A stretch of DNA of 43,665 bases. It comes from Thermoanaerobacter sp. (GTDB lineage: Bacteria; Bacillota; Thermoanaerobacteria; Thermoanaerobacterales; Thermoanaerobacteraceae). The translations under genes were made by a program, and so were the position numbers. Below the pieces are notes generated by a model, which was not told where the DNA came from, made no database searches, and was given only the letters and a program-made list of their open reading frames with translations. The stretch spans positions 1-43,665 of the forward strand of contig JADBKJ010000005.1 of NCBI GenBank assembly GCA_014896455.1, read 5' to 3'. Position 1 is the stretch's first letter; each line of letters opens with the position of its first letter. Below, one piece after another: positions 1 to 43,665 of this stretch.

Positions 1-1409
1 ATATTTCCACATTAAATAACGATATGACGATACTGGAACAAGATTATTTTAAAAATATATTGACGATGGTAACGCTAATATTTTCTTTTATAATTGCAAC
101 AGTTGCAATTTTTAAATTGAATTTTTTCATCGCTGTAGGGGTTTTTGTCATAAGTATTTTTCTTGTGGTTATTCCTTATCTTTTTAGAGAAAAAATAAGT
201 AAAGCTAAAAGAGAATTTTCAGATAGTTTATCTGATTTGACTGTGCAAACAAACGACATATTATCTGGTTTTGAAGTGGTAAAAAGCTTTAATGTAGAAA
301 AATTGGTAGGAGAACAGTATAAAAAGTACAATAAAAAAGTGGAAGATAGCCGATTTTTCTTTGAAAAAATGCTTGCTTTGGCAAATTCTCTGACAGAGTT
401 CTTTGGATATTTAATGTTTTTTGCTTCACTGGGGCTCGGTGCATATCTTGTAATAAAGCGCATTTTAGAACCTGGATTGATGATAGCTGCGGTGCAGTTA
501 ATGAATAATATTGTAAATCCCATGATAGGAATTATTGAAAGGGTAAATGCTTTGAAAGGGACAGAATCAATACAGAAAAAGATAATGGATATTATGGAAG
601 ATAAAGAACAGCAGGAAGGAGAGTTTATTTCAAAGACAGATTTTAATGACGCAATAGTTTTTGAAAATGTAAGCTTTTCTTATGGGAGGAGAGAAGAACC
701 TACTTTAAAAAATATATCTTTTACGGTAAAAAAAGGAGAAAAATGTGCGATTATTGGTCCAAGTGGCAGTGGCAAATCAACAATAGTAAAACTTCTTTTA
801 AAATACTATAATGATTTTGAGGGAAGAATTTTAATTGACGGAATAGACATAAGAAATATAAAAACTGAAGATTTGTACAACAATCTAATTTCTGTGATAC
901 ACCAGAACGTGTTTATGTTTGATACAAGTATTAAAAACAATATAACTCTTTTTAAGGAGTACGATGAAAAAGTGATTGAAAGGGCAATTTCCTTATCCGG
1001 GTTAAAGGAATTTATAGAGAAATTACCGGATAAAGAAAATACAGAAGTGGGAGAAGGGGAAGTAGAGCTATCAGGAGGAGAGAGGCAGAGGATAGCAATT
1101 GCAAGAGCGTTAATCAAAAAAGCAGAAGTACTACTAATAGATGAAGCTACGGCGGCTTTAGACAAAGTTACAGCTAGCGATATAGAGAGGACACTTATAA
1201 ATTTAGATGCGACAGTGCTTGCTGTAACACATAAACTAGACCCGGAGATACTTAAAAAGTATGATGAAATATTTGTGATGAGAGATGGAGAAATCATTGA
1301 AAGAGGCACATTAGATGAGCTATTAGAAAAGAGAGGGTATTTCTATTATATGTATAATTATGGAATTGATGAGAAAGAAAAGATTGAGACTGTGGAAGAA
1401 ACTGCATGA
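1..1409 (+). CDS. ABC exporter (fused permease-ATPase), 5' end cut off by the window
   Basis: This is an ABC half-transporter of the exporter type, with a membrane domain followed by an ATPase domain, acting in the cytoplasmic membrane. The frame is open to the left edge (codons in phase from base 3), so the ATG at 24 is internal and the first membrane helices lie outside the window. The visible part has hydrophobic helices at about residues 14-55 and 118-165, counted from that ATG. The ATPase domain follows, with Walker A GPSGSGKST, Q-loop VIHQNVFMF, signature LSGGERQR, Walker B VLLIDEATAALD and H-loop AVTHK. The substrate cannot be read from sequence. Exporters of this class usually work as dimers, often with a second half-transporter gene next door, which might lie to the left. 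No clear terminator follows the stop codon. Confidence 0.93.
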   Translation, partial: ISTLNNDMTILEQDYFKNILTMVTLIFSFIIATVAIFKLNFFIAVGVFVISIFLVVIPYLFREKISKAKREFSDSLSDLTVQTNDILSGFEVVKSFNVEKLVGEQYKKYNKKVEDSRFFFEKMLALANSLTEFFGYLMFFASLGLGAYLVIKRILEPGLMIAAVQLMNNIVNPMIGIIERVNALKGTESIQKKIMDIMEDKEQQEGEFISKTDFNDAIVFENVSFSYGRREEPTLKNISFTVKKGEKCAIIGPSGSGKSTIVKLLLKYYNDFEGRILIDGIDIRNIKTEDLYNNLISVIHQNVFMFDTSIKNNITLFKEYDEKVIERAISLSGLKEFIEKLPDKENTEVGEGEVELSGGERQRIAIARALIKKAEVLLIDEATAALDKVTASDIERTLINLDATVLAVTHKLDPEILKKYDEIFVMRDGEIIERGTLDELLEKRGYFYYMYNYGIDEKEKIETVEETA

Positions 1410-1483
1410 AAGAAAAATATGAGTGAAATACCAGAGAAAAGAAAAAGAGAGATATTTATAGTTTAAAAGGTACACTAATATAA

Positions 1484-1586
1484 GCCCGAAGGTCGAGCTT
1501 TGAATTTGTCGCTTTGGAACATCAGGCGGCTGATGCAAAATAACTCTTTCCCTTTTGAATATTTTTAACCTTTGTCCAGCAAACTG
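1484..1586 (-). mobile_element. Truncated copy D of the terminator-associated repeat
   Basis: This is one end, about 103 bp, of the same repeat family as 4498-4759, 17647-17909 and 21273-21537, in reverse orientation. It ends with GTCCAGCAAACTG, matching the element terminus, and carries the internal CGCTTTGGAACATC block. The small internal stem reads CATCAG/CTGATG here, whereas the other copies have CATCG/CGATG. The other half of the element is missing. It abuts a degraded copy of the DUF1015 terminator hairpin and gene, so it was duplicated together with that locus. Confidence 0.8.
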
Positions 1587-1617
1587 AAAGCACCTTAAAA
1601 TGAAAAGGTGCGCTTTT
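1587..1617 (-). terminator. Degraded copy of the DUF1015-gene terminator hairpin
   Basis: The stem-loop arms GCACCTT and AAGGTGC are the same as the hairpin after the intact DUF1015 gene at 21246-21272, here in inverted orientation. It separates repeat copy D from the DUF1015 pseudogene, preserving the order gene-hairpin-element seen at the intact locus. It probably no longer serves a gene. Confidence 0.6.
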
Positions 1618-2276
1618 AATGGTCGTGAATAAATAATCCGCTTCTTAGTTTTCCAGGCTCAAACCAGGTAGACTTAGGCATTATCATTCCCGCATCGGCA
1701 ACAACAATTAAATCTTCAACTGTTGTCGGGTACATAGAAAAAGCTACTTTCATATCTTCCTTAACTCTTCTTTCTAATTCTTCTAAGCCTCTAATTCCGC
1801 CTACAAAATCAATCCTTTTATCAGTTCTCGGATCTTTTTATCCCCAAAATAGGATCCAAAAAGATTTTATCATCAAGATGGATACATCTAAACTCTATCG
1901 GATCCGATGGGTTAAAAGTACCTTCTTTGAATTACATTTTTCCTACCTGATTTATTTTTTACTGCCAATACTTTTTCCCTATAATTAACATCACCTGTAA
2001 TTGCGTATAAGTCTTCATAGATAATAGATAGGTCGATAAATTCACTTTCGGAATAACCGTTTTAAATCCTTTACCACTCTATTATATGAAGTAAGAAACT
2101 TCATCATTGGGCACTAACACTGCTAAAATAGTTAAACTCTTCATCTCTCTCGCTTTCTAATCTACGATTTTTTGTTCTACTCGCCTCTTTAAGCCTACTT
2201 TTACCGAAGCAGCAGCCCGATGATGTCCATCTGCAATGTAAAGATAGTCTATTTCCTTAAAAATATAAGTAATTTT
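1612..2276 (-). pseudogene. Degenerate inverted copy of the DUF1015 gene (C-terminal half)
   Basis: On the minus strand this matches the 3' half of the intact DUF1015 gene (about 20580-21245), including the segment encoding the IADGHHR motif near 2210-2235 and the C-terminal residues near 1630-1720. Frames are broken. One extra T lies in the run near 1837-1842, and about 75 bp present in the intact gene (around 20885-20960) is missing near 1930. The 5' half is replaced by phage-derived DNA at about 2277. With hairpin and repeat copy D it forms an inverted duplication of the 21-kb locus. It is not expected to make protein. Confidence 0.85.
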
Positions 2277-2637
2277 CACCTACTTTTTCATAGCTCTTTT
2301 TCAACTTTTCAGCAGCTTTTAGCCTTTTTATCAATGGAGCTTGCTCATTGTAAAGCACTTCTCTTGCTCTTCGCCTTGTTGTCTGTATCGTTACCTTATC
2401 ACGGATTTCTTTGTAGTCCTGCTTCTCTTTCTCGCTTCGTGGATCCTCGGTTAACGATGTATTACTATACTTTTCTGTTTCTTCAGCATTAGGGTCAAGT
2501 TCTCGCACATATGGCATTAGTACATGTCTACAGTTCGGATGACGGGGAATAACTACGCCATCTTTCCCATATTTCGGATACCTCTTATCTTTACCTGAAA
2601 GGCTGTATACTTTACCCTGGATTGGAGCACATAAGAT
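2277..2637 (-). pseudogene. Fragment of a phage minor capsid protein
   Basis: A minus-strand frame without a proper start reads as the C-terminal part of a phage minor capsid / head morphogenesis protein (Phage_min_cap2-like). It contains CAPIQGKVYSLSGKDK followed by PRHPNCRH, a Cys-His segment typical of this family. A charged helical stretch follows, with TEDPRSEKEKQ and RRAREVLYNEQAPLIKRLKA. A stop (minus-strand TAA, plus-strand 2638-2640) cuts the N-terminal side, and the C-terminus runs into the DUF1015 pseudogene. No other structural phage gene lies nearby, so this is a relic of a lost prophage. The family call rests on recalled motif resemblance. Confidence 0.6.
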
Positions 2638-2652
2638 TTAATCTAACCATAG

Positions 2653-2850
2653 TGGAAATTAACGAAGAAAAAGGCAGTGAGGAGAGTTAAAACGTCTACA
2701 AATGAAAAGATAAACAATATTACGGTTTTGAATATAGGAGAAGTACCGCCAATATACAAGGGTTTTAAGGGCAGTAAAATATGCGCAAGTCATATAAAGG
2801 ACATGATAAGACAAAGTCCTGAATTAACTAAGTTACAGGGGTTGTCTTAA
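2653..2850 (+). pseudogene. Unidentified gene fragment
   Basis: An open frame without a start codon ends at TAA 2848-2850. Its C-terminal part looks like real protein ([18 protein letters not shown], then [18 protein letters not shown]). I do not recognise the family. It lies between the phage fragment and the XapX-like remnant, so it is probably the 3' end of a gene lost by deletion. The following 100 bp is AT-rich and holds a TATAAT-like -10 near 2915-2925 but no gene. Confidence 0.35.
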
Positions 2851-2991
2851 AAAAATCCTACAGTATCTTGATACTATTAAAAGTGATTAGACATATAAAT
2901 AACAAAAAATTGTGATATAATATAAAATTGGTTAAAGTAAATAATAAAAATACCGATAAAAGTAAAGTGAAATGTTAATGCGAAAGAGACA

Positions 2992-3180
2992 TTGTTAGCA
3001 TTAGTTACTGGAATGAGTGTAGGATTAATTTTTTCATCTTTAAAATTGCCACTCCTTGCTCCGAATGTATTACCTGGGATAGTTGGTATTATAGAAATTT
3101 ACCATGGGGGAGTATTATTTGAATATATGCTTAAATTGATTGGTAGGTGGAGTCTTAAAGTAACAGGGTGGTGGAGTGAA
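2992..3180 (+). pseudogene. XapX/DUF1427-like small membrane protein, probably broken
   Basis: The frame encodes LALVTGMSVGLIFSSLKLP, then a Pro-rich turn and GIVGIIEIYHGGVLFEYML. That is two short hydrophobic segments with a proline hinge, as in the XapX (DUF1427) family of about 50-80 residues. No ATG lies in this frame. The nearest in-frame start is TTG 2992 with no clear ribosome site, and ATGs at 2972 and 2978 are in another frame. At the other end the frame runs without a stop into the chemoreceptor gene. Both ends look damaged, so I call it a remnant. A functional TTG-started protein is possible but less likely. Confidence 0.5.
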
Positions 3181-3208
3181 AACATAATCTATGGAAGGGG
3201 GAACATAT

Positions 3209-4456
3209 ATGAGAAGCATATTTTGGCGACTCATTATTTCATTCCTTATAGTGGCAGCCATACCGGTGGGAGCTATTTATTATTTTGCGGTTGACGATAA
3301 AGTAATGCATCTCTTTATTACAGTAGCAAGTGCTAGTTTTGCTTTGTCATTAATTTTATCAGTAATTATTTCATTAAATATTACAAGACCTATTAAAAAA
3401 TTGATTGAAGAACTTAAAAAAGCACAAGAAGGAGATTTTACAGCTAAGGTAGATTTAAAGAGAAAAGATGAGATTGGTACCTTAATAACGACTTTTAATA
3501 CGATGATGGAAAATGTTAGAGCAATTTTACAAAATGTCTCTACTTTTGCTCAAAACACTAAAGATACGGCAAATCTTCTTTTTAAATCTATTGAACAGGG
3601 GAATATGACTTTTGAACAAATTTCTAAGGCAGTGGAAGAGATTGCAAGTGGAGCTTCTGAACAAGCAAAAGATACTTCTAATGCAGCCGATATGGTGCAG
3701 AATATTGGGAATAGTATTGATGATTCCGCTAAATTTTTCAAAGTCGTAGAAGAGTCTACTATAAATGCTGATAAACTTAGTCAAAATGGCATGCACACAG
3801 TAAATTCTTTAAAAGAAAAAACTGACGTTACAAAAGAGTCAATAGACGAAGTTGTTAGTGCGATTAATGAGTTGCAAGCAAATTCTCATCATATTGAAAA
3901 GATTATAGAGGTGATAACGGGAATTGCAGACCAGACCAATTTGCTTGCTTTAAATGCTGCTATTGAGGCAGCAAGAGCAGGGGAGGCTGGTCGTGGATTT
4001 GCAGTTGTTGCAGAAGAAGTTCGAAATTTAGCAGAGCAATCGAGACAAGCTGCCAGTGAAATAGCCAAGATTATAAGCGAAATAGAGCAAAAAACAGCCA
4101 AGACAGTTGAAAAAGCAAATGTGGTAAAGGAAATTGCGGAAGACCAAGTGCATCAAGTGGAAACTACATATGCTTCCTTTAATGAGATCAAGAGTTCAAT
4201 AGATACTATTACTGAAAACATACATATGTTGAATAATGCGATGATGGAACTTTCAAGGTATAAAGATGAAATAATAGGATCTATAGCAAATATTACAGCA
4301 GTTTCAGAAGAGACTGCTGCATCCACTGAAGAAGTTGCAGCATCTACAGAAGAGCACATGAAATTTATTGAGGAAATAAAAGAAAGTTCGGAAAATCTGC
4401 TAAAATCAGCTACACAACTAGAAAATGTATTATCGAAATTGATTGTATCTTTATAA
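3209..4456 (+). CDS. Methyl-accepting chemotaxis protein with minimal outside domain
   Basis: Membrane chemoreceptor of about 415 residues that would signal to CheA/CheW. Helix 1 spans about residues 5-28 and helix 2 about 35-59. Only about six residues (around DDKVMH) separate them, so there is no periplasmic sensor domain. A HAMP domain follows (from about 58), then a long coiled-coil signalling domain whose tip reads [20 protein letters not shown] and [17 protein letters not shown] chose ATG 3209 because GGAAGGGGG lies 8-10 bases upstream; the in-frame ATG at 3191 precedes that site. No che genes are near. Its terminator hairpin has been split by repeat copy A. Receptors of this shape may sense membrane state or internal signals, but the stimulus is unknown. 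Confidence 0.92.
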
Positions 4457-4474
4457 AAATTAATGAGTAATGAA

Positions 4475-4497
4475 AGACAGAGCGTAATAGCCTGTCT
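4475..4497 (+). repeat. Left copy of a 23-bp hairpin target duplication (MCP terminator stem)
   Basis: A stem-loop with arms AGACAG/CTGTCT plus an inner GC/GC pair lies 19 bases after the chemoreceptor stop. The identical 23 bp recur at 4760-4782, on the other side of element A. The left copy lacks a T-tract; the right copy keeps it. The simplest reading is insertion of A at the junction between hairpin and T-run, with duplication of the whole hairpin. Confidence 0.85.
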
Positions 4498-4759
4498 CAG
4501 TTTGTTGACAAAGTTTAAAAAACATTCAAAGGAGATATTTTGCATCGTCGCTCCGATGTTCCAAAGCGACAAAACTAAACTCGACTTTCAGGTTCCGGCA
4601 GGGTACCCCGTCAGGCGACGTCCTGTCTCAGGTGCCCGCCTCCGCCCTCCTTGGCTTCGGCCCTGCCTCCACCCTCAGTCTCGCTAAGTTTTGTTACCGC
4701 TTTGTCACAGTCGCTCCGATTGCAAAATATCTCCTTTACGAAAGTTTGTCTACAGTCTG
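4498..4759 (+). mobile_element. Copy A of a ~262-bp MITE-like repeat, GC-rich core
   Basis: The termini are CAGTTTGTTGACAAAG at the left and, reverse-complemented from the right, CAGACTGTAGACAAAC. This imperfect inverted repeat continues inward to the shared block AAAGGAGATATTTTGCA. The core (about 4570-4700) is strikingly GC-rich compared with its surroundings and includes GGCTTCGGCC, a three-pair stem with a TTCG loop. It is flanked by exact 23-bp direct repeats (4475-4497 and 4760-4782). No open frame in it looks coding. It lacks a transposase, so it would need to be mobilised in trans. Copies C (17647-17909) and B (21273-21537) share the ends. Confidence 0.85.
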
Positions 4760-4792
4760 AGACAGAGCGTAATAGCCTGTCTTTTTATTTTT
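4760..4792 (+). terminator. Right hairpin copy with T-tract (displaced MCP terminator)
   Basis: The same hairpin as 4475-4497 is followed directly by TTTTTATTTTT. This is the functional half of the original intrinsic terminator, now 285 bp further from the chemoreceptor stop codon, so transcripts would include element A before ending. Confidence 0.75.
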
Positions 4793-4976
4793 GCAGGAAT
4801 TGTTTTGAAAAGATTTTAATAAATATAGTTGGGCGATAGCCATTATGAAATACGAACATTTAATAGAATTATTCAAATAAAATTCGCATTTTTATTGATT
4901 TGTAATTCTTTTTTTGGTAATATATATTACGGGGGTTTTGGAGTCTACTACATCAAAGAGAAGGGGTTATATTTTT

Positions 4977-6359
4977 ATGAAAATATACGATGTTATTATT
5001 GTAGGAGGCGGACCTGCAGGCCTTTTTACGGCTTTGGAACTTGTAGACAAAAATGAAAGTTTAAACATACTTTTGCTTGAAAAAGGGAAAGATATACAAA
5101 AGAGAATTTGCCCTCTTAACGCTTATGATTCAAAGTGCCTTAATTGCAAACCTTGTTCTATTACTTCAGGCATAGGTGGTGCAGGGGCATTTAGTGATGG
5201 AAAGTTAACATTAACCTCAGAGTTTGGTGGTGTTTTAGACGAGTACATGTCGAAGTCTCAGCTTAATCATCTCATAAGTTATGTAGACAGCATATATGTA
5301 AAGTTTGGTGGGACGACGGAAGTTCATGGAACGGATAGAGCAAAGATTAGAGAGATTGAAAAGAGAGCTCAAGCAGCAGATTTAAAATTGATTCCTGCTG
5401 TTATTAAACACTTGGGGACAGATAAGAGTTTCGATATTATAAAAAATATGAGAGAATATCTTGGCGAAAAAGTGGAGATTAAAACAGAGACAATGGTAAC
5501 CGAGATAATTGTAGAAAATGGGAAGGCGAAAGGTGTAGTTACAGAAAAAAGAGAAGAATATTACGGTAAATATATAGTGGTTGTGCCTGGAAGAGAAGGT
5601 GCAGAGTGGTTTAAGAAAGAAGCTGATAGACTTGGTCTAGAGACAAAGAATAATGCGGTAGATATAGGTGTGAGAGTAGAAATCCCTGCTGTTGTTATGG
5701 AGGATATTACAAAGGAGGTTTATGAATCTAAATTTATATATTATTCTAAGTCTTTTGATGACAGAGTAAGGACCTTTTGCATGAACCCTTATGGCAAGGT
5801 GGTTGTTGAAAACAATAATGGCATAAAAACTGTAAATGGGCATAGTTACAAAGATATAAAAACGGAGAATACAAATTTTGCAATACTGGTAAGTAAAGAG
5901 TTTACTCATCCTTTCAATAGGCCAATAGAATATGGTCGTTATATTGCAGAGCTTGCTAATATGTTAGGAGATGGAGTGATTGTCCAAAGGTTAGGAGATT
6001 TGTTGGCAGGAAGGCGTTCTACTCCGGAAAGGATTAAAAGAGGACTTGTAGAGCCCACTTTAAAAGATGCAACACCAGGGGATTTAAGCTTGGTGTTACC
6101 TTATAGATTTTTGCAGTCAATAATTGAGATGTTGCAAGCTTTGGACAAAGTATCTCCAGGGGTATATTCTAAACATACACTTTTATACGGTGTTGAGGTA
6201 AAGTTTTATTCCTCACGAGTAAAGCTTACTGACAAATTTGAAACGCAAATTCAAAATCTATTTGCGGCTGGAGATGGAGCAGGCATTACACGGGGACTGG
6301 CACAAGCCTCTGTATCTGGCGTTGTAGTTGCAAGAGAAATTCTGACAAGAGTTAAATAG
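4977..6359 (+). CDS. FAD-dependent dehydrogenase-like flavoprotein (COG2509 type)
   Basis: Cytoplasmic flavoprotein of about 460 residues. The N-terminus MKIYDVIIVGGGPAGLF is a classic dinucleotide-binding GxGxxG fold for FAD. A second FAD-contact motif near the C-terminus reads LFAAGDGAGITRGLAQA. The segment CPLNAYDSKCLNCKPC carries four cysteines ahead of the GGAGAFSDGKLTL loop, typical of this uncharacterised dehydrogenase family; no substrate is established. ATG 4977 fits best because AAGGGG lies about 9 bases upstream and the FAD motif then starts at residue 5; in-frame upstream starts lack a ribosome site. purA follows after 15 bases, so the two are probably one operon. Confidence 0.85.
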   Translation: MKIYDVIIVGGGPAGLFTALELVDKNESLNILLLEKGKDIQKRICPLNAYDSKCLNCKPCSITSGIGGAGAFSDGKLTLTSEFGGVLDEYMSKSQLNHLISYVDSIYVKFGGTTEVHGTDRAKIREIEKRAQAADLKLIPAVIKHLGTDKSFDIIKNMREYLGEKVEIKTETMVTEIIVENGKAKGVVTEKREEYYGKYIVVVPGREGAEWFKKEADRLGLETKNNAVDIGVRVEIPAVVMEDITKEVYESKFIYYSKSFDDRVRTFCMNPYGKVVVENNNGIKTVNGHSYKDIKTENTNFAILVSKEFTHPFNRPIEYGRYIAELANMLGDGVIVQRLGDLLAGRRSTPERIKRGLVEPTLKDATPGDLSLVLPYRFLQSIIEMLQALDKVSPGVYSKHTLLYGVEVKFYSSRVKLTDKFETQIQNLFAAGDGAGITRGLAQASVSGVVVAREILTRVK

Positions 6360-7686
<1,327 letters not shown>

Positions 7687-7751
7687 TGACTGTAACAACC
7701 TTAAATGGTATATTTTAAATATAAAGGTTTAACTAAAAGGGGGATTGCAAA

Positions 7752-9545
7752 TTGTTTGAATTTAAAAAGCCTACTGCTAAGGAATATTTGGGGGCATACA
7801 TAATTCAAGCTTTTGAGGTTTCGCCCGACGATTCTAAGCTTATAATGAGTGCCAATTTAAACGGTGCTTTTAATTTGTGGGCTATTGACCTTGAAACTTC
7901 CTATTATCCGTATCCATTAACGAACATCGGGCAAAGCACTTCCTTTATTAAATTTGACCCAAAAGGGAGATATATACTTGCGGGATTTGATAAAGATGGG
8001 GATGAAAACTACAAAATATACGCATTGCCTTTAATAGGGGGAGAACTTACGCCTTTGTTTGAGGAATCTAAAGGTCAGGACAAATACTATTTTTCACATT
8101 TAAATGAAAAAGGAGAACTTTTGTATTACGTTTCAAGCAAGGAAAATCCTACTTATTTGAATGGATATGTATACGATATTGAAAAAAAGCAAGAAAGAAG
8201 ATTGTATGAAGGATCAGAAGGGGCTACATACCTTGCTGCAGTGTCTGACGACGACACCCGATTTGTGATAATAAAAGTTTTTGCCAACACCTATGCTTTA
8301 GCAATGGTGATGACTGAGACAGAAACTTTGCCTCTTGTTCCTGAACCACAAAAAATTCACATAACCAGAAGTCCTCTTTTTGTAGACAAAGACACAATAT
8401 ATTTTTTGACAGACTATGAGTCTGATTTTACATATCTTGCGATGTTTTCAATAAAAGACAAAGCTTTTCGCAAAATTTTAGAAATACCCGATGTCTCTTT
8501 TGTGGAAGCAAAGTTTCACAGAGAAAGTAGCAGTATTATACTTCAAGCAGAAAAAGGTGTTGAAGACCTTTTGTATCGCTTTTATTTAGATGGCCAAAGG
8601 TTAGAAGAAATACCCTTGCCAGTTTCGGTGGTAGACCAATTGGAGGTTTCTAAAAAAGGCACGATATATGTATTAGGCCGAAGTGCCACAACCATTCACA
8701 ACATATACAGATTGGTAGAAGGTAGAGAGTGGCAACCTATTACCCAAAATAAGTTGCCCGGTATTCCAAAAGAATTATTGGTGGAGCCAGAAGTTTTAGA
8801 ATATACAAGTTTTGATGGCAAAAGGATACAGGCATTGTTTTTTAAACCTCCAGCTGATATAGACAATGGATACACAGTTCTTTGGCCACATGGTGGACCG
8901 CAAGCTGCTGAAAGAAAGTTTTTCCGCCCATTTTTTCAACTCTTATTAGCTTATGGGTATCGCATATTTGCTCCAAATTTCAGAGGTAGCACAGGATATG
9001 GTAAAACCTTTACTCAACTAGTAGAAAGAGATTGGGGAGAAGGACCACGAAAGGATATAATTGCAGGGATAGATTGGCTTATTGAGACAGGGAAAATTGA
9101 CAAAGATAAAATATTTGTAGTTGGGGGAAGTTATGGAGGGTATATGACCCTTCTGTTGCACGGGAGGCATGCAGACAAATTTAAAGCCTTTGTTGATATT
9201 TTTGGAGTCAGCAATTTAATTACCTTCGCAGAATCTGTGCCACCCCATTGGAAGCCTATGATGGAAAGAGCGTTGGGAGACCCTGTAAAAGACAAAGAAC
9301 GTTTAATTAAAGATTCCCCCATCACTTATTTAGAAAACATGACAAAACCTATGTTAGTAGTGCAGGGGGCTAATGACCCTCGTGTAGTGAAAGCAGAGTC
9401 AGACCAAATTGTAGAAGCTTTAAGGTCAAAGGGTAGAGATGTAGAGTACATTGTACTACCAGATGAAGGCCATGGCTTTTCCAAAAAATCTAATGAAATA
9501 AAGGTGTACACAGCTATTTTGGATTTTCTCGATCGCCATAAGTAA
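7752..9545 (+). CDS. S9 family serine peptidase (acylaminoacyl/prolyl-oligopeptidase type)
   Basis: Cytoplasmic alpha/beta-hydrolase peptidase of 597 residues that likely trims short peptides. The first ~340 residues are beta-propeller-like repeats (for example DPKGRYILAGFDKDGDE). The C-terminal catalytic domain has the nucleophile in GGSYGGYM (Ser about 460), Asp about 542 in GANDPRV and His about 574 in DEGHGF. The start is TTG 7752, with AAAAGGGGGA about 8 bases upstream; no ATG fits. No signal peptide is visible. It stands alone between the purA terminator and the tRNA-Thr promoter. Confidence 0.93.
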   Translation: MFEFKKPTAKEYLGAYIIQAFEVSPDDSKLIMSANLNGAFNLWAIDLETSYYPYPLTNIGQSTSFIKFDPKGRYILAGFDKDGDENYKIYALPLIGGELTPLFEESKGQDKYYFSHLNEKGELLYYVSSKENPTYLNGYVYDIEKKQERRLYEGSEGATYLAAVSDDDTRFVIIKVFANTYALAMVMTETETLPLVPEPQKIHITRSPLFVDKDTIYFLTDYESDFTYLAMFSIKDKAFRKILEIPDVSFVEAKFHRESSSIILQAEKGVEDLLYRFYLDGQRLEEIPLPVSVVDQLEVSKKGTIYVLGRSATTIHNIYRLVEGREWQPITQNKLPGIPKELLVEPEVLEYTSFDGKRIQALFFKPPADIDNGYTVLWPHGGPQAAERKFFRPFFQLLLAYGYRIFAPNFRGSTGYGKTFTQLVERDWGEGPRKDIIAGIDWLIETGKIDKDKIFVVGGSYGGYMTLLLHGRHADKFKAFVDIFGVSNLITFAESVPPHWKPMMERALGDPVKDKERLIKDSPITYLENMTKPMLVVQGANDPRVVKAESDQIVEALRSKGRDVEYIVLPDEGHGFSKKSNEIKVYTAILDFLDRHK

Positions 9546-9570
9546 AGAGCAAAAAAATTTTTTTAAAAGC

Positions 9571-9599
9571 TTGACATATACTCTTGCTCTAAGTATAAT
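9571..9599 (+). promoter_or_regulatory. Promoter of tRNA-Thr
   Basis: TTGACA (9571-9576) and TATAAT (9594-9599) are separated by exactly 17 bases, a consensus sigma-A promoter 37 bases before the tRNA. Confidence 0.9.
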
Positions 9600-9636
9600 A
9601 TATAAATGTCGGGACAATTGGATAGCTAATAAAGGT

Positions 9637-9712
9637 GCTGGCGTAGCTCAATAGGCAGAGCAGCTGACTTGTAATCAGCAGGTTGAAGGTTCAAGTCCTT
9701 TCGCCAGCTCCA
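9637..9712 (+). tRNA. tRNA-Thr (anticodon TGT)
   Basis: A full cloverleaf can be drawn. The acceptor stem GCTGGCG pairs with CGCCAGC, the D arm is GCTC/GAGC, the anticodon stem GCTGA/TCAGC holds loop CTTGTAA, and the T arm carries TTCAAGT. The discriminator is T and CCA is encoded (9710-9712). From 9666 to the end the sequence is repeated exactly at 17304-17350, so this gene is the integration site of the island and its 3' half is supplied by attL. Confidence 0.97.
9666..9712 (+). repeat. attL: 47-bp direct repeat within tRNA-Thr
   Basis: The anticodon-loop to CCA portion of tRNA-Thr is identical to 17304-17350. Such a tRNA 3'-end duplication is the normal footprint of a tyrosine-recombinase element that rebuilds the tRNA on insertion. 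Crossover probably occurs within the anticodon-loop side of the shared segment, but the exact point cannot be read. Confidence 0.93.
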
Positions 9713-9728
9713 GTTAAATAGCATGTTT

Positions 9729-9761
9729 AAGGGTATCGATAAAAAGTCGATACCCTTTTTT
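9729..9761 (+). terminator. Intrinsic terminator just inside the left end
   Basis: Arms GGGTATCGA and TCGATACCC (9731-9739, 9747-9755) are followed by TTTTTT. It ends the tRNA transcript and, in the circular element, would also end integrase transcription crossing the joined att site. Confidence 0.9.
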
Positions 9762-9782
9762 GATTGCGAGTTGATTGCGAGT
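9761..9782 (+). promoter_or_regulatory. Tandem 11-bp repeats, left arm (probable integrase arm sites)
   Basis: TGATTGCGAGT occurs twice head to tail. The same tandem pair, with two changes in the second copy, lies at 17157-17178 near the right end. Direct repeats at this period inside both ends are typical of arm-type sites bound by the N-terminal domain of Tn916/lambda-like integrases. The pair begins 48 bases inside attL. Confidence 0.7.
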
Positions 9783-9901
9783 TGAAATCTTGAAAAACAG
9801 CTACTTTTTAATATACTATATATAGTGTTTAATATAGTTTTAGATGTGTATATATGGTATAATATATTATAAGATTTATTTAGATAAAAAAATAACCCAT
9901 G

Positions 9902-9968
9902 GCAAGGACCAAGGATTATACACGACCATATATATTATATCCTGTCCTTGCAGGGAAAAGCAAGGAGG
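9902..9968 (+). promoter_or_regulatory. Leader with two mutually exclusive hairpins over the ribosome site
   Basis: GCAAGGAC (9902-9909) can pair with GTCCTTGC (9944-9951). The same 3' arm can instead pair through CCTTGC (9946-9951) with GCAAGG (9960-9965), which overlaps the AGGAGG ribosome site of the next gene. Forming the long hairpin would free the ribosome site; forming the short one would mask it. A TATAAT-like -10 lies near 9857-9864, so the segment is probably transcribed. Pairing was read by eye, not computed. Confidence 0.5.
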
Positions 9969-9977
9969 ATGTTTGCA

Positions 9978-10820
9978 ATGAATTTAGCATATGGTGAAAT
10001 GGAACCGCAAGATAACATAATATCAAAAGAAAATGCACGAAATATATTTTTGAATACTATAAAAAAAGAAATGCCAGAAATATTACATACACTTTATAAT
10101 AACGTTTATCCTATTTATAAGCAATTGATTATAGAGATAGAAGAAGCAAAAAAGACACAAACAAATTATATTTCAAGATTAAACAAATATAAAAATAAGA
10201 AAAATGAATTTACAATACTTGCATGGAATGATAGAGATATAGAGGACACAATAAGCTATTATATTAATGAATTAACAGATGAATTTTATCCAGATTTAAT
10301 ACCACTTAAGGATGAATTAATTAAATGGGCAGAACGATATAATATTAATTGCAGTTGGATATTAGAAACTGCAATTGAAACTATGAGTCATTGGTATCAA
10401 TTATCACCATATGTGGGCAGTAAAATTTATGAAGAATGGCAATATAGAGGTGTCGTATTTTGGGGGTTGGATTTACCTTTATTTGAATTCCCGGAAAAAT
10501 TTAAATGGGATATAGCGTTTGAAACAGAAAAACAATTTAAGGAAAAGGTCCAAGTGAAGTTTAATGAATACCTTAATAAATACATTGAAAAATGTAAAAT
10601 GGAAGCGCAGGAAAAGAATTATGTAAAAGGCATAGAAAAACGCCAAGTTGAACATTTTGAATGGTTTGTATTGTATCAGATAAAAGGTTGGGAATTGCCT
10701 AAAATAACAGATTTTATATCTGAAAAGACAGGCAAATTTTATGAAGAAAGCAATATTTATAAAAACGTTAAAAATATATCTCAGCTTATAGAACTACCTT
10801 TAAGAGATGGTTACAGATAA
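9978..10820 (+). CDS. Unknown protein, first gene of the element
   Basis: About 280 residues; I do not recognise a named family. The protein is mostly helical and charged, with no signal peptide or membrane segment. Residues about 100-170 are rich in Trp/Tyr (WILETAIETMSHWYQLSPY). The last ~55 residues (from HFEWFVLYQIKGWELPKI) look like a helix-turn-helix DNA-binding unit ending in a basic tail. The start is ATG 9978, 9 bases after AGGAGG; ATG 9969 is too close to that site and TTG 9948 precedes it. A DNA-binding role in replication or control would fit its position, but that is inference. The two-state leader upstream may control its translation. Confidence 0.7.
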   Translation: MNLAYGEMEPQDNIISKENARNIFLNTIKKEMPEILHTLYNNVYPIYKQLIIEIEEAKKTQTNYISRLNKYKNKKNEFTILAWNDRDIEDTISYYINELTDEFYPDLIPLKDELIKWAERYNINCSWILETAIETMSHWYQLSPYVGSKIYEEWQYRGVVFWGLDLPLFEFPEKFKWDIAFETEKQFKEKVQVKFNEYLNKYIEKCKMEAQEKNYVKGIEKRQVEHFEWFVLYQIKGWELPKITDFISEKTGKFYEESNIYKNVKNISQLIELPLRDGYR

Positions 10821-10829
10821 ATATCACTT

Positions 10830-10854
10830 GAATTAGATAAAAAAAGTCTAATTC
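10830..10854 (+). terminator. Stem-loop after the first element gene
   Basis: GAATTAGA (10830-10837) and TCTAATTC (10847-10854) form an 8-bp stem with an A-rich loop, 10 bases after the stop codon. No T-tract follows, so it is a weak terminator at best or a processing/stability hairpin between genes. Confidence 0.4.
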
Positions 10855-10866
10855 CTTCAATGAATG

Positions 10867-10905
10867 CCTCCTATATTCTACTATTGAAGTAGAAAATATA
10901 GGAGG
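10867..10905 (+). promoter_or_regulatory. Hairpin that buries the ribosome site of the excisionase gene
   Basis: CCTCCTATATT (10867-10877) pairs perfectly with AATATAGGAGG (10895-10905). An inner stem CTACT/AGTAG adds five pairs around a five-base loop, with two bulged A. The AGGAGG used by the ATG at 10916 is wholly inside the 3' arm. An upstream CTTCAAT (10855-10861) could pair with ATTGAAG (10883-10889) instead and disrupt the inner stem. This is a plausible translational off-switch for an excisionase. Confidence 0.65.
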
Positions 10906-10915
10906 TGTTTTTATT

Positions 10916-11119
10916 ATGGATAAAAAGTTATTAAGGTTACCGGAGGTAGCAAGAATACTTGACTTGAAGGAGGACAGAGTATACGCCTTGGCAAGGGAAG
11001 GACTGTTACCGGTAATACGAATAGGCAGGCAATTAAGAGTAGACCCAGATAAATTACAGGAATGGCTTGATAATGGCGGGCAAGGATATCCCGGCGGTTG
11101 GAAAAGGGAGGCTGAATAA
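10916..11119 (+). CDS. Excisionase-family / MerR-like HTH protein
   Basis: A 67-residue DNA-binding protein. The first ~50 residues form a winged helix of the excisionase (HTH_17) type: LRLPEVARILDLKEDRVYAL, then REGLLPVIRIGRQLRV as recognition helix and wing, then DPDKLQEWLDNGG. In integrative elements such proteins bend the att region and favour excision, or act as small repressors. The ribosome site sits in a long hairpin (10867-10905), which suggests translation is held low. A second HTH of similar type lies at 15099-15269, so which one is the true excisionase is open. Confidence 0.85.
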   Translation: MDKKLLRLPEVARILDLKEDRVYALAREGLLPVIRIGRQLRVDPDKLQEWLDNGGQGYPGGWKREAE

Positions 11120-11122
11120 GGA

Positions 11123-11239
11123 ATGCTAATAAGTATAATCACTTGTATTATTTGCTTAGTCTTAATCCTACAGGCGTTAAAAGACGTTAAAGCCTTAAAA
11201 GAAGATATCGAAAGCCTTGTAATTCGTAAAAAGTCATAA
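11123..11239 (+). CDS. Small single-pass membrane peptide
   Basis: A 38-residue frame starts three bases after the preceding stop. It has a hydrophobic stretch at about residues 2-17 (ISIITCIICLVLIL), then a charged helix (ALKDVKALKEDIESL) and a basic tail. GGGAGG lies 11 bases upstream and AAGG directly before the ATG. The coding bias and tight junction support a real gene; function unknown. Small peptides of this shape occur in phage-like elements, but no homology is claimed. Confidence 0.45.
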   Translation: MLISIITCIICLVLILQALKDVKALKEDIESLVIRKKS

Positions 11240-11339
11240 GATAGTTACCGTTTTTTTAAGACAAATAGTTAAGGCATATATTTATACCTTTTAAGCATTG
11301 TGAAATAAAAAATAGGCATGTAGGAAGGGAGGCATAATT

Positions 11340-11540
11340 ATGCTAACACCTTTGAAGGCAATTAGAAAGAAATGTTTGGAATGTAGCAATTATCAATATA
11401 AGGAAGTTGAACTTTGTCCTATGAAAGATTGTCCTTTATATCCTTATAGATTTGGGAAAAGGCCTTCTAAAATCGAAGGAAATGCAAAAAAACATGAGCT
11501 ATCTAATGATTTTTTAATCGAAGGTGTTAAAAATGACTAA
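11340..11540 (+). CDS. Small Cys-rich protein of phage/element type
   Basis: A 66-residue protein beginning MLTPLKAIRKKCLECSN, with four cysteines as CxxC and CPMKDC, followed by PLYPYRFGKRPSK. The pattern is a compact zinc-knuckle found in small proteins of Firmicute phages and islands next to replication genes; the specific role is not known. GGAAGGGAGG is a strong ribosome site. The stop overlaps the start of the CHC2 gene by 8 bases, so the two are translationally coupled. Confidence 0.75.
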   Translation: MLTPLKAIRKKCLECSNYQYKEVELCPMKDCPLYPYRFGKRPSKIEGNAKKHELSNDFLIEGVKND

Positions 11541-12144
11541 TACCACTATTGATAAATTTACTCTAATTAAAGATAGCATTCCTTTAATGCAGGCTATAGA
11601 ATATTATGGCCTGCACCCTATTAAAAAGGGGAAATATCATTGGATTAGGTGTCCATTTCATAATGATAAGAACCCTTCTATGGTAATCTATGAAGAAGCA
11701 TATCATTGTTTTGGTTGTGGAGCACATGGCGATGTAATAGACTTTGTAGCGGAATATTTTAACCTTGAACCATTAGAAGCGGTTTATAGGTTAGCAAGAG
11801 ATTTTAATATTTTTCTTCCTGAAGAGAAGAGGTTAACCAAAGAAGAAAAGAAAAAAATACAACAATGCATACAACAAAAACAGGAAGAAGACAAGCTTTA
11901 TAATGACTTTTTAAAGGCGTTTGACGAGACTTATGATTATCTATGTGAACTAAACCATTTATATACAAAAATAAAGCAGGCTATTAGCGAGCCTAAAGAT
12001 ATGGAGCTAAGTGAATTTGTAGAAGCATGCCATGAGCAGGACCTAATTAATTACTGGTTGGACCTACTTCTTGAGGGAAATATTCAAGATAAACTTTTTG
12101 TAGTGGAGGAGGTTAAACAATGGAAACTAAGCAAGAAGTTATAG
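11533..12144 (+). CDS. CHC2 zinc-finger primase-like protein
   Basis: About 203 residues. The N-terminal ~100 are a DnaG-type CHC2 zinc-binding domain, with ligands in RCPFHNDKNPS and YHCFGCGAHGDVIDFV. No TOPRIM catalytic domain follows; the C-terminal half is a charged helical region. In DnaG the zinc domain recognises the priming site, so this may partner with another primase or act as an initiation factor with the downstream ATPase. I chose ATG 11533 (GAAGGTG 7 bases upstream) over GTG 11524. It overlaps the gene before by 8 bases and the gene after by 25. Confidence 0.88.
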   Translation: MTNTTIDKFTLIKDSIPLMQAIEYYGLHPIKKGKYHWIRCPFHNDKNPSMVIYEEAYHCFGCGAHGDVIDFVAEYFNLEPLEAVYRLARDFNIFLPEEKRLTKEEKKKIQQCIQQKQEEDKLYNDFLKAFDETYDYLCELNHLYTKIKQAISEPKDMELSEFVEACHEQDLINYWLDLLLEGNIQDKLFVVEEVKQWKLSKKL

Positions 12145-13496
12145 AAGCAATAAAAAAATTCAAGCAAGAAAGACAATTACCGAATACAGAAAAATTCTTT
12201 AATACTATTATACCACAACAGAAGGATGATATACAGGAAGAAGAAATAGAGGAAGCTATACCATGGCCAGAGGATTTGCCAGAAGCGGCTTATCATGGCC
12301 TTATAGGAGAAATTGTAGGAGCTATTGAACCATATACAGAAGCCGACAATGTAGCTTTACTAATGAGCTTTCTAACAACAATAGGTAATTATATAGGCAA
12401 AAACATATATACGAGAGTAGCAGCAGATACACATGGCACTAATATTTTCACATTACTAATAGGCGATACTGCAAAGGCAAGGAAAGGGACCTCTTTAGGA
12501 CCAGTTAGAGAGGTTTTTAAGAGGATAGATGAAGAATATATAAAGGCTAAAAACGTAGAAGGATTGGCAAGTGGTGAAGGGCTTATTTGGGCTATAAGAG
12601 ACCCTGTAGTAGAAAAAGTAAAAGACAAAAAGACAGGAGAATTTAAAGAAGAATTAACTGACTTAGGAGTCGAGGATAAAAGGCTTTTAGTTACAGAAAG
12701 CGAATTTGCTACTATCCTAAAGAGGATGCAAAGAGAAGGCAACATATTATCACCTATTATTAGGCAAGCATGGGATGGATATAAGATACAGTCCTTAAGC
12801 AAAAACAATCCTGCAATTGTAACTGGACCTCATGTATCAATTATTGGCCATATTACAGTAGAAGAGTTAAGGAACCACTTAAGGGACGTAGAATTATTTA
12901 ACGGATTTGCGAACAGATTTATATGGCAATGTGTAAGAAGAAGCAAGCTATTGCCAGAAGGTCCAATTATACCAGATACAATCTATAACGAAATTATACA
13001 AAAGTTAGTTAATGTGTTTAGATGGGCAAGAGAAAATAAAGGTGAAATACGCAGAGATGATGAAGCAGCGGAATTTTGGAAAGAAGCATATCCTATTTTA
13101 ACAGAGGGTAAAGATGGAGTGATTGGGGCTATTACCAGTAGAGCAGAAGCACAGGTCTTAAGGTTGTCATTATTATATGCAATACTGGATAAATCGAAAG
13201 TAATCAGGAAAAGGCATATAGAGAGCGCATTAGCAATATGGCAAAGAAGCGAACAATCAGTAGAATTTGTATTTGGTGATAAATCAGGGGATGAGATACA
13301 AGATAGAATATTGGAAGCCTTAAAAAAAGGAGCTATGACACAGACAGAGATTAGTATAAATGTTTTTAAAGGAAAAGTAGTGGCAACAAAAATCAGAGAT
13401 GCTTTACAAAAATTATCGGCTAAAGGGGCAATCATTGGCAACGTTGAGCCGACTAAAGGGAGACCCAAAACAATATGGGAATTAAATAAAACATAA
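12120..13496 (+). CDS. DUF3987-type helicase-like ATPase
   Basis: A 458-residue protein of the kind seen in plasmids and phage islands as a replicative ATPase. After a ~50-residue acidic N-terminus, the core shows LLIGDTAKARKGTS as a P-loop variant and LLVTESEFATIL in the Walker B position. VSIIGHITVEELRNHL follows, and then FNGFANRFIWQ, typical of DUF3987 proteins. The last ~70 residues form a winged helix (KKGAMTQTEISINVFKGK). GGAGGAGG precedes the ATG inside the CHC2 gene. Together with the zinc-finger protein it probably opens and primes the element's origin; that pairing is inference. Confidence 0.85.
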   Translation: METKQEVIEAIKKFKQERQLPNTEKFFNTIIPQQKDDIQEEEIEEAIPWPEDLPEAAYHGLIGEIVGAIEPYTEADNVALLMSFLTTIGNYIGKNIYTRVAADTHGTNIFTLLIGDTAKARKGTSLGPVREVFKRIDEEYIKAKNVEGLASGEGLIWAIRDPVVEKVKDKKTGEFKEELTDLGVEDKRLLVTESEFATILKRMQREGNILSPIIRQAWDGYKIQSLSKNNPAIVTGPHVSIIGHITVEELRNHLRDVELFNGFANRFIWQCVRRSKLLPEGPIIPDTIYNEIIQKLVNVFRWARENKGEIRRDDEAAEFWKEAYPILTEGKDGVIGAITSRAEAQVLRLSLLYAILDKSKVIRKRHIESALAIWQRSEQSVEFVFGDKSGDEIQDRILEALKKGAMTQTEISINVFKGKVVATKIRDALQKLSAKGAIIGNVEPTKGRPKTIWELNKT

Positions 13497-13731
13497 TATA
13501 TGTAGCGAAAAAAACTAAAAAAGGGAAAAAAGCCTTATATCAATGGTTTGGGGAAATAAAAAAGGTATAAAAAAGGCTAATTAAGTCAAAAACTTTTATT
13601 TTACAAAATCTTTTTTTAACCTTTTTACTACCTTTTTTAGAACGCTGCAACATGCATGGTTAAGCTTTTTTACCTTAATTACTTTTTTTCTTAATAAAAA
13701 AATAAAAACATTAAGTCAAGAAGGTGTAAAA
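13497..13731 (+). other. Very AT-rich gap with repeated pyrimidine/purine runs
   Basis: No gene is seen. The segment holds several ACCTTTTT-like and CTTTTTTA-like runs on the plus strand (about 13610-13690) and matching A-rich runs (13500-13575) that could fold back on them. ATTAAGTCAA occurs at both edges (about 13579 and 13710). It could be a terminator region for the helicase gene or a strand-opening AT-rich tract near an origin. Confidence 0.35.
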
Positions 13732-14151
13732 ATGGAAAGTAAATCTTATTGGGAAGATAAAAGTCTTCTAAACAAAGTCAAAAAAGCATGGGAAGAAAAA
13801 CAAAAATGGGACGAAGATAAAGCTTATAATTACCTGAAGGTTAAGTTAGAAGAATTAGCAAGAAAGTATTATGAAAATGGCAGTTATGGAGCTATTACAT
13901 GGATTGAAAAGCATAATCTTATACTTAATCAAAAACATGATGAAGCTATGGAAAAGGTTAATCAAGCCTTTAGGGAAAAGAGTATTAGTAAATTATATGA
14001 AGGTGTAGCAGAGCTATATAGTGTATTCGCAGAAATAGAAGAGGCATATAAAAAGGCTAAAGAAATGGCTAAAAAATATGAGGTAGATATTTATACTATC
14101 TATTGGGACGAAGAGATAAAGGCATATAAGATAGTTAGTAAAAACTTATAG
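13732..14151 (+). CDS. Unknown helical protein
   Basis: A 139-residue charged protein, predominantly helical, with no membrane segment or Cys motif. It starts MESKSYWEDKSLLNKVKKAW and has two likely coiled-coil stretches (about residues 10-45 and 85-120, for example YSVFAEIEEAYKKAKEMAKK). AGAAGGTG precedes the ATG. I do not recognise a family. It is the last rightward gene before the long gene-free region, so it may act on that region or on replication, but no evidence shows this. Confidence 0.65.
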   Translation: MESKSYWEDKSLLNKVKKAWEEKQKWDEDKAYNYLKVKLEELARKYYENGSYGAITWIEKHNLILNQKHDEAMEKVNQAFREKSISKLYEGVAELYSVFAEIEEAYKKAKEMAKKYEVDIYTIYWDEEIKAYKIVSKNL

Positions 14152-15098
14152 GGTAGGGGTATAAAGAAATTTTATATAACCTTCTTGAGAACCGGCGGGC
14201 GTAGTTTAGCGTGCACAAAATTCCCTTTATCTTATAGAAGGGGAATAATACAATAAATACCCCCCTACTTGTTTTTTTGAAGGAAAGGTGAAGACCGAGC
14301 GGCGGGCATTCAAAGACCCGAGAAAGGTATTTTATACGAGGGGGGGCTAAAATGCTAACAAATGCTAACGTTTAAATGTCAAGAAGCGAACCGAACCACC
14401 ACAAAAAAGCAGTTGGGACTTAAGGAAACTTAAGCTTTAAAGAAGAGCAAAAAGAGAGCAAAAGAGTAGCAAAAAGGTTGCAAAAGAGTTACAGAAAAGA
14501 GTAAAAGCGATTTAAAGAGAGCAGTAAAACAGAAGTTTTAGAGCAGTAAATTGAGGTAGGGTGTCAAAGTAAATCAAAAAAATGTGTCCTTTATAGGCTT
14601 TGTAGTAGGCTATAGATTAAGTTTTGTAAGCTTTGTCATAGAAGCATTTTTTGACTTTTCGGACGCTATAAAAAAGAGGGTGTAAGCGGACATTTTGGGG
14701 CATTTTTCAGATTTTTCAGCATTTAAAAAAAGGGGACGTATAAAATTATTGCCTTGACGTTTAAAAGCGATTGTAGGGCAATTTTGGGCTTTTGAGAGGC
14801 TAAAGCATAAACGAGCGAATTACGAGCACAAGGGGTTTTAGAAACTTTACAAAATTTTACGAAATAGAGGTTTTTAAAAACAGCGTAAGGCTTGAGATAT
14901 AAGGCTTTGAGGGAGTAGGGAGTATAAAATCTTGTATATTTTCATAGCAGGAACCGGCAGGCGGGGTAGTGAACACATATTCGCAGGTTTTACTGTTTTT
15001 TGGGAAAAGGCTAATTTACCACTTTAAAGTAGTATAATTAGACGAAATAGCAATTTAGTATAATAAGTTACAATAAGTCATAATAGATTATAAAACAT
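14152..15098 (+). other. ~0.95-kb gene-free, purine-rich region (candidate origin or long RNA)
   Basis: Neither strand has a credible gene. The plus strand is unusually rich in A and G. Features seen: a tandem AAATGCTAAC pair (about 14350-14370); a run of degenerate 9-13-base units such as AGAGCAAAA, GAGAGCAAAA and GAGTAGCAAAAA (about 14440-14520); and short stem-loops (CGGG/CCCG near 14315-14332, TTCCC/GGGGAA near 14219-14244). Two GC-rich motifs also match, GAACCGGCGGGCG (about 14190) and GAACCGGCAGGCG (about 14951). Iteron-like repeats beside primase and helicase genes suggest a replication origin. A structured RNA or a packaging site is also possible. Confidence 0.5.
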
Positions 15099-15269
15099 TT
15101 ATACGTTTTTGTTTTCATTCAATATCCGATTTAATTCACTTTCAGATATTCGCCATGTATCACCAAGCTTAATAGCTCTAATTTTCCCTTGTTTAATCCA
15201 TTTATAAATAGTCATAGTATTTAGCTTTAGCTTTTCAGATACTTCTTTTACTGTAAAGTATTCTTCCAT
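15099..15269 (-). CDS. Excisionase-like HTH protein (second in the element)
   Basis: A 56-residue winged-helix protein: MEEYFTVKEVSEKLKLN, then TIYKWIKQGKIRAIKLGDTW, ending RISESELNRIL. This is the HTH_17 excisionase pattern. AGAGGTGAT lies 5 bases before the ATG. It is divergent from the DUF6075-like gene and is the only leftward gene in the element. The shared 170-bp gap holds a consensus promoter and an inverted repeat. Position and size fit an excisionase or a Cro/AlpA-like switch. Confidence 0.85.
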   Translation of the reverse strand: MEEYFTVKEVSEKLKLNTMTIYKWIKQGKIRAIKLGDTWRISESELNRILNENKNV

Positions 15270-15346
15270 GATAATCACCTCTTTTACAATAATAGCACAG
15301 GATATAATTTATATCAATAAAAACTAACAAAGTATATTAAAATAAA

Positions 15347-15410
15347 TTGACATGGTCGTTATATTACATTATAATAAAACTTAATAAAATATGTTTAAAT
15401 TTATTAAGTT
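15347..15410 (+). promoter_or_regulatory. Consensus promoter with an 11-bp inverted repeat at the start point
   Basis: TTGACA (15347-15352), 17 bases, TATAAT (15370-15375). Immediately downstream, AACTTAATAAA (15378-15388) and TTTATTAAGTT (15400-15410) form a perfect 11-bp inverted repeat with an 11-base spacer, covering the predicted start site. It suits a repressor operator, possibly for the divergent HTH protein. It drives the gene at 15443. Confidence 0.75.
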
Positions 15411-15442
15411 ATATTTAGTTTATAAGAAAGGAGAGAGGATTT

Positions 15443-15805
15443 ATGCCTTCTAAGGTGGTTGTAAGGGTTGAGATTGAGGAAGACCATTTAAAACAGTTAT
15501 CCAACCTCTTAGAGAGGGATAAAACACATCTACAGGACAAAGAGAGGATTGCTTTGTTTCATATTCTATCAGGGAAAGATAGTCTCTATCAAAACATTGA
15601 TAAGATTTACGATTTTAAAGACCACACAATAAAACCAGAATGTTTAGATGATGGCGAATGGACAAGTGAAGATAGAAAACTAATTGCATTGGCATTTAAT
15701 CTTTACAACAACTACAAAATAACACCTTTAGAGGTGTTTTCGGGACTGAGCAAAGATTCCTTCTTATTGGCATTGGCAGGCATTGTAGAAAGGATTTACA
15801 GTTGA
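15443..15805 (+). CDS. DUF6075-like protein
   Basis: A 120-residue soluble protein. The central segment ALFHILSGKDSLYQNIDKIY, followed by DHTIKPECL and then LALAFNLYNNY and TPLEVFSGL, resembles small proteins of Firmicute mobile elements grouped as DUF6075. That assignment is from memory. No catalytic motif is evident. It has its own strong promoter and operator-like repeat and a terminator behind it, so it is an independently controlled gene just upstream of the integrase. Confidence 0.65.
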   Translation: MPSKVVVRVEIEEDHLKQLSNLLERDKTHLQDKERIALFHILSGKDSLYQNIDKIYDFKDHTIKPECLDDGEWTSEDRKLIALAFNLYNNYKITPLEVFSGLSKDSFLLALAGIVERIYS

Positions 15806-15809
15806 TAAA

Positions 15810-15840
15810 AGGGGTTGCAATTTTGCAGCTCCCTTCTCTT
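15810..15840 (+). terminator. Hairpin after the DUF6075-like gene
   Basis: AAGGGG..TGCA pairs with TGCA..CCCTT around a short loop, with small internal mismatches, just after the stop codon. The T-tract is weak (TTCTCTT), so some read-through to the integrase is likely. Confidence 0.5.
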
Positions 15841-15938
15841 AAATAACAAAAAGAGGTTAATTCAAGGTGAAGAAGGCTTTAGTATAAAAGATGTGAAACG
15901 AGCATTATAAAATAGGTCTATTTCAAGGAGGTTATGTT

Positions 15939-17150
15939 ATGGCAAGACAAAGAGGGTCAGTGAAAGAAATAATTAAGGGAAAGAAGTATAAGATAAGCTT
16001 TTATATTGGTACTGATGGTAATGGAAAAAGGAAATACTATATTGAAACAATCGAATGTAAAAACAAAGCAGAAGCACAAAAATATTTAGCCAAAAAAATA
16101 GTAGAGTATGATACAGGGACATTGCCAATAGATGAAACTAATATTACGGTTAAGGATTATCTTAAAAAATGGCTTGAGACAAAAAAATCCTCTTTAGCAC
16201 TCAAAACTTACAACGATTATGAACAAAAGATAAGATTGTATATCGATCCTGCTATTGGGAATTATAAGCTTTTAAAATTAACACCTTTAATAATACAAAA
16301 TATGTACAATAATATGTTAGAGCAGGGCCTATCAGCAAGAACTATAAGATATACACATACAGTTTTAAATGAAGCATTAAAGCAAGCTATTAAGTGGCAG
16401 ATGTTAAGATATAACCCATGTGATGGAACTACATTGCCGAAGCAGGCAAAAAAAGAGATGAAAGTTTTAACGCCAGAACAGGCTAAAAAGTTTTTAGAAG
16501 CTTGTGTTTATAACAGATGGGGGATATTATTTGAATTGCTACTTATAAGTGGTATGAGACCAAGTGAAGCCTTAGGCCTTAAATGGGAAGATATAGACTG
16601 GAAAAATAATCGTATTGCAGTACAAAGGACTTTGACCAGAGTAAAAAACAATTGGCAATTAAAAGAACCAAAGACACCACAAAGCAGAAGAACAATTCCT
16701 TTACCAAGAGAAGTTATGAATGACTTAAAGGAGCATAGGAAACAACAGTCAGAGGAAAAGCTTAAGGCAAAAGAATATATCAATTATGATAAGGATAAGA
16801 ATAAATTTAAACCAGAAAAATGGGAAGAAAAATTGAAAGACCCAAAGGTATATGTCGATTATGGACTTGTATTTGCTACTGAAACAGGAAGACCTCTTGA
16901 CCTTGCAAATATTAATTATCAATATTTTAAACCTCTTCTAAAAAACGCAGGATTACCAAATATAAGACTTTATGATTTAAGGCATACATGCGCTACACTT
17001 CTTTTATTAGCAGGTGAAAATCCTAAAGTAGTAAGTGAAAGATTGGGACATGCGAATATAACATTAACACTTGATACTTATAGCCATGTTTTACCTACTA
17101 TGCAGGAAGAGGCTACACAAAAGTTAAAACAAATGCTATTTGGAAGTTAA
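15939..17150 (+). CDS. int: Tyrosine recombinase (integrase)
   Basis: A 403-residue site-specific recombinase that inserts and excises the element at tRNA-Thr. Residues 1-60 form an arm-binding domain like that of Tn916 integrase (three-strand pattern with YKISFYIGTDGNGKRKYYIE). Residues about 70-160 are the SAM-like core-binding domain. The catalytic domain has Arg 207 in GMRPSEALGL, Arg 348 in LYDLRHTCATL (Tyr instead of the first His, a common variant), His 371 in LGHANITL and the nucleophile Tyr 381 in DTYSHV. CAAGGAGG precedes the ATG. Arm-like 11-bp repeats begin 7 bases after its stop and attR follows at 17304. Confidence 0.96.
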   Translation: MARQRGSVKEIIKGKKYKISFYIGTDGNGKRKYYIETIECKNKAEAQKYLAKKIVEYDTGTLPIDETNITVKDYLKKWLETKKSSLALKTYNDYEQKIRLYIDPAIGNYKLLKLTPLIIQNMYNNMLEQGLSARTIRYTHTVLNEALKQAIKWQMLRYNPCDGTTLPKQAKKEMKVLTPEQAKKFLEACVYNRWGILFELLLISGMRPSEALGLKWEDIDWKNNRIAVQRTLTRVKNNWQLKEPKTPQSRRTIPLPREVMNDLKEHRKQQSEEKLKAKEYINYDKDKNKFKPEKWEEKLKDPKVYVDYGLVFATETGRPLDLANINYQYFKPLLKNAGLPNIRLYDLRHTCATLLLLAGENPKVVSERLGHANITLTLDTYSHVLPTMQEEATQKLKQMLFGS

Positions 17151-17156
17151 TTTTTT

Positions 17157-17178
17157 TGATTGCGAGTTGATTGCGAAC
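17157..17178 (+). promoter_or_regulatory. Tandem 11-bp repeats, right arm (probable integrase arm sites)
   Basis: TGATTGCGAGT followed by TGATTGCGAAC, in the same orientation as the left-arm pair at 9761-9782. Spacing to attR is about 125 bases against 48 on the left, an asymmetry usual for att sites. Confidence 0.7.
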
Positions 17179-17303
17179 TGAAAAAAACTTAATGAATCTC
17201 AAGCAATTTAACATAATATTACAAATGGCTGAAATCCTTAATACATGCAGGTTGGAAGGACTTATAATACCTAAAAGAACATCAATAAAAATAGCTTTTA
17301 TGG

Positions 17304-17350
17304 GACTTGTAATCAGCAGGTTGAAGGTTCAAGTCCTTTCGCCAGCTCCA
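17304..17350 (+). repeat. attR: 47-bp direct repeat of the tRNA-Thr 3' half
   Basis: Exact copy of 9666-9712. It lacks the tRNA 5' half, so it is not a functional tRNA. It marks the right end of the element. Confidence 0.93.
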
Positions 17351-17375
17351 TTTTTTTAATTCTGTGGCTCAAATT

Positions 17376-17395
17376 TTGGTCACAAATTGGTCACA
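17376..17395 (+). promoter_or_regulatory. Tandem TTGGTCACA repeats just outside attR
   Basis: TTGGTCACA occurs at 17376-17384 and 17387-17395, an 11-base period as in the arm sites of the resident element but with a different sequence. It lies 26 bases beyond attR. It resembles arm sites of another integrase and may be left from an earlier element at the same tRNA. Confidence 0.45.
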
Positions 17396-17397
17396 CA

Positions 17398-17436
17398 AAT
17401 AAGAAGGACACAATAACCCTTGGTGTCCTTCTTATT
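17398..17436 (+). terminator. Strong bidirectional terminator
   Basis: A perfect 14-bp stem: AATAAGAAGGACAC (17398-17411) pairs with GTGTCCTTCTTATT (17423-17436). T- and A-rich flanks suit both strands. It may be the original terminator downstream of tRNA-Thr or of a lost element. The rest of 17437-17646 is AT-rich and shows no gene. Confidence 0.8.
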
Positions 17437-17646
17437 CTTTCGCTAAATTTAAACTATTTTAATGTACTACTGTTCATGTCTAGTATATTAGCACAGATAA
17501 TAATAAGTATCAACACAAATTTATAAAATATGCTGGCTTTTTAAGAAAAAATTATACTATTATCCTGAAAATCGTTAGACCTCAAATAGGAAGAGGCAGA
17601 TTTTAAAAATATTCGCATTCATGTCATAAAGAACATTATCAAACTT

Positions 17647-17909
17647 CAGACTGTAGACAAACTTTCGAAAATAGGATATCTTGCAATCTGTGCGACTTGT
17701 GACAAAGCGGGGTAACAAAACTTAGCGAGACTGAGGGTGGAGGCAGGGCCGAAGCCAAGGAGGGCGGAGGCGGGCACTAAGACAGGACGTTGCCTGACGG
17801 GGTACCCTGCCAGAGCCCGAAAGTCGAGTTTAGTTTTGTCGCTTTGGAACATCGGAGCGACGATGCAAAATATCTCCTTTGAATATTTTTTAACTTTGTC
17901 AACAAACTG
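17647..17909 (-). mobile_element. Copy C of the MITE-like repeat, reverse orientation
   Basis: 263 bp, close in sequence to copy A throughout, including the GC-rich core and the GGCTTCGGCC hairpin, with scattered substitutions. Its right edge abuts a stem-loop with arms GCAGCTTT and AAAGCTGC (17911-17933) inside the Rad50-like remnant. The left flank has no matching hairpin, so the target duplication was lost, probably in the same deletion that removed the 5' part of that gene. Confidence 0.85.
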
Positions 17910-17917
17910 AGCAGCTT

Positions 17918-18637
17918 TTATTAACAAAGCTGCAGGAGATAAGAGAAAAAGGTACAAAAATTGCTACAGAGCTAAAAGCTGTTATTGAAGAAAACAAAAA
18001 AGCAGAAAAGAAATTTCAATAAAAAGTAAACAAATACAGAAAAGCCCTTGAGATAAAAATTAAGAGGCTAGAAAATGCGCTAAATACAAATGCAAACAAA
18101 GAACAAATACAGCAAATAATACGGCAAATAGAAAGGCTCAGATTTGAAGAAAGAGAAGTAATAAGCCACAACGAAAGTATTAAAGCACTGCTCAGACAAA
18201 AAGAAGAAGCAAAAAGAAAGCTCAAAGAAGTAGAAGAAGATATAAAACTGACCGAACAAAAAATAAACGAAGTAAAAACTTTGATAGAATACGCAAAATC
18301 ATTCAATACCAAAAAGCTAGAGCTTGAGGCAGCAGAGATAAACAAATATCTGGACAAAGTATCCCTTCAGCTCTGGAAAATTGTCCAGAGCACAGGAGAG
18401 ATCAAAGACGACTTCAAAATTCTCTACGATGGGAAAGAATTCAACATGTTTTCTTATTCTGAACGAATCAAAGCAGGCCTTGAAATTGGAAATCTTATAA
18501 TGGGTCTGACAAACATAAAATTCCCAATTTTTATAGACAATGCAGAAAGCATTACGGCATATTCAATACCGGATACTCAAATAATCGAAGCCAGAGTAAA
18601 GGAAGGTACTGCAGAACTGGAAGTTATAAATGTTTAG
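17918..18637 (+). pseudogene. C-terminal remnant of a Rad50/SMC-like phage ATPase
   Basis: The frame starts directly at repeat copy C and encodes a long coiled coil. It has one in-frame TAA (18020-18022), after which the same frame continues. A C-terminal ATPase lobe follows: FSYSERIKAGLEIGNLIMGL, then FPIFIDNAESIT (Walker B/D-loop-like) and QIIEARVKEG. The N-terminal lobe with Walker A is absent, so it is non-functional. Proteins of this shape in phages often accompany recombination nucleases. Part of it (about 18215-18335) is also found, degraded and inverted, inside repeat copy B. A terminator follows. Confidence 0.75.
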
Positions 18638-18662
18638 GAGAAGGTGTTTTTGCCTTTTCCTT
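18634..18662 (+). terminator. Terminator-like hairpin after the Rad50-like remnant
   Basis: AGGAGAAGG and CCTTTTCCT pair around TGTTTTTG, starting at the stop codon. A T-rich tail follows. Confidence 0.65.
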
Positions 18663-18715
18663 ATATATTTTAATTTTAAATTTTTTATAGTAAAATATTA
18701 AAGGAGGAATATAAA

Positions 18716-18973
18716 ATGGTGGTGAGTACAATGACGTTAAAGGAGCAGGCTTATAAAATAATAGACGAAATTCCTGAAGAAAAAATGGCAAGAGTTTTAA
18801 TCATACTCAAAAATTTAAAAGAAATAATAGATGAAGAATTAGATGAGTTTGATATTTTTCTTGTAGAAGAGGCTCAAAAAATTATTGCCGGTGAAAATGA
18901 ATATATACCTTTTGAGGAGGTGTTAAAGGAGGCTGGGATCGATGAAAAAGAATTACAAAATGGAATTCAGTAA
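18716..18973 (+). CDS. Antitoxin of a type II toxin-antitoxin pair
   Basis: An 85-residue acidic, helical protein, apparently the antidote to the RelE/ParE-like toxin that follows. The N-terminal part (TLKEQAYKIIDEIPEEKMAR) resembles small antitoxins of clostridia that pair with RelE-type toxins. The C-terminal part (FEEVLKEAGIDEKEL) would wrap the toxin. GGAGG lies 8 bases before ATG 18716. It overlaps the toxin gene by 32 bases, the usual coupled arrangement. No classical ribbon-helix-helix is clear, so the DNA-binding mode is uncertain. Confidence 0.8.
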   Translation: MVVSTMTLKEQAYKIIDEIPEEKMARVLIILKNLKEIIDEELDEFDIFLVEEAQKIIAGENEYIPFEEVLKEAGIDEKELQNGIQ

Positions 18974-19199
18974 AAAAGCTGCAAAATTTTTCAAAGACCA
19001 GCCTCCTCAACAACAAAAAAGACTTGCGAAAGCAATTGGCAAGTTACCTGAAGGTGATGTAAAGTTTTTAAGAGGATATAATAACCTTTACAGATTAAAA
19101 GTGGGAGATTATAGAATTATTTTTACAATTGAAGAAAATAAATTGTTAATTCGTATTTTAATTATAGGTAACCGTGGAGATGTATATAAAAAATTATGA
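18942..19199 (+). CDS. RelE/ParE-superfamily toxin
   Basis: An 85-residue basic protein with the compact RelE/ParE fold pattern: a helical N-terminus (KKAAKFFKDQPPQQQKRLAK), then LRGYNNLYRLKVGDYRIIF and a last strand LIRILIIGNRGDVYK. RVGDYR-type segments with a terminal Tyr are typical of RelE-like ribosome-dependent mRNA endonucleases, but ParE-type gyrase inhibitors share the fold. No frameshift is seen, so it should be active. It is coupled to the antitoxin and followed by a second, unrelated pair 240 bp on. Confidence 0.85.
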   Translation: MKKNYKMEFSKKAAKFFKDQPPQQQKRLAKAIGKLPEGDVKFLRGYNNLYRLKVGDYRIIFTIEENKLLIRILIIGNRGDVYKKL

Positions 19200-19386
19200 G
19201 AAGAATAGTTATTCCAGATACTATTTAAACTAAATTAAGTAAAAATAACTTTTAATAGAGTACGGCAGAAAAGAAATTGTGTTTAAAAGAACAGGAAGGA
19301 ATGTTTAGGGAAATGTTTCCTGAGTGCAATATAAAGACTGGAGAAAGGTAAAAATAAAAAATGATACCTTATTTTAAAAATTTTTA

Positions 19387-19415
19387 TTGACGTACGTTTT
19401 TATGTACGTTATAAT
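19387..19415 (+). promoter_or_regulatory. Promoter with palindromic operator for yefM-yoeB
   Basis: TTGACG (19387-19392), 17 bases, TATAAT (19410-19415). ACGTAC (19390-19395) and GTACGT (19404-19409) form an inverted repeat lying between and over the two promoter boxes. YefM-YoeB complexes are known to repress their own promoter by binding palindromes, and this is the obvious candidate site. Confidence 0.8.
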
Positions 19416-19435
19416 TATCTACAGAGGTGATTTAA

Positions 19436-19693
19436 ATGAGGACAATGCCTGTAACAAAAGTAAGGCAAAACATATATAAAATAATTGAGCAAGTAAGAGA
19501 AAACAGCGAACCAATCCAAATAACTTCTAGAAAAGGTAACGCAATTTTGATTTCTGAAGAAGACTGGAATGCAATTCAAGAAACATTGTATTTGTTATCA
19601 ATACCTAACTTAAAAGAAAGTATTATTGATGCAGATAAAACTCCATTAGATGAATGGAAGGATGAGGAAGATTTAGGATGGGATATAAACTAA
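19436..19693 (+). CDS. yefM: YefM-type antitoxin (Phd/YefM)
   Basis: 85 residues. The N-terminal Phd/YefM DNA-binding domain reads MPVTKVRQNIYKIIEQVREN, then EPIQITSRKGNAILISEEDW, a hallmark of the family. The acidic C-terminus (TPLDEWKDEEDLGW) would mask the YoeB active site. The ribosome site is AGAGGTG. It overlaps yoeB by 16 bases and is preceded by its own operator-bearing promoter. Confidence 0.93.
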   Translation: MRTMPVTKVRQNIYKIIEQVRENSEPIQITSRKGNAILISEEDWNAIQETLYLLSIPNLKESIIDADKTPLDEWKDEEDLGWDIN

Positions 19694-19941
19694 AGTTTTC
19701 AAAATATGCTTTAAAAGATGCCAAGAAACTAGAAGAGTGTGGATTAGATAAAAAAGCAAAAGAAATTTTAAAAATATTAAAAGAAAATCCATACCAAAAT
19801 CCTCCTCCTTATGAGAGATTAAGGGGAGATTTGCAAGGGAAATTTTCAAGAAGAATAAACATACAGCATAGGATAATATACGAAGTTTTGGAAAGAGAAA
19901 TAGTTGTAAAAATCTATAGGATGTGTACACACTACGAATAA
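19678..19941 (+). CDS. yoeB: YoeB toxin (ribosome-dependent mRNA endonuclease)
   Basis: 87 residues, the usual YoeB length. The catalytic set is in place: Glu 46 in PPYERLRGDL, Arg 65 in NIQHRIIYEV, and His 85-Tyr 86 in the C-terminal CTHYE. YoeB cleaves mRNA at the ribosomal A site and is held inactive by YefM. It appears intact. The pair may stabilise this accessory-rich stretch or act in stress; neither is shown by sequence. Confidence 0.94.
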   Translation: MGYKLKFSKYALKDAKKLEECGLDKKAKEILKILKENPYQNPPPYERLRGDLQGKFSRRINIQHRIIYEVLEREIVVKIYRMCTHYE

Positions 19942-19997
19942 AAAGCCAGTAATAAAAGCATTAAAACCAGTTGAAATAAATTTTTAGGAGGATTATT

Positions 19998-21245
19998 ATG
20001 GCTACAGTAAAACCCTTTAAGGCAATAAGGCCTGCACCAGGATTGGCAAATAAAATAGTGTCCTTGCCTTATGACGTCGTAAATACCGAAGAAGCGAGAA
20101 ATTTGGCTAAAGATAATCCTTATTCATTTCTTCATGTGGATAGAGCAGAAATAGATTTAGCTCCTTCTATAAATCCTTACGATGAAATAGTTTATGAAAA
20201 AGCGAGAGAAAATTTTGACAGAATGCTTAAAAAAGGGCTGTTAATAAAAGATAATGAGGAGAACTATTACATCTATAGAGAAATAATGAATGGCAGGAGT
20301 CAAGTGGGATTGGTAGCGACTGTTTCGATTGATGAATATTTAGAAGGAATAATTAAAAAACATGAGCTTACTCTGCCGGAGAAAGAACAGGATAGAATAA
20401 ATCACATGGATTACTGTGATGCTCACACCAGTCCAGTTTTTTTAACGTACAAAGCCAATCAAGAGCTTAAAAAGTTGTTAAATAGCTGGATGGGGAGCAA
20501 AAATCCTGTATATGATTTTACATCAGAGGACGAGATAAGACATACAGTATGGATTATAGATGACAAATCCTTAATAAATAAAATTACTTATATTTTTAAG
20601 GAAATAGACTATCTTTACATTGCAGATGGACATCATCGGGCTGCTGCTTCGGTAAAAGTAGGCTTAAAGAGGCGAGAACAAAATCGTGATTATAAAGGAG
20701 ATGAAGAGTTTAACTATTTTTTAGCAGTGTTAGTGCCCAATGATGAAGTTTTTATCATGCCATATAATAGAGTGGTAAAGGATTTAAACGGTTATTCCGA
20801 AAGTGAATTTATCGAAAAAATAGAAGAGAAATTTGAAGTAGAGAAATGTAATGAAGGCCAGCCTTTCAATCCTTCGCAAAAGCACACTTTTGGTATGTAT
20901 CTATCAGGAAATTGGTACAAACTTACTGCCAAAGAAGGTACTTTTAACCCATCGGATCCGATAGAAAGTTTAGATGTATCCATCTTACAAAAAAATCTTT
21001 TGGATCCTATTTTGGGGATAAAAGATCCGAGAACTGATAAAAGGATTGATTTTGTAGGCGGAATTAGAGGCTTAGAAGAATTAGAAAGAAGAGTTAAGGA
21101 AGATATGAAAGTAGCTTTTTCTATGTACCCGACAACAGTTGAAGATTTAATTGCTGTTGCCGATGCGGGAATGATAATGCCTCCTAAGTCTACCTGGTTT
21201 GAGCCTAAACTAAGAAGCGGATTATTTATTCACGAATTGAGCTAA
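19998..21245 (+). CDS. DUF1015 family protein
   Basis: A 415-residue cytoplasmic protein of the DUF1015 family. It starts ATVKPFKAIRPAPGLANKI and has SLPYDVVNTEEAR, HELTLPEKEQDR and YIADGHHRAAAS. The DGHHR motif resembles the ParB/Srx-fold nucleotide-binding motif seen in some free-serine kinases. A kinase-like role is possible, but the family's function is not settled as far as I know. AGGAGG precedes the ATG. A decayed inverted copy of its 3' half lies at 1612-2276. Its terminator hairpin starts right after the stop and has been duplicated by insertion of repeat copy B. Confidence 0.88.
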   Translation: MATVKPFKAIRPAPGLANKIVSLPYDVVNTEEARNLAKDNPYSFLHVDRAEIDLAPSINPYDEIVYEKARENFDRMLKKGLLIKDNEENYYIYREIMNGRSQVGLVATVSIDEYLEGIIKKHELTLPEKEQDRINHMDYCDAHTSPVFLTYKANQELKKLLNSWMGSKNPVYDFTSEDEIRHTVWIIDDKSLINKITYIFKEIDYLYIADGHHRAAASVKVGLKRREQNRDYKGDEEFNYFLAVLVPNDEVFIMPYNRVVKDLNGYSESEFIEKIEEKFEVEKCNEGQPFNPSQKHTFGMYLSGNWYKLTAKEGTFNPSDPIESLDVSILQKNLLDPILGIKDPRTDKRIDFVGGIRGLEELERRVKEDMKVAFSMYPTTVEDLIAVADAGMIMPPKSTWFEPKLRSGLFIHELS

Positions 21246-21272
21246 AAGCACCTTTTCATTTTAAGGTGCTTT
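21246..21272 (+). repeat. Left copy of the 27-bp terminator hairpin (target duplication)
   Basis: Stem arms AAGCACCTT and AAGGTGCTT flank a short loop, directly after the DUF1015 stop codon. The same 27 bp recur at 21538-21564 with the T-tract. The copy here is followed at once by the element end CAGTTTGTTGAC. Confidence 0.88.
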
Positions 21273-21537
21273 CAGTTTGTTGACAAAGGTTAAAAATATT
21301 CAAAGGAGATATTTTGCATCGTCGCTCCGATGTTCCAAAGCGACAATCTCTGCTCGCCTCAAGCTCTAGCTTTTGGTATTGAATGACGCCTGGGCATGTC
21401 TTATCATTTTTCTTACTTCGTTTATTTTTTGTTCGGTCAGTTTTATATTTCACTTCTTTGAGCTTCTTTTTGCTTCTTCTTTTACAAGTCGCACCGATTG
21501 CAAAATATCTCCTTTACGAAAGTTTGTCAACAGTCTG
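21273..21537 (+). mobile_element. Copy B of the MITE-like repeat, with a captured gene fragment
   Basis: 265 bp with the same ends as copy A (left CAGTTTGTTGACAAAG, right GTCAACAGTCTG). The GC-rich core is replaced by about 140 bp (around 21346-21487). Read on the minus strand, this matches 18215-18335 of the Rad50-like remnant, with shared strings such as CTGACCGAACAAAAAATAAA and AGCTAGAGCTTGAGGC, with indels. It is flanked by exact 27-bp hairpin duplications. Either the element picked up a neighbouring gene segment, or the end sequences were recombined onto it. Confidence 0.85.
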
Positions 21538-21574
21538 AAGCACCTTTTCATTTTAAGGTGCTTTTTATTTTTTA
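21538..21574 (+). terminator. Right hairpin copy with T-tract (displaced DUF1015 terminator)
   Basis: Same hairpin as 21246-21272, followed by TTTTTATTTTTT. The functional terminator now lies about 290 bp downstream of the DUF1015 stop codon. Confidence 0.85.
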
Positions 21575-21646
21575 AGTGAAAAAGTTCTATTATTTAAAAA
21601 TTTGTACTAATTATATATTGAAGGATAATTTAGGGGAGCTGGTTAT

Positions 21647-23089
21647 ATGAAAATAAAACAAAAAGCACTACTGGGTTTAGCTATAATTGTAATTATCGGT
21701 TTAGTGCTTTATCTTTTGCCTGAAGAGAGTCAACTTACATCTTACACAATTGAAGCAAAATATGATGACCAAAATAAAATAATTTATGCTACTCAAACAG
21801 TAAAATATATAAATACTAATGATATTTCTTTAAAAGAAATATACTTTCATTTATATCCAAATGCTTTCAAGACACAAGAGAATTTGCCTTTTACGAAGGA
21901 AGAGCTCCCTTTTGCCTATCCTGATGGTTTTCAACCGGGATTTATAGAGATTGAAAAAGTTACTTTTGATAAAGACATTCCAGCTACTTACGAATTGGAA
22001 GAACCTAATGAGGAAATTTTAAAAATAAATTTGCCTAAAGAATTAAAAAAAGGAGAAGCAATAAAAATCAATATGACTTACAAAGTACAAATTCCACCTT
22101 GTAGAAGTAGATTTGGCTATGGGAGCAATACCGTACAGATAGGAAATTGGTATCCTGTACTCTCTGTATATGATAAAAATGGCTGGAATAATGACCCCTA
22201 CTACATTTTTGGAGATCCTTTTTATAGTGATATAGCAAATTACAAAGTAAAATTATCAGTACCTAAAAACATGATAGTTGCTTCCACTGGAGAAATAAAA
22301 GACGAGAAAAACTATGGAGATTCCAAAGAATTAGTTATTGAAGCACAAAAAGTAAGGGATTTTGCTATGGTGTTAAGTACGAAATTTAAGGTAACAGAGC
22401 AACAGGTAAATGGCATAAAAGTTAAATCCTATTATTTTACGGAAGGATATGGGGATAAAGCACTTAAATTTGCTGTAGATGCAATTAAGTTTTACAATGA
22501 TTATATTGGCAAGTATCCTTATAAACAATATTCTGTTGTGCAGACTGATTTTTACATGGGAGGCATGGAATATCCTAATCTTGTAATGATATCAAAAGAT
22601 TTGTATACAAAAGCTAATTTGTTTCATTTAGAATATGTAATTGCTCATGAGACTGCTCATCAGTGGTGGTATGGTGCTGTGGGAAACAACCAAATAAAAG
22701 AATCTTGGCTTGATGAGGGATTGACGGAGTACACTACAATTATGTATATAGAAAGGTATTACGGTAAGGCAACAGCTGATGAGATTTATAGGCTTGTTAT
22801 AGAGGGGGAATTTAATAAATTTCTAAATACCAATTCAGATATTTCTTTTGCTAAGACTTTGGCAGATTTTAAAGAGTGGAAGGAATACACTAATATAGTT
22901 TATAACAAAGGAGCAATGGTATTTTATAATCTGAGGAATCTGGTAGGTGACGAAGAATTCAAAAAAGTGCTTCAAAATTATTACGATAAATACAAATATA
23001 AAATTGCCACTACGCGAGACTTAATTGACGTAGTGGACAGTGTGACAGGCAAAGATACAGGCGGATTTTTCCAAGAGTGGTTCTATTAA
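21647..23089 (+). CDS. M1 family metallopeptidase, membrane-anchored
   Basis: A 480-residue zinc aminopeptidase-like protein. Residues about 6-25 (ALLGLAIIVIIGLVLYLL) form an uncleaved anchor or signal, placing the enzyme outside the cell. An N-terminal beta domain is followed by YMGGMEYPNLV, equivalent to the GAMEN substrate motif, and then the zinc site HETAHQWW (His 334 and 338, Glu 335) with the third ligand in SWLDEGLTEY. The C-terminal helical domain is short for M1. Its stop codon overlaps the convergent helicase-loader gene by four bases. Confidence 0.92.
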   Translation: MKIKQKALLGLAIIVIIGLVLYLLPEESQLTSYTIEAKYDDQNKIIYATQTVKYINTNDISLKEIYFHLYPNAFKTQENLPFTKEELPFAYPDGFQPGFIEIEKVTFDKDIPATYELEEPNEEILKINLPKELKKGEAIKINMTYKVQIPPCRSRFGYGSNTVQIGNWYPVLSVYDKNGWNNDPYYIFGDPFYSDIANYKVKLSVPKNMIVASTGEIKDEKNYGDSKELVIEAQKVRDFAMVLSTKFKVTEQQVNGIKVKSYYFTEGYGDKALKFAVDAIKFYNDYIGKYPYKQYSVVQTDFYMGGMEYPNLVMISKDLYTKANLFHLEYVIAHETAHQWWYGAVGNNQIKESWLDEGLTEYTTIMYIERYYGKATADEIYRLVIEGEFNKFLNTNSDISFAKTLADFKEWKEYTNIVYNKGAMVFYNLRNLVGDEEFKKVLQNYYDKYKYKIATTRDLIDVVDSVTGKDTGGFFQEWFY

Positions 23090-24069
23090 ATTATCATTTT
23101 TCGTTTTAGTCTTATATCATCACCGTAGAAATTAAGCAATTTAAAATGGCCGAATATTCGTGAATAAATTCTTTCGGGATAAATTGCCATTATTTCCGAT
23201 AGAGGTAAATTTGTAGAAATAATAAATTTTTTACCAAGCAACAATCTTGTATTTAAAATATTAAAAAATTCCTGCAAACTAAAAGCAGTTATAGATTCTG
23301 TTCCCAAATCGTCGATTATAAGGAGGTCACATTCTTTTAACAATTCCAGATATTCATTATAACTACTGCCATCAGCATTAAGCTTGTTTATTCTCAAACC
23401 TTCAATTAAATTTGGCGCTGTTCGATATATCACACTTTTACCTCTATCTAATAATTCTTTTGCTATACAATTAGCAAGGAATGTTTTACCAAGACCCGAG
23501 TCTCCATAGAAAAAAAGACTTTCAGCGGTAGTATCAAAATTTTTTATAAAATTAAGAGAAAACTCTACAATGTTTTTCATGTTGCTTCTTGGGGAAGGCT
23601 TATCTCCATAGGGTTTGTCTGAATAATATTCGAAATTAAAATTAGAGAAATTTTCTTTTTTAAGTATTTCGGCTATACTTGATTGTTTATAATAAATATT
23701 TATAAGCTTTTGGTCAAAACATTTACATCGCTTTCCATTTACATATCCTGTATCTTTGCATATGTTGCATTCGTATTTAGGTTCTAGATAATCTTCAGGG
23801 TATCCATTAGATTCTAAGAGATAAGCCTTCTTCTTTTTTAATTTATTTAGCCTCTCTTTTAAAAGATTTAAAAGTTCTTTTCCCTTTTCAGGTTCTTTAA
23901 AAATTGATTGAGTTATTTCGATTCCTACGTTCTTAATCTCTTCCTCAATTTTTTCAAGTTCAGGAATTTTTTGATAAAGTTTGTTTTTACGGTAAAGAGC
24001 TTCTTGCAAAGCCTTATCTCTTTTCATTTCATATTCTTTAAGGATTTCATGGATGATGTTTTCATTCAT
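23086..24069 (-). CDS. DnaC/DnaI-like helicase-loading ATPase
   Basis: A 327-residue AAA+ ATPase that probably loads the replicative helicase. The N-terminal ~110 residues are coiled coil. A zinc-binding segment follows (YECNICKDTGYVNGKRCKC), then an ATPase domain with Walker A FYGDSGLGKTFLAN, Walker B LLIIDDLGTE and sensor IISTNLPL. The DnaD-domain gene lies directly upstream, overlapping by 8 bases. In Bacillus, DnaD, DnaB and DnaI cooperate to place the helicase at oriC, so this pair is likely the local equivalent. The name dnaI would fit but is not assigned with certainty. Confidence 0.9.
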   Translation of the reverse strand: MNENIIHEILKEYEMKRDKALQEALYRKNKLYQKIPELEKIEEEIKNVGIEITQSIFKEPEKGKELLNLLKERLNKLKKKKAYLLESNGYPEDYLEPKYECNICKDTGYVNGKRCKCFDQKLINIYYKQSSIAEILKKENFSNFNFEYYSDKPYGDKPSPRSNMKNIVEFSLNFIKNFDTTAESLFFYGDSGLGKTFLANCIAKELLDRGKSVIYRTAPNLIEGLRINKLNADGSSYNEYLELLKECDLLIIDDLGTESITAFSLQEFFNILNTRLLLGKKFIISTNLPLSEIMAIYPERIYSRIFGHFKLLNFYGDDIRLKRKMII

Positions 24070-25036
24070 TTAATTCACCCCTTGAATGGGCTAAAAGCTT
24101 TTTTTCCAAGTCTTCTATGTCGTAACTTCTCTGAGAGTAGCTGTTGAAGTAGTTTTTGGGAGCTTTAAAACCTGAGGTAGCAGGAGTTTTTTTCTTTTTA
24201 GAGGACTTTTTATTTTCTAAATCTTCTACTGTTCTTACACCTTCATTAAACCAGTTGATTAGTATTTTATTTATATAAGGGAAACTGGGTTCATTCAATT
24301 TAAGAGTACATTCGTTGCAGGCTTTTATTATCACATCTACATCAAAACCTAAATCCTCCATCCAGCGGTCCATCATCTCTTTGTGGGATTCCATTAATTC
24401 ATCCTCTTTAAGGCCTAAAGCATTTAAAATCTTTCTATAATTTTGCCACCTTTTGTTTTCTGCTTTTAAATATTCTTCTACATCTAATGCGGTTTTAAGA
24501 CCTGCGTCATGCCAGGCTATTGCTACCTTTTCCATATATCTTAAAGAAGTTTTGCTTTTAGAAGCGCAATAACTTACTAACATCGTTATTATTTCCAAGG
24601 AAAAGCCGTATTCATCTATCCAGCTTAAATATGTTTCCATTTCTGTGGGGGCTAAAGGCCTTCCCAAAGTCAATTCAATTGCTTCAAACATTTGTTTTAC
24701 TTGAGGGTCATGTAAGGACACGCTGTGATTTGAGGTTGGTTGTGGAATAACCGGGAGATATTCAACTGTATATTCACCATCTATGTATTTTAATTTAACT
24801 AAGCCCGATTTTTCCCAATACTTCAAAGCTCTGTCAATTTCTATATCTGACATAAATAATTTATCTGCTAAAGTTTTCAAAGGTATTTCATTGCCATAAT
24901 AGCAATATTTCAATCCCAAAATATATACTTTGACATATTCGCCTGGGGCATCTAACATGAAATGATTTATAAAATAATTGCTGATGGGAGTACTTCCCCA
25001 ATCGTCATTTTCGTTTAAAAATCTAAAAACGCTCAT
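24062..25036 (-). CDS. DnaD-domain replication initiation protein
   Basis: About 324 residues. The N-terminal winged helix (residues about 20-100) includes PLKTLADKLFMSDIEIDRAL. A first DnaD/DDBH2 domain reads LGRPLAPTEMETYLSWIDEY, and a second (about 190-265) has the YxxxIxxxW-type motif SFPYINKILINWFNEGV. A Lys-rich tail with SKKKKTP precedes the end. Such proteins remodel the origin and recruit the helicase loader encoded next. I start at ATG (complement of 25036), with GAGGTGG 6-7 bases upstream; the GTG at 25045 overlaps that site. Confidence 0.9.
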   Translation of the reverse strand: MSVFRFLNENDDWGSTPISNYFINHFMLDAPGEYVKVYILGLKYCYYGNEIPLKTLADKLFMSDIEIDRALKYWEKSGLVKLKYIDGEYTVEYLPVIPQPTSNHSVSLHDPQVKQMFEAIELTLGRPLAPTEMETYLSWIDEYGFSLEIITMLVSYCASKSKTSLRYMEKVAIAWHDAGLKTALDVEEYLKAENKRWQNYRKILNALGLKEDELMESHKEMMDRWMEDLGFDVDVIIKACNECTLKLNEPSFPYINKILINWFNEGVRTVEDLENKKSSKKKKTPATSGFKAPKNYFNSYSQRSYDIEDLEKKLLAHSRGELNE

Positions 25037-25274
25037 CCTCCCCACCTCGAATATATTATAACACAGCGAAATAGCCTCTTCAATTGAAAAGAATTTAACA
25101 TAATTATCGGAATATTTGAGTATATTGTTAAATTAAATAAGTATATATAGGAATATTAGTTTGAAGTATAACATACAATATAGAAAGATAGTAAAAATTT
25201 CATTAATTAAAATTTGGTTTTACAAAAAAAAGTATGATATAATTAAAAAAGATAACAAAAGAAAGGAGAATACT

Positions 25275-26630
25275 ATGGGGAAGGTGGGGGATAAAAGCTA
25301 TAAGTTTTTTCTTGGTTTATTAAAAACTTACAAGAACAATATTATAGCTTTTGTGGTAGCACTGTCCATAGGTCTTTCTTTTATTGTATATGAAGAAGGA
25401 TTTGCCTACAAGATAACAGTAGATGGTGAAACTATTGGAATTACCAAGAATATAGATAAGGTAAAAAGTTTTATAGAAGAATTACATAAAAAAGAAAAAC
25501 AAAAGACAGGAACGGATATAGTTTTAAATCAGCAAATAAAATTTGAAAGGGTAAGAATATCAAATAAAGAGTTGACAGATGTAAATAAAATTTATGCTAA
25601 TTTGGAAAATGCTATGAGTTTTAGTTGCAAGGCTGCTGCCATAATAGTAGATGGCAAGTTTGTGACTGCGTTAAAAAATGAAGAAGAGGCAAATAAGGTT
25701 CTTGAAATGTTAAAGAATAAATACGCAAAGGATTCTGATAGAACGTATTTTAAAGAGGATGTCAAAATTGAAGAAAAGTACATACCTCCAAAATATTTAG
25801 TAAGCTTTGAGGAAGCGTTAAAAATATTGCAACAACCTGTAAAAAAAGCTGTTACATACACTGTAAAAGAAAACGATAGTTTGTGGTCTATTGCAAGAGA
25901 CCACGACATGTACATTGATGATATTTTAAAATTAAATCCTGGCCTTACAGAAAATTTAAAACCAGGGCAAATAATATATTTATCTTCTGCTGTACCTAAT
26001 GTCACGGTTGTTACTGAAAAGAGAAAAGTTTACAAAGAGGAAATACCTTTTGAGACAAAGCTTACTAAAGATGACAAACTGTATACCAATCAGTCTAAAG
26101 TGTTAGTAGAAGGTAAAAAAGGCTTGAAAGAGGTAACTGCTGTTGTTGTAAGTCACAATGGCATTGAGGTTTCAAAAGAAATAAAGAACGAAATTGTCCT
26201 TGAAGACCCTATCAACAAAATAGTTGCCGTAGGTTCAAAAAGAATATCTTATGTTGCTACAGGGTCTTTTAATTATCCTGCGAGAGGTACAATAACCTCA
26301 CGATTTGGTCCTAGATGGGGGAGTTTTCATACTGGAGTTGATATAGCAGCTTCAGAAGGAACTCCTATCTATGCTGCAGATGCAGGAACTGTTATATTTT
26401 CTGGTTGGGAAAGTGGCTATGGCTATTTAGTGAAAATTGACCATCGCAATGGTTATGTTACTTATTACGGACACGCTAGCAAACTCCTAGTTAAGAAAGG
26501 CGATAAAGTGGCGAAAGGACAAAAAATTGCTTTGGTAGGTTCGACAGGTCGTGCAACAGGGTCTCATCTCCACTTTGAAGTTAGAAAAAATGGCGTTCCA
26601 GTTAATCCTTTATCATATTTAAATAGATGA
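25275..26630 (+). CDS. Membrane-anchored M23 peptidoglycan endopeptidase with LysM and G5 domains
   Basis: About 451 residues. A membrane anchor at about 20-40 (NNIIAFVVALSIGLSFIV) is followed by an extracellular region. LysM (YTVKENDSLWSIARDHDMYI) binds glycan, a G5 domain (EEIPFETKLTKDDKLYTNQS) follows, and then the LytM/M23 catalytic domain. The zinc ligands are in HTGVDIAA and SHLHFEV, with YYGHASKL between. It cuts peptide cross-links in the wall. ATG 25275 has AAAGGAG 8 bases upstream; earlier in-frame starts lack one. Its position before walRK fits a WalR-controlled role, but no clear WalR box was found in its upstream gap (25046-25274). Confidence 0.93.
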   Translation: MGKVGDKSYKFFLGLLKTYKNNIIAFVVALSIGLSFIVYEEGFAYKITVDGETIGITKNIDKVKSFIEELHKKEKQKTGTDIVLNQQIKFERVRISNKELTDVNKIYANLENAMSFSCKAAAIIVDGKFVTALKNEEEANKVLEMLKNKYAKDSDRTYFKEDVKIEEKYIPPKYLVSFEEALKILQQPVKKAVTYTVKENDSLWSIARDHDMYIDDILKLNPGLTENLKPGQIIYLSSAVPNVTVVTEKRKVYKEEIPFETKLTKDDKLYTNQSKVLVEGKKGLKEVTAVVVSHNGIEVSKEIKNEIVLEDPINKIVAVGSKRISYVATGSFNYPARGTITSRFGPRWGSFHTGVDIAASEGTPIYAADAGTVIFSGWESGYGYLVKIDHRNGYVTYYGHASKLLVKKGDKVAKGQKIALVGSTGRATGSHLHFEVRKNGVPVNPLSYLNR

Positions 26631-26639
26631 AATTGTGAC

Positions 26640-26664
26640 AAGCCCTATGGAGGGGCTTTTTATT
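26640..26664 (+). terminator. Terminator of the M23 peptidase gene
   Basis: AAGCCC pairs with GGGCTT around TATGGAG, followed by a T-rich tract. Confidence 0.85.
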
Positions 26665-26696
26665 TTTGTAGGGTTGCTACAAGTATTTATGAATGT

Positions 26697-26809
26697 TATA
26701 ATACAGTTGTAATTATATTTGTCAAAAAAACCTGTATCGCTTCATACATATAAAAGCCTCTACATATAAATTACATACGGGGTTTTAAATGTATGTGAGG
26801 TGATACAGG
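26697..26809 (+). promoter_or_regulatory. Promoter and long folded leader covering the ribosome site
   Basis: A TATAAT -10 lies at 26697-26702. The leader then contains CCTGTATC (26731-26738) pairing with GATACAGG (26802-26809), CATACAT (26743-26749) pairing with ATGTATG (26789-26795), and an inner pairing of AAAAGCCTC with GGGGTTTT. The ribosome site GAGGTGAT (26797-26804) is in the 3' arm and the start codon follows the stem directly. The nested pairs make an ~80-nt hairpin able to block translation. No known riboswitch class is recognised. Confidence 0.6.
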
Positions 26810-27616
26810 ATGAAAAAGAAAATTATTGTTTTTGTTATTGCACTTATTTTATTCATTTCTCTTTATTATGCTAACAAAATTATGGTGGCTTCCTATCCTT
26901 ATGTGAGAGAAATAAAAGAAAATAGTTTAATAGATAATATAAAAAATTACAAAACAAAACAAAGTGAGCACTTTATAGTGCGATATACCATGCCAGATGA
27001 AAAATACGTTTCTCTTGTTTTAGAAATTGCAGAAAAACATTATGATAGTGTTACTAAAGATTTAGATTACAAACCACCTGGTAAAACCGTCATTATAATG
27101 TACCATGACCCTGAAAAAATGAACACAGATTTTTCACTTGCAAAAGGGGATACTGCGATGGGGCTTTATTTAAATGGAGTCATAAGCATAGTATCACCTG
27201 AATTGTGGATTAGTCCTACAGAAAACCTAGAAAAAGTCTTTGAGCATGACGGACCGATTGTACACGAATTTGCCCACCTTGTTGTAGATGATATTGCGAA
27301 AGGCAATTACCCCGTATGGTTTACAGAAGGTATAGCTCTTTTGGAAGAATATCGAGAAAACGGTTTTGTCTGGGGTGAAGGTTTAACAGGTGATGAGCCC
27401 TATTCCCTCAAAGAGTTGACTTATAACTTTAACCAATTAGATGAGACATTGGCCTATAAAAGGTCTTTTAAAATAGTAAAAGCTATAAGTGATAAATATG
27501 GGATGCAAAGCATAAGAGATATTTTAAAATATTTGGGGAGAGGGTTAAGTTTAAGTGAGAGTTTTTATAAAGTTACAGGACAAGATTTAGAGAAATTTAT
27601 AGATTCAGTGAAATAA
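26810..27616 (+). CDS. Membrane-anchored zinc peptidase (peptidase MA-like)
   Basis: A 268-residue gluzincin-type protein. Residues about 4-24 (IIVFVIALILFISLYYANK) anchor it, so the catalytic part is extracellular. The zinc motif HEFAH lies at 152-156 in PIVHEFAHLVVDD, and the third ligand is probably in WFTEGIALLEEY. A C-terminal helical repeat (SIRDILKYLGRGLSLSESF) is typical of peptidase_MA_2 proteins. The substrate is unknown; position between a wall hydrolase and walRK suggests an envelope role. The leader forms a long hairpin over the ribosome site. Confidence 0.85.
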   Translation: MKKKIIVFVIALILFISLYYANKIMVASYPYVREIKENSLIDNIKNYKTKQSEHFIVRYTMPDEKYVSLVLEIAEKHYDSVTKDLDYKPPGKTVIIMYHDPEKMNTDFSLAKGDTAMGLYLNGVISIVSPELWISPTENLEKVFEHDGPIVHEFAHLVVDDIAKGNYPVWFTEGIALLEEYRENGFVWGEGLTGDEPYSLKELTYNFNQLDETLAYKRSFKIVKAISDKYGMQSIRDILKYLGRGLSLSESFYKVTGQDLEKFIDSVK

Positions 27617-27645
27617 AGCAAGGAGAGTGTTACTCTTCTTGCTTT
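27615..27645 (+). terminator. Strong stem-loop between the peptidase gene and walR
   Basis: A 14-pair stem with one G-T wobble: AAAGCAAG and AGAGT against ACTCT and CTTGCTTT, loop GTT. There is no proper T-tract after it, so it may be a partial terminator or an mRNA end protecting the upstream message while allowing read-through into walR. Confidence 0.55.
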
Positions 27646-27675
27646 AACCCTATAAAAAGACAAGGGGGAAGTAAA

Positions 27676-28371
27676 ATGAGTTACAGAATACTGATAGTTG
27701 ATGATGAAAAGCCCATAGTTGAGATAATCAAATACAATCTGGAAAAAGAGGGATACATAACTTATGAAGCTTATGATGGGGAAGAGGCTTTAAAAATAGC
27801 AAAAGAGCAAAATCCAGATTTGATAATACTTGATGTGATGTTGCCTAAATTAGACGGTTTTTCAGTACTAAGGACTCTAAGGCAATCAATGACTATACCT
27901 ATTTTGATGTTGACAGCTAAAGAGGAAGAAGTAGACAAAGTATTGGGACTGGAATTGGGAGCTGATGACTACATAACGAAACCTTTTTCAATAAGAGAAC
28001 TCATAGCACGAGTAAAAGCTAATTTAAGGAGAATTAGTTTAAATGGAAACGAGTCTGGGAATATCATTTACGTAAAAAATTTAAAAATTGACATGTCGAA
28101 ATATAAAGTAGAAAAAAACAATAAAGAGATAGAACTTACCTCCAGAGAATTTGAACTTTTGAAATTTCTCATTTTAAACAAGGGGCTTATTTTTTCACGC
28201 GAAATGCTATTGGAAAAGGTATGGGGTTATGAATATCTGGGTGATATTAGAACAGTAGATGTCACCATAAGAAGACTGAGAGAAAAAATTGAAGATGACC
28301 CCAGTAACCCCAAGCTTATTCACACAAAAAGAGGGGTTGGTTACTATTTTAGCGATGAGAATCAGATTTAA
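27676..28371 (+). CDS. walR: WalR-like response regulator
   Basis: A 231-residue OmpR/PhoB-type regulator. The receiver domain has acidic residues Asp 9-10 (ILIVDDE), the phosphoacceptor Asp 53 in LIILDVMLPKLDG, Thr in MLTAK and Lys in YITKPFS. The winged-helix output domain ends with VDVTIRRLREKIEDDPSNP and a typical RGVGYYF. High similarity in layout to WalR/YycF, the essential controller of cell-wall turnover, is supported by the gene order walR-walK-yycH-htrA-rlmH. It overlaps the kinase gene by 17 bases. Confidence 0.93.
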   Translation: MSYRILIVDDEKPIVEIIKYNLEKEGYITYEAYDGEEALKIAKEQNPDLIILDVMLPKLDGFSVLRTLRQSMTIPILMLTAKEEEVDKVLGLELGADDYITKPFSIRELIARVKANLRRISLNGNESGNIIYVKNLKIDMSKYKVEKNNKEIELTSREFELLKFLILNKGLIFSREMLLEKVWGYEYLGDIRTVDVTIRRLREKIEDDPSNPKLIHTKRGVGYYFSDENQI

Positions 28372-30061
28372 AAGCATTCAATGGAAAATAATTCTCATAT
28401 ATACTTTGCTAATACTTGTAGCAATGGAAATCATATGGGTATATCTTTATAAATCTCTTGAAAATTACCAGATGAATAACTTTGACAATTACCTTGAAGC
28501 GCAAGCACGAGGTATTTCTTTTACCCTTAAAGACAACATGGATGCAAAAAGCTTAAAAAATGTAATAAATATGTACATGGGTCCTAATTCAAACGTAAAG
28601 TATGTGTACGTTTTGGATAATAAAGGAAATATTTTAGCTAGTTCAACTGGTGATAAGGGAAAAATGATGACTCCTGCTATCGTCAAAGCCCTATCAGGAG
28701 AAATCGGAAGTGAAGTGACTGATGATTATAATTCTACCGGAAAAATGAAAAGCTTTGCTATGCCAGTTTATAATAGCGATGGTAAAATAAATGGAGTTGT
28801 GTATATTAGCGGTTCTTTAAATGGAATATATGAGACTTTATGGGATGTCAATTTGATTCTTTTGAGTGCTACTCTTTTTGCTGTTGGAATTACTATGGTG
28901 CTTGGATATATTTTGTCCAAGACTATAACTGACCCCATCAAAGAAGTGACAAAATATGCTCAAAAGATGGCAGAAGGTAATTTTGATGTGACGATAAAGA
29001 TAAAATCTAATGATGAAATAGGGAAATTAGGTGAAATGTTTAATTTTTTATCTATGCGGTTAAAACAGACTTTAAATGATATTCAAGGTGAAAAAAACAA
29101 AAGAGAAGCTATTATACAATTTATGACTGATGGTGTTGTGGCAACAGATGCAAAAGGCAACATAATCCACTATAATGAGGCTGCCGAGAAAATGTTAAAT
29201 GTGAAGCTGGAATTAGGAATGCCAATAGAGGGAATACTAAGTTTAGAAAAAGAAGATGCAGTAGCGACAATGAATTGCGGAAACAAGGTTTTAACAGTTA
29301 ACATAGCTTCGCTAAAAAGCAATCAACAAATAGAAGGATATGTTTATGTACTTCACGATATCACGGAGCAACATAAATTGGATGCTATGAGGAAGGAGTT
29401 TGTGGCAAATGTTTCTCATGAACTTAGAACTCCTCTTGCTACCATAAAAAGCTATGTTGAAACTCTTCTTTACAGCGACGTAGATGCTGAATATTTAAAG
29501 AGATTTTTAAAAATAATAGATTCAGAAACTGACAGAATGACACGTCTTGTAAAAGATTTACTTCTTTTATCCAAAATGGATTCTGAAGACAAAAACCTCA
29601 AATTTGAGCATAAAAATTTAAATGAAGTAATAATTGACGTAATAAATAGACTTTCTATTGAAGCTCATAAAAAAAATCATAAACTTATCGTCGACCTTCA
29701 AGAAGTACCAAGGCATGTGTATATTGACAAAGATAAAATGGAACAAGTTATAGTGAACCTAGTAACCAATGCTATAAAATACACTCCAGAAAACGGAATG
29801 ATAAAAGTTATGACAGAATACGATGAAAATTTTGCAACCTTCATTGTGGAAGATAACGGTATAGGAATTCCTAAAGAGGACCTACCGCGAATCTTTGAAA
29901 GGTTTTACAGAGTAGATAAAGCCAGATCCAGAGAGCTTGGAGGTACAGGTTTGGGGCTTTCTATTGTAAAACAAATTGTAGAACTTCACAAAGGAGAAGT
30001 AAACATAGAAAGCGAAGTAGGAAAAGGCACTATAGTGAGGGTTAAACTGCCATACCAGTAA
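28355..30061 (+). CDS. walK: WalK-like sensor histidine kinase
   Basis: About 568 residues, membrane bound. Helix 1 is at about 8-30 (KIILIYTLLILVAMEIIWVY). An extracellular sensor of ~140 residues is followed by helix 2 (LILLSATLFAVGITMVLGYI), HAMP, a PAS domain (FMTDGVVATDAKGNIIHYNE), the HisKA box VSHELRTPLATIKSY with the phosphorylated His, and an ATP-binding domain (N box NLVTNAIKYTPENG, G boxes DNGIGIPKED and GGTGLGLSIVKQ). ATG 28355 starts within the end of walR; an upstream TTG frame would add residues with no matching domain. Confidence 0.93.
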   Translation: MRIRFKSIQWKIILIYTLLILVAMEIIWVYLYKSLENYQMNNFDNYLEAQARGISFTLKDNMDAKSLKNVINMYMGPNSNVKYVYVLDNKGNILASSTGDKGKMMTPAIVKALSGEIGSEVTDDYNSTGKMKSFAMPVYNSDGKINGVVYISGSLNGIYETLWDVNLILLSATLFAVGITMVLGYILSKTITDPIKEVTKYAQKMAEGNFDVTIKIKSNDEIGKLGEMFNFLSMRLKQTLNDIQGEKNKREAIIQFMTDGVVATDAKGNIIHYNEAAEKMLNVKLELGMPIEGILSLEKEDAVATMNCGNKVLTVNIASLKSNQQIEGYVYVLHDITEQHKLDAMRKEFVANVSHELRTPLATIKSYVETLLYSDVDAEYLKRFLKIIDSETDRMTRLVKDLLLLSKMDSEDKNLKFEHKNLNEVIIDVINRLSIEAHKKNHKLIVDLQEVPRHVYIDKDKMEQVIVNLVTNAIKYTPENGMIKVMTEYDENFATFIVEDNGIGIPKEDLPRIFERFYRVDKARSRELGGTGLGLSIVKQIVELHKGEVNIESEVGKGTIVRVKLPYQ

Positions 30062-30086
30062 ATTCGTAATAATAATTTAATATTAC

Positions 30087-30119
30087 TGTAACAATATTGT
30101 AATAATACTACTGTATAAT
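30087..30119 (+). promoter_or_regulatory. WalR box and -10 element
   Basis: TGTAAC, five bases, TGTAAT (30087-30103) fits the WalR consensus TGTWAH-N5-TGTWAH. TATAAT lies at 30114-30119. There is no good -35, and the box occupies that place, as expected for an activator-dependent promoter. It would give an internal start for the genes from 30149 on, under control of the regulator encoded just upstream. Confidence 0.7.
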
Positions 30120-30148
30120 AAGACTATAAAAGAGAAGGAGGGATATCC

Positions 30149-30544
30149 TTGAAAAAAATAGTTGCTTTATTTGTAGCAGTGATGATGTTTATGGCTCTTT
30201 TTATGTCATATGGATATGCAGATGACCTCATAAAAGTTAAAACTAATATAAATGATGTAAAAACGGACAACAAATATTTTATAATTTCTGGGAGTGGACA
30301 ACCTAATACTACTGTAGAGCTTATTTTAAACGATAATTTAAGTGACAAATGGGTAATCGGCGATACAATGCTTTTCGCAAAATTATTGACTTTAAGCTAT
30401 GGAGATAATTATATAGTAATAAAAGCTTATAAAGACGACCAATTGCAAATAATAAAAGGCCGTGTGACACTTACAAAAAAGGATGGGATTTTGCAAATAA
30501 CAATTACTGCCATTGAGGATATAATAAAATCTCTTTTAAAATAG
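30149..30544 (+). CDS. Small secreted protein of unknown function in the wal operon
   Basis: 131 residues with a clear signal peptide (KKIVALFVAVMMFMALFMSY, likely cleavage after GYA), then a ~105-residue domain with beta-rich pattern (YFIISGSGQPNTTVELIL). It resembles small Ig-like or bacterial surface folds but I cannot name a family. The start is TTG 30149 with AGAAGGAGGG upstream. It is not part of the Bacillus wal operon. A WalR box directly precedes it, so it may be an exported effector or sensor modulator of WalK; that is inference. Confidence 0.75.
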   Translation: MKKIVALFVAVMMFMALFMSYGYADDLIKVKTNINDVKTDNKYFIISGSGQPNTTVELILNDNLSDKWVIGDTMLFAKLLTLSYGDNYIVIKAYKDDQLQIIKGRVTLTKKDGILQITITAIEDIIKSLLK

Positions 30545-30556
30545 AGGTCTTGAAGG

Positions 30557-31846
30557 ATGAGGGAGAAGATTAAGTCACTGCTATTGTTTTTTCTTGTTTT
30601 AACTAGCGTATATTTAGCTTATAAACTGTGGATATCCTTTCCGCAAAATGAATTATCATTTATTAATAAAAAGTCCACAACTACAAAGGTGGACATTTTT
30701 CGTATAATAAGGCCAGAATACACTTTTGTGGGTTTGCAAGGAAAAGTGTATTTAGTATCAGATGGCAATCTTTCCTTTTCTTTATGGAAAAAAACAACGG
30801 ATTTTATTAGCTCAAATAAAGAAGAAAAAATAATTGTAGTCGATGAGAATAGTTGGGAAAACGCACAAAAAGGTACGTTTATGCGGTTTTTAATGGCAAA
30901 AAGTGCAAATGGCGGCTTGTTAAAAGATATTTTTAGCAACAGAGATAGCTGGTCTAGGAAGATAAATAGCAATGTATATGTAAAAGAGATTATCGTTAAC
31001 ATAGACAAAAATCAAATTTTTGTGAAGGATGCAACAAATAAAAAATTTTATAGTTTTAATTATTCAGAGATGGAAGATTTAAAAAACATTATAAAGAATT
31101 TCCCTAAAGATGAGGTCAGTGTGTGTGAATCTGTTTATGAGAAAGGCAATGCATATTTTGAAAAAAACGTGTGCATACCTTCTCTAACGTTTTCGATAAA
31201 AAAAATATATAGTAAAGAAACAAATTTCGAATCTGACCCCCATTTTTTAGAGAAATTTTTTACGAATATCTCTGTTGTAAGAAAAATTACTGAGAATAGC
31301 GGATGTACTGTTTATACCGACGGTTTAAAAAGTTTGCGTTTATATCAAAATGGGTATATAGAATTTTATGACAGTGTTTCTGAAGCTTTTCCCACTGATA
31401 AAATTTTTGCATTGAAAAAATCTGTCCTGTTTTTGGAGGAAATAGGGATAAAAATTGATGATGTTTATCTGACGGATTTCAAAGGGGAAAAAGGGGAGTA
31501 TACTTTTTATTTTAATTATATATTTGATTATCCTCTTCGAATTTTGCAAAAAGAAATGCTGGATTTTCCAATCGAAATAAATATTTCAAATGGCAATATT
31601 AAATATGCACGAGTTTTGTATTTAGATTTGATGAGTAATGGAAGTTATTTAATTTCTCATGCAAAATTGAAGCAATCTCTTGCAATGGGATTAAAAGAGA
31701 TAAACTGGCGAGAACCGCTTTCTGATTTAAAAATAGGTTATGTGTATTATGAGGGACAATTTATCCCTGTTTGGATTGGAGAAAGTAGCAATAAAATGTT
31801 TTTTATAAACATATTTAATGGAAAATTGATTTACAATGGAGTATAA
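30557..31846 (+). CDS. yycH: YycH-like regulator of the WalK kinase
   Basis: A 429-residue protein with one N-terminal membrane helix (about residues 7-27, LLLFFLVLTSVYLAYKLW) and a large extracellular part. Sequence is weakly conserved, but length, topology and place after walRK match YycH (WalH), which with YycI restrains or modulates WalK in Bacillus and Staphylococcus. The C-terminal region (LKIGYVYYEGQFIPVWIG) resembles the PepSY-like end of this family. The normal partner yycI follows only as a remnant. The ribosome site is AAGGATG. Confidence 0.65.
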   Translation: MREKIKSLLLFFLVLTSVYLAYKLWISFPQNELSFINKKSTTTKVDIFRIIRPEYTFVGLQGKVYLVSDGNLSFSLWKKTTDFISSNKEEKIIVVDENSWENAQKGTFMRFLMAKSANGGLLKDIFSNRDSWSRKINSNVYVKEIIVNIDKNQIFVKDATNKKFYSFNYSEMEDLKNIIKNFPKDEVSVCESVYEKGNAYFEKNVCIPSLTFSIKKIYSKETNFESDPHFLEKFFTNISVVRKITENSGCTVYTDGLKSLRLYQNGYIEFYDSVSEAFPTDKIFALKKSVLFLEEIGIKIDDVYLTDFKGEKGEYTFYFNYIFDYPLRILQKEMLDFPIEINISNGNIKYARVLYLDLMSNGSYLISHAKLKQSLAMGLKEINWREPLSDLKIGYVYYEGQFIPVWIGESSNKMFFINIFNGKLIYNGV

Positions 31847-31849
31847 ATT

Positions 31850-32038
31850 ATGAACTGGTCTAAAGCAAAGACAGTGCTAGATGGCAAAAGCTTTGAATTT
31901 TCAAAGTCTTGGTTTGGTTCTGTTGTGATGGGAAAGGTGCTACTAAAGTAGAAGTAGTACCTGTTGGGGATAACTACTCAAGATAGCAACAGATATTACA
32001 TAAACGCTTATACGGGAAATTTTGAAGAAGGTAAATAA
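31850..32038 (+). pseudogene. yycI remnant with internal deletion and frameshifts
   Basis: The frame opens MNWSKAKTVL three bases after the yycH stop, which is how YycI proteins begin, but no membrane helix follows. It soon shifts: the readable pieces are DGKSFEFSKSWFGS, then KGATKVEVVPVGDNY in another phase, then SNRYYINAYTGNFEEGK ending at 32036-32038. The pieces read like the C-terminal part of a YycI/PepSY protein, so most of the gene has been deleted. A terminator follows. Confidence 0.6.
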
Positions 32039-32063
32039 TTCTACCTCCTTCTTCTTTTTTTTA
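32024..32063 (+). terminator. Terminator of the wal operon
   Basis: GAAGAAGG (32024-32031) pairs with CCTTCTTC (32047-32054), followed by a run of eight T. It overlaps the end of the yycI remnant. Confidence 0.85.
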
Positions 32064-32164
32064 ATCCTCAAATACTTGTAAAATATTTAAAATTGTATTA
32101 AAGTATATATTGTGATACTGTTTGAGTTTAATTTATTTTATTGATTTGAAGGGAAGATTTAAGA

Positions 32165-33418
32165 ATGGAAAAGTTTATAATAAAAGGAGGAAAGCCCCTT
32201 AAAGGAAGTATACAGATAAGTGGCGCTAAAAACTCTGCTGTTGCAATCCTTCCCGCAGCCCTATTGGCTGATACTCCGAGTGTGATAGATAATTTGCCTG
32301 ATATAAAAGATATAGAATTATTAGTCCAGATGATACGCCATCTGGGAGGAAAAGTAGAAAAGAAAAAACACGAAGTAGTAATTGCCCCTGAAGGGCTTAA
32401 TTCCTTTTACCCCCCTCGAGATTTAGCAAGCCAGATGAGGGCTTCTTATTATCTTATAGGTGCACTTTTAAGTAGATTTAATGAGGCAGTAATAGCTATG
32501 CCAGGTGGGTGCAATATTGGTGTAAGACCTATTGATCAACATATTAAAGGGTTTGAAGCTTTAGGTGCGGAGACTACTATAGAACATGGACTTATAAGGA
32601 TTAAAGCTGATAAATTAGTAGGGAATCATATATATTTTGATGTGGCGAGTGTAGGTGCTACTATAAATTTGATGTTGGCAGCAGTTAAAGCTGAAGGGGT
32701 AACCATATTAGAAAACTGTGCAAAAGAGCCCCATGTAGTTGATGTAGCAAACTTTTTAAATGCCATGGGAGCGAATATCAAAGGTGCTGGTACAGATACT
32801 ATTAAGATAACAGGCGTAGACAAGCTTCACGGATGCCACTATACTATTATTCCTGACCAAATAGAAGCAGGAACTTACATGGTGGCAGCTGCCGCAACTA
32901 AAGGTGATGTATATATAAAAGGAGTAATTCCAAATCACTTAGAAGCAATTATTGCAAAACTTGCAGAAATGGGCGTCATTGTTGAAGAATACGATGATGT
33001 GATAAGAGTAAGAAGAGAAGGACCTTTAAAACATGTTGATATAAAAACTTTACCTTATCCTGGCTTTCCAACAGATATGCAACAGCCCTTTGCAGTACTT
33101 TTGGCTTTGGCTGATGGCATAAGTGTCATTACTGAAAATATATATGAAAATAGATTTAAATATTTAAATGAGTTAAAGAAAATGGGAGCGAAAGTAAGAG
33201 TAGAAGGAAGGACTGCAATAATTGAAGGCGTAAAGAAATTGACAGGTGCACCTCTTTATGCGACAGACTTAAGAGCAGGTGCTGCAATGGTTATAGCAGG
33301 GCTTGCTGCTGAGGGTACGACAGAGGTTATGGAGGTTTATCATATAGATAGAGGTTATGAAGCGATGGAAGTAAAGCTTCAACAATTAGGAGCTGATATA
33401 GTGAGGGTAAAGGAGTAA
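32165..33418 (+). CDS. murA: UDP-N-acetylglucosamine 1-carboxyvinyltransferase
   Basis: First committed enzyme of peptidoglycan precursor synthesis, transferring enolpyruvate from PEP to UDP-GlcNAc. The 417 residues are the normal MurA length. It starts [20 protein letters not shown], with the substrate-binding [10 protein letters not shown]. The PEP-binding Cys 116 is in [14 protein letters not shown], so the enzyme would be of the fosfomycin-sensitive type. Conserved [13 protein letters not shown] and [14 protein letters not shown] are present. AAGGGAAG lies before the ATG. It lies where Bacillus has yycJ between wal and htrA genes. Confidence 0.96.
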
Positions 33419-33438
33419 AAAAGCTATAAAATTTTGAG

Positions 33439-33491
33439 TATAATGTGCTGCATAATATCTCATCCTATTTAGTGAGGTGATATTATGCAGC
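33439..33491 (+). promoter_or_regulatory. Promoter and 13-bp inverted repeat enclosing the htrA ribosome site and start codon
   Basis: TATAAT lies at 33439-33444. GCTGCATAATATC (33447-33459) is perfectly complementary to GATATTATGCAGC (33479-33491). The second arm contains the htrA ATG (33485-33487), and the ribosome site GAGGTGAT (33475-33482) straddles loop and stem. Transcription from this -10 would begin near 33451, still leaving about nine stem pairs. It could be an RNA thermometer or other translational lock, or a DNA operator. Confidence 0.65.
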
Positions 33492-34588
33492 GCCAATTGA
33501 AGAGTTTTTTAGCTGTTGCAATTATAGTTTCTGTGGTTATCTCTTTAGTATTTGTATATATTGCACCAAAATATTTATGGGGTAAGGTTATTCCTATACC
33601 TTATCCGCCTTCTTCAGGAATAAGAACAGAAGTGATAATACCAACAAAAGAATCTCCTACAATAGCGGAAGTGGTGGCCAAAAAGGATACTCCTGCTGTT
33701 GTGGGAATTACTACTGTAGAATTTCAAAGAGAGTATTATTTTATAGAAAAGGCTGTAAAAGGCGTAGGTTCAGGTTTTATTGTTAATCCAAATGGCTATA
33801 TTATAACAAACAATCATGTAGCTAATGAAAAATCCAAAAATATAAAGGTATATTTAAGCAATGGCAGTATACTTCCGGGTAAAGTTTTATGGACAGACCC
33901 TGTTTTAGACCTTTCTATCTTAAAAATTGATGCCAAAGATTTACCAATTATACTTTTAGGAGATTCTGACAAGTTATCGGTAGGGCAAACAGCAATAGCA
34001 ATTGGAAATCCTTTAGGTCTTAGGTTTCAAAGGACGGTTACTTCTGGAATAATAAGTGCTTTAAATAGAAGCCTTCCCATTACTGAGGATGGAAAACCGC
34101 GGATAATGGAAGACTTGATACAGACAGATGCTTCTATAAATCCAGGTAATAGCGGAGGGCCTTTAGTGGATTCTCAAGGCTATGCAATTGGAATAAATAC
34201 TGCGAAGGTAACAACTGCTGAAGGATTGGGCTTTGCTATACCTATAAACATTGTAAAGCCTATACTTAAGAAAGTGATAGAAACGGGTACATTTAAAGCA
34301 CCTTATATTGGCATAGTTGCGTATGATAAAGAAATTGCCAGTTACATTTCCGCAGATGTTTATATATATGAAGGGATATATGTGGCAGATATTGACCCTA
34401 AAGGTCCTGCTTATAAAGCTGGCATTAGAAAAGGCAATATTATTTTGGAGATAGATGAAAGACCTGTAAATACTATGACAAGTTTAAAATGTATTATTTA
34501 TGAAAAAAATCCAGGTGACAAAATAAAAGTTAAGTACCAAACCGTATCGGGAAAGACAGGATATACTACTATAACTCTCGGAGAATAG
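33485..34588 (+). CDS. htrA: HtrA/DegP-type membrane serine protease with PDZ domain
   Basis: A 367-residue S1C protease. A membrane anchor spans about residues 7-27 (SFLAVAIIVSVVISLVFVYI); the rest is extracellular. The trypsin-like domain has the triad His 111 (TNNHVANE), Asp 142 (DLSILK) and Ser 223 (GNSGGPL). A single PDZ domain follows (about 270-365, with PAYKAGIRKGNIILEID). HtrA proteases remove misfolded exported proteins under heat or wall stress. Its place after walRK/murA and before the CxxH/CxxC gene and rlmH matches the htrC (yyxA) locus of Bacillus. The start region lies in a long inverted repeat. Confidence 0.95.
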   Translation: MQRQLKSFLAVAIIVSVVISLVFVYIAPKYLWGKVIPIPYPPSSGIRTEVIIPTKESPTIAEVVAKKDTPAVVGITTVEFQREYYFIEKAVKGVGSGFIVNPNGYIITNNHVANEKSKNIKVYLSNGSILPGKVLWTDPVLDLSILKIDAKDLPIILLGDSDKLSVGQTAIAIGNPLGLRFQRTVTSGIISALNRSLPITEDGKPRIMEDLIQTDASINPGNSGGPLVDSQGYAIGINTAKVTTAEGLGFAIPINIVKPILKKVIETGTFKAPYIGIVAYDKEIASYISADVYIYEGIYVADIDPKGPAYKAGIRKGNIILEIDERPVNTMTSLKCIIYEKNPGDKIKVKYQTVSGKTGYTTITLGE

Positions 34589-34598
34589 GAGAGGTTTT

Positions 34599-34766
34599 AT
34601 GTTTGTTGTGTGTGAAAAGCATTTAGAGGATGCCATTGAAGAATTTGTCGAAGTGTACGAACAACCACCGGATATTTACAAATTGGATGAAGTTTCTTTT
34701 ACTGATTGGCTGGTACCTCATAAATGTGATTTTTGCGATGAGCCACCTAAATATCTTGTAGTTTAA
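34599..34766 (+). CDS. CxxH/CxxC family small protein
   Basis: A 55-residue protein, [18 protein letters not shown] and ending [15 protein letters not shown]. The CxxH (VCEKH) and CxxC (CDFC) pairs can bind one metal, probably zinc. The same small family lies between htrA and rlmH in Bacillus, so conserved position supports the call. Function unknown. AGGAGAGG is the ribosome site, and the gene follows htrA by 10 bases and precedes rlmH by 17, so the three are probably one operon. Confidence 0.88.
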
Positions 34767-34783
34767 AAATGAGGGACTTAATA

Positions 34784-35251
34784 ATGAAGATATATATAAT
34801 AGCTGTTGGAAAAATAAAGGAGAACTATATAAGCGATGGGATAGTTTTTTATTTAAAAAAATTGCGCCCTTATTGTGAAATAGAAATTAAAGAAGTAGAA
34901 GAAGAAAAAGCTCATCAAAATTTAAGTGAAAAAGAAAAAAGGGAGATTTTGCGTAAAGAAGGAGAAAGAGTCCTTTCTAAAATAAAAAAGGGAAGCTTTA
35001 TTGTTTCTCTTGCTATAGAAGGAAAAGAAATAGACTCATATAAATTTTCCCAATTTATAAAGGCGGCTTTTCAATCCGGCTATAGAGAAATGACCTTTGT
35101 AATCGGTGGATCGTTGGGGTTGTGGGAGAATATAAAGGAACAATCCCATTTAAATCTTTCTTTTTCCAAAATGACTTTTCCTCACCGGCTTATGAGACTT
35201 ATACTTTTAGAACAGATTTATTTAGCTTTTAGTGGAGAAAATCACTTGTGA
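34784..35251 (+). CDS. rlmH: 23S rRNA pseudouridine-1915 N3-methyltransferase RlmH, with altered C-terminus
   Basis: About 155 residues of the SPOUT methyltransferase RlmH (starts [16 protein letters not shown]). The SAM-binding knot region [14 protein letters not shown] and the [20 protein letters not shown] helix are intact. The usual tail, of the form RAFKI-RGEPYHK, is replaced by LAFSGENHL, about four residues shorter and without the PYHK end. In RlmH the tail reaches the active site, so activity may be changed. I chose ATG 34784 (GAGGGA 8 bases upstream) over 34769. It converges on a second RlmH-family gene, overlapping by 10 bases. Confidence 0.9.
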
Positions 35252-35643
35252 TACGGCTCATTGTTTAAAATTTTATATGCCCTATATAACTGTTCAAAGA
35301 AAATAGTAGAGGTCAAACCTAAACTCATTTTCATGCTGCTTATGCTTATGGTCTCATTACAATGAATTTCTTCATTTCCTATGATTATTAATATATCTGT
35401 TATTCCGGTAAGCTCAAACTCTTTTATTTTTTCTACCAATCCTTCTGAAGACAAGGATTTACCTGCAGGTGATATTACTATTTTGTAATATTTATCCGTT
35501 TCTTGAAAAGGTAATTTTTGAGAATTTTTGCAGCTTGAAAAAGTGATATTGCAAAAGCGGCTCAGCCTCTTTTGATATTCTTTTATTGCATCAGAATAAA
35601 ACTTTTCTATTTTATTACCTGTAGCATAGACTTTGTAATTCAT
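35242..35643 (-). CDS. RlmH-family paralogue (divergent SPOUT protein)
   Basis: A 133-residue protein related to Rlm[21 protein letters not shown] and [18 protein letters not shown] are clear counterparts of the RlmH N- and C-termini. The SAM-loop GGSLG of RlmH is replaced by [12 protein letters not shown], and the SKMTFPH stretch by [11 protein letters not shown]. It therefore has the knot scaffold and an intact PYHK tail but may not use the same cofactor contacts or substrate. A similar short protein occurs in other clostridia as far as I recall. Its last codons overlap those of rlmH on the other strand. Confidence 0.8.
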
Positions 35644-35772
35644 ATAATCACTTCTCTTTTATTTGCTGATAGTAAATATTATAAAGTGGTAAAATTATAT
35701 TGTCAAAAATATTTGAAAATATGTTTTTCATTTGATACAATATACAAAAAATAAGATGATGGAGGTATTATC

Positions 35773-36993
35773 GTGTCTGTACTTGATATTTTGCAAGAAA
35801 GAGGATATATTCAGCAAATGACTCATGAAGAAGAAATACGAGAACTTTTAGAAAAGAAAAAAATTACTTTTTACATAGGCTTTGATCCTACTGCTGATAG
35901 CTTACATGTGGGACATTTTCTTCAAATTATGGTGATGTCTCACATGCAAAAAGCAGGCCACAGGCCTATAGTTTTAATAGGCGGTGGCACAGCGATGGTA
36001 GGAGACCCAAGCGGCAGGACTGATATGAGAAAGATGTTGACTAAAGAAGAAATAGATAGAAATGCTGAAGCTTTTAAAAAGCAGATGCAAAGACTCATTG
36101 ATTTTTCAAATGGCAAAGCTATCATGGCAAATAATGCTGACTGGCTTTTAAACTTAAACTATATTGAATTTTTAAGAGACATAGGGGTTCATTTTTCTGT
36201 AAATAGAATGCTTACAGCGGAATGCTTTAAGTCCCGAATAGAAAGAGGCCTTTCCTTTTTGGAGTTTAACTACATGCTGATGCAGGCTTATGATTTTCTT
36301 GAATTAAGCAGAAGATACAATTGCGTAATGCAAATGGGCGGAGACGATCAATGGTCTAATATTATTGCTGGCATAGAGCTTATACGAAAAAAAGAAGGTA
36401 AACAGGCTTATGGTATGACATTTACTTTACTTACAACCAGTGAAGGGAAGAAAATGGGGAAAACACAAAAGGGAGCAGTGTGGCTTGACCCGAATAAGAC
36501 TTCTCCTTATGAATTCTATCAATACTGGAGAAATATAGCTGATGCGGACGTGGAAAAGGCCCTGGCACTTCTCACTTTCTTGCCTATGGATGAAGTGAGA
36601 AGATTAGGGGCATTAAAAGATAAAGAGATAAACGAGGCGAAAAAAATATTGGCATATGAGGTCACGAAACTTATACACGGAGAGGAAGAGGCTATAAAAG
36701 CCCAAAAGGCGGCAGAGGCTTTATTTGAAACTGGTGGAGATTTAGATAATGTGCCTTCTGTTACTGTCTCTTCTGATGTTTTAGGTAAAAAAATTTTAGA
36801 TGTACTTTTTGAAGCAAAGATAATACCTTCAAAGAGTGAGGGTAGAAGGCTCGTTCAACAAGGTGGACTGTATATAAACAATGAAAAAGTTGAAAGCATT
36901 GATGAATATATAAAAGATGATATGATAAAAGATAATAGCATTTTAATAAGAAAGGGCAAAAAAGAGTACCACAGGCTTGTCATTAAAGAATAA
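35773..36993 (+). CDS. tyrS: Tyrosyl-tRNA synthetase
   Basis: A 406-residue class I aminoacyl-tRNA synthetase. The HIGH-like motif is in [14 protein letters not shown], the tyrosine pocket has [12 protein letters not shown], and the KMSKS loop is KMGKTQKG. An S4 RNA-binding domain ends the protein ([20 protein letters not shown]), as in the long TyrZ-like/TyrS bacterial forms. The start is GTG 35773 with GGAGG 8 bases upstream. The 129-base upstream gap has a plausible promoter (TTGAAA...GATACAAT) but no T-box leader, so the tRNA-sensing control common in Firmicutes is absent here. Confidence 0.96.
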
Positions 36994-37037
36994 AGGGGGG
37001 CTTTATATATTAGAAAGAGAAGCAGATGTGAGGCAAG

Positions 37038-37856
37038 ATGGTCTTTATCGCAACCGCTTTATATATTGAGGCAAAACCTCTAATTGAATATTTTGGCTTA
37101 AAAAAAGATGTAGAGAATCGATATTTTCAAGTTTTTAAAAATGAAGAAATAACGTTGGTAGTAACAGGAGTGGGCAAAATAAATAGCAGTATAGCTGTTT
37201 CTCATGCGGCAACTCGATATTTGTGGGATCCACAAAGCTTTATAATAAACCTTGGTGTATGTGGTTCGAAAGATATTGATGAAAAACTAGGGAACATATA
37301 CCTTATTAACAAAATTGTAGACAATGAAACTCAGAAAAATTATATACCTGATATCTTAGTAAATCATCCTTTTGAAGAAAGCGATATAGAGACTTTTAAC
37401 TATATAGTAAAAGATAAAGGTTTGATGTCAGCAAGACTTTGTGATATGGAAGCCAGCGGTTTTTATCAAGCAGCTTCTAAATTTTTTGAAACCCACAGAA
37501 TTTATATTTTAAAAATTGTTTCTGATAGGACAGATTTCGAGGATGTGTCTAAAAATAAAATTTATGAGTTAATAAAAAACAAGTTAAAGGAAATAGATGA
37601 ATTTATTAAAATATTGAAAAATAATTTTAAAACCGAGGAAATATTTTCCTTTTATGAAAAAGAAATTATAAATTTTTTTTCACAAAAGCTAAAACTTACG
37701 GTAAGTCAAAGGCAAATTTTTTATAAAGCTTGTCTACATTATAAGGTTAGAAAAAGTGAAGGTATAGATTTTTTAAAAAACTTTTATGATGTACAGGTAA
37801 ATAATAAAGAAGAAAGGAAGAAGGCCTTTGAAAAAATTCTCTCACATTTACGTTGA
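37038..37856 (+). CDS. Nucleoside phosphorylase/nucleosidase-like protein
   Basis: A 272-residue protein. The first ~190 residues follow the purine-nucleoside-phosphorylase/MTA-SAH nucleosidase fold: MVFIATALYIEAKPLIEYFG, then VVTGVGKINSSIAV, IINLGVCGS and the catalytic-type CDMEASGFYQAA with an acidic residue at the ribose site. The C-terminal ~80 residues are an added helical part. The substrate is unknown; it could cleave S-adenosyl by-products. It overlaps the radical SAM gene downstream by 28 bases, so a shared role (clearing 5'-deoxyadenosine or MTA made by that enzyme) is attractive but inferred. Confidence 0.75.
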   Translation: MVFIATALYIEAKPLIEYFGLKKDVENRYFQVFKNEEITLVVTGVGKINSSIAVSHAATRYLWDPQSFIINLGVCGSKDIDEKLGNIYLINKIVDNETQKNYIPDILVNHPFEESDIETFNYIVKDKGLMSARLCDMEASGFYQAASKFFETHRIYILKIVSDRTDFEDVSKNKIYELIKNKLKEIDEFIKILKNNFKTEEIFSFYEKEIINFFSQKLKLTVSQRQIFYKACLHYKVRKSEGIDFLKNFYDVQVNNKEERKKAFEKILSHLR

Positions 37857-38826
37857 GAAGGAGGTACTTCCTAATCCTATAACGCAAAATATTTTAAAGA
37901 AATTTCCTAAAAGTAAAGTAGTGCTTATTGATAGATATAGTGAGGTTTTCAATAGACCTAATCAAAACTACCTTATACAAAAAGAAAGGCAAAATCTTAT
38001 ATTGGCCCAAAAAAGATATGATTTTATATACAAAGGTTCTAAGCTTTGTGAAGACTTTAAAAATTCTAATTTTTACCATACATCAAATATATTTAATTGT
38101 ATCTATGATTGTGATTATTGCTATTTACAGGGTATGTACCCCTCAGGACATCTTGTTATTTTTGTGAATATTGAGGACTATTTTAAAGAAATAGATAAAC
38201 TTACACAAGAGAAGGAGGTCTATTTAAGCATATCCTATGAGACGGATTTACTTGCTTTAGAATACCTTACAGGCTTTACTAAACAGTGGATTGAATATGC
38301 CAAAGGGAATAAAAACCTTGTAATAGAAATACGAACAAAAAGCGCCAATTTTTCTTCCGTAGAATTTATCGACACAACTTCTAATGTAATTTTCGCATGG
38401 ACATTGTTGCCACAACCGGTCATCGATAAATATGAAAAACTAACACCTTCTCTTAGTAAAAGAATAGAAAGCATAAAAAGGGCCATATCAAAGGGTTTAA
38501 AAGTTAGAATTTCTATTGAACCAGTGATGTATATAGAAGGATTTGAAAAAATATATAAAAATTTTGTGGAATATATTTTTTCAAAAATACCTAAAGAAGG
38601 TATACAAGATGTCAATATTGGAGCTTTTAGAATGGTAAAGGAGCAAGCTAAAAAAATAGAAAAATTAAAAGAATATTCTCCAATATTTTGTTATGATACG
38701 GTTTTGAAAGATGGAATATTTACTTATAAAGAGGCAGAATATTTTGAGCAATTTGTTTATAGAGAAGTAATAAAATATATTGAAAAGGGAAAAGTGTATT
38801 TATTAAACAAACTCCCCTCTAACTAA
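37828..38826 (+). CDS. Spore photoproduct lyase-like radical SAM protein
   Basis: 332 residues. The radical SAM cluster cysteines are 91, 95 and 98 in NCIYDCDYCYLQGMYPSG, spaced CxxxCxxC as in spore photoproduct lyase. Overall order of motifs matches SPL, which repairs the UV lesion of spore DNA. At the place where SPL has its hydrogen-donor cysteine (in an ACTSDI-like segment) this protein reads SISYETDLLALEYLTG, with Tyr instead of Cys. It may be an SPL-like enzyme with altered chemistry or a different target. The start is TTG 37828 inside the preceding gene. Confidence 0.8.
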   Translation: MKKFSHIYVEKEVLPNPITQNILKKFPKSKVVLIDRYSEVFNRPNQNYLIQKERQNLILAQKRYDFIYKGSKLCEDFKNSNFYHTSNIFNCIYDCDYCYLQGMYPSGHLVIFVNIEDYFKEIDKLTQEKEVYLSISYETDLLALEYLTGFTKQWIEYAKGNKNLVIEIRTKSANFSSVEFIDTTSNVIFAWTLLPQPVIDKYEKLTPSLSKRIESIKRAISKGLKVRISIEPVMYIEGFEKIYKNFVEYIFSKIPKEGIQDVNIGAFRMVKEQAKKIEKLKEYSPIFCYDTVLKDGIFTYKEAEYFEQFVYREVIKYIEKGKVYLLNKLPSN

Positions 38827-38838
38827 GAGGGTTTTTAT
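38815..38838 (+). terminator. Terminator of the SPL-like gene
   Basis: CCCTCT and AGAGGG pair around AACTA, overlapping the stop codon, followed by TTTTTAT. Confidence 0.88.
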
Positions 38839-39045
38839 CTGTCATTCTAAAAGCAGATAATTCAATAGGGAGGATTGTTAAAAACATCTTGATTTTTAAA
38901 ACAGTTTTCCTTATAATATAAATTGCGACCCAATACTTATGGGGGGTAACCGTAACTTATAACGATTTGTAATAAAAAGGAATTGCAATTTTGCTTATAT
39001 AAATTTTTGATTTTGGATAACATAAATATTTAAAGAGGTGATTTG

Positions 39046-39630
39046 ATGTTAGAGTTTATAAAGGATACTCAGCACTTTGAAGAAGTAAAAAATAAAGAAG
39101 AATTTTTTATGCTAATGTTTTATTCTAATTCTTCACAAAAGAGTCTTGAAGCTTTAGAGGTCATTAAGAAATTCAGTGAAGACAATCCTAAAGTGCCCGT
39201 TTATGTAGTAAATGCTTCTGAGATAAGAGATATTCATCCACAATATGGAATCAAAGTAGTGCCTTCAGTGATACTTTTCAAGGATAAAGAGCCCTGGCAG
39301 TTTGTATTTGGACTTCAAAGCAAAGAATATTATGAAAAACTTTTGGTTGTCGCTCCTTCAAAAGCTTCTGATGGAAAAGGTCAAAAGTTCCACAGAGTGA
39401 CTGTTTACACCACTCCTTCTTGCCCATGGTGCAATGCTACAAAGGCATATCTAAGACAACACAACATACCTTTTAGAGAAGTAGACGTGAGCAAAAATCC
39501 AAGTGCTGCAGCAGAATTAGTAAGGCGGAGCGGCCAAAGAGGTGTGCCTCAGACGGATATTGATGGCACAATTGTAGTAGGGTTTGATAAAGCTAAGCTT
39601 AATAGATTGCTAGGAATTACTGAACAATAA
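39046..39630 (+). CDS. Thioredoxin-like/glutaredoxin fusion protein
   Basis: About 194 residues. Residues 1-100 have a thioredoxin fold (FFMLMFYSNSSQKSLEALEV, VVPSVILFKDKEP), but the CxxC site is replaced by NSSQKS, so this domain is not redox active. Residues about 115-190 are a glutaredoxin with active-site CPWC in YTTPSCPWCNATKAYLR and the GVPQTDIDG cis-Pro loop. It would reduce disulfides or transfer electrons in the cytoplasm. AAAGAGGTGA precedes ATG 39046. The 200-base upstream gap includes a C/G-rich inverted motif near 38928-38950. Confidence 0.88.
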   Translation: MLEFIKDTQHFEEVKNKEEFFMLMFYSNSSQKSLEALEVIKKFSEDNPKVPVYVVNASEIRDIHPQYGIKVVPSVILFKDKEPWQFVFGLQSKEYYEKLLVVAPSKASDGKGQKFHRVTVYTTPSCPWCNATKAYLRQHNIPFREVDVSKNPSAAAELVRRSGQRGVPQTDIDGTIVVGFDKAKLNRLLGITEQ

Positions 39631-39720
39631 GTTTTTGTTCTTGTACCTTTTTATAAATGAGGTATAATAAATAATGTAATAATGTGCGGTAAAAAATAAT
39701 AAAAGAAAGGAGAAGGAGTT

Positions 39721-40005
39721 ATGACAAAAATACAACCTATAAACGGCCATGCACTTATTAAATTGGAAAAAGAGCCTGAAGAGAAAAAGATAGGCGGAGT
39801 AATAATTCCCAAGACCGCTGAAGAGAAATTAAATCAGGGAATAATTGAGGCTCTTGCAGCTGGTGCCACCGATGAGCTTGCTGTAGGGGATAGGGTTATA
39901 TATAAAGAGTTTTCAGGTACGAAGATAAAACACGAGGGAGAGGAATATCTCATAATTCCAGTAGATGACATACTGGCTAAGTTAGTGGAAGTTGACGAAA
40001 TATAA
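39721..40005 (+). CDS. Solo GroES-family co-chaperonin
   Basis: A 94-residue Cpn10/GroES protein: TKIQPINGHALIKLEKEPEE, a mobile-loop region with IGGVIIPKTAEEK, then VGDRVIYKEFSGTKIKHEGE and EYLIIPVDDILAKL. The length is normal. No groEL lies in the window, and a strong terminator follows at once, so this is not the usual groESL operon. It may be a second, specialised co-chaperonin. AAGGAGAAGGAG precedes the ATG. No CIRCE heat-shock repeat is visible upstream. Confidence 0.88.
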   Translation: MTKIQPINGHALIKLEKEPEEKKIGGVIIPKTAEEKLNQGIIEALAAGATDELAVGDRVIYKEFSGTKIKHEGEEYLIIPVDDILAKLVEVDEI

Positions 40006-40044
40006 GAAGTCGGGGAAATTGAAGTCCCGACTTCTTATATTTTT
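40002..40044 (+). terminator. Terminator of the GroES-like gene
   Basis: A perfect 13-bp stem: ATAAGAAGTCGGG (40002-40014) with CCCGACTTCTTAT (40026-40038), then a T-run. The first arm overlaps the stop codon. Confidence 0.93.
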
Positions 40045-40047
40045 ATA

Positions 40048-40088
40048 GATAATTATTGACATATGTTTATTAAATGAAAATAATTATC
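40048..40088 (+). promoter_or_regulatory. 10-bp inverted repeat upstream of the suf promoter
   Basis: GATAATTATT (40048-40057) and AATAATTATC (40079-40088) are perfect inverted repeats 21 bases apart. A TTGACA begins at 40056. The GATAAT/ATTATC units resemble Fur-type iron boxes in composition, but the spacing is not that of a classical box. Confidence 0.4.
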
Positions 40089-40107
40089 AATTTTGTGTCT
40101 TTTTCTA

Positions 40108-40173
40108 TTGATTTGGTTGTTTAGGTGGTGTATAATAGTATTGCTTGAGTATTCCTATTAAAATAGTCGGAAT
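40108..40173 (+). promoter_or_regulatory. suf promoter with IscR-like operator
   Basis: TTGATT (40108-40113), 17 bases, TATAAT (40131-40136). At 40151-40173, just after the predicted start site, lies ATTCC...TAAAATAGTCGGAAT. Its core TAAAATAGTCGG fits the half-site of the known [Fe-S]-IscR (type 1) consensus, and the ends ATTCC/GGAAT form an inverted repeat. Repression of the suf operon by an Rrf2/IscR-type sensor is the natural reading; no iscR gene is in the window. Confidence 0.65.
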
Positions 40174-40192
40174 TAAAAAGGAGTTGTAAAAG

Positions 40193-40939
40193 ATGAGAGA
40201 AACATTGTTAGAAATAAAGGATTTGCATGTAGAAGTTGAGGACAAATATATCCTTAAAGGGCTTAATTTAACAATAAAAAAAGGAGAAATACATGCAATT
40301 ATGGGACCCAATGGTGGTGGTAAAAGCACATTGTGCAATTCCATCATGGGGAATCCTAAATATAAAGTGACTTTAGGACAGATTTTATTTGAAGGAGAAG
40401 ATATAACAAATTTAAAAGTCAATGAAAGGGCAAAAAAGGGCATCTTTTTGTCTTTTCAGTACCCTGAAGAAATACCAGGAATAACAGTGGATAATTTTAT
40501 AAGGACCTCTGTTAATATTGTGACAGGCCAAAATGTGACGATGCTTCAATTTGCAAAAGACATGAAAAACACATTAGAGCTTTTAGATATGAAATCCGAG
40601 TACAGAAGTAGGTATTTAAATGTAGGTTTTTCTGGAGGGGAAAAGAAAAAAACTGAGATACTCCAGATGGCTTTTCTGAAGCCTAAACTTGTAATGCTTG
40701 ACGAAATTGACTCAGGTCTTGATATAGATGCCTTAAAAGTTGTCGCGGAAGCGGTCAAAAAGCTAAAGACTGAAGAGATGTCTATTTTAATAGTCACTCA
40801 CTACAACAGGATATTGGATTACCTTGAGCCAGATGCAATATCTGTTTTAATGGATGGAAAGATTGTAAAAAGTGGTGACAGGGACCTTGCAAAGATTCTT
40901 GAAGAAAAGGGTTATGACTTTGTGAGAAATGGCGTGTAA
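40193..40939 (+). CDS. sufC: Fe-S cluster assembly ATPase SufC
   Basis: A 248-residue ABC-type ATPase that drives the SufBCD scaffold. Walker A is GPNGGGKST, the Q-loop is FQYPEEIPG (typical of SufC), the signature is FSGGEKKKTEIL, and Walker B is LVMLDEIDSGLD. The H-loop is VTHYNRIL. AAAGGAG precedes the ATG. First gene of sufC-sufB-sufD-sufS behind an IscR-like operator. Confidence 0.97.
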   Translation: MRETLLEIKDLHVEVEDKYILKGLNLTIKKGEIHAIMGPNGGGKSTLCNSIMGNPKYKVTLGQILFEGEDITNLKVNERAKKGIFLSFQYPEEIPGITVDNFIRTSVNIVTGQNVTMLQFAKDMKNTLELLDMKSEYRSRYLNVGFSGGEKKKTEILQMAFLKPKLVMLDEIDSGLDIDALKVVAEAVKKLKTEEMSILIVTHYNRILDYLEPDAISVLMDGKIVKSGDRDLAKILEEKGYDFVRNGV

Positions 40940-40958
40940 CCCATAGGAGGCGAAAATA

Positions 40959-42362
40959 ATGAAAAAACCGGATATAAAGGAAATAGATTTTAGCATATAC
41001 GACGTCAAAGACAACGTAAAGTATGAGTATCAGACAGGTAAAGGACTTTCTAAAGAAGTTGTTTTAGAAATATCTGAGCAAAAGAATGAACCTTCCTGGA
41101 TGAGGGACTTTCGATTAAAAGCCTTGGAGATATATCAAAAAATGCCTATGCCCACATGGGGTGTTGATTTAAGTCAACTTGACATAGATTCTATTATTGC
41201 CTATATACGCCCAAGCGCAAAAATGCAAAGGTCATGGGATGAAGTTCCAGAAGAGATAAGGCGTACTTTTGAAAGGTTGGGGATTCCTGAGGCGGAAAGA
41301 AAGGCATTAGCGGGAGTAGGTGCTCAATACGACTCTGAAGTTGTATATCACAATATTAAAGAAAGCCTTACTCAACAAGGTGTCATATTTGAGGACATGG
41401 ACACTGCAGTAAAAAAATATCCTGACATAATAAAAGAGTACTTTATGACAAAAAACGTGACGCCTCATGACCACAAATTTGCAGCCCTTCACGCTGCAAT
41501 ATGGAGCGGAGGTACATTTGTTTATGTTCCAGAAGGGGTCAAAGTGGAGGTTCCACTTCAGGCTTATTTTAGAATGAATGCACCAGGAAGCGGACAGTTT
41601 GAGCACACTCTCATAATTGCTGACAAAGGCAGTGAAGTACATTTTATAGAAGGCTGTTCTGCACCACAGTATTCTGTTTCAAACTTACATGCAGGTTGTG
41701 TAGAACTTTTTGTAAATGAAGGAGCTCGCATAATTTATTCTACTATAGAAAACTGGAGTAAAAATACCTATAATCTAAATACAAAAAGGGCAATTGTTGA
41801 AAAAGACGGCATCATAGAGTGGATATCCGGCTCTTTTGGAAGCCACAAGACAATGCTTTATCCTGCTTCTATATTAAAAGGAGAAGGAGCAAAGGCGGAA
41901 TACACCGGTGTGACTTTTGCTGCAAAAGGGCAGCATTTAGATACAGGTTCAAAAATGATACACTTAGCTCCTCATACTTCTTCAAAGGTTTTAGCAAAGA
42001 GTATATCAAAAGATGGTGGAATATCAAGCTATAGAGGACTCCTCAAAATAGGACCTAATGCGGAAGGTGCAAAAGCTTCTGTCCAGTGTGAAGGCTTGAT
42101 GTTGGACGATATCTCAAGGTCTGATACAATGCCAGTAATAGAAATAGAAAATGACAATGTAGACATTGGTCATGAGGCAAAAGTGGGAAGAATAAGCGAT
42201 GAACAGATATTTTACCTCATGTCCAGAGGTTTAAGCGAAGACGATGCAAGGGCTATGATTGTAAGAGGTTTTGTTGAGCCTATAGCTAAAGCTTTGCCAT
42301 TGGAATATGCAGTGGAGATGAATAGGCTCATTAAACTTGAGCTGGAAGGCGCAATAGGATAG
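40959..42362 (+). CDS. sufB: Fe-S cluster scaffold protein SufB
   Basis: A 467-residue scaffold component. Conserved SufB segments are present: WGVDLSQLDIDSIIAYIRPS, TPHDHKFAALHAAIWSGGTF, VHFIEGCSAP and, near the end, SDTMPVIEIENDNVDIGHEA with RISDEQIFYLMSRGLSE. It forms a beta-helix that with SufC and SufD builds the nascent cluster using sulfur from SufS. The spacing is 19 bases from sufC and 10 to sufD. Confidence 0.97.
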   Translation: MKKPDIKEIDFSIYDVKDNVKYEYQTGKGLSKEVVLEISEQKNEPSWMRDFRLKALEIYQKMPMPTWGVDLSQLDIDSIIAYIRPSAKMQRSWDEVPEEIRRTFERLGIPEAERKALAGVGAQYDSEVVYHNIKESLTQQGVIFEDMDTAVKKYPDIIKEYFMTKNVTPHDHKFAALHAAIWSGGTFVYVPEGVKVEVPLQAYFRMNAPGSGQFEHTLIIADKGSEVHFIEGCSAPQYSVSNLHAGCVELFVNEGARIIYSTIENWSKNTYNLNTKRAIVEKDGIIEWISGSFGSHKTMLYPASILKGEGAKAEYTGVTFAAKGQHLDTGSKMIHLAPHTSSKVLAKSISKDGGISSYRGLLKIGPNAEGAKASVQCEGLMLDDISRSDTMPVIEIENDNVDIGHEAKVGRISDEQIFYLMSRGLSEDDARAMIVRGFVEPIAKALPLEYAVEMNRLIKLELEGAIG

Positions 42363-42372
42363 GAGTGAAAAT

Positions 42373-43422
42373 ATGTGGAAGAGAGTTAGTATGGAGGAAA
42401 TACAACAGCCCTCTTATAAAGAATACACTTCAGCAGTAATAAAAGATTTGTCTCATGATACAGTAAAAATAAAAGAGACAAAGAAATTAGCTGGATTGCC
42501 GACAGAGATATTGGCTTTAAGGGATAAAGCTTTTGGCATAGAAGGCAAATTTATAAATATGGTAAAAGATTTTTACAATGCAGGTTTTCACATTGAGATT
42601 TCTCAAAACAGTAATGTTGAAAAGCCTATAGTGATTGATTATATAACAAATGAACAAAATAACACATTGATTGATTATAACATAATTGAAGCGGAAGCTA
42701 ATTCGCAAGTTACAATCGTTTTTGACTATAATTCAGGTACAAAAGGCTTTCACAATGGCATAACGCAGGTGATTGCAAAAGAAGGTTCTACTGTAAATAT
42801 AGTAAAAATACAAAGATTGGGAGACGAATTCAACGACTTTGACAATAACCTTGTAATTGTAGGGAAAAATGCTATGGTCAACTGGTCAAATGTTGTGATA
42901 GGCTCGAAAGTAAGCGCTTTTGATGTGGCGGTATATCTTGATGAGGTAGGAGGTACCTTTACTTCCAAATCCATTTTTTTAGGTGTGGATAGTCAAAAAT
43001 ATGACATGGCTTATAAAGTATACCACCAAGCTCCTAAAACTACCAGCAGTGTGGACTTAAAAGGAGCCTTAAAAGGAAGTGCAAAGGCTACCTTTATAGG
43101 AAATATTGACATTAAAAAAGGTGCAAAAAAGGCAAAAGCTGAAGAAAATGAAACAGTGCTTTTATTAGACAAAACTGTAAAATCCGTTGCAATTCCTGCT
43201 CTTTACTGCGGAGAAGATGATGTACAGGCAAACCACTCAGCCAGTGCAGGGCAAATAGATGAAGACAAACTATATTATGTGATGAGCAGAGGCTTTAGTT
43301 TAGAAGAGGCAAGGCTTTTAATGGTTCAAGCCATATTAAATCCTGTTATAGACTTGATTCCTTATGACCCTGTAAGAGAAATCATCATAAAGGGTCATAT
43401 AGGAAGGAGGATTATAAAGTGA
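42373..43422 (+). CDS. sufD: Fe-S cluster assembly protein SufD
   Basis: A 349-residue SufB paralogue. The N-terminal region is variable (MWKRVSMEEIQQPSYKEY). The beta-helix core has SSVDLKGALKGSAKATFIGN, and the C-terminus has ADN-like VQANHSASAGQIDEDKLYYV and MSRGFSLEEARLLMVQA with the conserved His. It forms a heterocomplex with SufB and SufC. Its stop overlaps the GTG start of sufS as GTGA, so translation is coupled. Confidence 0.95.
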   Translation: MWKRVSMEEIQQPSYKEYTSAVIKDLSHDTVKIKETKKLAGLPTEILALRDKAFGIEGKFINMVKDFYNAGFHIEISQNSNVEKPIVIDYITNEQNNTLIDYNIIEAEANSQVTIVFDYNSGTKGFHNGITQVIAKEGSTVNIVKIQRLGDEFNDFDNNLVIVGKNAMVNWSNVVIGSKVSAFDVAVYLDEVGGTFTSKSIFLGVDSQKYDMAYKVYHQAPKTTSSVDLKGALKGSAKATFIGNIDIKKGAKKAKAEENETVLLLDKTVKSVAIPALYCGEDDVQANHSASAGQIDEDKLYYVMSRGFSLEEARLLMVQAILNPVIDLIPYDPVREIIIKGHIGRRIIK

Positions 43423-43665
43423 AAAATATCGATATTGAAAGAATAAAAAAAGACTTTCCTATATTGAGTGTTAAGCCCCATGGAAAAAGGCTTGTATATC
43501 TTGACAATGCTGCCACAACTCAAAAGCCAATTGAAGTAATAAAGGCTATGGATAAATATTATGAAGAGCTAAATGCCAATGTGTACAGAAGCCCCCATTA
43601 TTTAAGTGTACTTTCAACACAAGCCTATGAAGAGGCAAGAGAAAGGGTAAAAAAATTTATAAACG
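43419..43665 (+). CDS. sufS: Cysteine desulfurase SufS, 3' end beyond the window
   Basis: The first ~82 residues of a PLP-dependent group II cysteine desulfurase, the sulfur donor for the Suf scaffold. MKNIDIERIKKDFPIL and RLVYLDNAATTQKPIEVI are typical. The next segment reads NANVYRSPHYLSVLSTQAYE, where most SufS have a VHRG-like stretch, a local variant. The start is GTG 43419 with GGAAGGAGG 8 bases upstream. The PLP lysine and active cysteine lie outside the window. Confidence 0.94.
   Translation, partial: MKNIDIERIKKDFPILSVKPHGKRLVYLDNAATTQKPIEVIKAMDKYYEELNANVYRSPHYLSVLSTQAYEEARERVKKFIN

What the first reader, a model, noticed from the sequence alone, without database searches (positions are those of the whole stretch)
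4475..4782. A small mobile repeat that inserts beside a terminator and duplicates the whole hairpin (copy A)
Seen: the 262-bp element 4498-4759 has imperfect terminal inverted repeats and is flanked by an exact 23-bp direct repeat that is the stem-loop of the chemoreceptor terminator. Only the right copy keeps the T-tract. Copy B repeats the pattern with a different 27-bp hairpin. Target duplications this long are unusual; members of the IS1634 group are known for long, variable duplications, while most IS elements make 2-14 bp. The insertion separates stem from T-run yet restores a terminator downstream, so the host gene tolerates it. Inference: the mobilising enzyme recognises a folded or cruciform hairpin, not a sequence.
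Basis: partly seen in the sequence, partly recalled or inferred. Interest (0 to 1): 0.75.

Follow-up and report, generated by a model that had tools for sequence, protein, structure and literature searches.

The report
Jumping element that duplicates target hairpins
In a heat-loving bacterium a small jumping DNA element lies, at dozens of places, between two full copies of a hairpin-forming sequence that is single in relatives lacking the element at the sites checked, likely because the enzyme that moves it recognises the hairpin's folded shape rather than its letters.

Summary
The genome is a Thermoanaerobacter. The 262-bp element is one of many short copies (79 end pairs read here, 75 of 240-270 bp). 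At 107 sites (47 own genome, 57 congeners, 3 in a related MAG) such elements lie between direct repeats of 16-33 bp; 105 of these repeats fold as stem-loops, centred on the hairpin dyad to the base. Related genomes have one hairpin at the empty site for both window copies and four others. Intact IS1182-family transposons in congeners carry nearly the same ends and also duplicate hairpins (11 of 14 copies read). So do relatives in Sutcliffiella, Staphylococcus simulans, Acetoanaerobium, Rhizobium and ten more genomes of the phylum; 21 of 23 such transposases on a tree fall in one clade. IS1272, in the same family, is published to target stem-loops but to delete them. Best model: strand transfer at the two 5' feet of a folded target, so target shape sets the duplication length. 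Folding in the cell, joint positions and trans-mobilisation are inferred. Hairpin targeting by IS1182 elements was known; whole-hairpin duplication appeared only as a drawn possibility in the papers I read. IS databases could not be consulted.

The parts
4475..4497 (+). left copy of target hairpin A (23-bp direct repeat), separated from its T-tract
   Evidence: exact match to 4760-4782; single copy in the G008 empty site
4498..4759 (+). copy A: 262-bp element with IS1182-type ends, too short for a transposase gene
   Evidence: 40 near-full copies at 91-100% identity, itself included, among the 40 scored of 128 candidates in the own genome; ends nearly shared with intact IS1182 elements
4760..4782 (+). 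right copy of hairpin A, followed by the T-rich tract
21246..21272 (+). left copy of target hairpin B (27 bp)
   Evidence: single copy in G009 (length of the T. wiegelii record) and G008
21273..21537 (+). copy B: 265-bp element with the same ends and a different core
21538..21564 (+). right copy of hairpin B with T-rich tract
17647..17909 (-). third copy (263 bp); hairpin on one side only, no duplication detected, flanks possibly rearranged
1505..1611 (-). fragment of an element end with a copy of hairpin B, part of a rearranged duplicate of the site-B region

Best explanation
The 262-bp element shares its ends almost exactly with intact IS1182-family transposons of sister Thermoanaerobacter species and sits between two complete copies of a stem-loop that is single in the empty site, likely because the transposase that moves it joins its 3' ends to the two 5' feet of a folded (hairpin or cruciform) target. 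Shown: the near-identical ends, the hairpin duplication at scores of sites, the dyad-centred boundaries, single-hairpin empty sites, and the same pattern around a clade of IS1182 transposases. Inferred: that the target is folded when attacked, that the joints lie at the 5' feet on the two strands (so that gap repair copies the whole hairpin on each side), and that the short copies are moved in trans by such a transposase. The own genome holds one PF13751 match, a decayed copy of the autonomous element.
For: 107 filled sites, repeat length 16-33 bp, 105 with dG below -4 kcal/mol, median z -6.7; moving the window by one base drops complementarity of the four outer positions from 0.83 to 0.34-0.36. 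Empty sites with one hairpin: A in G008 at 97.5% over 510 nt, and at 75-79% in seven more sister genomes; B in G009 98.8%, G008 98.4%, G002 96.7%, G007 94.9%; four more sites. Autonomous IS with ends CAGACTGTTGACAAA and CAGTTTGTTGACAAA: 9 of 12 distinct copies plus both of two fetched later, so 11 of 14, with exact or one-mismatch hairpin repeats of 19-32 bp. Transposase NF033551 IS1182 at 489.5 bits, cut-off 270. Same pattern in Sutcliffiella, S. simulans, Acetoanaerobium, Rhizobium (4 of 8 plasmid loci) and 16 of 70 phylum loci, from 10 genomes. Tree: one group of 28 rows, 21 with hairpin repeats, support 100/99. A separate insertion into terminator B in G005 in the opposite orientation.
Against: No folded DNA or transposition was observed. 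In closed congener genomes 14 of 48 copies lack a scorable repeat; by eye six of these have similar hairpins on both sides with indels or several changes, four are unclear, two lack both ends, and two have a group II intron-like end on one side. Two of the autonomous copies (L212, L229) show no hairpin repeat. Pairing does not always end where the repeat ends: in 65 of 107 sites one or more further Watson-Crick pairs lie outside it. Repeats shorter than about 12 bp were not scored, so short duplications would have been missed. Sites L057 and L193 fold weakly. 54 of 70 phylum IS1182 loci gave no long repeat.
Confidence: 0.8

Rival explanations
1. Terminators are only safe sites: the transposase inserts widely with long, loose duplications, and selection leaves the insertions that fall between genes.
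For: T- or A-rich tracts flank most hairpins, as in terminators (98 of 107 with 5 or more of 8).
Against: Selection for location cannot centre the duplication on the dyad to the base, make its length vary with the hairpin, or give the same result in unrelated hosts.
Confidence: 0.07
2. The enzyme recognises a sequence feature of terminators (A-tract, GC arm, T-tract) on duplex DNA and cuts symmetrically around it, without any folding.
For: 86 of 107 repeats begin with A and 92 of 107 end with T.
Against: Arms of 6-15 bp and loops of 3-11 nt show no common sequence by eye; a duplex reader would need to measure a variable 16-33 bp span. Nine of 107 targets have fewer than 5 T or A of 8 at the flank, and a GC-rich Rhizobium hairpin is also used.
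Confidence: 0.1
3. The two hairpins come from recombination or assembly between copies, not from target duplication.
For: In the draft own genome several copies carry two different hairpins, and one subfamily has variable one-sided flanks.
Against: Closed genomes show the same repeats (34 of 48), and empty sites with one hairpin are found for matching flanks.
Confidence: 0.02

Closest known systems
IS1272 / TnSha1 (IS1182 family), stem-loop replacing transposition (PMC5678879, PMC4923244)
   Same: IS1182-family transposase; targets are stem-loops, often terminators, without sequence consensus.
   Different: IS1272 is reported to remove the stem-loop without target duplication; here the whole stem-loop is duplicated. 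A transposase that I take to be IS1272 (open frame beside fabI in L385, not named in that record) is about 40% identical to a subgroup in which I found no long duplication and 20-27% to the four best-scoring hairpin duplicators. PMC5678879 draws whole stem-loop duplication (Fig 13 pathway b) as a possibility, not for IS1272.
IS1182-like element of Thermoanaerobacter kivui in TnCO-1 (PMC12056078)
   Same: Same genus and family; linked by the authors to mobilisation in the laboratory.
   Different: The passages read discuss an 85.8-kb circle, not hairpin duplication; they state that IS1182-related elements act with or without duplication and on a target sequence or a target structure.
Bacterial MITEs
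   Same: Short, multi-copy, inverted ends shared with an autonomous IS.
   Different: Most known cases (recalled) have short target duplications of fixed length; here 16-33 bp, varying with the target hairpin.
Group IIC introns (recalled: insert after terminator hairpins)
   Same: Use terminator hairpins as targets; a group II intron-like element sits directly after terminator B in G001.
   Different: RNA-based; no hairpin duplication.

Membership tests
IS1182 family | transposase above the curated NCBIfam score (NF033551) | tested here: met
   489.5 bits against cut-off 270 for both congener transposases tested; Pfam PF13751, PF05598, PF01609 for one of them
IS1182 family | catalytic DDE triad | tested here: inconclusive
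   D273 is invariant and D146 and E400 are 90% or more conserved in 20 relatives; assigning them as the triad is my reading
IS1182 family | window element itself belongs to the family | tested here: inconclusive
   its two ends match those of the intact IS at 16 and 14 of 16 bases and a decayed IS with these ends is in the own genome (L061); mobilisation in trans was not tested
IS1272-type inverted-repeat replacement | target is an inverted repeat | tested here: met
   105 of 107 sites
IS1272-type inverted-repeat replacement | target stem-loop is lost and no duplication is made | tested here: not met
   two hairpins when filled, one when empty
IS1634 family | transposase of the IS1634 family | tested here: not met
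   IS1182 is the only NCBIfam model above its cut-off; no IS1634 model among the six hits listed
MITE | short, many copies, terminal inverted repeats, no transposase gene | tested here: met
   75 of 79 end pairs are 240-270 bp, ends of copy A match at 12 of 16; too short for a transposase of about 500 aa
MITE | moved in trans by the autonomous partner | not testable with these tools
   needs a transposition assay

The most novel reading that the evidence does not exclude
A clade of DDE transposons in Bacillota and an alphaproteobacterium whose target-duplication length is not a property of the enzyme but is written by the target's fold: both strand transfers fall at the feet of an extruded hairpin pair, so every jump copies a whole stem-loop and seeds the genome with doubled terminators. 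Another subgroup of the family, typified by IS1272, attacks the opposite feet and deletes the hairpin.
Probability: 0.6. Interest if true: 0.82.

Novelty: new variant of a known kind. Interest (0 to 1): 0.74.

Why it matters
In textbook DDE transposition (general knowledge) the duplication length is a constant of the synapse. Here it varies two-fold within one element family and goes with the target hairpin, which makes a long-standing question (does DNA hairpin or cruciform extrusion occur at terminators in living cells, and can an enzyme read it) directly testable. It gives a natural counterpart to IS1272: same family, same kind of target, opposite outcome. It also offers a way to find terminators and extruding palindromes by their insertion scars, and raises the possibility that some hairpins seen beside IS1182-type elements are captured host terminators rather than parts of the element.

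Tried and rejected
IS1634 membership: rejected by the transposase family. Selection keeps the T-tract copy while the other decays: not supported, 7 against 8 of 15 decidable sites among 31 with mismatches. Lagging-strand single-strand targeting: no fork-orientation bias seen, 20 of 48 copies (origin at coordinate 0 and terminus at half assumed, not measured). Solved relatives: none by sequence at E 0.01. Literature: ten full-text searches; no listed paper, judged from title, abstract start or the passages read, reports whole-hairpin duplication as an observation. Only the top of long lists was shown, and ISfinder, TnPedia and most subscription reviews are not held, so earlier curation of such repeats cannot be excluded.

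Full report
What was checked. The element at 4498-4759 and its 23-bp flanking repeat are exactly as described, and copy B (21273-21537) has an exact 27-bp hairpin repeat. A third copy (17647-17909, minus strand) has a hairpin on one side only.

The host. A pattern scan with the element end hit Thermoanaerobacter wiegelii Rt8.B1, T. thermocopriae, Thermoanaerobacter sp. A7A and a Clostridia MAG. The window's own genome (G000, 2.22 Mb, 33 contigs, 90% complete) has nine congeners among those searched, eight of them with near-full matches to the element; the ninth (G003) has only weaker, partial ones. G009 has the length of the T. wiegelii record.

Copies and flanks in the own genome. A whole-genome search scored 40 of 128 candidates, and these 40 are near-full copies at 91-100% identity; the 16-bp end occurs 104 times with up to two mismatches. 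From the loci fetched I read 79 distinct end pairs, 75 of them 240-270 bp and one the decayed IS. 66 of the 79 have a hairpin abutting both ends, 11 one end, 1 none by the strict rule, and 1 is at a contig edge; random positions have an abutting hairpin on a given side in 319 of 3000 trials. With end pairs allowed to be up to 2.5 kb apart, 47 own-genome copies have a matched repeat.

Statistics. Over all loci fetched by then there are 107 distinct sites with a matched repeat of 16-33 bp: 47 own, 57 in Thermoanaerobacter relatives, 3 in the Clostridia MAG; 96 hold a short element and 11 an IS. 76 repeats are exact, 21 have one mismatch, 8 two and 2 three. The rule for a match asked only for similar flanks of 12 bp or more (score 11 or more), not for folding. 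105 of 107 fold with dG below -4 kcal/mol (median -11.7), median z against shuffles -6.7. In single-copy reconstructions the four outermost positions on each side are complementary in 83% of cases; shifting the window by one base gives 34-36%. So the two joints lie symmetrically about the hairpin axis. Arms run from 6 to 15 bp and loops from 3 to 11 nt, without a shared sequence by eye. Long T- or A-runs are found on either side of the element, so orientation to the terminator looks free.

Closed genomes. To exclude assembly effects I took the 12 best element copies of each of four single-contig congeners: 34 of 48 have a scorable repeat. Of the other 14, by eye of the printed flanks, six have similar hairpins on both sides with indels or several changes, four are unclear, two lack both ends, and two have a group II intron-like end on one side.

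Empty sites. Joined flanks of A and B were searched in the genus. Site A is uninterrupted with the identical single hairpin in G008 (97.5% over 510 nt), and uninterrupted at 75-79% in seven further genomes. Site B is uninterrupted in G009 (98.8%), G008 (98.4%), G002 (96.7%) and G007 (94.9%), each with one hairpin, and more distantly in G004 and G003, where the hairpin itself has diverged; in G006 the site did not align across. In G005 the same terminator holds another element in the opposite orientation with its own, slightly diverged hairpin duplication, and in G001 a group II intron-like element (my reading of the sequence) follows the hairpin. Four further sites have empty counterparts with one hairpin at 77-97% identity, among them an autonomous IS site in G006 that is empty in T. 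thermocopriae.

The autonomous element. PF13751 is found in 10 of 10 genus genomes. In the 29 loci fetched, 12 distinct IS copies with both ends were read (1560-1568 bp; 11 of 12 with an open frame of 500-550 aa); nine have exact or one-mismatch hairpin repeats of 19-32 bp, one (L223/L227) has two hairpins that differ in the loop, two (L212, L229) have none. Two further copies fetched later both have exact 27-bp repeats (L247, L248). The transposase is IS1182 family (489.5 bits, cut-off 270). The own genome holds a decayed copy with nearly the same ends directly beside a short element (L061). Three terminators that carry a short element here carry the full IS in G008 (L049/L236, L059/L234, L073/L226).

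Beyond the genus. Of eight plasmid loci of IS1182 relatives, four have exact hairpin repeats: Sutcliffiella 30 bp, S. simulans 27, Acetoanaerobium 24, Rhizobium leguminosarum 23. Two Enterococcus faecium loci (one annotated ISEfa7), ISSep1 and ISCfr1 do not. The Rhizobium site is matched over at least 80% of the joined query in 107 of 116 records with a match; the two that I read have one hairpin, one base different from the filled copies. Of 70 IS1182 loci from the phylum, 16, from 10 genomes, have repeats of 20-35 bp, and all 16 are hairpins; the other 54 gave none. The search maximised end similarity plus repeat length, so repeats of 5-9 bp listed there are not evidence, and a missing repeat may also mean misplaced ends. 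On a tree of 67 of 75 transposases (those with more than 60 bits to the reference), 21 of 23 hairpin-duplicating rows fall in one group of 28 (support 100/99); the other two (G263) lie elsewhere, so the trait may have arisen or been lost more than once. A transposase that I take to be IS1272 was compared by BLAST only: about 40% identical to a subgroup in which I found no long duplication, 20-27% to the four best-scoring hairpin duplicators.

Mechanism. A DDE transposase joins the element's 3' ends to two target phosphates, and the stagger is copied on both sides (general knowledge). [quoted passage not shown] PMC5678879 (abstract, passages, sections 22 and 29 part 1 read) draws this as pathway b, and proposes joining at the 3' feet with loss of the stem-loop for IS1272. 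PMC4923244 (passages) reports blunt deletions of hairpins, several of them terminators, by IS1272/TnSha1 and cites a review that some IS1182 members target palindromes; I have not seen that review. PMC12056078 (outline, abstract and passages) links an IS1182-like element of T. kivui to a mobile 85.8-kb circle. The data here are what pathway b predicts. Not shown: folding in the cell, joint positions on each strand, and trans-mobilisation.

Novelty. Structure targeting by IS1182 elements is known. Whole-hairpin duplication as the rule, its dyad precision, its spread through a clade and its use by a high-copy short element were not found in ten searches of the held library; databases of IS elements could not be consulted.

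Open points. One own-genome subfamily carries donor flank of variable length on one side of the element, which may mean one-ended transfer or assembly chimeras. PMC2965389 (passages) describes terminators upstream of transposases of families such as ISBma2 as intrinsic parts of the IS; whether some are captured target hairpins I did not test.

Noticed in passing
window 21345-21483 and 18199-18339: The core of copy B is 86% identical (inverted) to the stretch at 18199-18339, so this element seems to have captured a piece of another sequence between its ends.
   Followed up: no
window 1505-2280 and 20580-21611: An inverted, decayed duplicate of the gene tail, hairpin B and an element end lies about 19 kb away.
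   Followed up: no
loci L029, L040, L051, L052, L055, L058, L061, L068, L071, L098, L126, L134 (own genome): Copies next to hairpin AGAGAGTATACGAAATACTCTC carry flank of variable length on one side and, in most, a different hairpin on the other; some flanking genes look cut near their 3' ends. One-ended transfer or assembly chimera.
   Followed up: partly
G001, loci L290 and L283: A group II intron-like element of about 1.9 kb sits directly after the terminator-B hairpin: two unrelated kinds of element use one terminator.
   Followed up: partly
window 9666-9715 and 17304-17353: A 50-bp direct repeat (98%) that looks like a tRNA 3' half may mark the ends of an integrated element.
   Followed up: no
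L311 against L386 and L387: Both duplicated Rhizobium hairpins differ from two empty-site hairpins by one base that lengthens the stem.
   Followed up: no
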